Shown here in pieces: positions 1 to 64,000 of a DNA stretch of 64,000 nt. The notes below the pieces were generated by a model. That model did no database searches. It saw only the letters and a list, made by a program, of their open reading frames with translations, and was not told the DNA's origin. The position numbers and the translations under genes are program-made. The number at the start of each line of letters is the position of its first letter. The first letter of the stretch is position 1. Origin of the DNA: Tubulanus polymorphus (taxonomy: Eukaryota; Nemertea; Palaeonemertea; Tubulaniformes; Tubulanidae); assembly GCF_964204645.1 (NCBI RefSeq), contig NC_134030.1:8182278-8246277 (forward strand), in the 5' to 3' direction.

Positions 1-399
1 GTCTAGACAAAATGTTGCAGATTCATTAAAATTCATGAAAATTGGCCTGTACACGGCTGCGTAATTAGTGTTTTCCCGTTTCTCAAACCTGAAGTCAAAA
101 GCTAACATTTTACAAGCCGATCAACCTTGATCAACTAGATCATTGCCATGGCAACATAAATTCAGAATTTGATTTGCGTAATATATCATCGTCGATGATT
201 TTTTTTTTACAAATGATCGCGTCTCCCGCAAAATAATCACTTTAACGAATTTACGTTTCATTTCTCATACCGCTGAGACAGAAATCCAGTTATGGCGTCA
301 AACATGCTTTAAAAATATATATTATCTAACAGCCTGGAGTTCTATTGTAAGTGATCAGGTTACCACGCATGAACCATGTACCAAAACGCTAGTTTATAT

Positions 400-520
400 G
401 TCCATGATCATACTTATAATTGTGTCCTGTATACTTATAATTGTATTCTTCTGTATGCTTTGATTTGTTTAATTCATTTTGTAATTCAATGGAAAATAAA
501 GTTGTTGTTATCATTATCAT
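400..520 (+). repeat. Possible 3' end of a non-LTR retrotransposon
   Basis: AATGGAAAATAAAGTTGTTG followed by TTATCATTATCATA is the kind of 3' tail and short terminal repeat seen at the end of many invertebrate LINEs. No upstream coding part is present. Confidence 0.35.
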
Positions 521-732
521 AGCATATGTACGTTAATTTCATCAATCTCACGAAACAAAATGGGAATGTACTCTTTTGATGATTTTCCGAATCAACTAGT
601 CTCTGTCGGACTAGTAACTCTTGACTTCTACAGGGGCTAGTTTCTCATGGTGGAACCTCATCATAATGAACAAGGATATGATGATTTATCGGTCATAGTG
701 AACTTAAAAATTTGTCCCAAGCAAGACAATTT

Positions 733-944
733 CAGGGGTGCCAACCACTGAAAAGTTCCATCAGTTAAAAATTGAATTCTAATCAGTAACATTTCATTGA
801 AATATGAAAGAAAATGTTCACATTCAGTAATCAACAGTAAGACCCTCAGTAATAACTTTTTGTATGCAACAAACAAATAAAATCAGTATTCATCATCGTA
901 AAATAGTATCAAATACTGGAAATCAGGAACAGTTGGCAGCTCAG
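733..944. mobile_element. hAT-like MITE, CAGGGCTGCCAAC family, copy 1
   Basis: Starts CAGGGGTGCCAACCACTGAA and ends GGAACAGTTGGCAGC, inverted terminal repeats. The interior has CAGTAATCAACAGTAAGACC and repeated CAGTA motifs shared with copies at 44391 and 45262. The terminal style suggests hAT, which is inference; no clean target duplication was seen. Confidence 0.7.
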
Positions 945-1159
945 CAATCTATTTAGGTTCAAACTGGATAAAACAAACATATTTTGTTGTAATGAGGTTC
1001 CATTGTATAACCCATTTAAAATGTACGTATGAGGATTCCTATATTCCAGGGCTAAGTTTCATAGATGTGGAAGAAAAGTAATCCCTAGGAATATTTTGAA
1101 ATTTGTCAGTTATAACCATGGTTTCTCATTGTTACTTCCTATGGCGGTTGTCATCCGGA

Positions 1160-1290
1160 TTGAGGATTTACCCCTAGGGATAACTTTGATACTCAGTCTA
1201 TGAAACCGGGCCCTGGTTTTTGATACCATGGTAATTTTCCCTGTCTCTTGGGATAAATTTGATAACCAGTCTTTGAAACCGGCAGTAGGA
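1160..1290. repeat. Degenerate relatives of the CCGGTTTTATAGA foldback
   Basis: Two adjacent stretches, GATACTCAGTCTATGAAACC followed by GGGCCCTGG, and GATAACCAGTCTTTGAAACC followed by GGCA, resemble the right arm of the 21721 and 46402 elements. Confidence 0.4.
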
Positions 1291-1294
1291 TACG

Positions 1295-1525
1295 TTAGTT
1301 CATGTATTTATGGGGGTTGACAAAAGTCATCATCAAAATTTGTGTCAATATCATTCTACACCAATCTTCTACATGTTGACAAATTCTTCTGAAGGAATCA
1401 GATTTTGTCAACTCGTTAAACTCAACCCAATACCAGCAGTGTACCCAATCTAGCACGGCTGCAGATCCAGTAGTACCACTGGAAGCATCTACACCATATT
1501 TTTGCAAAAGAACAGCAATTTTCCA
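1295..1525 (-). CDS. Candidate exon or coding remnant, unrecognised
   Basis: Frame WKIAVLLQKYGVDASSGTTG, SAAVLDWVHCWYWVEFNELT, KSDSFRRICQHVEDWC, then MILTQ to a TAA at 1295-1297. There is no ATG at the start; a stop precedes position 1525. Codon use is natural and the Trp/Cys content is unlike random AT-rich DNA. LLQKYGVD faintly recalls ankyrin-type helices, but this is not enough for a call. Confidence 0.2.
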   Translation of the reverse strand, partial: WKIAVLLQKYGVDASSGTTGSAAVLDWVHCWYWVEFNELTKSDSFRRICQHVEDWCRMILTQILMMTFVNPHKYMN

Positions 1526-2094
1526 TTAATATCTCAATGCTAATATTCATCTTAGTAGTGTAAAAATGACGAGCAATTATCTAACTTATTATTAGATAAT
1601 TGCTCCTAGCTTCAATGCATTCTCATAGCTGCTTCTGGGTTCAAATTCGGGGTTGGGTTTTCCCAGAGGGAAAGTTGCTTTTCTATTCATGAATTCAAAG
1701 TACTCCAATCATGCCCAGAATGCAACACATCCTGCACATCTGATTTTCGAAAAACTTTCTGGGTTGGATCCACAGAAATTCCACCCATGTTGATTTTTGC
1801 ACCTACCCGAAATGGTGGATCGGCTACTGCAGCACCTACAACTAAGTTCCATTCGATTAACTACAGTCAAGCCTGTTTAATCCGGATCAACTTAATCTGG
1901 ATTTTGGTCTAATCCGGACAATATTTGCATTCCATTTGTTCATAAGTAAACAAGAAAATGACTTCCCCGCGGTCCCCAAATCACCCAAATTAAGCGGATT
2001 CTATTGTAGACAGTTTTTTACTAAGATGAGATAATGTACCTTCAAACGATGGGTAGTTCCTGTAATGCCCTCAGTTGGTAAAATATCAGCAGGT

Positions 2095-2332
2095 TTGAAC
2101 TTTTAAACAAATTAGATGAATTGTGTCATTTAGTTGTTTTTGTTGTTTTTGTTGGTAATAGGTTTCAAATGTCAATCAATATTTCGAGTTAATCAGGATC
2201 AAAATGAATATTTCTGCCTGGGCCAGTGTCACTGTTTGGCTAGGTTTTACCATTGCGGATCAATAACTCCAAGAAAATTGTCCAATTCATGTATTCATTT
2301 CCTCTGTAGACGGATAACAAGTTAGTCCAACA
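2095..2332 (+). repeat. Direct duplication, unit 1
   Basis: Shares AGGTTTCAAATGTCAATCA, TTGGCTAGGTTTTAC and AAATTGTCCAATTCATG with the unit at 2520-2778. Both are open over part of their length but with different breaks, so no gene is called. Confidence 0.75.
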
Positions 2333-2519
2333 GCGACATATCCTTAATTTTTCTATTGGTCAGACATCAGACAGATTTCTTTCACAAAATAGATAAATTT
2401 TTGGAATTTTCAAAAGATCCATGTTTTTCGTTATGTATCCAACATTAGTCGGACCTGTCACACTTGTGGCGACGTCATTGTCCAATTGAGCCCAGAACGC
2501 ATCAGAAAAATGTCGGGGG

Positions 2520-2778
2520 ACCCACAGTCATTCTCCGGGTTTGAACTTTCAAACAATTCAAATGAAATTGTCATTTTGATCAGTTGTTTCGTTTTTCTAT
2601 CGGATATAGGTTTCAAATGTCAATCAGTATTTCAAGTTAAACAGAATCAAAATAGATATTTCTGTCTGGGTGTCACCGTTTGGCTAGGTTTTACATCTTT
2701 CGCGAGCAATAACTCCTGGAAATTGTCCAATTCATGCATCTATTTCCTCTCTAGACGATAGATAGAAGTTAATCCAAT
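2520..2778 (+). repeat. Direct duplication, unit 2
   Basis: Second copy of the 2095-2332 block, about 425 bp downstream and roughly 80% identical by eye. Confidence 0.75.
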
Positions 2779-2800
2779 CTTAAGACGGTTCCTTTGTTAT

Positions 2801-2916
2801 ACGGGACCCAGTTCCACAGTTGTGAGTTAAGATTTTACTCTTAGCTCATCGAAAATGAACTAACTTTACAACTCAAGAGTTAACTCTAACTCATGACTGT
2901 GGAATTGGATCCTGTA
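2801..2916. mobile_element. Foldback MITE with ACGGGACCCAGTTCCACAGT ends
   Basis: The left end ACGGGACCCAGTTCCACAGT and right end ACTGTGGAATTGGATCCTGT are inverted repeats. The arms continue with GAGTTAA and TTAACTC. The loop holds TCATCGAAAATGAACT (2846-2861), a string also present at 47478-47493. Confidence 0.75.
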
Positions 2917-2919
2917 GTA

Positions 2920-5110
2920 CAGTAGACTCCAAGTCCGATATTCTGGCCCATGATATGGATTATGTTGACATATTTTTACACTAAAAGGATCCAACTCGAG
3001 CGGAGTTTACCGTGATGGGAGTTTACCGTACGATAGGCTTTGACTAGCCTTAAATCTAAACCTCGACTGAAACTGCCCCTGGTACTTGATTTAACCTGAG
3101 GATTAAATGCTTAAAAATTGCAGACTACGCATGTACCATGGATAGTATCATTGAAAAACCACGGAAAAAGATAAATCTCTAAATATTCCCTTTGGTTAAA
3201 GTAAGTACCAGTCTTTAAGCTAGTTTTTATTACAACGACTCTTCAAACGATGAAAAAAACAAGAACGGTGTACTTGAATATGAAACTATTGAATGAAACT
3301 TTATTTTCAGCTGAAAAATTAATGTCGATACATATACTACTTTCATACAAAAACTGGCAAAAAAATTGCTCAAGATTATGTGACAGCAATGATAAATTCA
3401 TCATAGTACATACAACCATATACATGTAGAAGATTTATTTACAATTCTCCACTCAAAGGATATTTCTTCAATCACGTTATAACATATCGCTTATACAAAA
3501 CACAGGTAATGTGGCAAAAGTAAAACTGAGTCATATGAGACATGAGAAAAAAGACCTCAGACTTGACAAAGACAGATCTGAAGACAGGCTTCGATCGATA
3601 ATATAGAAGTAATACAAAAATTTAGTAAAAACCATATGAAATAATGCTTCAAAAAATCTATGGTAAGGATTATACAGAATAGAAAAACATTACTTAAGTA
3701 CTAGTCGATATAAATAGGTAGTATATGTACATATCAAACAAGATCTAGAAGGCTTCAAAAGACGATCAAAATAATTCTACCATTGTTTAACTTGAAAAAG
3801 TCGCAAAGCGAAATGTACTTCGATCGTTTCTTGCAAATTAACAACGCAAAAATGAAAGCCCCGCAGCTTATGAAAGACTTGATTCGTTCAGACACATCGC
3901 AAATATTTCCCCATATCCTCTTTTCATTGACGAAATTGTACGAAATCGAGAGAAAAGTCATCGAATTTCATTGTGTCATCGCGACGGCCCGTGCACGGAC
4001 ATGGTAGTCGTCTCTGGCAGCGGAGGACTTGTGACCGTAATTAACGATGCACCTTGCTTCAGCATGCGCAGTCACAGACAGATAACTCAACTACACAGTC
4101 GGGCTGCGCAGTCTAGAAGCAGCAGTGCGAGATTTTTATTATGCAAATGGACACATTGTCTGGCTTCGGGAACAGGAGCGATGGCTGGGAACGAAGTCAT
4201 GGTGTACAGACGCACAGCGCAATTGAGTAACGAGCTCGGCAACCAGATAACAGTTTAATGTCATCGATTTTTGTGCGGGGAAAGATCATCAAAGACCTTT
4301 TGAGCACTTCGCTGTCCACGCCGATAACAATCCGGCGCGCGCACACGAACTGGCCTTGGTGAAAAAATCTGCCCAGAACGCGGTCTGTGGTGACTGTCGA
4401 ATATCAGCGACAACGGAACTCCCAAATACAACAAGGCACTCCGACAACCTGCAGATGTCGCTGACGAGAATCGAATGTCCAGAGACCATGTCATCGCATC
4501 GACGAGATTTCGTTTCTTTGATACGTGCCCAACAAGATCTCAAAACCATAAAGTTTCGTATTCGGATACGATTAAAGGAAATGGCTTTTAGTATAATGAT
4601 AAATACATGTTCTCGCTCACCAATGAATACATTTTTAATGATTACAGTTACAGAGAAGTTTAAAAACCCATACAGTGTAAGTAAAATCAGCGAATAGAAT
4701 AACCGTAATGGGTTGAAAAATTCCGTTGTCGGCTTCTTCGCGATATCCATTAATATACTATATGTACACAAACGTAAATGCGAATGTCGTCAATCTCGTT
4801 AAGATTTCAGGAGCACGGAGGTCGCGTGTGCGAGAAACCCGCCGCGAGCTCCGTTAGGCGTCGACCTCGCAGCGATAAACGATACAGGATATCAAAAACC
4901 CCAATCGCGCGGTTGAACTACTTACCACTCGGATTAAACGTACCGAGAATTCACGAGAAATATCTTCAATAGTACTAAAATCATAACTACGTACTGAAAT
5001 GTCATCGTGCTAACTGAACAGCAGTTGAAACGACGATGATAAACAACACTTAATCATCGACAATTTTCAACCGATCAAATATTGACTTTATCCCCGCATG
5101 AAGAACAAAA
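2920..5110. other. No established gene; short ORFs only
   Basis: Plus-strand frames 3971-4258 and 4356-4697 overlap minus-strand frames over the same DNA. 3960-4370 is somewhat richer in GC and contains GCATGCGCAGTC (NRF1-like) and ATTATGCAAATGG (octamer). No splice or homology support. Confidence 0.45.
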
Positions 5111-5117
5111 GCTCTAT

Positions 5118-6035
<918 letters not shown>

Positions 6036-6039
6036 ATCC

Positions 6040-6470
6040 TAGGATGGAGTACTCCTATTGTACAACATTGGCTGCTGGATATTGGGATCGAATTTCATAG
6101 TGAATATAGGTGAGACAATTGAATAAACCTGGACAATACTGGGGTACTTCATCGGTTGATCCAGTCCAGGGCAACTAATCTTATAAACCGCAATCACACC
6201 AGAGCTTTTGGCCCAAGCCAACCACTTACATGGGTGACGAATAGGCTAGTGCCTGTTTGACAAAAATGTAGGACCAGGCCATACCAAATACTAGCACAAA
6301 TCATTGCGTTTGAATGAATGCCGGTTTCAGAAGTGACTCACCTAGCTTTGTCACACCATTCTTTAGTGTTGAGTGTCTGTTTTATGTGCTAACACGTTCT
6401 CTAATTAGGCACAGGCCAAATTCGAATAGGGTCTAATCTGGGCCAAATCGTCTTCATGCGATCGTGGCTA
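6040..6470. repeat. Diverged dispersed repeat, copy 1
   Basis: CGGTTTCAGAAGTGACTCAC and CTGGGCCAAATCGTCTTCAT have counterparts in the same order at 14940-15290 (GGTTCCTGAGGTGACTCGC, CGGGTCAAATCATCTCCGTG). Confidence 0.4.
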
Positions 6471-6474
6471 CATA

Positions 6475-8305
6475 GACATACCGGTAATACAGGAGGAAAG
6501 CATTCTCATTCTCTAAGCAAGTTAAGCTGACTGGGTTGAATCTACATGATGGACTCTGTGCAATGAGTTTAAAAAGATCAGCAGATACTTAGCATCAGAG
6601 CCTAAATCACTAATGCATCATACAGTTGACATCGCGTAAGTTGTAGTAGTCGGGATTATCATTATGTTGACGACTTATCCAAACAACGACTTAAGAATTA
6701 GAAATAAAAATTTGGACTGGAAGTAGAGATGACCTGTAAGGGATGCCATGACTTATTCGTTGATAACTTAAGTGACTTTGAACTAAATCTAATCAGTTTG
6801 TTTCAAGAACCTCTGTCGATATCAAAGTTGAAACTGAAGTTAGGTCCCTTTTCAAATGTATGGCTAAGTCTAGATGATTACATGCAGTCACTTGTCAAGA
6901 AAGTCCAAAAATTGGCTTGATTCTTAATGACAGGTTTCATCCGAGACGTTTAGCGACACCCAAGGCCGGTCTCTGGTAACACATCCAGGAATGAATCTCT
7001 CCGTCTCCAAATCAGAGACGACTCGTAGCTAAGCCGGGTTCGTATGAAATATGGCACGACGCAAATAATCGTTGCTGCGACAAAACAATCAATTCCGTAG
7101 AAAATCAGTCGCCAGATAATAAACATGTTGCCTGGCAACCTGTACACTCATTCCAGACAAAAAATAATATAACACATGCCACGATGCGATAATATGACGT
7201 ACGTTCGGTGTTGAACAAAACTACGTGTTCCAGAAAGTACTACGATCTGAAAAACGTTGAAGCCTTTTTAGTTAAAAAGCAGGGATAGTGGGTGCAGGGC
7301 GTACCACCCTCTAGAAATGTCTACAATATTGAAACCTAAACAAGTTTAAATTCATAAGCTTGTTCTCTGTAATTCCAACAATGAGTTGACATTTTCCGAT
7401 GGCCAGTAAAGGCTATATATACTGCAAGTGACTACAGGAATACTAATCTAACCCATAACGGTGAAACTGGAACCATCTATGCCGGAATATCTGCTAGTCC
7501 GTTCAAAAATTTGAAAACATCCTAAACACATAATAGGCTGATCTTGACTCTTAAAAGGTCAGATCTAACACTAGCTATACATATCAATTTTATATTTCGT
7601 GTCTTCACAAGGAGATATTGACGACTACAATGTATATTCTATAAGATTGAAAATACTTGCATCGATAACATAGGTCTATATATAACGGAGGAAATATACG
7701 TCCACACTTGTGGTTAATTAATGAGATCTAATACTCTTAAGTGATCATTTTGACGGTTTCTGTGAGCAGCTCGGAAAGACATCTGATTTTTTTTACTATT
7801 GCGTATGAAAGCTAGCACTATGTATACTAAAACTAAAGCTACGCATCGAGCTGATTTTGGGACATCAATGGCTCATTCACCATTCAGTACCAAATATCTT
7901 CAATTTACACCGAAGATATTTACACAAGTAACTGAAAACTGAGTTGATGCAAATAGAACAAAAAACATATATGACAAAATGGTCGGGTTTTTTCACTGGC
8001 GTTCCTGTCGAGTCCGATGAGGAGCCCTGTTGAGTTTGGTGAGCGCATCAACAACAAACCAGCTAAATCAATCATTCTTCTGATGTAGCTCTTATTGAAT
8101 AATGAATGAACCGCTAAAACATACCGGATAAAGACAACCAATCGCTTATTAAGCAACGAGAAGTACCCTACCGAGTCGAACTCGTGTTTCATTAAACTGA
8201 ATACTTATTAATCATGCACTGACAGGAGCAGCCACAATCCCTCAACCTACCGATCACTGATATAGGATAGAAAAGTAAAGAAAAAAAAAACAATAATTTC
8301 AACCT
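6475..8305. other. Nothing recognised
   Basis: AT-rich DNA with chance ORFs only. Confidence 0.5.
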
Positions 8306-8308
8306 GTG

Positions 8309-8512
8309 AACCCTAATGAGAACTCTTTGAACCCTAATGAGAACTCCATGAACCCTAATGAGAACTCCACGAACCCTAAGAAGAACTCTTTGAACCCTAA
8401 TGAGAACTCCACAAACCCTAATAACTCCATGAACCATAATGAGAACTCCATAAACCCTAAGAAGAATTCCATGAGCCTTAATGAAAACTCCATGAACCCT
8501 AATGAACTCTAT
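8309..8512. repeat. 21-bp minisatellite (CCCTAATGAGAACTCCATGAA)n
   Basis: About ten units of a 21-bp motif with some shorter ones. Each intact unit carries CCCTAA, the metazoan telomere hexamer. Because 21 is a multiple of three, several frames stay open: an Asn-Pro-Asn-Glu-Asn-Ser heptad on the plus strand, and a Val-His-Gly-Val-Leu type repeat on the minus strand. There is no other sign of coding. Confidence 0.93.
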
Positions 8513-8620
8513 GTTCGACTCTGGCGAGTGAGGATCTGCCAGGAAGGCATTCAGACTCCAACGTCGATTCAGACATATTTGAAAATCAACTAAATTCTGA
8601 CAAGTTGTCGCATGAAAACG

Positions 8621-8665
8621 TACGCCATCTAGCGGGATAGCTGGTGACACGGGTACCTCATTGCT
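8621..8665. repeat. Terminal fragment of the GGGATACCGGCA MITE family
   Basis: TACGCCATCTAGCGGGATAG followed by CTGGTGACACGGGTACCTCATTG resembles the reversed left end of the 21951 copy. On the minus strand CCCGCTAGATGGCG is again CTCF-like. Confidence 0.45.
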
Positions 8666-8669
8666 GCAA

Positions 8670-11165
8670 CCAGTAACCAGTAACCTGCACTCGGCCGCTG
8701 CACCTCTTATCAAATTAGGTGCATGAAAGACTTCAATAATACCACTACACTCAATCATAATGAAGTGTACCTTACCTGTTGGCGACTGTCTGACCTTTTA
8801 CAGGAGACACCAGCCGTACAATAGGCAACACTTGTGTCTAGGTTGTCATCAAATTGACGATATATCAGTACAAAATACCATCAGAGACTTCACTCGCATC
8901 GGAAACATTCAGTAACTAGGTGGCTACCAACATCATTATGAACAAGAACATGTATCATTACGACCATTATGAACATGTACATCGAACAACGAAGCAACTT
9001 TCTCCGATAAGCAATGACCGCCGACATGATATTTCGATTAAAACCATAAGAAGAATAGGTTTTCCCGAGAAAAAAACTACAGACTCCGCCTGTATCAGAA
9101 CTTTTACTAAGATAATCCTTCAAAGTGCTCGCGAATGCGACTTGATCGCAAGTAGATTGATAGAGACTGCGATCGACTGCTTTAGGTTGATTCCGGAAAT
9201 TGAGCTAATCTCATCGCAGTGGGTGACCAAGTACATCAATTGATCGAATAATCACACCGAAGATAGGTCGAATAATTGCGCTTCAATGAACGTGTATTCG
9301 TATATGACCACGCGCAATTTTTCTCAGACAGGTGTTCCCGGAATCAGAGAAGGAACGCAAACATTGCTTGCCCATCTTCATGGCCTATAGAAAGGAACAA
9401 TGTTTGTTATTTGAAATGGCAATCTACAAACATTTAATCCATGTACGATGGTAAACAATGAAAAATGCCGGCTTTGATGCTGTGATTACAATAAAAAGCT
9501 ACAAGGCTTCGCTGATGAGAGAGACAAAGAAAAACTGTAATAAGCACTAGCATCAAAATTGACAGACTGCACGAAATGTGTGCAAAAAACTATAATCTAA
9601 CCTATCGCGGTAACGGTTTGAATACAATTCATTGATCAGCGTATATCATATTCGGCGAAAAAAGAAGCTCCGCAGACTCGTCGTCATCGTATGAAGCATT
9701 TAAAATCGAATCAACGTCGAACGCGTTTAAGCCAGCGACACTCCAAGTGCACTTGAATCAACTGTGTATACATGACGAGAATGTCTGGGGCAGCGGTGCA
9801 GATCTTTACCGACACCGACGAATGAAACGTGCAGACTCAGGGTTCGAGTGAGACTGCGACAATTCCCCTCGCCACTCCCTTTCTGCCCACGTCCGCAGAA
9901 AGCATCGATATAATTCAATCGCGGATTACGCTTTTTTAATACGCGCAACTTCCCGAAAAAGAAACTATCCCAGCAAACTAAGGACCGGACCTTCTTTTCT
10001 CTTCGTGGAAAATTCCGTCGACAATTCCGTCGACGCGCACGTATACACAGCGAACTCGAGAACACGTCCTTCGACGTTACATTCTTTTCTTTTTTTAAAT
10101 ACAAAAATACGCAACACCACGAAACAAAAGCAACGAACAGCGTTTTACAGACATCAGGCTTTATAGCGATACCCACCCATTTTCCGACGCTGTGCATCGC
10201 GCTGAAACCAATCTCCCGATTCCAGAGATCCTAGCCTGGGAATGTCATATCCCTAATCACAAGTTAGGGTCTCAGGGAAAGGGCTAGTGGTTGCCGTCGC
10301 CGAGCGACGGGTCGTCGGATATTCCAGCCCAGTCTCCTGCCCACTGGATGTTTTTCATGTCGTCGAACCGCACAGGAATAAAGCGCCTGTCTGCCACTAG
10401 TGGCAGCGCGATCGTTCCAGACATTAACTCTTCCGCTATTCAGTCAGTCTGAACGCAGTGAATCAATACCACAGCCGCAGTCTGCTGCCTTGCGCGCTGT
10501 ATGTTTTCATGTTTTCGTTGTATACCTTTTAAAACACAGCTGCTATTGCATTTTTATAACGTTTTTATTGTTGCCGCTGCCGCTGCCGCCGCGCTATATA
10601 TTTCTATACTTGCATAGATTTTAATAACCCTAGGCAACAACCAACGCTATATCGGAGGATTACGACAGAAACTCTCTCCAAGTATGCAAGCTTTCTTTAA
10701 TAACTTCGCCATCAATCCTGAATTGAAATATTGTTGTATCAGACTAGAACTAAACAACGTTGGCCCTAGTATAAAGCTTAAAACGAAAATTACACCCATT
10801 ACCATATTTCCCAGACCAAACAAATCAATACCAAATACATATAACTAGAAAGTAGTTGAATTCGCCTGTATCATTTACCTCGCATAGAGTGGTGGTGGTT
10901 ACTGGAGGTTGAGACTTGCTTAACACCATAAAAAGGGCGTCGTCAAAAAGGGCACAATTCTATCGAAGATGAATCAGAAAAGGACAATTCAGTCAAAAAT
11001 GTGGCCCCGCTATTGGATTGTATCTTTTGACAATGACATTTTCTCAGGTACGCTGCCGTTTTTCATATCAATTAAACCGGACAGGTAGAGTTACCCGCAG
11101 AGAGAGAGACCTTCGACGATCTCGAATCAGACACTTACGATATTTATCTAATTATTGTTATTTTT
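8670..11165. other. No established gene
   Basis: The minus frame 9727-10197 (156 codons, ATG at 10197) has a hydrophobic stretch near residues 16-33 and an inverted CCAAT just upstream, but no recognisable domain. 9640-10450 is mildly CpG-rich. Confidence 0.4.
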
Positions 11166-11169
11166 TCAG

Positions 11170-11383
11170 TTGCCCGGACAAGCAGGTAGTTAATAGCTAT
11201 ACGCGGCGTTTTCTCATCGATCAACGTCTAGCGTTCACGGCGAATCAATCATATAACATTAAGAGAGCCCCCCTCGACCGACAACGTGTAATACTAACGC
11301 CATCAAACATTCCAATTCCACCCGCGGGAGATCTCTGGCCGCCGAGGGACGACCAACGCTGCAGCTTCCAGACATACAAATAA
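11170..11383 (+). CDS. Candidate terminal coding exon, unrecognised protein
   Basis: An acceptor with a T-rich tract (TTGTTATTTTTTCAG, ending 11169) opens a frame that runs TGC CCG GAC AAG CAG to TAA at 11381-11383, about 70 residues: CPDKQVVNSYTRRF, then LIDQRLAFTANQSYNIKRAP and PIPPAGDLWPPRDDQRCSFQ, ending TYK. Codon choice looks coding-like. An AATAAA lies at 11438-11443, although it falls inside a foldback element. No family recognised, and no upstream exon with a matching donor was established. It could also be chance. Confidence 0.25.
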
Positions 11384-11415
11384 CTGCTTATACGTATATA
11401 GGCATGAATTACGTA

Positions 11416-11558
11416 GTCCCACAATGGAATTTTATACAATAAAATTCATCAAAACGACACCACAACATTTTGGCTGTTGACTAACAGCTTGCATCCAGGC
11501 TGCTCGTCGACAGAACGTTTTAATTCAATCATATAAAATTCCTTTGTGGGACTTCTTG
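11416..11558. mobile_element. Foldback element with GTCCCACAATGGAATTTTAT ends
   Basis: GTCCCACAATGGAATTTTAT at about 11416 pairs with ATATAAAATTCCTTTGTGGGAC at about 11534-11555. It supplies the AATAAA that follows the candidate exon at 11170-11383. Confidence 0.55.
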
Positions 11559-11626
11559 ATTCAAGTCTACATGGATTAGAGAGTTTTATTCGACTACTAA
11601 TGTAGGCATTTTTCAAACATACACAA

Positions 11627-11765
11627 CAGGGCCCAGTTGCTCAACAGTTGGTGACAGTTAACCAGTTGATACCGGTAGTTGACATAGTGACCATTAAAAG
11701 TTCATTGTTACTATGGTATTTATCCGCCGGTTATCTTTTACCAACTTTTGAGCAACTGGCCCCTG
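11627..11765. mobile_element. Foldback MITE, GGGCCAGTTGCTCAA family
   Basis: Left end CAGGGCCCAGTTGCTCAA and right end TTGAGCAACTGGCCCCTG are inverted repeats, with further pairing inward (CAGTTGGT / ACCAACTTT). About 139 bp, no coding capacity. A second copy is at 60703-60815. Confidence 0.75.
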
Positions 11766-11769
11766 CATT

Positions 11770-14515
11770 TTAACGTCAACAATGCCATAAATCCCGCCAC
11801 AGACCAGTTATCAACTGTTTTCCATCATTGGAGCTATCAGTCTCATTAAAACAGGAATTGCTTCAGTAATTGAAAACGAAACAAAAAAACCCAGAAAAAT
11901 CAGTGAAGCTCATTAAACCCCTGGGACTTCAGACGAAATATTATGAATGAAGCTAATCTATATGATCGGGAGAGCATGCGATGTATATCCTTACCGTGAT
12001 GAATACTTTTCGTAAAACCGACGAAAAGAGTAAAATATTTGAAACATGAATAGAATATCTATATGATGAGCTTGCGATGTTCAGGGCTCCCCCAGGGAAA
12101 GCTAGAAGATTGTACAGTTCTCCTGTTTTGATGTTATGCCAACTATACAACCTACTACCTCATGCTGAAGGCTGCCAAAAAGATCCTCCGATCAACTCTC
12201 TCTCGCTCTTCCGCAGCAGACATCCTTCGCAAACGCGCTAACCACTCTTGTTTATAAATTAAGTATTAGAAGTTCAGGATTAAATGGTTTTTTTCCTATA
12301 AGACAGTACCTGAAATACAAGTCGACAATCTGACTGTTCCCGACAGTACGAATAAAATTCATCGCTCGAGTAAAGCTTCATCGAGGTTGATGTCAATTGG
12401 AACGGTATTCGATGAATTGAATAAAATACCGACAACAAAATGGCTGCATTCGTATCTTACAGCCGATTCAGCATCAGCCTGTGATGAGACGTCTAGACTC
12501 GATGCGGAAAAATTAAAGTTCTTGACATGAAGAACGAGATTGACGCTCAAGGCGATTGCGCTTATTTCTCGAATAACACCCCCCTCACAAAAAAAAAAAA
12601 CGTTCACCCATTTCATACCGACCTAATGTCTTAACAAAACTCCATATAACACGGGATCGTGGTATGCCGATATACCCCATATAGCAACACATACCCATAA
12701 ATCCGACCTTGTGGGTTCTGTAAGGCTTACAAGTTCGGATCTACGGGTTTATGCAGCTTGGTAAAATTCTGATCATCGTCGTCGTCCGATGCACCGTCGA
12801 AGTCACCTCCCGTATTCCGCAGTCGAATCCTACAAAGACACGAAACAGAATAACGAAATTAAATACTTGCGATACATTCAATGATTTAATGGAATAGTTA
12901 ACGGTGTCGGGTTTCCATCTCTCAACCGTGTAGCTATTAATAAAAAATTAAAAACACCGGACGAATAACGAAATTCCACCGTCGGGGAAAGTTCGATGAA
13001 AGTCAAAATATTTCCGCGAACATTTCATTGAAATATGAGGTTAATTCGGTTTTTAATCCTAGGTAAGAAGCTCGGTGAAACCGTGGACAATTCCGTCCAT
13101 TCAGAAACAGCCTTGCTGAAAGAATTAATAATTTCAATCTGATTCGGCTGATGAATATACGTCCCGCGGAAAACATGTTCTTCAAATTTCCCATACAAAG
13201 AAACGGATTAAGTTACGACCCCCCCCCCCATGGAGATAAATGGTACTACGTGATTACAGTGTGGTTGCGACCAAAAAAGGCGCTGTAAGTATAATGAGCA
13301 ATGCGACTGAAGCATTGCAACACAGACAGGATAGCTCTAGGTGTCTTACGCTAGACATCTGTAAGACCCCTAAAAATTTTCAGTGCCTAGCGTATCAGCG
13401 TTTATAATTTTGTTGAAAGAAAACCTAAAACAGTCTAATTTCTATAAAATAAAAGCCAATTTTGTTGGCAATTCTGGTAAGGTGTCCTTTTCACATCGAT
13501 TTTTGGTAAGACGATCAGATCTCGCATATAGAGAAATTCATCTTGAAATCCTGCAAACGTTATACTCAAACTGTGAGAGATATTTAGGCAATGTTAGTGC
13601 TTGTACACGCTTACTACCACCAGAGCAATAGTCTCGATATATCGCAAAAAGATTTTCGTCGAAATCCCTCTCAACTACACCATGCGGCACGTATGTGCAG
13701 CCAATATGTAAAATTGTGCGAACGTGAAGGTCGATGGGAGCTTACACACGCAGAGCTTCGTCTGTCAAAGTCACTCGGTGCAAAACATTTCAGAGATGAT
13801 GAAAAATGGTTGCGAGAATTAAACGTTTTGCACGCTGGCATCTGCATGGTGGTGGCGGCGGCGCTAGGTGACATGTCAACGATCGTTCTCGTTTCACCCG
13901 TAGAAATTACGAGTGAAAAAGCAGGATAATAACCATCGTCGAGCAGACAAGAAACATCAGAACACTGTATAACATACGTATTTTTATAAGTAAAATTGAT
14001 AAAATATTTGCGTAAACACTGCATTCGCTGCTACGTTGTATATTGCCATTTTGTATATTGTAATTTTCACTCACATTGTCTAAATTGTCGACCTTGAGTT
14101 TGTCAAATAAACAGTAACTGTAAAATACCAAATAGACTGATGCAAATGCAAACGTCTCTTATATTCCGTCGAACAATCTAGCTAGTTTTTAAAGACTGCG
14201 CTTGATTAAAATTTTTTGATTCGAAAACCTACACGCCAAACAACATTTACGACGAAAAGAAAAAGGAAAAAAAAATGCGAGATCAACCAACGCGATGATC
14301 GCTCGCAACTCGGTTTCAACTAAATATGATTAATCGGAACAATTTTAAACAAATTAATCCGCGCAACTGATGATGCCTGCAGTTAAAATGATTTAATCCG
14401 GGACGACTAAAAAATCCGCCACCACCGATGTAGACATATTATGTATCATCCGTACTGGAATATCAGGAAGATTTTTATCAAAGACACCCACTCTACTTCT
14501 ATTTACAATTTTGCA
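11770..14515. other. No established gene
   Basis: Plus frame 13591-13929 (112 codons) and its minus shadow 13671-14024 are both open and unrecognised; GCTAG/GTGACA at about 13867 could be a donor. Homopolymers C9 at 13221 and A-runs occur. Confidence 0.4.
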
Positions 14516-14629
14516 TAATGGATTATGCTTGTAATTAAAAATGAAATCTTTATGGGGGGGTCTTGTTACCTCCACCACCACCACTGTGTCGCGATCGGCA
14601 ATTTCTCTTTCTCCGATCAATTCCGTAAG

Positions 14630-14734
14630 CACGTCGCATTGACGCAAGAAAAAAACAACACTATCACCGGCCAGTACACCGGTGGCGTATATACCGAGTA
14701 TTACCCTACCCATAGCACTGCCGCCGCATTCTAA
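14630..14734 (+). CDS. Candidate terminal coding exon, unrecognised protein
   Basis: The frame HVALTQEKNNTITGQYTGGV followed by YTEYYPTHSTAAAF ends at TAA (14732-14734), with AATAAA 46 bases later (14780-14785). A pyrimidine-rich stretch (TTTCTCTTTCTCC) ending CCGTAAG at 14629 could be the acceptor; the frame is open back to 14519. The minus strand of the same DNA is open too (14393-14713 and beyond, with a GAG/GTAACA donor-like site at about 14574), so the strand is not certain. Family unknown. Confidence 0.25.
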   Translation, partial: HVALTQEKNNTITGQYTGGVYTEYYPTHSTAAAF

Positions 14735-14939
14735 CCACTCATTGTTTGATTGATCGATTCGATTCCGCTATACACGAATAATAAACTGAAATTTTAACGA
14801 TATCTCGCCGACGAAAACCTTTTAAACAGATTGATTACTATCGGGGCTTGAAAGAAACAATTAGCTAGATACGCAGCAGCACAGGCTACATGAATCCACG
14901 AGCACTACTACACTGACTAGTAAAGCAGTATAGCACATG

Positions 14940-15290
14940 CACTAACATTATTGGTAAATAGGCCCTCAGGTCGCCCTAGGACAGGTATAACCCGATTGGG
15001 GAGAGCACTCAGGTCACTATAGTAGTGATCATACCAACATTTTTGGCCCTGGCCAATTCGACCTGTGCCCAATTCCGGATGGAACAACAGTTCAAATGGA
15101 CAGGGGCGAAATTTTCACATAGGGCCAAATTTTTGCGACGCATGAATTGCTGCCACTGGTTCCTGAGGTGACTCGCTTCAGTTCGTATAAGCATTGATCA
15201 GTATCGGGTGAGTGGTTAAATTTGACTCTGAACCGTGAACCGTGCCAGTTTGACCCGGGTCAAATCATCTCCGTGTGACTAAAGATTACA
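14940..15290. repeat. Diverged dispersed repeat, copy 2
   Basis: Pairs with 6040-6470 as described there. No terminal repeats found. Confidence 0.4.
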
Positions 15291-15294
15291 AGCA

Positions 15295-18200
15295 AACCGG
15301 TCAGAGGTCAACTTCCGCAAGTCGCAGAGCAGCGGTCTGGTCGTCGCCTACACGGTCACTGATCGTTAGAACAATTAACCACTTTATTGATACCAAAACG
15401 TCTCAATGAACAGATTGGAAAAATAAACCCCCTGCAGCACCTTCGAATCATCGTGGTCGGTGTCCGAACCCAGAAAATATATTTCGTCCATGAAACTAAT
15501 CAATATTTCAACTTTCGTGTAAATAGTATACTATCGCAAAAATCCTTAACAAGAATACAGTGTTGAGAATCAGTATCTAGAAGCCAGTGTGCACAGAATT
15601 TCAGGGGCAGGCTTCTGTGATTTGACTTCCTTTTCCCCTGACTATTCCCCGATTCGATCAGCAATTCAATCAAGAATTCAATTAATTAACAGTCAAATAC
15701 TTATGACATTGACAGAAGCTGTTTGATTTTATGCGAGATCTAACAATGTCAACAAATTTCCCCGATTTTTCCGTGAAATTTATAGCTTTTTTTCTGACAA
15801 AATTCCCTGACTATTCCCAGATATCCAGGTAAGTGGCCGCCCTGTATTTTAGACAATCATGTGATCGCAGTCCAGCTGCGATACGGCTGCAACCGGTCCA
15901 AATGCCGGGCATTGCTTAATGTTCTACTTGTTCAACCCATGGCGACTGCTGATTTTTTTCGTTGTCGTCAGTAGTTAAAGTGTTCACAGGTCAACGCAAC
16001 TCGTAACAAATCCCTTCAAGGTGTAGTCGCCAGTCGGAGGCCAGGCCGAGGACCCCTTTTAAACGCCTATCTCTATATAATATGAAAAATGCCACCGCGT
16101 TTGTACCTAGTGTACGCAAAACTTTGCCCATTTCAAACCGGCTACCCTATACTGTGTCGGGATAAGTAGCCAATATTGGGTTAAAACCTGCCAACCCATG
16201 GAAGCATTGACCTCGATGAATGGCCCTGGAACTGGGACAGCCTAGTTTCCGTGAATTCAGGTCGATTGGTCTCGAGCAGGAATATATCAATTTCTTGCCA
16301 TTAAAAATCACATATACAAATAATTTGACTCAGTGCACTTTGTATGTATTGTCCAGCATGCGTCATATCAGTGACTACTAGGTTCATATCGTTATATATC
16401 CAGGTAACGCACTATAAATACCATAAAAAGAATATGAGCTATGACAACAAAAAGTGAAAATCATACATCTTTAAACATTTCTCAGCGGGAAAAAGTTCTG
16501 CCATCGTCGCATCTTTGCGAGGAGACATTCAGTGGAAAAATTAGACTGCCAGAAAAAATTAAGTAGAGTTTTTATCAAACTGGCTTCGGAAAAAATGGCT
16601 TAGTGAAATTAAATAAAAAATTAACTACCATTCAATTGATTTCAACAAAAAATTAAATGCTTCAATTCCTTGGACATGTCACTTTACGATATTAGCTCAA
16701 TCTTGAGTTGATGACCAAAATGTGTAATTTCAGAATCAAAGATAGCCACCAGTCAGTCATCGTGGATGACATAATGACCTGGTTTGGTCACATGATGGAC
16801 CATTCATATTTCACATACTCGCGCCAATCGGCCATCTTGGACCTGATTACCATAAATCCTGATGACCATAAATATTGAACACATGCAAGATTATTTGGCC
16901 ATATATATCCGAATTTGAAGACGGTTGGTCAAAAATTGTTTTCTGTAGTGTTCACAAGAAACCAGTCGGACGCATGCCAGACTACCATTAAGACCCAGGG
17001 GTACAGCATAAGCCCGCATGGCATTCGGCCAAGAAGGCTAAAAGAGCATAGGTCGCTGCCCATGAAAAATCACAACATCTGTGTACCGTGTATGATGCTG
17101 GCAAATATGATATAGATGATTTCCTACATGGTATTGCACATAAAATCCACTTTTGAACTTAATGATTTACAGAAAAACGTTATTCTGGATTTGTTATGTA
17201 TTTCAATCGTTCAACTCAAAATATGCCTTGTGAAAAATAAACAATGTCGTTAGATATAAAGATCAATGTTGATATGAACTAGTAAGTTTCATCTCCAATT
17301 CCCAAAAATTATCCTTGGCCATTTTTTCCTATATGCATCGTCCTCTTTATCTTTGTGGGGGAACAAACATTCGGCGGAAATATTAGACGCCACAAAAAAA
17401 TAAACAGGTATTTAAAAAGCTTCGTGTTTTTATCGGCCTCAACGTCCAAGGACGTCGTCAGCCTCGTATATAAATAAGTATTAAACTGTCATTCGAGCAC
17501 CGAGTGAAATTGATTAAGCGTTATTTGATTATACTACTTCTACACGGCAAATTATATATAGTGTACACAAGTTGACATTAAAAAAAAAACAAAACCATGT
17601 TTCTGAAAATAAGCGGCCCGGTGTTTACTACAGGCTAATGTTTGCTGAAACGAGTTCTTCTTATGACGAACACAATGAAAAAGTGAATTTCAGCAATCAT
17701 GGCCGAATGCAGTTCTTAAACGATCAGAATTTTGATGAATATGTATAAATACATCGAGGCTGTTATTCCTCGTTATTCTACGATGAACGTTGGATTAATC
17801 CAATTCTGATTGAATGAGCGCTGATGGTCTTTTGAGTTGCCATTTAGTTGCGCCCGTTCGTACTGCCATTTATATATAAGGGGGACCAAGCCATATATAC
17901 ACGCAATCATAGAATCCTAATAAAAATCATATCGATCGTTAAACGCTGGAATGAATTAATCAGCGCCTGAACGCTGGCTGCGACCCAGACAGTTGAGGTC
18001 ATCGGGTGGCCTAGTATGTGCCGTATTTTTATTACTGTGCAAATCCAATACAGCAAAACCAGCGCACAGACTAATCAAAACAGGTGTCTGCCAGGAAGTT
18101 AACAACGAATTTGTAAACAGGGGGGGGGGAACAGGGGGGAGACAGTTTGCACTTGACAGTATACATACATATATATTTCCTACTGCAAATTGCTTCTATA

Positions 18201-19735
18201 CATTACTACTCGCTAAAAAATCAATTAGCCACACGCCATATAATCACAATATTAGCTGTTACACTCTCATCAAAAAACACCCACACTCTCTCAGAATGAC
18301 TGGGGAAAGGTAACCATCGTACTCCAGTGACAGAGCTATCGTTTACTGTTTAGGTTTATCAACCTTGGGAGAACGGTTGTTGTTACTCGGTTTCAATTCA
18401 CCGTTGATATGGTTCTATGTATTATCATGCACAACATGATATAATAATACTATAAAACTACGTACTGACAAAATGTATGTTTAATGTTTTTGTATTTTCG
18501 TATCTTATCGGGTTTGATGGTTCTTTCTATTTATGCGCCATCATTGCCGCATACGGAACTGATCATTCTAAAAACATTGAATTCATTAGTAATGAAGTGA
18601 TCAGGGAGGGTATTTGAAAAAAAGTGCTTTTTAAGGTCTCTTTGGATAATGATCCCCGAATATTCTGTTTACCGCCTACACTCGGCTGACGCCGCCATTT
18701 TTCTTAGTCACGCTATTTATTGAGCGAACCTGACATATATATATATATTCATTAGAACACCATTATCCGCCGCCGATTTTTTTCTGTTTGTGAAGTCAAA
18801 AGATGATGTTGCTATGGAAAAATTACAAACGTTTATTTTTCTTTCCATATCTATTGCTAATGATGAGGGGGCACGAGGTGAAAAAAATCAAAAACGACAT
18901 TTTTCTATACTAAGAATTCGAGAAAAGTTCATCGTCGGATCCGTATCAAACTAATAGAGAAAAAAAAACATGGCTCAACGCATATAACGAATACGAACAC
19001 AGTCAGCGAGTATTTTCTACAGCATTGTAGAAAACAACGGCCAAGGAAGAAATGGCAGAGGAAGATTTATAAGAATCAGAGATGAAACGAACGGGAACCT
19101 TTTTTCGGGATTGATAATTTTTTTTGGCCGCGACGTTTTAACTGCCGAGCTTTGAAAAGAAAACGCTGACTTTGAGCATTATTCAGTATATACGATATCT
19201 CGTCTCGTTTCTGGTATAGAGAATGAATCGATTGAATAATAATAATACGCCGCCTGCTTACAAGGGCACCGTACACTCAGCGCTGACAGACTGATTTCAT
19301 TTCAATCATATAGGTTTTAATCGGCTGTCTGTACTAACGATGATCGTGTCGACTATGAATTTACGACTGTCTAGACTGTAGTCACACAATGCAGACCCAG
19401 ATATCGATGACGCAGACGACAACGACGATGGTTTATGAATTATAATCAATCGAGTATACGCGTTAGCATGGGCGTCTGCGACGACCGCCGATTTCATTCC
19501 GAGACCAATCAGCCGACAGCGCGGGTCCCGTCGGCTGTTCATAGTCAGTAAGTAATTACCAACGATGGATTTAAAATCTCCAAGTAACGACGACGTATAT
19601 AGACACTGATCGAGATCGTAATGTCGTCAAGCCGATGCGACGACCATCGCTGTAACAAGCCACCCAGCTGGGTACATCAAGTGTCTCTATACCCTTCTTG
19701 CACCGACAGTCCTATGATATTCTAGTATACACGGA
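15295..19735. other. Nothing recognised beyond repeats
   Basis: The 16770-16900 stretch contains GGCCATCTTGGACCTGATTA, similar to the flank of the 56-57 kb element. 17430-17465 holds a CGGCCTCAACGTCCAAGGAC phrase of possible Penelope-like origin. A G8 run is at 18121. Confidence 0.4.
17871..17880 (+). promoter_or_regulatory. TATA-box-like TATATATAAG
   Basis: TATATATAAGGGGGACC, followed 20 bases later by CCATATATAC (SRF-like). No convincing exon follows, so this may be chance in AT-rich DNA. Confidence 0.2.
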
Positions 19736-19737
19736 AT

Positions 19738-20228
19738 ATTACATGATCATCAGGCTATTCCAAATGACTACTATGATAAGTTTTGCCAAAAATACTGGTT
19801 TTGCCCAATTGGGCAATTTCAATGTTTTAATTTACAAAGCCCAACACAGGGAAACACGGAACAGAAACATGTTTCCAAATGTTTCCCTGAATCAGTTTCA
19901 ACGCCCATATTACATGATCATCAGGCTATTCCAAATGACCACTGTAAGTTTTGCCCAATTGGGAAAATTCAATGTTTTAATTTTACAAAGCCCAACACAG
20001 GGAAACACGGAACAGAAACATGTTTCTGAATGTTTCCCTGAATCAGTTTCAACGCCCATATTACATGATCGTCAGGCTATTCCAAATGACCACTGTAAGT
20101 TTTGCCAAAAATACTGGTTTTGCCCAATTGGGCAAATTCAATGTTTTAATTTACAAAGCCCAAGACAGGGAAATACGGACACTGGAGACAGAAACATGTT
20201 CCCGAATGTTTCCCTGAATCAGTTTTAA
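19738..20228. repeat. Three-unit tandem repeat, 171 then 151 bp
   Basis: TACATGATCATCAGGCTATT begins units at 19740 and 19911, and with one change at 20062. Each unit contains AATTTACAAAGCCCAACACA and GAAACATGTTTCC. The second unit lacks about 20 bp (AAAATACTGGTTTTGCCCAA). The 176-codon ORF across it comes from the repetition. Confidence 0.9.
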
Positions 20229-20460
20229 TGCCCACGATGCAGGAAAACATGGAAACAAGGAATCAAACATGCTTGATCTCATTGTTCCCGAAACACACAT
20301 GACACAGGGAAACACTTGGAATGTTTCTGTCTCCGGTTTCTGGGTTTCCCTTTAGATGCTGGGCTTTATGAGAAACATGGTTTCCGAGATTTTGATTCAG
20401 CGTCTCGATCTGTTTCTCCGTTTCCTTGCGTCGCATGCGTTGGGTTATAGGGTTAGATTT
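20229..20460. repeat. Inverted, diverged flank of the 19.7 kb repeat
   Basis: AACATGGTTTCC, GTTTCCCTTTAGATGCTGGG and TGTTTCTGTCTCCGG are the reverse-complement style of GGAAACACGGAACAGAAACA and AAAGCCCAACACAGGGAAAC in the tandem units, suggesting a partial palindrome around 20230. Confidence 0.5.
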
Positions 20461-20464
20461 TGAC

Positions 20465-21191
20465 ACTCGTGGTACTGAAGGTGAGGGAAAATTAGTGTAT
20501 ATATGTTGACAAATAATCAGTAAGTCATTAGAACTAAACTTTAAACGGAGTCATGTGAAATCTTTCTAATTCTTTTTTCAAGAAGATGATTGCTGATAAA
20601 GCCATGTCACCATCTCTCTTTTATCAAAAATACATAAAGATGTTCATATATAATGTTATCAGAAACTGCACTTTTTTCTGTAGAGCGCGTCAACTGAATT
20701 TCTATTCAATTTCAAATTTCACGATGAAATATCCCGGATCTCTCTCAGGAGTTTTTTAGTCGAATCACTCGTAACTGAATCCTTCAAAACAAAACATTCA
20801 TTTAAAAATGTATTTTCAAAATCTGATTGAGCTTTTTCATTTGTCGAACGACTTTTTTGAGCTGCACTCGAATGAAATAAGAATTCCCTCGCGACGGTGT
20901 ATATGTCATACCTGTGTACGTCACTAGTCACAGAAAATACTTTTTTATTCACGATGCCGATAATAAATAAATCCATCGAGCCAGACACATTGCAATTGAT
21001 TTCCTATACACACCCTCTGCGCGTATCTCGTATCAATTCTACACGCAGGATCAAATGAAATAGTATATATATATACGTAGTCGAGTTTGTTGCAGATTGT
21101 CGTGTTTCTGAACTTATCTCTCGATGCAAAGAAGGCTGTGGGATCGTTAAAAAATTAGAACACTATTCTGAGAAGAATATTCGATCAGACA

Positions 21192-21230
<39 letters not shown>

Positions 21231-21715
21231 TTTTCATTATTGAAGTAACTTGTAGCGGAGCTAGTGTTCTATAGATAAGCAATTATGTGGTATTAGCTGT
21301 AAACTTATCAACTGTTTATTCTAACACAAAGACCAAGAAACAACTGATCAGCGAATCATTCCTCCTTAGTGGGGGGAGGGGAGGGTCATGTCATCGGGCA
21401 GATGAAATAACCATATGTGAAATGAAAATGAAGTACTTGTACGACTGATATTTCTAATTTAATGGATGGGAAATGATTGTGTATACTACGCTTATTGTTT
21501 TGTTGGTTTGATCGTGAAGGTCCGTCTTAAAGAGTCCTGACATATTTGGTTCTCTGGTGGGATCTGACATACGATGATGAAATGAATAAAGAACACTAAT
21601 ATATGTGTGGTGAAGGAAACAAGACAATTTACCTAATACTGAATACTCTTCCTTACTCCCTCAACTCGGCAAAAGTCTTGTTTTACCAAAATTTTATTTG
21701 GCAAAACCTTACAAT
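20465..21715. other. Nothing recognised
   Basis: Contains only the AATC repeat and short ORFs. Confidence 0.5.
21193..21230. repeat. (AATC)n tetranucleotide repeat
   Basis: About nine AATC units. Confidence 0.95.
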
Positions 21716-21720
21716 AGTAC

Positions 21721-21832
21721 CCAGGGCCCGGTTTTATAGACTGGTATTACCCGGGGGTTAACTCAATTGAAAATGAATTAAGTTAGCCCCCCGGGTTAAA
21801 GTTAATACCAATCTATAAAACCGGCCCCTGGT
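21721..21832. mobile_element. Foldback MITE with CCAGGGCCCGGTTTTATAGA ends
   Basis: 112-bp near-palindrome. CCAGGGCCCGGTTTTATAGA pairs with TCTATAAAACCGGCCCCTGG, and the arms continue through GGTATTA..CCCGGGGGTTAA. The loop reads CAATTGAAAATGAATTAAG. A second copy is at 46402-46519, and degenerate relatives are near 1160-1290. Confidence 0.85.
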
Positions 21833-21950
21833 TCTTATCTCAAACTCCTGTCATCTCAGTGTGATATTCCCAGTCCCAAGTCCCGACGACGCTATTGAAT
21901 TAAGGCAGAGCCTGCTAATGAAATGAAGTTTTCGAAAAGATTAGCAGTAC

Positions 21951-22243
21951 CAATGGGATACCGGCACTCACCACCAGATGGCGCAACAAAATAACGGGTT
22001 ATTCGTAGTAGTGAAAATCAGTTGAACTTGATTTTCAGGTTTCCAAATCCGAAACTATCGAACGAGTAATCGGATAGATATTCAAGATTCCCTTTCTCAC
22101 TCAGTGCATGGTATAGATTTCACGGAAAATTGATTAACTAATCTGAAGGAAATGTAAAGAAGAAATTGGAGCGCGGAAACCCAGTGAAACTAGCGATCCT
22201 TAGGAATTATCGTTTCCGTCAGTAACCTTGTTGGTATCCCACT
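21951..22243. mobile_element. MITE of about 293 bp with GGGATACCGGCA termini carrying a CTCF-like motif
   Basis: Begins CAATGGGATACCGGCACTCA and ends TTGTTGGTATCCCACTG, inverted repeats of each other. CCACCAGATGGCGC at 21971-21984 fits the CTCF consensus core CCASYAGRKGGC. Other copies are 52981-53224 (same orientation) and 47253-47563 (reverse). No ORF of note. Confidence 0.75.
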
Positions 22244-22249
22244 GTATTT

Positions 22250-23640
22250 TCACAATTCATTTCGCCATATCGAGCCTCCGGATACTTCATTCAGATATCA
22301 AATCTTTGACAAAATATGGCAGAATATCGACTGTACAAATAATTTCTGGGTTCGAAATACTACTGATAATCATTGCTTCGCTTGGCACGAACGTAAAATA
22401 CCTCACGATTATACGCTGTATATGGTTAACCCCGGTTTACTCATACTTCGTAAAAAAATATTTGATTCGTCATACGACTAGCTACGATTTTTTAAATTGT
22501 GGTCGTGCCTCGACCGTTTCGTTGAATTTGATTCGCGCCCGATCACGTGAGGCGAATTCCCTCGAAAAACCGCAGAATCTGCCGCCACACGCGCAAAGTC
22601 AAGGTAGGCAAATTTCGCAGAATCAATTTTTTTTCACAAAAATCCAAATTTAGAACGTCCCTATCTCACAGCTGAAACACGTCGCGCCGCGAACTTCAGG
22701 GATTTCAACCGAAAAAAATGAGAACTGTCTGGGGGGAGGCTAGAGTTCACTGAAAACGACATTGCCGATGAATCCTTGCTAGTCGCCCGATTCATACACA
22801 GTTACAGTGACGATCAGTTCTCAATTCGGAAGCGCGAAAAGTTAAATCTACGAATATCACCAGATACGCAGATCGCTTCCCCCAAAACACCCCGAGATTA
22901 AGAAAGAAAAAGCTCACCAAACGAAATAGAAATCAACCTTCAGGGATCATCGGTGAAATAGGTCAGCTCCCGCAAGGAAAGAAGATGTCGATGTCGATGC
23001 AACATCGAAACCATGCCAATTGGTTAAGATATTGTTTCAAGGAGATCCGTCTGTCTTCCATAGAAAGAAAGCGTTAGTTCATCCGTTTATGAAACCCTCT
23101 AAAAACTTGCTGGTAGTATCATGCATTTTAATCGGCGCCTTTTTTTCAAATGTTTTAATATCGGAAAAAATTACCGCGGATTTAGCAGCTCGTATATCTA
23201 AATAGCCTCACCCATGAGTCGCCTTTTTCTCAAAGAACGTCCTACTATAATGGCTTCGCTGCGCTTACGGAAGGAACCGTTGTAAGGCTGCAAATTAAGA
23301 ACACGAGTGTAGCCCTACGCACCCGCAGCATAATTTATATCATCCGAAGAAATCATAAGTAAGATTGAAGCCTTTGTTCCGGTTTAAAGCATACATACAC
23401 GCGAGCTGCCGAGAGGGAAATGATGTATTATTGCTCATCAGTCTGAGCGTTCGTTACACACATACCTAACTGTCTGGCGTGTCAGTACAAACTGAAACTG
23501 ATGCTATACATCCAGTCGGCTGTACAACCCGGCATAGTTGAACTATATATCTTTTATACGTCTCGAAGAAATGTTTAACACGCGATGTTGATGATAAGCG
23601 TTTATTAGACGCGTTTAAGTTCTCTAAAAACGCAGGCCGG
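22250..23640. other. No established gene
   Basis: Plus frame 22228-22653 (141 codons, no convincing start) passes CAAAGTCAAG/GTAGGC, a donor-like site at about 22604. Not recognised. Confidence 0.4.
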
Positions 23641-23642
23641 TG

Positions 23643-23993
23643 GCAGGGGCGGATCCAGGGTCAAAGTAAAGAGGGGAAGGTGTCCACTCGGGAAATTTAG
23701 GGCCTTTTCTGAGCTTCGCCGCAACTTTGTAGTTCATATGTACACACAATATTTTTCATCTATTTATCTGGTATTCTTTTTTCACGAATTAAATTACGTT
23801 AGAAAATTATCAGCGATTTCTAATGATCGTCTAGATTTGGTAAAACAGCTTATCATTTCAGTCGTTCAATAATAATTTTGATCTTTCTTCAGAAAATATT
23901 CAGTCTGGAATATTTGAGGATGGAATTCTAAGCCACCTCAATATTTAAGAGGAGGTGTCCGGACCCCCATGGACACCCCTGGATCCGCCAATG
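23643..23993. mobile_element. MITE with GGGGCGGATCCAGG termini, copy 1
   Basis: Left GGCAGGGGCGGATCCAGGG, right CCCCTGGATCCGCCAATG, an inverted terminal repeat bounding about 350 bp of AT-rich non-coding DNA. Confidence 0.65.
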
Positions 23994-24037
23994 AATGGGC
24001 ATCGCAAATAAGGCAATATCTGGCTGGACCCAGTGCC

Positions 24038-24208
24038 ACAGGTGATTGTTCAATATCATTTAAGTAAATATCCACAATACATTACATATTGTGGGTTTTT
24101 TAGTTGGTTTGTTTTGGGGTGCCACTTAAATGATGAACAAACCAAGTAAAAACCCACAATATGTGATATATTGTAGGTATCTACTTCATTATAAAGAACT
24201 ATCACCTG
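24038..24208. mobile_element. Long foldback element
   Basis: Nearly the whole 170 bp folds on itself. AGGTGATTGTTCAATATCAT pairs loosely with the right end ATAAAGAACTATCACCT. The inner arms CATATTGTGGGTTTTTTAG and AAAAACCCACAATATGTG pair closely around a loop of about 20 bases. Confidence 0.75.
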
Positions 24209-24214
24209 GCTATG

Positions 24215-27200
24215 GAAAGCAAACCAAAGCCAACTTAGAGCGACTGACCAACTCCAACAAATTCATCAATCTGTCCAGCTAGCAATTTCTCGGATTTTAA
24301 GACAATCGAACGCTTACCTCTCAGTGGAGACACATACACACTTAATATGTAATCCGCATCAGTAATCCAATGTACTAATCCAGCTATGAACGTGTTAATT
24401 CGAGTTTCGCACTAAATATTCCGTGTTTGCGACTCGCAGATCTTTACGTTTATACAGTTATTTTATGAATAGATCCAAAGATATATACATATACATATAT
24501 ACATAAAATCCGATCTGAACATTTCCATTCCGAGTTACGGCGCTTCAACCGGGATCGTCCACTTTAACCAAATAGTAGCCTCTTCTGCGAATCCTAATAT
24601 AGAAAATAACATAAAAATGTAGATGATCTCAAATCAATCAACGTTAAATTTAGTTACCTTACAAAAAACACCGAAATACATAGTATATCAATTAACATAT
24701 CGGGCCAAAACTTTCTTTTTTTTCTAATTCATCTCATGCATCTGAGGCGCTGAAAACATTAAAATTCTCTTCATCGGTCTGGAATTAAAAAACCCCATCC
24801 TCTCATTCAATCATTGGCGAAAAAAGAATTTCGAAAAATAATGGCCATTCACCGAGACGTATTAACAGGCTTCCAGGCACCCAGACTATATGGTATATAT
24901 CGGCTTCAAAGACAGCCATTCATGCCGGAGTTGTGACTACGCCCCACTAGATTCGCTCGCACTGTTCAGTGCACAATCTAGACGAGATCGATAAATCGAG
25001 ACTGCACAGTCGCCCGCGCGCGCGCTCGCTCGCTCTCTCGCAATCGTACAGTTTGAATTTATGTGTCAACTGACTCATTCAATAAAAAACATACTGCCAG
25101 CGCGCACTACTATCCAGTAGCCTTTCCGGTGTATCATCATACAGCACCGGCCTACGGGGGATATGTGAAAACTAATTTCAAGTGGAGCGAGAGAGAACGG
25201 CTATGGCACGTCAGTCAGTCGAATGAGCGTTGAACAATGTCTGGGTCCAGCCTGATTTGACTAACAATAACCGGGTGCTCAGCCATTATCTCGCTGCTGC
25301 TTTCAGGAGGAGTTACACGATCCTATCCCGATGACCCATTTACCTCTGACGGGGGCAAGTTCGCGCGTCGCCGCGGCTAAAACCGGCCTTGACCCTATTT
25401 CAGTCCGCGCGGCTCTAGACAAGCTACTTTTAGATGACTAATGCAGAACTGCGCGGCCATATATAATTAGCATGCTGAGTCGGGGTTGTGAGCATGTACT
25501 CCAGGGTTCGTTACATGAGCTGCGCCATCATTTTTACACCCGTGTAAAATGAGCCTAGTATTTCAGCACAAAAGATCGCAACATAAAATCCTATAAAACG
25601 ACCAGATTAACCACAAAAAGAACACAAATCCCTTAGCATGAGCGGATCGAGGGGTGGAACTTCCCATTGCCGATTTCGTCAAGACAATGATCGTCTAAGA
25701 TCTGCAAATTTGACGCCAAACCTCTCAGAAAACGCATTTTTTTATAGGTATTCAGCGGCGGATCTATGAAAATTGAAAGGCCAGGGTCCAGAAAAGATTT
25801 TATTTCTCTTAATAGCAGACCTGTCACAGGCCTCTATCAGGGTCCCGACCTCTGTTGAAGAAATACATGCGACTTTAAAAACAATTTCTCAGACGATGAA
25901 AATCAAATCTGCAGGTTTCAACAAACAATCTCTCTCTCTTGACAGATAGGGCAATCTTGACGGGAAGACACTGGTCCAGATCCCCGAGACCAACCCCCTC
26001 CCCATATATCAGCCGCTGGTACTTTTTTTGAGTTGTCCAAAAGCCTCAAAATTAACGATTTTCACGTTAAAAGTTTACGACGACCAATACGAAGGCTTGT
26101 TCGCGACGGATTTCACCGGGCATATGGAAGAAAAAATCACCATAGGAGACCGTCATTGGAATAAACAGCTTACCTTCATTGTATCATCGAGTCAAAAACG
26201 TAATCCTGTCCTTCACTGAATCGGCGCTTAAAATCCGTGAAATAGGCTATCAGTGACCTGCAAAATAAAACACAATAATCTCTACATTACATTGGAAATT
26301 CAAAATTCTAAAATGTAAATAATGTTAAGAAATACAGTCGAATTTTTTCTCCATATCGTTGAGGACACTGAATTAAAACCTTCCCTTGCTGACGGCGACA
26401 ACAACGCATGCACACACAATCTCTACAGACAGAACAAAGCCACAAACAGGCCAACTCGACTTATATACTCGTTTCATCATCATCGCTGTTCAGTGACTTT
26501 GAAAAAAAAAAATTCCAACTAGTCTCTTGTCGAGGTTATAAGACATTCTACAAGGTCGCGATTGAGACAAAACCGAACCGAAAGTAAGTACGATAACAAA
26601 GAAATAGTGCTGAATGAAGTTCGTTTTTCCCCCTCAAAATCCAGGGTGGCAATAACGTTAAACAACAAGATTCGATATAGTCGTCATGGACATCGTTCAC
26701 GAAAACGATAATAATGACGTCCAACGTTCAATAACGCAAACAAAAACATTTTTTCTAGGCTAAAAGATATGCGCCGAATACTTTTTGTTTTTCAAATATA
26801 TCTGCAGCATGCAAATTTATATGCGAGCGAGTTTTTAAATGCGAGCAAGTCGAGGGTCGCAGACGAACTTGACAATCTGTTAGAGCCTAGACCAGACATA
26901 GATTGACATTGTTTCGCATTTCAGCCCTCGCTCCATTTATATGTGTGTACACACACACACACACACAAAGATTAGGAACAACGCCAGTTTTTTTTCCTTT
27001 TGGCAAAACAGTCAAAACAGTCGACAGAGCATAGATCTATATGGAGAACCCAAATGAAGTGAAAATTGCATATTTAGGCGGCCGACACGTAATTAGATAC
27101 GTACGTGTTTGTCCGCATTCGATGATATGTACGCGTTACTTTTTAAAAACGATTAGCACACCCTGCAGCCGGCAGAAAATTATTCACGCTATTATTACAT

Positions 27201-27490
27201 GCGAGACATGCGTGGCCTCGACATCTTATCGGGGTGAAATTGGACGGGGGTAAAGAATACGGTTAAAAAAACTGAAAAACCGTGGAGTGGGCTTATCTCG
27301 CAATGAGAAATTCTCTTGCGCGCCGGCTTTATAGGCGGGCACGCATGCGCGCTATCGCATTCTTGCGATTTTGCATGTCATTACCCCGCGATGACTTGCC
27401 GGACGTCCTTGTACATCATCCATGACCTTTTCATCAACGGGGCGAAAAACATCCAGAGCATGCCAAACAATATTCTCATGCAAATATTAT
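24215..27490. other. Nothing recognised
   Basis: Mostly AT-rich. A CG/CT-rich patch at 25010-25045 (CGCGCGCGCGCTCGCTCGCT) is the only notable composition change. Confidence 0.45.
26949..26967. repeat. (AC)n microsatellite
   Basis: Short AC run. Confidence 0.9.
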
Positions 27491-27492
27491 AT

Positions 27493-27493
<1 letters not shown>

Positions 27494-27548
<55 letters not shown>
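27494..27548. repeat. (AT)n microsatellite, about 55 bp
   Basis: AT dinucleotide run in otherwise unannotated DNA. Confidence 0.97.
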
Positions 27549-27552
<4 letters not shown>

Positions 27553-29951
27553 GGTAGCGGATAATACAGAGTAATGGTGTTTCGTCTGGCCCCCATGCTA
27601 AGCGTATACACGAACATCTTTTTTAGAACATTACGTATGTCTCTCTCTCTCTCTCTTGGATTGAAATTTCTTTTTTTTAACACGAACCTGTCAATCATTT
27701 CGGTGTATACACACAGTCTAGCCTCATTATACAAATGGTTCAAATACGAGTTCTATTGAATATTGAAGATGTCGACTACCACACCACAGACGGGGTGTTC
27801 TATTTATAGAAAATACTCGGTATTAAGTACACCAAGTCCGCCACATATGACATGTATGTTAGCTACCTTTCTAAACGGCGACGCTCGTTTCTTCAACGTG
27901 CACGTTTCGAAATTCCAGACCAAAACACGAATTCGTTACAGTATAGAAAACGACATTGAGGATAATAACTATCAACGTAAACTACGATTAAATCGACTAT
28001 TACCTAATACGTTACGCGCGCGGGCCCCGTACTAACGACAAGTACTACTACTACTACGACGCAATGGCGACCCTCACATCCGCGGACTACTGAATGAATG
28101 AAATCTCTCTCGCGTCTTCGAAACTCTTCCCTCTCTTTATCTGGACGGATCTTCCATAATATTTCAGCTCACCACTCATTCGCAGACAGTTTTCCTTTCA
28201 CGAATGTGAACCTCAATAAAAAAACACCTATACGTATTTAGGTCAGGCCGTCTAGCCGCCGGGTGTACTACTACTATGCCTACATTCATAGGTATTCATG
28301 CTATATGCTGTAGCGTTACATTGTGTTGTGTATGATGGTGCTAACGCACACTACAACGACGACGCCGGCCATGCTGTAGTTTTCGCATACACGTTTTTCG
28401 CGTTGGTCGCCATCGCTGTGCGCATCTTCGGCGCGCATCGGCGGCGACAGCAGACGCTTTCTCTCCTCCATCCGCGGAAGATAACGGAATTAGGCCGTAT
28501 AGTGTCTTACAATAGAATCGAGACAAAGCAGCAGTCGTCGTAGGCTGTCATTCGAAAAACGAACTTCACAGATTTCTTATTTCTCGTTGAACTCTTTTCA
28601 AACGAATCCTGTCCTGAACGTTCTGCTCAAGTCCAAAAGATGTTTCAGTTTCAAGGGCAGATCTAGGATTATTTGAAGGGATGTACCTGGGCGCTTAATT
28701 TGAAAAGGGCGGATTTGCAAGGCAAGGACTGCCAGCCAAGCATTGGCGGGGGTTTTGGTGACCCTAAAACAGGAAATTGAAGGACAAAAAAAATGGGCTT
28801 TTCCGGCTATTAACAGAGCAAATTTGAATTATTTGTTTTTTTTTCAAACTTTCGAAAAACTTTCTCGAGTTAAATGCTTCAAAAGGGCGAGTGGGCATAT
28901 GTGGTTCATAAGCAATATCATACGGCAGATTTCGACTTCATAATAATTCAATAGTTCAAAACTTTTCATTATTCATTTGAACACACTGTTTCAGCTGTGC
29001 ACTCAGACAATCCTCATGACAACCCACTTCAAGCCGTTTTTCTATCAATAACATTATATGCATTGCTCCACAACAGGGAAAATAACGCATATATTCATAA
29101 AGGCCTATATATTATGATACTTTAAAACGAGCTTTGATGGATCGAGTTTCAAAGTGACCTTGACACTTGTCATCCTCGAGTTAAGGGCGAAGGCTGGAAA
29201 TTAGAGTAACCAAACAAAAAAGACCCGTTGCAAGAATATCTACTTTCATTTCGTTCCAAATCACAAAAACCAGGTAATTAAATTTGCATTTGCTTAAAAC
29301 CTGCAGACGTAATCAAATTCCGATGAACTTTTTCATCAGGAATAGAGCTTAAATGCAACTCGCATTTAGGCCGCATATGATTACGCGCTTATCTGTTATG
29401 GATTACTGCCGCAGTGGGGCGATATCAGACAAATGGCCATATTGAAAATATTTCAGCCGATGATATCGGCATCGATAGGCCGGGGGGTTAACCTTCACTC
29501 CATCATTGTCAACCGGGTCTCCAACAAAACGATAACGACCGCTGCCTCAATGAGACGTCCACGCGATTTATCTCGTCTATCTCATCTATCTCGAATTGCA
29601 GACATTGTAATCTGCGTATAAGAGTCAACACCTCAGTCGAAGACGATGACATCGGCGGCATTTCTCGATCTCATCAACGTCATTTCATCGTAATCACCGT
29701 ACGGCGCACGCGGAGCCCGCCGATAATGAAGCGGACGAGGATTTAGGTTGTTTAAGAAAAACGCGAAATGTCTGAGATCTGCCAGCCTATCAATTACCAC
29801 ATCGGGGACAACAAGTAAATTTTCAGGGTCACGATTAGGAAAAATTGAAGAATAAGAACGATCTTCAAAAGGACAATGGAAAATTTTTTCAGGGACAGCA
29901 ATAGATTTTCTAGAAAATCGAACAACCACCAGCGTGAACAGTGATGCATTT

Positions 29952-29994
29952 TCAGGAACTGTCCCTACTAATCAGGGACAGTTGGCAGCCCTGG
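29952..29994. repeat. End fragment of the CAGGGCTGCCAAC MITE family
   Basis: CAGGGACAGTTGGCAGCCCTGG is the complete right terminus of the family, with little of the interior recognisable to the left. Confidence 0.5.
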
Positions 29995-30929
29995 ATTGGG
30001 TGAAGTGTCAACCGGAATGACAGGCGATGGGCGTCACCATGACGTAAGTGTACACCTAAATGGAAGGAACGATGCTATTTGCGCTAAAACAAAATAGATA
30101 CCTAGTTCAGGGATAGCTTTTACGATACATATGTACGCGAAGTACTCTCCCAACGCCATCGCAGCTTCGATAACCGTTATTTCTTTCAAGGTCGCTTCGA
30201 ATTATTGAACTAGTTCTCAGACATTGGTAATCGCTCGAAGTGGAGGTCGGTGTTCAGCTGTCTCGAGGGTGCGCCGAGGTTTCGATTTCGAGAAGGTATG
30301 AATTCAAACGACGAAACAGAACTTGAAAACGATGAACATTTTTAAGCGAAAAGCGCCTGCCTGAAAGAACTCCTATGGAAAATCTTCGAAATCCAGATAC
30401 TCGTGTACCTGGCGACATATTAACGTGTCACGATTTCTTGTTAAGATCGCCATGAATTAAGCCATAGAATGCCATATAGAATTATGCCATACATATATAT
30501 TCTTAGATCTAATACATGCTTTATACACGTTTTCAATATCAATTCAATTTCTAATTGTCGCTTTATTCGAGCAGAACTTAACAACGGGTACCCGGCCCGA
30601 CCATCTCACGCTACAACGGACCTCTGCATCGTAATCAAAATATCATAATCGAGCATTTATGCAAAGGGCCATATGTCTCGGCGCCACAACGAGTCATAGA
30701 CTACTTCATAACGAATATTCGAGACACTCGGCGGTTTGTTCGGGGTTGATATTGTCGAGACGACGGAGAGGTATATAGAGTGTACAGCGCATTAAACAGC
30801 GTATGTCTGAGTAACAGGTTGCCGAGACATTCTGATCGCCCAATCAAATGTAATCAGATCGAGCTAGACGACACTTCCTGTAACGTTCGCAGGAAGTCAT
30901 TCATTTTCATTACAGCTCCATTTCTTCGG

Positions 30930-31040
30930 CGACATTAAGCGCGCGTGAGACAGATTTCTGCGCTTCTCTCCTTCGGCGGCAGCGCGAAATGCATCAGACG
31001 TCGTCGACAATGGAGAGCATGCGCGACTGACCGCTGTACG
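30930..31040. promoter_or_regulatory. Small CpG-rich promoter-like patch
   Basis: Contains GCAGCGCGAAATGC (E2F-like), AGACGTCGTCG and GAGCATGCGCGAC (NRF1-like) close together in otherwise AT-rich DNA. No start site or exon could be tied to it. Confidence 0.2.
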
Positions 31041-31093
31041 ACCTGTAACGCAATGATTCTGATATCTCTGCTCGTTAAACCATGGAGTCCATG

Positions 31094-31136
31094 GTTAAAC
31101 CATGGACTCTAAAACGAAAAGAGTCCATGGTTAAAC
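31094..31136. repeat. Perfect 17-bp inverted repeat
   Basis: GTTAAACCATGGACTCT at 31094-31110 is followed, after 9 bases, by its exact reverse complement at 31120-31136. GTTTAACCATGGACTCT recurs at 44641-44657. Confidence 0.8.
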
Positions 31137-31929
31137 AGACAGTTACAAATCCAAGAGAATCGAACGTAATAAAAATGATTATACCCTGATCGTCGAGTTA
31201 TAACCCAGGCCTCTACAACCACCTCCCCCCCACCCCACTTTTCATCGAAGAAAATTTTTCATATTACATTTTTCCATCGTTAATTATCTAAGCAGTTCAG
31301 CATTCGAATGAATTTCGGTATCTTTTAAAATGGCCAGGAAATGCATCTCAAACGCTCCCCCAAAAAACTGCTTGTAATCCACCTAAACCTTTAATCGCAC
31401 CTTCCCCCCAAAAAGCGAGGCAGCTCTAAGCCCTGTAACCAAACCAGCTCAAGGCCCTATATCCTGTACCACTATGATTTCAATATCATTACATCCATTA
31501 CGTATACATTTGATAATATTAGAAAATCTGATTAATTTTTGCTGACTAAAAACAAAATGTAATTCGTTACTTACCATGTGTTACACTGCCACAACTCCAC
31601 CTGCATCCTGAAGGCTTAGTTAATACACTACATCAAATATTCATACAGCGCCTCCCTACAAAGACATATACATACATACATATATGAAAATAATAAAACA
31701 CGATTCTCATCGTCATAGTTGTCTCGAGTCAACATACATTTCCATATAGGTCTGCAGTTTCAATCGATGTTCAAGGTTTTGCCGTTGTTTGAAAATGCAA
31801 AGCCTCGCGGCTAAATAGATATGTTCTAAATGATGGGAGCACATCGGTGGCGAATCAATAGACGACGCGCGTAGAGGAGACCCTCGTGAAATAATTGGAC
31901 ATTTTTGGTACAATTGGAAAATCGGATAC

Positions 31930-32545
31930 CCAACAATGGGTACGAACGTTCACCCAACATAATGGGTATGAATGTACACCCAAGATAATGAGTATATATC
32001 TACTAACATCCAACATTATTGGTATAAATGTATGTACTAATACCCAACATAATGGGTATGAATTTCTACCCAACGTAATGGGTATACATGTAATAACACC
32101 CAACATCCAACATAATGAGTATGAATGTCATGTACTGACGCCCAGCATAATGGGTATGAATGTACACCCAACATAAAGAGTACACATGTACTAACACCCA
32201 ACATAATGGGTATGAATGTATGTACTCATACCCACCATAATGGGCATACATGCATACCCAACATAATGGGTCAACATGTACTAACATCCAACATAATGGG
32301 TATACATGTATACCCAACATAATGGGTATACATGAAATAACATCTAACATAATGGGTACAAATGTATGTACTAATATCCAACATAATGTGCATACATGCA
32401 TACCCAACATAATGGGTAAACATGAAATAACACCTAACATAATGGGTATAAATGTATGTACTAATATCCAACATAATGGGTACCAATCTATACCCAACAT
32501 AATGAGTATGAATGTATCTACTAATATATGGGTATCAATGTAGAA
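31930..32545. repeat. Minisatellite with ACCCAACATAATGGGTA core
   Basis: More than twenty units of variable length built on CCAACATAATGGGTA. The core is itself a near-palindrome (ACCCA...TGGGT). Spacers such as TGAATGTATGTACTAATA alternate with shorter ones. ORFs on both strands are repeat frames. Confidence 0.93.
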
Positions 32546-32963
32546 AATAACAATGTCAATATATTCTTATATCATATACATGCAGTGGTGTCTGCCTTTT
32601 CCATAGTTCGGCCCTTAAGCACTGCAGATCGGACAATCCATTGAGAATCAGAGAATTCGAAAGTACAGCATAATTCAAAAAGATCTTTGTAAAATTCAAA
32701 GGAATTCAGATACTGTAGACGTTCACTAGATATCGCACACCTTAAGAATACACTACAAATATAGTACAACACGACCAATTAATGACTGCTGACAATTGAT
32801 TTAAATATCACATGTTAGATAATAATAAAACTAATCTAAAGCCTGTAGGCATTTGAAAAATAACGACGTCATTTCATGGAAGCACCCATCTTTTCTGGAA
32901 TGGTCTATGCTAAAAAACTGAATTAGAATCAGCGTGATATACCATATGTATCATGGTACAGAC

Positions 32964-32964
<1 letters not shown>

Positions 32965-33029
<65 letters not shown>
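32965..33029. repeat. (AT)n microsatellite, about 65 bp
   Basis: AT dinucleotide run, 400 bp after the 32 kb minisatellite. Confidence 0.97.
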
Positions 33030-33030
<1 letters not shown>

Positions 33031-33699
33031 CATTTATAATGTATGGAGACTGTACAGACACTCGCCGAGTCATAATTAACTGATCTATTAATTTGCTGGT
33101 TGCGCCACGAGTGTATTATACCTATCAATTGAACGATTATTTATGATTGTTTTTTATCATATATTTACATCGACTACCAGACTGCTCGGCGGCATCGCTC
33201 ATAAAAGAAACTACCGCGCGTCCTCTTTCGTTGGAATAACAACTCACCAATTCTCAGTAAGTTCTATCCCCGCCGATGACAATTATGACTAAGCTCGAAT
33301 TTCAGCCGAAATGACACAAACAACAACAAACCTGCATCACTGCGCGGAATGATTGAATCCGTTTCGTAGATCACAATGCTGAACTACGCGTCTCAGCGGT
33401 TCCGTTCAGCCATATTTTCGGCCAGTAGAAAATGGTAGAAAGCTGCCACCTGACCAAGGGTCGTCACTCTTAAAATCCGGATTTGCACGAGAGTCTCGCA
33501 TTGTCGATGACACCTGGCTATTGTCAATATGGCCTTACCGTCACCTTTGAGTTATTGCGATGTACTCAGACAGTATTGTTATGTCTGAAGAGTCACGTTA
33601 TTGTGGACAGCCATAAAAATGTCCCGTCTACAACACGTGTTCGCCCCTAACCACACTGACCAAACACGTTCAACTCCGTCCTAACACCGAAACCACCAT

Positions 33700-34893
33700 C
33701 CATGCCGATTGGACGTGTCCACAACAATTGAAAAGACTGTATCCCATTCGAACTAATTGGATTTATTCAATCTTCACCCCCTATCTCGCCAATACTGATT
33801 CATTGACTGGACATCTATCTCTTCCACACCAGATATGTTCAATCCCGTCCAAACCAATTGGACAAGTTCAATCTCCGCCATACCAATGGGAAACATTCAA
33901 CCACACCAATTCAATTCCGATTCAATTCTTCCACACCAATTCAATTCTTCCACACATGTTCAATCTTTTCCATACCAATTCAATTCTTCCATGCACCAGA
34001 TATGTCCAATCTCTTCCATACCAGTAGGAAATGTTCAATCTTGTCCATACCAATTGGACAAGTTCAATCTCTTCCACACCAATTCAATTCCTCCATACCA
34101 ATTGGACAAGTTCAATCTTGTCCATACCAATTGGACAAGTTCAATCTCTTCCACACCAATTTAATTCTTCCACACCAATTCAATTTCTCCATACCAATTG
34201 GACATGTTCAATCTTGTCCATACCAATTGGACAAGTTCAATCTCTTCCACACCAATTTAATTCTTCCACACCAATTCAATTCCTCCATACCAATTGGACA
34301 TGTTCAATCTTGTCCATACCAATTGGACACGTTCAATCTCTTCCACACCGATTTAATTCTTCGACCCCAACTCAATTCTTCCATACCAATAGGACAAGTT
34401 CAATCTTGTCCATACCAATTGGACAAGTTCAATCTCTTCCACACCAATTTAATTCTTCTACACCAATTCAATTCCTCCATACCAATTGGACAAGTTCAAT
34501 CTTGTCCATACCAATTGGACAAGTTCAATCTCTTCCACACCAATTTAATTCTTCCACACCAATTCAATTCCTCCATACCAATTGGACATGTTCAATCTTG
34601 TCCATACCAATTGGACAAGTTCAATCTCTTCCACACCAATTTAATTCTTCCACACCAATTCAATTCCTCCATACCAATTGGACATGTTCAATCTTGTCCA
34701 TACCAATTGGACACGTTCAATCTCTTCCACACCAATTTAATTCTTTCACCCCAACTCAATTCTTCCATACCAATAGGATATGTTCAATCTTGTTCATACC
34801 AATGGATTATAAATTTCATCCATACCAATTGGACATGTCCAATCTTGTCCATACCAATTTGACATGTTCGATCTTGTCCATACCAATTCAACA
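33700..34893. repeat. Minisatellite with 96-bp higher-order unit
   Basis: Built from CCATACCAATTGGACAAGTT and CTTCCACACCAATTCAATTC modules. In the middle the arrangement settles into a 96-bp unit (29 + 67), repeated about eight times. Since 96 = 3 x 32, two plus-strand frames stay open for 300 and 334 codons. One has an ATG at 34031; the other has no ATG start. The predicted peptides are low-complexity repeats without a recognisable domain, so I read this as non-coding satellite DNA. Confidence 0.95.
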
Positions 34894-34899
34894 CATCCT

Positions 34900-36245
34900 T
34901 AAAACAGCTCTGTGCATGGACCAATCAGATTGAGTCATACATATGGAACTCAGAATATTGACCAATCAGAATAGTCTTTGCAACTCATATATAACTTGGT
35001 ATACTGACCAGAGTAGAGTATCAGAATATACAACACGATTTAGATAGGTTGCATCAAAACGAATAATATCATTTGAACATGATTCAGATATCATCAAAAA
35101 TTCATAATGAAATTTTCATACCATAGATAGGATTAGTAAGGATTTCTATGTGTCCTGGATTGAACAAAAATCAACAGCAGTCAATATAAGACTCCCATCG
35201 GTGGGCTTTGCTCATTGACTAGAAATAGAATGAGAACTGCTTAGTGTGGTTAATGATTCTTATTGAACAATAGTAAGTACTGCATCAGCAAAGTCTTAAT
35301 GCTCTTTTTGTAAAGTCAATTTGACAAACGTTGTGCAAAGATTTAAGTAAACTTCAAAAACTCTAAATTTAGAAGACCAACTCGTCATTGAATGCTTACG
35401 GTCTGAAAGCTCTATCGATATCCTTGTGCAATCATTACCGAACAAATGAAATAGAAAATCTGGCTCGACTCGGAAAGACCATCCTGATTCCCGGTATTGC
35501 AAGGACATTGCGTATAGAGAGACATTGGATTTTTAATAACAAGCGAAATCAATGTAGCATCGGAGTAAAATTTCATGTGAACCATCGACGTTCGGTTAAA
35601 ATTTAGACTTAACGATCATGTGCTAGAATTCACATGGTGACATTCGCTTGTACTGCGATGGCAAAAAGCAATTTCATTCGAACAGATTAGAGCGTTGTCA
35701 CGGGGCCCGACGAGGCCCCACTTTCACAACATGTTACCAGCTTCATCAGTTGAATGACGAAGTGACTGAGTAAAGAAAAAAACAAACCCCCATGAAACAG
35801 GGGGGAGGGGGGTATCTTATCTTATGAAATCATCTTGAATGTTGAAACAAATTCGGAATCAAGTCTAAATGTTAGGATTACTGTAACGAAAACTTGGTAT
35901 AACCAACAGCACAACTGTCATCTTTTATGGTGGCCCTACAACCTATTCTGGCCATTGGTCCACTGACTGACTGTAAACTATCTGTAGGCCTTTACGTTCG
36001 ATATTGAAAAAACCTGATAAGAAAAATCACCAAGAAATCCAACACGACAAGAGATGAAAAGTGGAAGTTCTGCAATACATATTATGTAAGAAGTGGGAAC
36101 ACACATGATGGATGACGGTTATCAGCTCAAGAGAACATTCAATTGGCACCTCCATGACAGTAATGAATACCTGGATCTTCAAAAATTATATGAAATCATT
36201 TTGAAAAATAAAAAACGGCTTAGAAAAATATGAAAATAATAAGAA
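34900..36245. other. Nothing recognised
   Basis: If modules 1-4 are minus-strand first exons, a second exon would be expected here or further left, but none could be recognised. Confidence 0.4.
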
Positions 36246-36404
36246 CTTACTAGAGATGAGGATGGCGTGGAAAAGACGGCCTGACGGAAGAGAGCAAACG
36301 GTCGTGTGCGCCAACGACACAAACCCGGCGCCAACGTCTGAATCCGGATATCTGGGGACAAAATGGCGATGGTAGCGGCGCGGCGCGAAACTTATCAATT
36401 GGTG

Positions 36405-36415
36405 CTACGGGGTTC
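36405..36415 (-). promoter_or_regulatory. Promoter-like module 1 motif GAACCCCGTAG
   Basis: On the minus strand GAACCCCGTAGCAC is followed by CCAATTG, then TTTCGCGCCGCGCC (E2F-like, about 36377-36390) and CGCCATTTTG (YY1-like). The stretch ends at a strong donor, CTCTA/GTAAGTTC, exon edge 36251. CpG-rich. It could be a non-coding first exon reading leftward. Confidence 0.4.
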
Positions 36416-36846
36416 CAAAAAGACGCGTCTGAATAAAAACCGAACGACGATCCCGAAAAGCGATCACAAAGTGAGTCTGACTTGAGAAAGTTTGGAAAAA
36501 AAAACTTCATCAAACTTTAAACAAATCGATCCAGTCCATCAAAGAAGTTGTTCATGCGCCAAATCGATACACCGATCCCATCGCCTGATCATCACCCCAA
36601 CTGTCCCAGCATTGCATGTACATGCAATAAATTAACCATTCATAAAAAAAAAAACCACTCACCTCATCGCCGTATTAAAAAAGTTAACCAAACTTCACCA
36701 TCGACGACTAAAAATGAGGAAATCGTCAGCAAACGCACCGATCAAATGCGCCAAATCCGCCCGAGAGTGGCGACGGCGGCGAGCGCGCACCAACCGAGAG
36801 CGCGCCACCATGTTCGGCGGCCCCAAAATTTCAGGGCAAGTCGAGA

Positions 36847-36857
36847 CTACGGGGTTC
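36847..36857 (-). promoter_or_regulatory. Promoter-like module 2 motif GAACCCCGTAG
   Basis: On the minus strand TTTGGCCAATC (CCAAT box, 36883-36891) precedes GTGAACCCCGTAGTCTCGAC, then TTTGGCGC (E2F-like). The run ends at GATGAG/GTGAGTGG, exon edge 36663. Upstream and downstream DNA is CpG-rich. Confidence 0.45.
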
Positions 36858-37212
36858 ACTCGACGTCGTCTGAGCCGCAGCGATTGGCCAAATAATAATC
36901 ACCAAAAAATACGAACATACCCTCCATGCCGTCGATTGTGCGAGCCGCGCGAACGCCAAAAAATTCAAAAGGATTTTCGGCGGTGAGACACCTTTTAACC
37001 GTCGGCGGATGGATTTTTGAATCTTAACGGACATCCGGTGACGAGCTGGAGACATCGCCGCATACAATAATGAATAATGGAATTTATGTTGTTGCTCGTG
37101 GTGCCACCATAAAATGGCGGGACGAACGAGGCGTTCTGATTGGCTAACCTGAATGTCGCCGAAAAAATAACTCTCGCATTTTTTAAACACGATCAACAAA
37201 CTATCATTATCT

Positions 37213-37213
37213 G

Positions 37214-37244
<31 letters not shown>
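37213..37244. repeat. Short (AT)n(AC)n tract
   Basis: AT run passing into ACAC, inside the CpG-rich promoter block. Confidence 0.9.
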
Positions 37245-37736
37245 CAAAGTTATCAGCTAGCTTTAAAATATACGTATAACATAGTGTGGGTATATACATG
37301 TATGCTCGTTCTGATTGACAGTACTCTGCGGATCAGTACCAATCGCAAACGACATAGTAAATGTATATCGCAACAGTACTATCCGCCGACAACCAATCGT
37401 AACAAAGAACGGCTACGAAACGGAAGAAGTGCTGAAATACCGGGACGGGGCGGACGACGAACCTACCTGAAAACGCGTACGCGCGTATCGTATCCGAAAT
37501 AAAAACCGAGATGAAACAGCGCTGTAATCCGGAAGAGGCGGCCGATAAGGAGACTGCGCGAACTCGCTATAAACCGAATACGCGATAAATTATCATAATT
37601 ATCCACGAAATTGACGACGAACGATGAACCCGGTAAAAATTTGGCGCGCCCCTCGCTCCCGGCGGCGTTACTACGGCCAGCGAAAAAAGCGCCGGTTTCC
37701 AAAATGTTTCCAAGAACAGTCCGGTTTTAGTCGAGC

Positions 37737-37747
37737 CTACGGGGTTC
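37737..37747 (-). promoter_or_regulatory. Promoter-like module 3 motif GAACCCCGTAG
   Basis: On the minus strand TTTGGCCAATTG (37786 on) precedes GTGAACCCCGTAGGCTCGAC, then GGCGCGCCAAAT (E2F-like). It ends at a strong donor, TTTTCAG/GTAGGT, exon edge 37467. Modules 2 and 3 share the CCAAT box, TCAGAC and the motif in the same order. Confidence 0.45.
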
Positions 37748-38805
37748 ACCACCAGTCTGAGAGCAGATCCGTCTCGCGGAACACAATTGGCCAAATTTCA
37801 CCTTCCCCTCTGTACCATCGGTTCGGTAACACAAAATGCAATTGCCAATATCCAACGACATCGACACCGTCGACCGATTCAATCCGCGCGATACAGACCG
37901 GAGGATTTATATACATCAGAAACACGCACACAATGCTGCTGGGAAGTACACACACACAACGTACATGCAAACGACGAACACAACGGCAGCCGGCAACCAA
38001 AATAAAAAACCGTACGCTTAAAAATGGCGGTTCAGCAATGGCGGGAACTACTTCATTATCGCCGGTCGAGATGCGCGCATGTGTAGTGTGTCATCGTAAT
38101 TTACATGCCGGTCTACTATAATGATATGTACGCAGACACGAGAAATAGTAAGGCTCTCTCCGGTTACGACGTGCGGGCAGACGAGAATTACGTTCATCAT
38201 ACTATAGCAGCCGCAGTCGCAGGCGACCGACTGGGGCTTTTTTTTCCTTCGAGAAAAAAAGGGAGACCCCGGAATTGTTTGCAAAGCACTTCATACATCG
38301 GTCTGTCGTCGCTCGATAAAAGAATATCTTTGGCAAACGCTACTTCTACTATACATGAAAGCAGCCGTATTGAAAGAGAACTGTGTTAGCTGGCCAGACA
38401 TACTTGCGTATAAAAATATTGCGTGATAGACAATTAACTTCCGAGAGACCGGCTCTAACACAAGAGTTTGTTATAGCACGGCGATAAAAAACGCATAAAA
38501 ACGTTCAGGACTTAGAATGGTATGACCTCCTTTTCGCGCACGCCGGAAAAAGGTGTCCGAATTCGAAGCGCCCGTCACCGGCGCCGCATAAAACTAAAAA
38601 CGCCATCAAAAAGAACAACACGATTATAGGACGAAGTCGTACGTACCCAAAAAACGGCCGCGGCCCGGCGTAGATTCCGCGCGATCGGCGACGTCCGTTT
38701 TCGGCGCGGAAATGGCGCGAGCGCGCGCTCGCGGGCGCAACGAGAGCGGGGCCCGAAAAGGGGAAGATCACGCGAGAAGAGACACACACCAGAAACGTAA
38801 GAGTG

Positions 38806-38816
38806 CTACGGGGTTC
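38806..38816 (-). promoter_or_regulatory. Promoter-like module 4 motif GAACCCCGTAG
   Basis: On the minus strand GAGAACCCCGTAGCACTCT is followed by about 85 bp of very CpG-rich DNA and GCGCCATTTCCGCGCCGAAA (YY1- and E2F-like). A clear donor was not identified; GGCGCCG/GTGACG near 38578 is one option. Confidence 0.35.
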
Positions 38817-38834
38817 TCAGATGCTTTCACAATA

Positions 38835-41800
38835 CCGTACGGATTTAAAAAGTGGAGCAAGTCAGCAAAACTTCTCGCTATATAATAGATCAGACTCCCC
38901 CCTCCCCAAACAACAATGGAAACTATATCGACGTGTATATATATATATCCAACTCAAAAAACTCGAATAGGACACCACCGATCGAAACGTTTGTTTAAAG
39001 TTTGAAGAAGCGATTACGCCATGCTCCGATTGAAATCGGAAGATAAAACTTTTCCCCAAATCTCGAGAACAGTTTCTAATGACAGCCGTACGAGTACACC
39101 TGTACTTGTATCTTTACTAAGCGAAATCGTTTTTCTTTTTTAATACAATCGATGACAATGAACGCCAACTGGAATATCTCGTCAACATGCATGCGTTCGG
39201 AATTCATCACCAGATAAGGCGGGTCCCCCCTTTTTTGTCATTTAGCCTATCCAGCAAAAAAAAAAAACCAATTACGTAAAAACTGGTACGAGCACAATGA
39301 CAACAATAGACGTTGGGCTGATTCGTCTCATAATAGTATTATCGTCGCCATAGTTGCTTAAAGTCTGTTCGGAAAAAAAGACGCTTTTGACGAATAAACG
39401 AGTCGGCAGAACAGAGACGTTCATTCTCATCGGCTTCGGTTTGTAATAATGAAAAAAAACAACCAAACAAACATATCTATGAACAGCGCGACATAATGAG
39501 TAAACACGATTTCAAAAGCCGGTCAACGGTTTTGTTTTCAAAGTGAGCTTCGTAGTCGGTCTGGTTTGATTTCGTTCACATCATTGTTTTGGAAAAAAGA
39601 CACACTACGATACCCAGTTGCCCTAAATCACATCTACATGCGATATTAGTGTTCTCAACAGCATCGTCTTTGTCATCATATACCCACGCTAAAAACCACC
39701 GAAAAAACCTCAATTCAATTAGGACGTCAGAGACCCTGTGACTTAAAACCGCAGACCGGCTTCGTTACTACGGGGGGGGGCCCTGAAATAAACAGCGTAG
39801 CTGTCTTATAACTGTTATGATAGCTTCGTTTTCCTTTAACAGCTGAAAAAATCTTCTCATCATTTCTTTCCTCATTCGCATAGCGCAAAACATAGACAAA
39901 GGTTTTCACAAGTTTCAGATAGTGCCGCATATATATACGTAAACATATATATATATATATATACTCGTGATTATGCATGCATACTTGCCCGTAAATCCGA
40001 AATGATATGTAACAACATTAAGGTGTTCTCTGCCGCTGTATTCCAGAAGCTTCCGGCAGACATTTTTCGACATAAATCATTCGGCCTAGCGTTTATAAAT
40101 CGTGCGTGCCGTGCCAATAGAATCTGTCACAACCTGACCTCGTTGGGTCGCGCGGGAGGCGGTCGTGATTTTCGCTAACCGCTCCGGTTCATTAACATAA
40201 CGGCCGGCCCATTTTCGAATAAGGCTCGGCTGATGAACATTAGTTGAACATAAGATTTATACGCGGCAGAACAGTAGTGTAAATAACGCATTATTGACAG
40301 CTACACGGCAATGATATGTTAATATCGGTGAAACGAAAGGCGGAGCGAACGACTGGCTCCGCCCATTTGTTTCCACGGGGTATCATCACATCTGGAATCG
40401 ATATAATAAGTTCTCATAGGGATGAACGTGTGTGTAACAATGTGTGTAAGTCAGTGGCAATTCATTTCTAATCATCGATACAACAATTTACACTAAGATA
40501 CAAATCAATTGAGCGATATTTCGCGATATGAGCGCATTCAGTCGATAAAAGGTAATTTCATGCAGCCAAGAAGGCCGAAAACTTCATCGAGGGCTACATT
40601 CTTTTTACATTTATTCTCAGGCTCACGACCATTCATATCAGATATTTCGCTATACAGAGCCACGAAATCTCAATTGTGTAAAATAATAAAGAATAATTGT
40701 AGTAATTGTTAACAAATTGACAAAACTGAAATATACAGCTTTCATAGAAAAACTGCAATAGTCATTTAGTAGCAATCACGGGAATAGAATACTAAAATCT
40801 AGTAAATGCTGAATCTTAATGTTGTATACTGCACAGAATACAGGCAGCATTGCGACTACAATAGTGCCCCCATCACATGAAATGGATTCACATAAAATGT
40901 CAGAGATATCATTATCATTCTATATTTCGCCATCGCATTCATGGCCATTTAAGACAATATTTGGTCATATAAAACATAAAAAACCTTTAAAAAGCTTAGA
41001 ATGACGGGTTTCAACTATCAGTTAACAAATTCTAGAATTTTAAGGTTGCCCTTTTTCATTGCCTCTGAGTAATATGCTGGAATTGGCAAGTTTCTGTGAA
41101 GGGTACACCAAAATATGGCTAGGATACCTAACTTAAATCATCATAAGAAAAATTCTCATTCGATTTCCTAAGCGAGGAAAAACTTCCTCAAGGCAACCGA
41201 AAACTTGGTGAAAAATATATCCGACGTACCCGACAGCGGCTTGAGAGGATACAACGAAGAAGTTTCAAATTCCAAGGAAGGAAACTTGTCTTGGAACACG
41301 ATGAGGCAGATGAAATAGCAGAAGAAATAGGAGTCGTACATAGAAATGCCGGACTGTTTCGAAAAGCGCTTCCACACGCATGGTAAGAAGAACTGTGCAT
41401 GTGTCCTTGGAGAATTGAACAAATACCACCATATAAGAATAAAGCTTCAACGACAACGACCTGTACAAAAAAACTGACGAGAAAATGAAAATTTTCAGTC
41501 AGATACCTAAAGATCAATTCATAACATCGTGCTGTACCATCGTATCATCGTTTCTTTAAGAAATGTGTTGATAGATCATTATTATTAGATTATTCGACCA
41601 CCTACAATAAAAACCATAGAAAAAACCTTTTTTGACCTCGCTCAAAGCAAAATCATTGGTCGATTGTGTTGTTGAAAGCAAAGTTAACCACAAAACTAAG
41701 TGGCTATAACTGCTTAAGCGAGGGGAGGTCGTTCCACGAAATTTCAAATCTTATCTTCTATATTCCGGTCAAAGGAAAGAACGTTTTCCCAAGTTCTTAG

Positions 41801-44385
41801 CTTTTAAAACCTGGGAACTTGTTAACATTCACTCTTCTAATATCTCAACCATGCTGAAAACTTTACTAACTCATAAACTAACCCTGTAGTCAATCATATG
41901 CATTTGACACTATTTTAGAAGAAAGTGCCAAATCAGCAGAGGTTGTAGAAACTGTGGTATTCGTGTACATTGACATTACTTTGTCAGTTGCAGGCTTGAG
42001 ATATTTATGTGGTATTTACAATCATTATGGCAAAGCAAAATAAGAGATTATACATAGTGTACTTGGGAGATGAAACAGTTCTTAGTTTCTTAGATTGTTA
42101 GGGTCTCCCCCTTCACCCCGTAATGCATGGATGGATCTAGGGTGATCATCATAGTGCATATTTAGAAAATGAAACATTCCTTAGTTTCTAAAGATTGTTA
42201 GGGTGTCCCTTCACCCGTCCTGCATGGATGGATCTAGGGTCTCATTCAGAGAGGGTAACGCCCCCAAATTAGGACACGTCGTATAATCGAAGGAGCCATC
42301 CGGACAGCTCATTCCAAACCATTACGGTAACTCAATTTTGGAAAACAAGCTTATGAATCTAAATCTAATTTAGGTATCAGATCAATATTTTTAGTTTTCC
42401 CGTGAAATTTCAGGGCTACTCGACATTTTTAGGGGTACTGAATGCAGTTCAGATAGCGCACAACACCAGAATTCTATTCTATACTATACAGTTACTAAAC
42501 AGTTCTTCGAAATCTTTCTTACAGTTTTTCTAAATCTATCTTATTTCCAAGATAAGGAACACCATTAGAATCTAAGTCTAACAAATCAAAGTGTCTCCGA
42601 CTCTTTGTGAGCAGCTCAGTCATGTCATAACAGCTAAAAAAAATATAACATCACGTGCTTTACACCAGAATTTCAAAACTTGCACAAAAATATCGACAAT
42701 TTTGATGACGAACTCGGATGTGCTAAGGCATTTATTCAAAACGAAATGCAATTCGGCGAGTACAATACAACATGGTTCACTCCACAATCGAACAAACATG
42801 TCGATGATTCTTTCTTTATCATATTAAGTACATACCTATAACACTGTTGTCTCTTTCACACCTTCTACGCTCATTCAGCAAACAATTTAACCTTACAAAT
42901 ACCGTATCTGTTCTCAGTACGTGCTGCACACCGCATCCAATTTTCAGTTATAGATTACCTGGTGTATTACTCTCAACCCGGTGCGCGCAACCGATATCTG
43001 TGTCTCCTAGCGTTCGATTGCTCCAATTAATTTTGCACTTTTAACTCTTAAAGTCCGACGGGCTATAATCACCTAGCTTCAAATATCCGATAATGATAAC
43101 CGGAATCGTTTTTTTTCTCGAAATTCACGTTTCTTCGACCTCGTTGAAATGCTATACCCCGAGTCCAGACATACTTAAAGACACAATAAAGCTCTAGATA
43201 AAGCTCTACTCAGCGTCTCAGCGTCGACCGGCCAACCCGGACCCGGTTCTATTGCTAATCATTAATCGTGACCCAAAAATTTTTGCGCAATACGATACAC
43301 GCACACACAATGCACGGCGAACAACGCCGCACTCCGCCGCCGTGCAATCAGTTCATCTCGGCGGTTATTTTTTGAATTTCGAACAAACGAAAAATGAACA
43401 AAAAATCCCCTCGATTTTGAACGGCCGGTATAAAATCGAAACCAGGGGGAGGGGGGCCGCGGCGAGACGCGGCATCGATAGTATATGTAACACAAACTGG
43501 AATAATCAGAGCGAAAGAATCTATGATAGAATTTATTAGAATCAGATGTTCTGTCTGATGTTCTGAACAGAAATCTTTTTTCAAGAACGAACATCAAAAT
43601 TCGACAATATCTGGTGCCCTCCCTTACTCAAGGTTTCACAGGAACGCCCTGCCCTTACTGTTCCTTTTTACATCTAACCCTCTGGAAATCGGCCGTCTCC
43701 GATCAAAAATCTGATGCCGTAGTTCCGTTCATGACTTGATGTCAATGTTTTCTATCACTGAAAATGTTTTATATCATCAATTACAAAATTGCCATCCAAA
43801 ATAGATAGGGTAAATCTATTGATAGTATAGATTATGCCGACATAAGGGTAAATTTTAAGTAAATAGTTTTTATGGACAGAGACCCCCAACTCCCTACGAA
43901 AGTGTACAGCATACAGCGTATATAGAGAAAACTGATATGTTATAGCACTGCAATTCTGATCTGTAATACCAGATGAGCGACGTGAAATATCTGATTTTTC
44001 GATACGAGCAGAAAAAACTGAAATACAAAAGTTAAAAAACACCTTTAAGCCGATGACAATCGCTTCTCATATCAAACGTGATGGAACATGCGCGCGCCCG
44101 CGCAAACCGACAACATTATCAACGAAGGTATATTGCCATGGCAACGGAAAACAGAAATCGCTGGTTGGCTGCTTCGAGTGCGTTGACAACTTATTGCGGA
44201 TTGATACGATCAAGGAACATCAGTTCATCAACATAACGTAACTTATAATACTTCAAATCAGTCTCGTCTGAATAGGTCGCAGGGTGTTGCTAATGCAGGG
44301 TGCCCACTTTCCGCCCGTTTACAAATCCGTTCCCCCACCCCAAATTTTCCCAGATTTTCCCATGTGATTATACAAAATTCCCGAA
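38835..44385. other. No established gene
   Basis: Only the candidate at 41163-41393, a short (AT)n at 39943-39961 and a diverged direct repeat around 42060-42240 (CTTAGTTTCTTAGATTGTTAG / CTTAGTTTCTAAAGATTGTTAG) are notable. Confidence 0.45.
41163..41393 (+). CDS. Candidate coding exon or coding remnant, strand and frame unsettled
   Basis: A frame of about 75 codons runs from after a stop at 41144 to TAA at 41391-41393 and is rich in Arg, Lys and Glu: EEKLPQGNRKLGEKYIRRTR, QRLERIQRRSFKFQGRKLVL, EHDEADEIAEEIGVV. A good acceptor (TTCGATTTCCTAAG, ending 41173) would also open a second frame (KNFLKATENLVKNISDVPD) to a TAG. The minus strand is open for 109 codons. No family recognised. Confidence 0.2.
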
Positions 44386-44390
44386 TGAAT

Positions 44391-44617
44391 CAGGGCTGCC
44401 CAACCTCTAAAAAGTGCTATCAGTATTCGAATTTTTTTTGGTAACATTTCGGATTGGAATATGAACGAAAATATTCAATCAATCAGTAATCAATCAACAG
44501 TAAGACCATCAGTAACATCTTTCATTTTTCTGTACATGAATCAAACAAATCAAATCAGTATTTCTCACGATGTAAAATACTTACAAATACTGAAAATCAG
44601 GAACAGTTGACAACTGT
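44391..44617. mobile_element. hAT-like MITE, CAGGGCTGCCAAC family, copy 2
   Basis: Starts CAGGGCTGCCCAACCTCTAA and ends CAGGAACAGTTGACAACTG. It carries CAGTAATCAATCAACAGTAA and ATACTGAAAATCAGGAACAG as in the other copies. Confidence 0.7.
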
Positions 44618-45261
44618 AGAGAATCGAGAGAAATTTCTAGGTTTAACCATGGACTCTAATAAAATGTTTTTATAGCCATGGTTCAACATAGAACATGTTA
44701 CAATTCATTCATTTCTCATTGAATCAAGTATCGATAAAGAAACATGTGGTCATTAACATTATCTGAAATCCCATCTGAGTTTTCCAGATTTTTGGTAAAA
44801 TTTGTCAAGTTCCCCAAGTTTTCTCTGTTTTTTTCTGCCCCCCCCCCCCACATTTTTCAGGTCAGTGGCCACTCTGTAATGCATTTAGGGTGGCAGTAAT
44901 TGGAGTCGAGAATGACCAATAGATAATGGACTTATCATGAAAACCCAAGTGGCTTTAATACCAGTTAGCTGTCATCATGTTTTCTCTTTTGAATTAAGAA
45001 CGTTTCGATCAATTCAGGCCCGTATTTCAAAGGGGGGTTCTAGGAATTGGGGACGGACCCCACTCATCGATAGTCAGCCCTAATGTCAGTTTGATGAAAA
45101 TTTTAGCATCAATCTTGCATAATTCACTCATAGGTGCCACTTTTTGTGAGTTTTCCTTTAAAACTTCCCTCACTCATTTGATTCAATTGCAGGAAAATGA
45201 AGCAGAACTTGGCTTCCGTTTTCATTCAGGTGTGCCAGAAGTCATTAAATTGCTTCTCTTT

Positions 45262-45469
45262 CAGGGCTGGCAACCTCTGAAAAGTGCTATCAGTAACAAA
45301 TTGAATTCCATTGAAATATGAACGGAAATAAGTTCACATCTATCAGTAATCAACAGTAAAACCCTCAGTAACATTTTTCATATTTTCTCTGTGTATCAAA
45401 CAAATCAGTATCAGTATTTCTCGTCATGAAATAGTAACAGATACTGAAAATCATGAAGTTGGCAGTCTG
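45262..45469. mobile_element. hAT-like MITE, CAGGGCTGCCAAC family, copy 3
   Basis: Starts CAGGGCTGGCAACCTCTGAA and ends GAAGTTGGCAGTCTG. The flanks share CTCTTT on both sides, a possible partial target duplication. Confidence 0.7.
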
Positions 45470-45474
45470 CTCTT

Positions 45475-47160
45475 TGTGTTTGTCAATGTCATATGACGCC
45501 ATGCACTTATACTGAGTCCAATTTCGTCATTTTTCAACCTCCCCCCTGAAAACAGCTGGCTACGGGCTTGTAATTAATTTCATGATGTCAATCTACTTTC
45601 CGAATTCTTATTTAACGCTTGATGAAATCACCGCAGTATTTGAATTTCATTTGTCATCATGGAACAACAATAACCAGCGCGCGCGATACGAAACGAAAAC
45701 AATGAGAAACGAAAACAATGAGCACCGTCAATTATTCAAACCTAATGTATTTTACGCAATATTCAAAACAGATGGCAGCATAGTCTATGTATACAGACAC
45801 AATAAACAAGATATAAATAGTTGATTTAGTCATTGATGATTAAAAACTGTGACCTAAACCGTCAACGACTTTTTATAGAAGTACTAATTTCTAGAATAGA
45901 ATCGAGATCTTTATAGATCATAGACTAGAAATTTCAATACAGCCGACGCTGACCAGGGGCAGATCTAAGCTATATTGCACTGTATTCCAGAATAAAGTCA
46001 GAAAAATGAGAATAACGCATTTTCTAGAAGTACCGGTACCTAATCTAACAGGTCCAGAATGCCTTCCAATACACGGAAAATTAGTTATTTTTCAAACTTT
46101 TCTCAGGGAGGAACCCCAAATCCCCCTTTAATGAGCTTCGCCGCCGGCGTATATCATTGAGCGATAATTTTGAGGAACATAGTCAAATCCATCGGCTGGA
46201 TCCATGCCTGAGACGATGAAGACGATGTAACACCTGGCCCCTCCGTTCGTCTGACCGTGGTCCACTACATTTATAGGCTACACCGCAATTATGTAGATTC
46301 CAAGCTGACCAATTTAGACGAGAAATCCAAACAATAATCAAGATAGAACCACAGAATCTACACTCGATCGAGATTTCAAACTGAATCCAACTGGAACCTA
46401 AGGCACCGGTTTTAAAGACTGGTATTAGCTTATCTTTAACCCGAGGGTTAACTCAATCGAAAATGAATTAAGTTAGCCCCCGGGTTAAAGTTAACACCAG
46501 TCTATAAAACCGGGCCAAGGAGTTTAGGCTAACTAGGAATGCTTAAGCCTTCGGTCGAAATTAACAAAGCAATACTTACCCTGGCTAAATTGAATTTGAC
46601 TTAAATTTCAAAAAACCTCGCGACCTTCGGCAAACCCGAATTTTCTTGGAAGAAGCACTCTCGAGATAATCGGAAAACGACAGACAATTAACAAAACGTT
46701 ACAACGGTGCCAAGTAAGTACCATCGTAGCATCCATCGTCGACGAGACAATAATTCAGGGAAAAACCGCAATGCCATAAAAGTTTGTTTGCAAACGACGA
46801 CAACGGCGGATGCCGCAAAACTGTAGTCGTAGCAACAACAACTACAATTGTTGTTCCAACAAACCGCAAAAATGAAACAATCGTTTTGTCTTCCGCGAAG
46901 GAGTTCGATGTACTTTAGAGGGGGGAAAAATTCTTCATGGATACAGCGGGTTGAAACGAGTAATGTGGGAGAATCGAATGACAAAATCATTGGAAAAATC
47001 GGATATTCTGGATTCGAAGCAACTTTTAACATTATTGAATCCATTCTAAGTGAAATCGATGAGTGGTCAAATGAATCTTATCATTTCGGCGACTTATTTG
47101 ATAATATTCGCATCAGGAAGGCTAAAAGATCAAGTTCATCTTTTTACCGACGAATAACTT
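45475..47160. other. No established gene
   Basis: Plus frames 45582-45824 and 46848-47222 (124 codons) are unrecognised; the end of the latter runs into MITE sequence. Confidence 0.4.
46402..46519. mobile_element. Foldback MITE with CCGGTTTTATAGA ends, second copy
   Basis: GGCACCGGTTTTAAAGACTG at the left and TCTATAAAACCGGGCC at the right. The loop CAATCGAAAATGAATTAAGT is almost identical to that of the 21721-21832 copy. It has a short extra stretch in the left arm. Confidence 0.8.
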
Positions 47161-47164
47161 GGCA

Positions 47165-47193
47165 TATCGTTGTGCCATCTGGTGTGTACCATT
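47165..47193. repeat. Possible terminal fragment of the same MITE family
   Basis: GTTGTGCCATCTGGTGTGTACC resembles the reversed left end of the 21951 element. It adjoins the full reverse copy. Confidence 0.3.
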
Positions 47194-47252
47194 TCGGTAA
47201 GCGAGGATCTGCCGAGGAATGAGTAACACTCGGACTGCTTCTACATTTCAAT

Positions 47253-47563
47253 GAGATGTACCGAGGGAACCGAGGATTCAAATCCTGGCAGGATCGCTAG
47301 TGGCACCGGGTTTACCGCGCTAGAATTTCCTTCTAAATTCTAATCCGTTCTTTTCCGATTAGTAAATCGATTTTCAGCGAAATCTGTATCACACACTGAG
47401 CGACAAAGGGAATCTTAGTATCCGATGACTGGTTTGATAGTCTTCACATTTGGAAGCCTAAAATTCAAGTTCAAACTTCATCGAAAATGAACTGATTTTT
47501 TACAACGAATGACCAGTGTTTTGCGGTGCTATGTAGAGGTGCCGGTATCACCACTAAAACAAA
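47253..47563. mobile_element. MITE of the GGGATACCGGCA family, reverse orientation
   Basis: Read on the minus strand it follows the 21951 copy through most of its length: GGATCGCTAGT.CACCGGGTT, GCGAAATCTGTATCACACAC and GACAAAGGGAATCTTAGTAT all have close counterparts. It ends GTGCCGGTATCACC. Near its right end it has an extra CATCGAAAATGAACTGATTT block. Confidence 0.7.
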
Positions 47564-47569
47564 TCATTA

Positions 47570-49370
47570 ATGAACACTATGCCAAACTGAAGAAAAAATG
47601 CCAACTTGTTTGATGGCTCTTATTGGTAACATACATATCCAGTGTCTGGATTTTAAAGGCGCCAAAAAATTCTGTTCGAAGTTGCTCTAAATGTGTTTTT
47701 AAGATTTTATACCATTCAAATCCTCTTTTCTAGACACCACTTTAATCAACACGAGATAAGACGCCTCGATGAAATACTGGAGCAATTTTTGCGATCCACC
47801 CACACACTTCACGGACGAGAAGGGGGTTAAACTATTATTAAAATCATTGAATTACTAACAACATTGTACGTGTACATAGCAGCAATTCGACATACCTTCG
47901 AATTCGAGACGAGTCGATTCCATCTCATCTGTACACAGCTCACATTTTCCACATTCCACATTCCGCAAGGTGTCTATAAAGTGTGTACTAACAGTCAGCA
48001 CAGTTACTTCAAAGAATTTTTCATCACGTTGATACGGGCCGTTGACTCGGAGGCTATCGTATATCCTGCTGACAATTGAAATCAAGACATCATTTCGTTT
48101 TCAAAACAAAACATAACATTTCCCCTCAAACGCTCATCCCGATTAAAATCTAAACCTAATAAAGAGTTTCAAAAAGCAGTTTCTTAAAATCAAGTCAATA
48201 GTTCAATCATATTTGCGAATTAGCTGAATTTTTTACCTCCCTCAACCCTCTTAGGGTGTTCCGAGTTCTTTTTCCGGATTAAGTGGGAAAGGTCAATGCT
48301 ATAGAGCAGAACAATCGACCCAAAGACTCTGTCGCCACCTGGTTTGACGAGACCATTGAACGATGGTTTAAATCCGTTCTCAGCCACATTTTCCCGCAGT
48401 AAATTGTCTATTATGTTCTTCACCATCCTTTCTATTTTTTCTTCTTTTACTCTCCTTTTTTTTGCTTAATTCTTACTCTACGGGAGTGCTCGCAGTGGCG
48501 GCCTTTCGGCATAATTGATATGCCCTCATGTGAAAGCCTTCTCGATCTTCTACAGGCGCGTTTGAAGCAATGTTTTATTGCTGCGGCCAAATGCCGATTT
48601 TGGATAGATTCTTAATATTGCCGCGGCGAATTGACTTAATTTCTTCAAAAACGTGGTATTCAAAGAAAAAAAACATCATTTAGTAAATTATTGCCAATAG
48701 ATGCACCAATAAGTGAATGACAACCCTTTACATACAAGAACCTATCAAGAGTATATTTCACTTTGTTCTAACCAGGGTATCAGGGTATATTTTTTTTACC
48801 CGTGACACAAAAAAATTGTATTGATGCCTTGAACAGTATCACATTGTAGACAATAAACAATATAACATGAAACAAAATATTAAGGATCAATAACGATATT
48901 TTGGATTTGAATAAATCGATAATTCAATTGAATTGACCGGCAACCAGTCCAACCCCGATATAGCCTATCGATAATGAAATGCACATGCTCTCGAAAAATT
49001 ATCCTAATTTATCAACCAAAAAGAGAAGATAATTGAATGCAGCATATCCATACAGCCAATATATAAGTATCATGCATATTACGAAGATGACCATAAGCTT
49101 ACACAATTGAGCAAGTTCTAACCAATGAAATGAAATTAAGGGCTTCGATTTATGGTGAAATAAACTAAAATCATCAGCAGAAACCTTGGCAGGCCAGCTT
49201 GCTACCATTAATAAGATCAAAACAAAGCCATCTATTTTTGCCTTAACAATCTAAACATTGTTTTATCAACAGCTAATATAAGCTTAGTCTTAAAAACAAT
49301 TCTCAGTAATTTTCTACCAGGCATTTCTACCTCTGGAATTATTACCAGTAGGCCTAGATCTCAACTTGCA
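47570..49370. other. Nothing recognised
   Basis: Short ORFs on both strands. The minus frame 48999-49220 has a hydrophobic segment but no other support. Confidence 0.45.
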
Positions 49371-49375
49371 GTCAA

Positions 49376-49738
49376 CAGGGGTGGATCCAGGAATTAAGGA
49401 TACTTCCTAAACCAATTGCATGGTACATGGAATAGAGTGTACAGTAAGAAATGAAGCCTTGTAGTAGGGGTATGGAGATCCTCCCGCAAGAAAATTTAGA
49501 TTTTGAAAACATCTATCATTAGCATCTCACATGATTCTATACACATTATATGATGGGAAGGGCCTAATTTCATGAAAAGTACAACTCAAATTGGTGCTTT
49601 TATTGTAATTGGATCATGCATTCAATGAAGGACAACTATTCAAAGTTAACCATTCTATGCTTTAAAAATATTTCATAAAACTGAGCTTGTTGCAACAGAA
49701 AAAATAGGGGGAGCTCAGACCCCTGAATCCGCCCATTA
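49376..49738. mobile_element. MITE with GGGGCGGATCCAGG termini, copy 2
   Basis: Left ACAGGGGTGGATCCAGGAAT, right GACCCCTGAATCCGCCCATT. Similar length to the 23643 copy. Decayed relatives begin near 28656, 42122 and 45954 (GGGGCAGATCTA-type starts). Confidence 0.6.
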
Positions 49739-49739
49739 G

Positions 49740-52700
49740 CCTCCTCCCTGTGTGACCGATCTAAAAATTGACACTGGACCAGGCTTTTCAGTCATTGATA
49801 GGTCTTAATAAAATAAGTTGACAAGTGAAATTAGTAGCCAACTCTGCTGACCTAATGATCATTAAGTAGGGCATGCATGCCATGTTCGTTCGATGATGTT
49901 GTGATGCACGAACAATGCCGAAAAAGTAGAGTATTCTCCGAGGCCATTCTTTCCAGTCAATACAACAATTGTCACAACATCTTTTGTGATTCACTCATTC
50001 AAAACTGTGTTATGCCTAAAGTCCGAGCACAAATCGAATGGACGCTGACTCACTGGTCAGTTATCGGACACTCGAACACGTGCTCGACCCGATGAGAGGA
50101 GCCTCACCACACGCGCCACGCACCAAACTGACACTGACAGTCGGTCAGTGAGTGTAACTAAGAGGCCTTATCAGTGGGCCTAAACTTAAATACAAGCCGC
50201 ATGGGCATGACCTAACAGTCGGCGATAAGCCTGAATAATCCAGAAATTTTAAAAGTTGAAAGAATTACCGTAAACTGCATCGTTACACAGCCGCCTAAAG
50301 AAAACAGACCAGCGTTAAATCAGAAAACCGCGCCGTGATCCATTTGAAGCGGGAGACATGACTCAGAGAGCCGCTTTAGGAGAATTGCTAACAAATCAGT
50401 AACACCTTTGCATAGCGTCTGAAATTGACTTGATGATTATGCTCTCTCGCTATTACACAATAATACATTGGATATCGTATGTATGAATAATATGAATAAA
50501 AGTAAAAACGTTGCGTAAATAAGTTCAAAAGCGAAATTATAGTAGTACAGTCGGTATTTCAATTCTCCTTACTCGGCTCGCACTAGGTTAGGAGGCGGAG
50601 CTACAGTGTGATTGGCTCAGGACCGTGAATGGATGACGTCATTTTACTACGTTTACTACGCCGAGAAGAATGGTGTTCCAAGCAATGCGCCAGAGATCGA
50701 TGGTTCGAATCCCATGTCGATTCTATTTTTAATCGCAGATAGCACAATCGTTGTCATATTTCTTTTCTGTTAAGTCAAATCGAGAACAAATTGAGAACAA
50801 ATTTGAAATTTTTGTGATACACTTTCGCATATCTTTATTTCACAAATCACTATTTTACAATGTAGGCCTATGTACATTTTACAGTGTGGCCCTTGACACA
50901 AAATTGTTAATTCAATAATTGACATGGTTAATTCAACATCAAGGCCATGGAGAGGAAAAAATCTTCTCAGAAAATAATATCCTACTCTAATTTTCAAACA
51001 ATCGAAGGAATTGATTTTGATGCGTAGTACTTACTAGCACAGTGAATTCTAATCTGTCAAAAGATGGATGACTCTTTTTGAAATAAAAAAATGCAATTTC
51101 AGACTTGTATATTACAAGTGACATAGGGTACATATCAGAATGCAGGGGCTTGAACACCCCTGGATAGGTTCCACTTCATGGTACAGTAAACCACGCATAA
51201 GTCTTATTAGGATAAGTTGGATATCAAAAAGTTCATTCTCAAAATCTCATTTTAAATCTTACAGTCCAAAACATCGATTACTGCTTATCATTTGGGACCA
51301 TAAAAATTCATCCGACTTGCAGCAAATCCGACTAAAGTCATTTTCTTGAATACTAATGAACAGATGGACTCCAAATATTGACCGGATTAGACCAAAATCT
51401 GGATAAAGCCGATGCGTAGTAGACCCAACTTTATTGCTAGATTGGTACGACATAAGTGAATGTTCTTCAGTAAATTATATATCCCTACCCCGGCACTAAG
51501 TTTTCCTGATACTTGTATCATCCAGCTTACTGATGACAAAAGACAAAACATTACTTCAACTCCACTGTCAAACGATAACCAAATTAAAATGTGGACAATA
51601 TGTATATATATATTCATATTATGGTATTCACACATAAAACTTCATTCCCGAAATTTACATCAATATCATATATTTTCATATATACAGTATTTTTCCATTA
51701 TTTCCATTACATTGAACAACCATGTACAGATGAGATGTATGAAATACCATCGTCGCTCTCAAATACAAGTTAGATCATGCACCTATTAAACCTGAGCGTA
51801 CCATATTCGAGTGAAGTCGAATCAGCTGCTAAGTGTCAAATTCATGTACAATTATTACATGCAGGAGGAAGAAACAACTTGTTGATTTTGCGAATTTCTT
51901 ATCATCAAGGGGTAAAGCATTCGCTTTGATATTGAGGCATATATCGAATTGTCTTAAAAGGTATTTCTTGGTCCAACGAAATCATAAATTCTTAAAACAA
52001 TACAGGGACCAGTTTCGACTTAAACTCAATGTGAGTTGACCTCAGGGTAGCTAAAAATCTAACTTCCAACAGTTACTAGTGGCGCTCCTGGATGCTTTAT
52101 CTTCAATATTTCCAGTATGGCACTCCAACATCCCAAAAAATGGTGAACTGTATTCAAAATTATGACAAGAAATCAATCGAATTAAATCATCGACCGCGGA
52201 AGCCATTTTCTTAACCAGTAATGTTAGGTATTCGTCCTAATTTCAGCCCAGCCCTACACTATCTTTTAATAACGTGACTTTTCATATAGGACACACTTAT
52301 TAATCATTCACATTTACCCACATAAATACTATTTCTGTACATTATATATATACATATACATCAATTAATACATTATTATTATAGTCAATATCAGTTTATA
52401 GTTTAATTTGCATTGATTGTGTTTTTTCACCAGTGTTTTCGTCGCTACGATATCTTGCTTAAATCTAATCGGCTACATATCATCAAGATATTCCTAAAAT
52501 TGACTTGCATTAGCAGTCATTCCACACTACCTAAAACACATACAACTAACACCCTTTTTATAGGCACCACTAGTATTCTAGTAGCTACACTAAGAATCAA
52601 TGTACACAAATGACGCACAATTCATTAATTACACAGACAATATTTCACCAATTTCTACCCATTTTCCCCAAGGTGCATATGTTATCTTATGAATGAAATA

Positions 52701-52975
52701 ATCAACCTTATGTTCATGGTATTATTCCCATACCACAGCATCATTTAATCAATAATCATTCCATCATAAATTTCTAATGAAAAATAATTGCATTAACAAG
52801 ACTGTCCTGGCAAAATTCTTAATCAAATTTTGATGACAAATATGTAGGTTGAAATAGTAGCTGCGAAAATGAACCCAGAATGAAATACGACAGTGATTGA
52901 ATGTACCGTCATACATACCCCGATCATGAACATACAACAGTATTTTTTTCTTTTCACCTCTCATTAATGAATGGA
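49740..52975. other. Nothing recognised
   Basis: A tRNA-like B-box GGTTCGAATCC at 50702-50712 lacks a convincing A-box and acceptor stem. Remaining ORFs look like chance. Confidence 0.45.
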
Positions 52976-52980
52976 ACATA

Positions 52981-53224
52981 GAATGAAATACTGGCACACT
53001 TGATGGCCTAACAAAACATTAGGTCACTTATAGTGAAAATCAGTTCTTGCCATTCTCACTCAAAATATGGTATACATTTCACCGAAAATTGATTTAATGA
53101 TGAGAAAAGTTGATTATCTAATTATATAAAGAAATTCAAACGCAGTAACCTAATGCCACAAGCGATCCTGGCAGATTATCAATGAATCCTCGCTTCCCTC
53201 AGTAGCGTTGCCGGTATCCAATTG
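52981..53224. mobile_element. MITE of the GGGATACCGGCA family, same orientation
   Basis: Starts AATGAAATACTGGCACACTT and ends GTTGCCGGTATCCAATTG. It shares TAGTGAAAATCAGTT, CACTCA.AATATGGTAT and AGCGATCCT.. with the 21951 copy. The CTCF-like motif has decayed to ACTTGATGGCC. Confidence 0.7.
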
Positions 53225-53304
53225 AAAAGACGAGGCATACTCTTTTTTATGAATTCATGTTACTCATACCTATCTACTTGATGTACTAATCTAAACTACA
53301 ATGA

Positions 53305-53436
53305 CAGGGTCCCTACAGATCCCTTATTCCTGGATATAAAGAGTTTGAAAGGGGAAAATTTCAAATTTTGATGAAGTGTCAGCATTTTCCATTTAGAAGA
53401 CATTTTCTAAGAAATCAAGGAGTTGTAAGGACCCTG
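53305..53436. mobile_element. MITE-like element with CAGGGTCC termini
   Basis: Begins CAGGGTCCCTACAGATC and ends GTAAGGACCCTG. It matches both ends of the copy at 59845-60166 but lacks that copy's nested foldback. Non-coding. Confidence 0.7.
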
Positions 53437-54580
53437 AAAGGTACCATTACTGTGATTACCAGCAGTGTATAGTATTTGTACTTAGGTATATTCGTTCAGG
53501 TTCACTCGGGAGTTCTATTCATAAGATATGATATTCATAGGATACAAAATACAAACAGTTCAATTAATAGTTCTGATTTTTTCACTTTAGACTTACTCAG
53601 TCTTGAAACTAATTTACAATATTACTGTTATGCGCTGATACTTCCACTACACCTTATGTATCGTTATCTTCTCAATTCATTTCACCGTCCAAAAAATCAA
53701 CCTTAAGCACCCATTTTCACGCGTCTAAAAATCCATTAATCGATAACATGAACAAATTAGAAGATGTATCACTCGATCAATAATATTTACATTGAGCAAT
53801 GATTCGAATGAAACATAGGTGGTGCCACAAGTATATTCTACAATCATCAAAAACAGTACACGCCCAGGAACCACAAAAAGGCATTTTCTTCCCTAATTAA
53901 GACATGAGAAAATCAGGTGGATGCAAGAAGGCCACTGATATCGGTGATTGAAGCGTTAAGAAGAAAGCAAACTTGATTTTGCCATTCGAGTTTCTGGCGT
54001 TGAAGCAAAACATCAACGAGCAAATATAAAACCTGGACGAAATCTTATTTTATCACACACAGGCAATAGCTTCGAACAATTTCTCGTGTTCTCTCTTTGA
54101 TATTAGGCTTGTAGTATCTCTAGTAATGTATATCATAAGCAAGGCACAATAAGAAAGTACGGTACATTCCGACCAGAAATATTTCTCATTATGTCATTTA
54201 CATTTATTAGCAAACTTTAAGCACCCCTGATGTGCTTTATGTTCAAAATTTCAATAAATACCTTTGTTTTAAGTTCTAATAATAATTACCCTTCAAACTC
54301 GATGTCGATATTATTTTGTAATGTTATTCTAGCTCTCATACATCTTCCATCTGCATCAAGTTCACATTCAAATTCACGTTCAAATTCTGTGAAACTAGTC
54401 TGATGGGAGAACGATTACTTACTGAGATCACTTCCGGTTGTTACAATACTGTCGTAAAGGTGTCATTTCAGGTGTTAAAAAGATCGCGCGATAAACCTAT
54501 GATACGTCGAAAACATGAGCGATGAAAAATAGTTACTATAATCTTTATAGGTAAGTAATCGTTTTCGGGACAGAGATGTA

Positions 54581-54582
<2 letters not shown>

Positions 54583-54614
<32 letters not shown>

Positions 54615-54615
54615 G
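54583..54615. repeat. (GAT)n trinucleotide repeat
   Basis: About eleven GAT units passing into GGCGACGGCGAC. The His-rich minus-strand ORF is its translation. Confidence 0.95.
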
Positions 54616-55887
54616 CGACGGCGACAATGAAAAACGAAGGAAGCTGATGAACGAAGTTTATACAGACTCAACAAAAAATATGTACATATATTCAGGCCTT
54701 AATCCTTTTCGTGAAACAAGGCCCTGAGGCTTAACTGACTTACTTTTCACGAGTTTTAAAGGTTATATACCATAAGGAGGTATAACATAATGCCAGCCAA
54801 CTGCAAGTCGACTTTGGTTGGCGATTTGCTCTTGACCATCAATATGGACATTATCGGTACGTCCATGACGTCTTAAGGCGCTATGCATGTAATATACATC
54901 AATACAATAACAACTATAATTATGTCACTATAAAACCGAAGACCTTGCTACCAGTTGAAAAATGGCTGCCGTTAATGAAAAGCTTGCATTTTTTGTAGAC
55001 TAGATTTATTTCATCTAATTACATATGGTTGAATATAATCTGTGCAATGTGATACCACAACCCGCATGTCATAATTATACAGTTCCCTGATAGAAAAAGA
55101 AGAATGGACAGTCGACCTCTGCTCCATCCTATCTCTAGTGGCAGTTAACAGAACATTAAATACAAAGGAGTATCTTAACTACCGGGTACACGCATAATTG
55201 TAAGTCATGCTAAGCAATCTTGCATTCATATACAAAATATATATTATACATGGGGATACATGACCCGGCATGTGATGTAATATACTCATCATACGAATGG
55301 ATGGTAGTGATCTAGAATATCAATAGCACTATACTTAACTCATGTAAGATTATAATCGAAGCATATTAACTTAAAAAGCCTTAGCATAGCCTATACATAA
55401 AAAAAATTTTCGATCTTCAAATTTATCATAATATATCGATCTTATTACATCTCGCGAAACCATAAGCATTTCACAAGTTTAGTTTGAATATTTACAAGCT
55501 TCGTTTTTTTTTTGTTTCTAATATTTTTCTTAATGCTCAATGACGTACTGAAAAAATATATGTACTTTTTGTATCTACATTACTGGCACTTTAAAAGGGT
55601 CTGAATGCAAAATATATTCGTTCCTCAGTCTACCCTATGTACACTTTTTTGAAAGATGATAGGTTAAAAACATTTATTTTCAGCTGGCATCAAGGTCGAC
55701 AGGAGAACTTCATATTCGAAAATAAGCAGGTTTAAAAAAGATCGTGCTAATGTATTCGTCGTTCATTTTCATATGGAAGTCTCAGATTTTCAAATGCATG
55801 TCGTTAAAAGCCTAGATAGTTTATCCCCATCCTTGAACAACTTAACATTGTATAAATGTATTATTCTGGCATAAAACAGCACAGTAG

Positions 55888-55889
<2 letters not shown>

Positions 55890-55942
<53 letters not shown>
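55890..55942. repeat. (AG)n microsatellite
   Basis: AG dinucleotides over about 53 bp with one AGAAAG interruption. Confidence 0.97.
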
Positions 55943-55944
<2 letters not shown>

Positions 55945-56218
55945 TCAAACATTAGACTGAAGCTGAACAGCTTGTAGCCTAACTGAACAATATAATATCA
56001 AAACATTTCAGTTAACAACCTTTCGATTTTCGATGAATAATCTTTAATGTAAGTGGTCCTCACTTTAAAAACACAATCGGTTGCAGATCTTTCGTAGAAT
56101 ATTCACAGCAGTCGCCGAGAGACATTATCTTTTGAGTAAAACAAACTAGGGGTCCAGGGACACCATGCCCACTTGGGAAGTGGTTTCAAATGCTCAACAA
56201 TCTAACAATTTCAATATT

Positions 56219-56830
56219 CAACACCCTCTGGTGACCATATACAAAAACCAATGACCTTGAAACTCAATACAATCATAAAACATGTCAGCAGCTACGATTT
56301 TGTAATTGATTGTGATAACAAACAATGCCTCGTTGACAATTTAATATGGAAATACTAAGTTATTCTACTATTCAACGCCCCCTGGTGACCATATTCAAAA
56401 CCCAATAACCTTGTAACTCACCATATTCATAGAACATGTCATGAACTACAACTTTGCAATTGATGATGGTAAGAAAATATGCCTAGGTACCAATATAATA
56501 AGGAAATACCAGGTTATTCTACTATTCAACGCCCCCTGGTGACCATATACATTAACTAATGTCCTTAAAACTCACCATAATCATGGAAGATGTCATGAGC
56601 TACAACTTTGCAATTGATTACGGAAACAAAATATGTATTGGTACAAATATAATATAGAAATACTAAGATATTGTATTATTCAACGCCCCCTGGTGGCCAT
56701 ATACAAAAAACAATGAACTTGAAACTCACCCCAATCATAGAACACGTTATACGCTACAACTTTCTAATTCATTGTTGTACCAAAATATGCTTAGGTATCA
56801 ATATAATGTCGAAATCTTTTTCCCACCTAC
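56219..56830. repeat. Tandem array, four units of exactly 154 bp, each with a CTCF-like motif
   Basis: The shared CAAC[AG]CCC[TC]CTGGTG[AG]CCATAT block begins at 56219, 56373, 56527 and 56681, three steps of 154. On the minus strand the fourth unit reads TGGCCACCAGGGGGCGTTG, which agrees with the CTCF consensus TGGCCACCAGGGGGCGCTA except at two bases near the 3' end. Units 2 and 3 differ by one more base (TGGTCACC), and unit 1 is more diverged. Confidence 0.9.
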
Positions 56831-57372
56831 AAATAAGTACTAATGACACCAAGATGGCCGCCAATTGCATCATAATTGGCGGATCAAAAATACCTGTCTC
56901 AGGTATAAAACATCCCTTTACAAAGAATACCCATCACAAATTGCAATGAGAAATGGCAAACCAGTAGGAAGCTACAGGACCTAGAATTCTGGCCAAATTT
57001 GACATTTTTGGGCACTTAAAAGGTCATAGGACGGCCATCTTAAGTCAGATGGACCCAATTTTTCTTATGCTGATGGGCCCTTGGTAGATTCAAATATAAT
57101 CGAAAGATCAAGGTAAATGATCAAAGCCTCTTCAAAATTTCCCTCGTAAACTTCGAAAATGTGTAAAAAGTGCTTTTTTTGGCGAACAACAATGGCTGCC
57201 AGTCGGCCATCTTGAATCTGACAGGGCCAGTTTTTGGGCTGAAGATGTGTCTAGGGTAGATACATGTATAAACCAAATATCAAGACATTACCTTGAAGCG
57301 TCTTCAAAACTTCCCAAAATAACTGGATTCCGTCTACGGACGGACGGACGACGGACGAAAAATGAACGCAAT

Positions 57373-57403
57373 AGCCCGCTGGGACTTAAGTCCCAAGTGG
57401 GCT
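57373..57403. repeat. Terminal hairpin of the 56-57 kb element
   Basis: AGCCCGCTGGGACTT folds on AAGTCCCAAGTGGGCT with a mismatch in the middle of the stem. Confidence 0.75.
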
Positions 57404-57462
57404 AAAAATGGCACAAATTTATGATTGAAGACCGAATAATTCATCGAAATACTGTATGTATG

Positions 57463-57600
57463 TTGGTGAAAAGAGACTCCCACAATAATGACGAAAAATA
57501 AAGCCAAAAAATGTTTCCTTGAGCTAGTAGTCTATTCAATGTTTCGACTAATAGTCATCTTCAGGTATTGTTGGCGATGAGTATTATTGTGGGATTCTCT
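57463..57600. repeat. Inverted-repeat segment, possibly Penelope-like derived
   Basis: AGAGACTCCCACAATAATGA pairs with ATTATTGTGGGATTCTCT. Between them is TTTCGACTAATAGTCATCTTCAGG, written here as TTTCGACTAATAGTC plus ATCTTCAGG. Similar 'TTTCGGC..CATCTTCAG' phrases lie near the ends of Penelope-like retroelements. Related phrases occur at about 17430-17465 and 59528-59555. Origin is inference. Confidence 0.35.
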
Positions 57601-58069
57601 TTATATTATCGTCACAACACGGATATAGTGCGCGATTAATGGTGAACTGTATGCTGGCTTTAAAAATTCTGACATCATCAGAATTTAGTGTATTAGGTCA
57701 TTTTCACCCCGGCCTAACCGATCAACATAGCGGAAAACTTAGATAAAAAGAAATATTTTCATTAAGTACAATCATCACTGCATACATTCATACATACTAA
57801 CTGCATTAAAAATTAAACACTAGAATTAAAACAAATAAACCAATCGGAAAAGACGCTAAAACGCTTCATGGCAACAAAATTACATGAAAATTCAATAATA
57901 ACAGGTGTATACGCAGTGTAACTCCAATTCTTTCATCGTACTAACTCATCCTGCATGACTAACTGTGGGTAGGCAGACCAGTCCATCTAGTGGTGTCCAG
58001 ATCAGCCACTTTCTGCTACTGTTTCACCCGACCTACGAAGCTACGATTAGCAGCTGTTCCTCATTCGAG

Positions 58070-58496
58070 TCAATGAACTTTGTTTTATTGCATTTCGACG
58101 CTGTGAATGATCACATCCATTAGCTGACCACGTAAGCCAGCCGTGTAAAATGTTTGCATCGAAATCGCAAGAATAAAACCGAAGTTCCGTGGTGCTTGAA
58201 ATTTGTCCCGTTCCAATCAGTCAGACGATCACAATTCGCTATTATCTTACTAATCCCTGAGTGAGAGTAAGCCGGCTGTATGAACGAGCTGCGGCACATC
58301 AACGACCCGGGACGCAGTCACCGCGTTCTGCACGCGCGGCACCGGGATACAACCAACCTACTCTTCGTCTTCTACTATGCGCTCCGTCGATGCTATATAC
58401 AACCCGACGACTGTATCCCCGTGCCCTGAGGCTGACGCGCACGCACACGCTTAGAAGACATTACACAGCTTGTATAGCTGTTCGTCGGTCTGTGAG
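58070..58496 (-). other. Probable 3' UTR of the SLC6 gene
   Basis: Sequence directly after the SLC6 stop. An AATAAA hexamer on the minus strand lies at 58084-58089 (TTTATT on the plus strand), giving a 3' UTR of about 430 bases. The plus-strand ORF that covers this stretch is treated as antisense chance. The cleavage site itself is inferred. Confidence 0.5.
58084..58089 (-). terminator. Polyadenylation signal AATAAA
   Basis: Canonical hexamer on the minus strand about 408 bases past the SLC6 stop codon. No nearer AATAAA was seen on this strand. Confidence 0.5.
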
Positions 58497-63434
<4,938 letters not shown>

Positions 63435-64000
63435 CTAAAAAAGATATATACATATTCTTCGGTCATAAGATTTTCAATTTTACAGAGAAAATGTAGATGC
63501 ACCAAACATTTGATGATATGAATTATTCAGGTGCGCATGCAATCAACCAAGACTTGTTCGCATTAATTGAATTGATATCAAAAGAGCAACAATCAAAAAT
63601 TATTATAACATATGGCGATATTAGCCACGCAGAACAGCAATAATTAATTTCTATTTTACGCCATGGTATGAAAACAGGTGAGTTGTTACTATTGTTATTT
63701 GGAATGGCAAAATAAAAATAGCTTCACATGGAAATATGCAGCTTAAATTTTCCATGTTGGTATAAAGGCATGTGTATCGATATAGGTTGGATCTGGTTAC
63801 ATTTGCGAATTAAAATAGGAATTATTTGAAAATGAACTGATTTTATACTTGAGGAGTTCGTTTTTATTCACAAATGTGGAACTGGGTCCCGATTCATATA
63901 TAAACTTATGTACGATCACGTCGAAATCAACCTTGGATTTAATGATTACAATAAAAAATCTATATACACGAAAATCAAAAGATGATTGAAGATCGCAATT
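63435..64000 (-). other. SLC6 intron continuing beyond the window
   Basis: No TM6-type exon (family motif around W-x-A-x-x-Q) is seen. The MITE at 63789-63893 lies here. Confidence 0.6.
63789..63893. mobile_element. Foldback MITE with GGACCCAGTTCCAC-type ends
   Basis: GGATCTGGTTACATTTGCGA at the left pairs imperfectly with CACAAATGTGGAACTGGGTC at the right. The ends match those of the 2801-2916 element, and the loop holds GAAAATGAACTGATTTTA. Confidence 0.55.

Follow-up and report, generated by a model that had tools for sequence, protein, structure and literature searches.

The feature at 56144-57408 of the window (the whole 64,000-nt stretch of DNA that was analyzed, C6:8182278-8246277 of a 268-Mb genome that the presence of CTCF and SLC6 genes marks as an animal's) is, judged by its anatomy, a HINE-type element: a non-autonomous Helentron whose central repeats resemble a satellite. 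The reading that we favor, and consider fairly probable, is that this element scatters CTCF-type sites that the host's CTCF, the protein chiefly responsible for genome folding in animals, should be able to read, and that most of the inserted sites are left to decay. Under this reading, the tandem array in the window would form the satellite-like central portion of a HINE present in about two thousand copies, with a CTCF-type site in each unit. The anatomy of the element, the motif, the host CTCF gene, the excess of the motif outside the element, and the decay of inserted motifs at the rate of their flanks are established.

The whole element (1265 bp, minus strand) was delimited by comparing the flanks of other copies: its ends are AACTAGGG on the left (56144) and GGGCTAAAAA on the right (57408), and the sequence was variable beyond them (36 left ends and 35 right ends compared). 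Read on the minus strand, with the termini TTTTTAGCCC...CCCTAGTT, the element consists of a T string, the 5′ subterminal inverted repeat (subTIR) GCCCACTTGGGA (57391-57402; 12 bp, an exact match to the 3′ copy), the inverted repeat TCCCAGCGGGC, which is an imperfect complement of the 5′ subTIR (57374-57384), a short GTCC-type microsatellite (57338-57357), approximately 500 bp, the array, a short flank, the inverted 3′ subTIR TCCCAAGTGGGC (56167-56178), and the terminal CCCCTAGTT; these subTIRs, the inverted repeat, and the microsatellite, all on the minus strand, were read directly. HINEs have a palindrome or stem-loop close to the 3′ end; here, by direct reading, a perfect 6-bp stem with a 3-nt loop at 56169-56183 overlaps the 3′ subTIR. 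HINEs also have T strings at their ends and insert into TT; the bases adjoining the ends of the occupied sites considered here were A/T-biased (left: A24, T12, C4, G5; right: T18, A14, C8, G5). A target-site duplication, scored as a flank match of at least 3 nt, was found in 0 of 45 end pairs, which were taken from loci L001-L072 only with strict end patterns, two right ends being paired twice with nested left ends. None of the window's 14 open reading frames (ORFs) of at least 120 aa falls within 56144-57408. The element shows three of the traits by which HINEs are recognized, namely subTIRs at both ends (about 11-15 bp in HINEs), no target-site duplication in the pairs compared, and central tandem repeats without coding capacity. 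The 58 Helitron_like_N matches in the genome indicate that Helitron-type genes are present.

The array spans 56215-56815, with a period of 154 bp and 3.9 copies (TRF). When it was scanned with the vertebrate CTCF matrix JASPAR MA0139.1, one minus-strand CTCF-like site was found per unit, all four exactly 154 bp apart, which agrees with what the earlier note had read directly from the sequence. In element orientation, the first unit is unit 4 (56674-56820; nhmmer unit profile and TRF), followed by unit 3 (56520-56671), unit 2 (56366-56517), and, last, unit 1 (56213-56363), the latter three delimited by the nhmmer unit profile and all on the minus strand. The unit 4 site, TGGCCACCAGGGGGCGTTG (56681-56699, minus strand), is the strongest, scoring 25.4 bits (P = 1.3e-9 per position) and agreeing with the consensus at each of its first 16 bases, as had been claimed. 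The sites of units 3 and 2 (56527-56545 and 56373-56391, minus strand) are both TGGTCACCAGGGGGCGTTG (20.3 bits, P = 1.0e-7) and are one base off, having T instead of C at matrix position 4, which costs 5.1 bits; the unit 1 site, TGGTCACCAGAGGGTGTTG (56219-56237, minus strand), is weak (14.8 bits, P = 3.0e-6), again as first described. Two details of the sites speak against the favored reading: matrix position 17 is a T in the element, a base disfavored there by the matrix, and in three of the four units position 4 is a T as well. Across 60 order-2 Markov copies of the window, the mean maximum score was 14.0 bits and the top score was 20.6 bits. A separate, strong CTCF-like site, TCACCACCAGATGGCGCAA, lies on the plus strand at 21968-21986 (22.4 bits).

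The repeat is dispersed across the genome, and its ends, its copies, and the orientation of its units agree with the earlier suggestion of a mobile element that carries same-orientation arrays. Left ends with at most three mismatches numbered 2,047 (reversed control, 0), exact copies of TGGCCACCAGGGGGCG numbered 959 (reversed control, 0), and element-type motif sites (TGGYCACCAGGGGGCGTTGAATA, at most three mismatches in 23 nt) numbered 7,383 (reversed control, 1). A chance origin of the bare motif match is ruled out by the matrix scores together with the genome count of TGGCCACCAGGGGGCG. A total of 142 loci were used in the analysis. Among the 70 left-anchored loci, arrays of four units were the most frequent (42 loci), followed by those of three (16), two (4), one (4), and five (2), with no unit in the remaining 2; in all 68 loci having units, these had a single orientation. 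Taken in contig order, the leading 100 entries among the exact left ends extend along C1, a 32-Mb contig, up to 20.2 Mb, and none of them lies in its initial 6.3 Mb.

The host possesses a CTCF ortholog with 11 zinc fingers at about C3:3430379-3432200, in keeping with the assumption of the earlier note that CTCF would be present. In comparison with human CTCF, fingers 1-4 showed 66% identity and fingers 5-9 showed 53%. The helix contact positions (-1, 2, 3, and 6) of fingers 3, 4, and 5 were identical to those of human CTCF in 12 of 12 cases, those of finger 6 in 1 of 4, and those of finger 7 in 2 of 4, such that five of the eight contact positions of fingers 6 and 7 are unlike the human ones, which speaks against the favored reading. 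The core fingers of the host CTCF should be able to read a vertebrate-type site.

The vertebrate-type form of the motif also occurs elsewhere in the genome. The canonical pattern CCASYAGRKGGCRS, which by its last letter shuts out the exact sequence of the element and still counts element copies mutated there, was found 1,240 times vs. 16 times for the reversed pattern, i.e., it was approximately 78-times over-represented; a wider pattern was found 1,003 times vs. 19 reversed. The first 100 listed sites matching this second pattern, which lie exclusively on C1 and C2, formed 73 flank groups: 65 sites had flanks unlike those of any other of the 100, 8 were copies of the element with a single-base change, and 10 belonged to another repeat. 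At position 18, which is free in the wider pattern, T and C were favored (37 + 21 = 58 of the 73 flank groups), as in vertebrates. Because canonical patterns are over-represented, have mostly distinct flanks, and show T or C at position 18, a vertebrate-type CTCF motif appears to be in use outside the element, partly inside other repeats. On these sequence grounds, CTCF is a plausible reader of the element's sites and is likely to bind them.

Several other dense groups of CTCF-like sites were observed. Near the end of the 32-Mb contig, a 61-bp minisatellite of 20.7 copies (L147, C1:31733100-31735000) lies in a stretch where 23 matrix hits exceed 12 bits; every one of them is on the minus strand, most are 59-61 bp apart, and they form a denser array than that of the window. 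At a second locus (L146, C1:31231600-31232500), five CTCF-like sites that share one orientation and score 22-26 bits fall within 400 bp; the periods reported by TRF for this locus were limited to 3 and 4. A further dispersed repeat contains CCACCAGATGGCGAGTGTGATTT (L144 and L145, C1:166600-167150 and 574800-575300), with flanks common to the 10 of the 100 listed sites mentioned; in L144, CCACCAGATGGCGAGTGTGATTT forms an inverted pair that resembles a foldback element or MITE with CTCF-like arms.

The motif had also been described as the best-kept part of the units, a claim that stands weakly among the four unit types and fails in older copies. Among the four unit-type consensuses, the longest identical run was 19 columns and covered 12 of the 16 motif columns (permutation P = 0.065); the probability of a fully invariant 16-column window anywhere was 0.19, and that of the 15 invariant motif columns observed among 16 was 0.037. 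In young copies, the motif window ranked 7 of 128 by shared variants, 12 of 128 by all variants, and 111 of 128 by private variants. In old copies, the corresponding ranks were 88, 91, and 85 of 128, and windows starting from columns 48-52 were better kept than the motif. As a general description, a best-kept motif is ruled out by the old-copy ranks, and its support among the unit types is weak. Around unit columns 40-48 (array units, 56213-56820), TGACCTTGA, the complement of TCAAGGTCA, occurs in the consensus of types 1, 2, and 4 and is absent from that of type 3. We take TCAAGGTCA to be a nuclear-receptor (ERR/FTZ-F1) half-site. The windows adjoining TGACCTTGA are those best kept in old copies.

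These ranks bear on the possibility that the resemblance to CTCF is a coincidence, the conserved block being instead an element-internal signal for the array junction, for tandem expansion, or for Helentron copying. The array starts right beside the motif, and a different block, in windows starting at columns 48-52, outlasts it in old copies. Furthermore, according to PMC5139131, the bivalve BIV160/Cg170 monomers retain two conserved segments, and most satellite junctions fall within or close to these, although this lacked statistical support. Against coincidence stand the 25.4-bit match, at the per-position probability given above, and the abundance of this motif elsewhere in the genome; we regard this explanation as doubtful. 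Site spreading by the element remains the reading that we prefer.

The fate of inserted sites was assessed from 497 non-redundant aligned units, which were left from 516 hits after removing duplicates from overlapping loci; only units with at least 100 aligned columns were counted. The young set comprised 354 units (330 counted) from array-blind searches with exact left ends and best right ends, and the old set comprised 105 units (97 counted) gathered by similarity to one divergent copy (L036). Sampling was biased in that left ends were exact matches on C1 and right ends were the best-scoring ones. The mutation counts excluded loci retrieved by array similarity (L001-L008) or by the motif (L009-L012), and the window's own copy was counted among the young units, through L013. 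Each unit was given the type of the consensus, among the four, that it resembled most, the motif columns being part of the comparison. A mutation was considered private when seen in at most two copies, and a variant was considered shared when present in at least three.

Private mutations were equally frequent in the motif and in its flanks. In young units, 66 of 3287 non-CpG G/C positions in the motif were privately mutated (2.01%) compared with 222 of 11722 in the flanks (1.89%; P = 0.67), and in old units the counts were 45 of 939 and 169 of 3646 (P = 0.86). Because these counts are equal, inserted motifs mutate at the rate of their flanks, an outcome that the earlier note had named as refuting its reading; the lower divergence of the motif in inserted copies, which the note had proposed to test, was not observed. 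In an old subfamily, represented by 4 of 10 older loci inspected (L075, L078, L079, and L082), the unit 1 motif was lost and the remainder of the unit was kept.

Shared variants followed another pattern, with P values that overstate the evidence given that copies and unit types are related: counted by copies at non-CpG G/C positions, they were depleted in the motif in young units (19 of 3287 vs. 483 of 11722, P = 2e-31) and in old units (27 of 939 vs. 215 of 3646, P = 1e-4), and distinct shared variants were depleted in young units (12 of 76 column-types in the 19 motif columns vs. 163 of 492 elsewhere, P = 0.002) and equally frequent in old ones (14 of 76 vs. 84 of 492, P = 0.75). Seven of the 12 distinct shared motif variants of young units were on CpG. 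Shared variants are depleted in the motif, clearly so in young units and with mixed results in old ones, and private ones are not; this pattern suggests that the motif was retained by the source lineage, not conserved by the host.

Taken together, these results are consistent with the following course of events. Because each unit carries a site and the host CTCF should read it, copying of the element would scatter directional clusters of mostly two to four CTCF-type sites. The source lineage would retain the motif at least during the young expansion, and decay would start upon insertion. The persistence of the motif in the source lineage might mean that it helps the element, for instance by opening chromatin or by recruiting CTCF and cohesin in the germ line; alternatively, it may reflect merely shared descent and homogenization of the array.

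A bolder version of this account is that a Helentron-type element rebuilt the CTCF landscape of the genome by inserting CTCF-type sites by the thousand in directional arrays, that the arrays are occupied, and that the source lineage retained the motif because CTCF binding aids the spread of the element. Element-type sites outnumber canonical ones (7,383 vs. 1,240), in a comparison between matches with up to three mismatches in 23 nt and exact matches elsewhere, i.e., at different thresholds. We consider this version, as a whole, unlikely.

Selection by the host is the premise of another explanation, in which many inserted arrays were exapted and act as CTCF boundaries. The number of sites of at least 18 bits (scored without gapped motifs, 17 of 231) was four in 19 of the 70 left-anchored copies, three in 17, two in 19, one in 8, and none in 7; hence, 36 copies keep two or three such sites in addition to the 19 that keep all four. 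The other same-orientation clusters of CTCF-like sites in the genome also speak for exaptation. Moreover, private variants in young copies were slightly milder than expected, with a mean matrix cost of 2.76 bits vs. 3.34 bits in a neutral draw (0.020 of draws), which leans toward some constraint. However, private variants in old copies were no milder than neutral (3.40 vs. 3.54 bits, 0.364 of draws), and the equal private mutation rates of motif and flanks, in young and old copies alike, argue against host selection. General exaptation is thus quite improbable; a minority of exapted copies would be compatible with the private-mutation counts.

Highly improbable, finally, is that the block binds another zinc-finger protein, such as a lineage-specific silencer of the element, instead of CTCF: the CTCF query gave 206 zinc-finger matches in the genome, many of them clustered on C8 and C10, but it is the CTCF consensus in particular that the block matches, and the host has a CTCF whose core contacts are those of the human protein. 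Extensive groups of C2H2 zinc-finger frames were picked up by that query at C8:11.30-11.62 Mb and at C10:3.17-3.36 and 10.90-10.93 Mb.

The earlier note had placed the element just downstream of an SLC6 gene and had suggested that its arrays could seed domain boundaries. The position was confirmed. Four ORFs of the window were scanned with Pfam; two scored above the PF00209 cut-off (63293-63526 and 58989-59288, both minus strand), one scored below it, and one had no match. The match of the ORF at 58989-59288 ends at profile position 522 of 524, and the element lies downstream of the last exon of the gene, on the same strand and approximately 1.6-1.9 kb away. Among the matches listed in the genome search with PF00209, none fell in the window, the nearest being 9 kb past its right end on the minus strand. 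As for boundaries, most inserted sites are probably neither kept by the host nor acting as maintained boundaries. Single copies could possibly seed boundaries; as a general function of the arrays, boundary seeding finds no support.

If the arrays bind CTCF, they would provide a natural test, far from mammals, of what thousands of directional sites, added in small arrays of similar kind, do to a genome, i.e., whether domains change or the sites are tolerated; decay at the flank rate predicts tolerance for most copies. In addition, the strong over-representation of a vertebrate-type motif outside the element suggests that the CTCF code may be readable straight from the genome sequence.

To our knowledge, most documented cases of mobile elements that spread CTCF sites come from mammals. 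Rodent B2 SINEs, for example, spread CTCF sites. A search by title and abstract, with few subscription papers covered, returned related work on CTCF sites in mammals and Drosophila, on CTCF in spiralians, and on bivalve HINEs; no CTCF-carrying Helentron appeared among the titles and abstract openings listed, and no paper covered contained both "Helentron" and "CTCF".

The anatomy of the element is that described for HINEs in Drosophila, mite, and oyster in PMC4067079 and PMC7492417. The closest likeness is to Cg_HINE of Crassostrea gigas and to the bivalve pearl family, which share subTIRs of 11-12 bp, a complementary inverted repeat, a GTCC-type microsatellite (located in the left flanks of the oyster Cg_HINE), central repeats mostly of 140-180 bp in fixed orientation, a short flank at the array end, and the lack of a target-site duplication (PMC7492417). 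The likeness described is one of anatomy, and the term CTCF is absent from that paper. In contrast to DINE-1/HINE as portrayed in PMC4067079, the 3′ stem-loop overlaps the subTIR in the element described here. The bivalve BIV160/Cg170 monomers are relatives of repeats in the pearl element CvA, according to PMC5139131; by eye, the conserved block seems to resemble the BIV160 primer region given there. The element is like the mammalian transposable elements that spread CTCF sites (PMC9902604 and PMC7520972) in that a mobile element scatters CTCF motifs genome-wide, and it is unlike them in being of the rolling-circle type and in delivering up to four directional putative sites per insertion.
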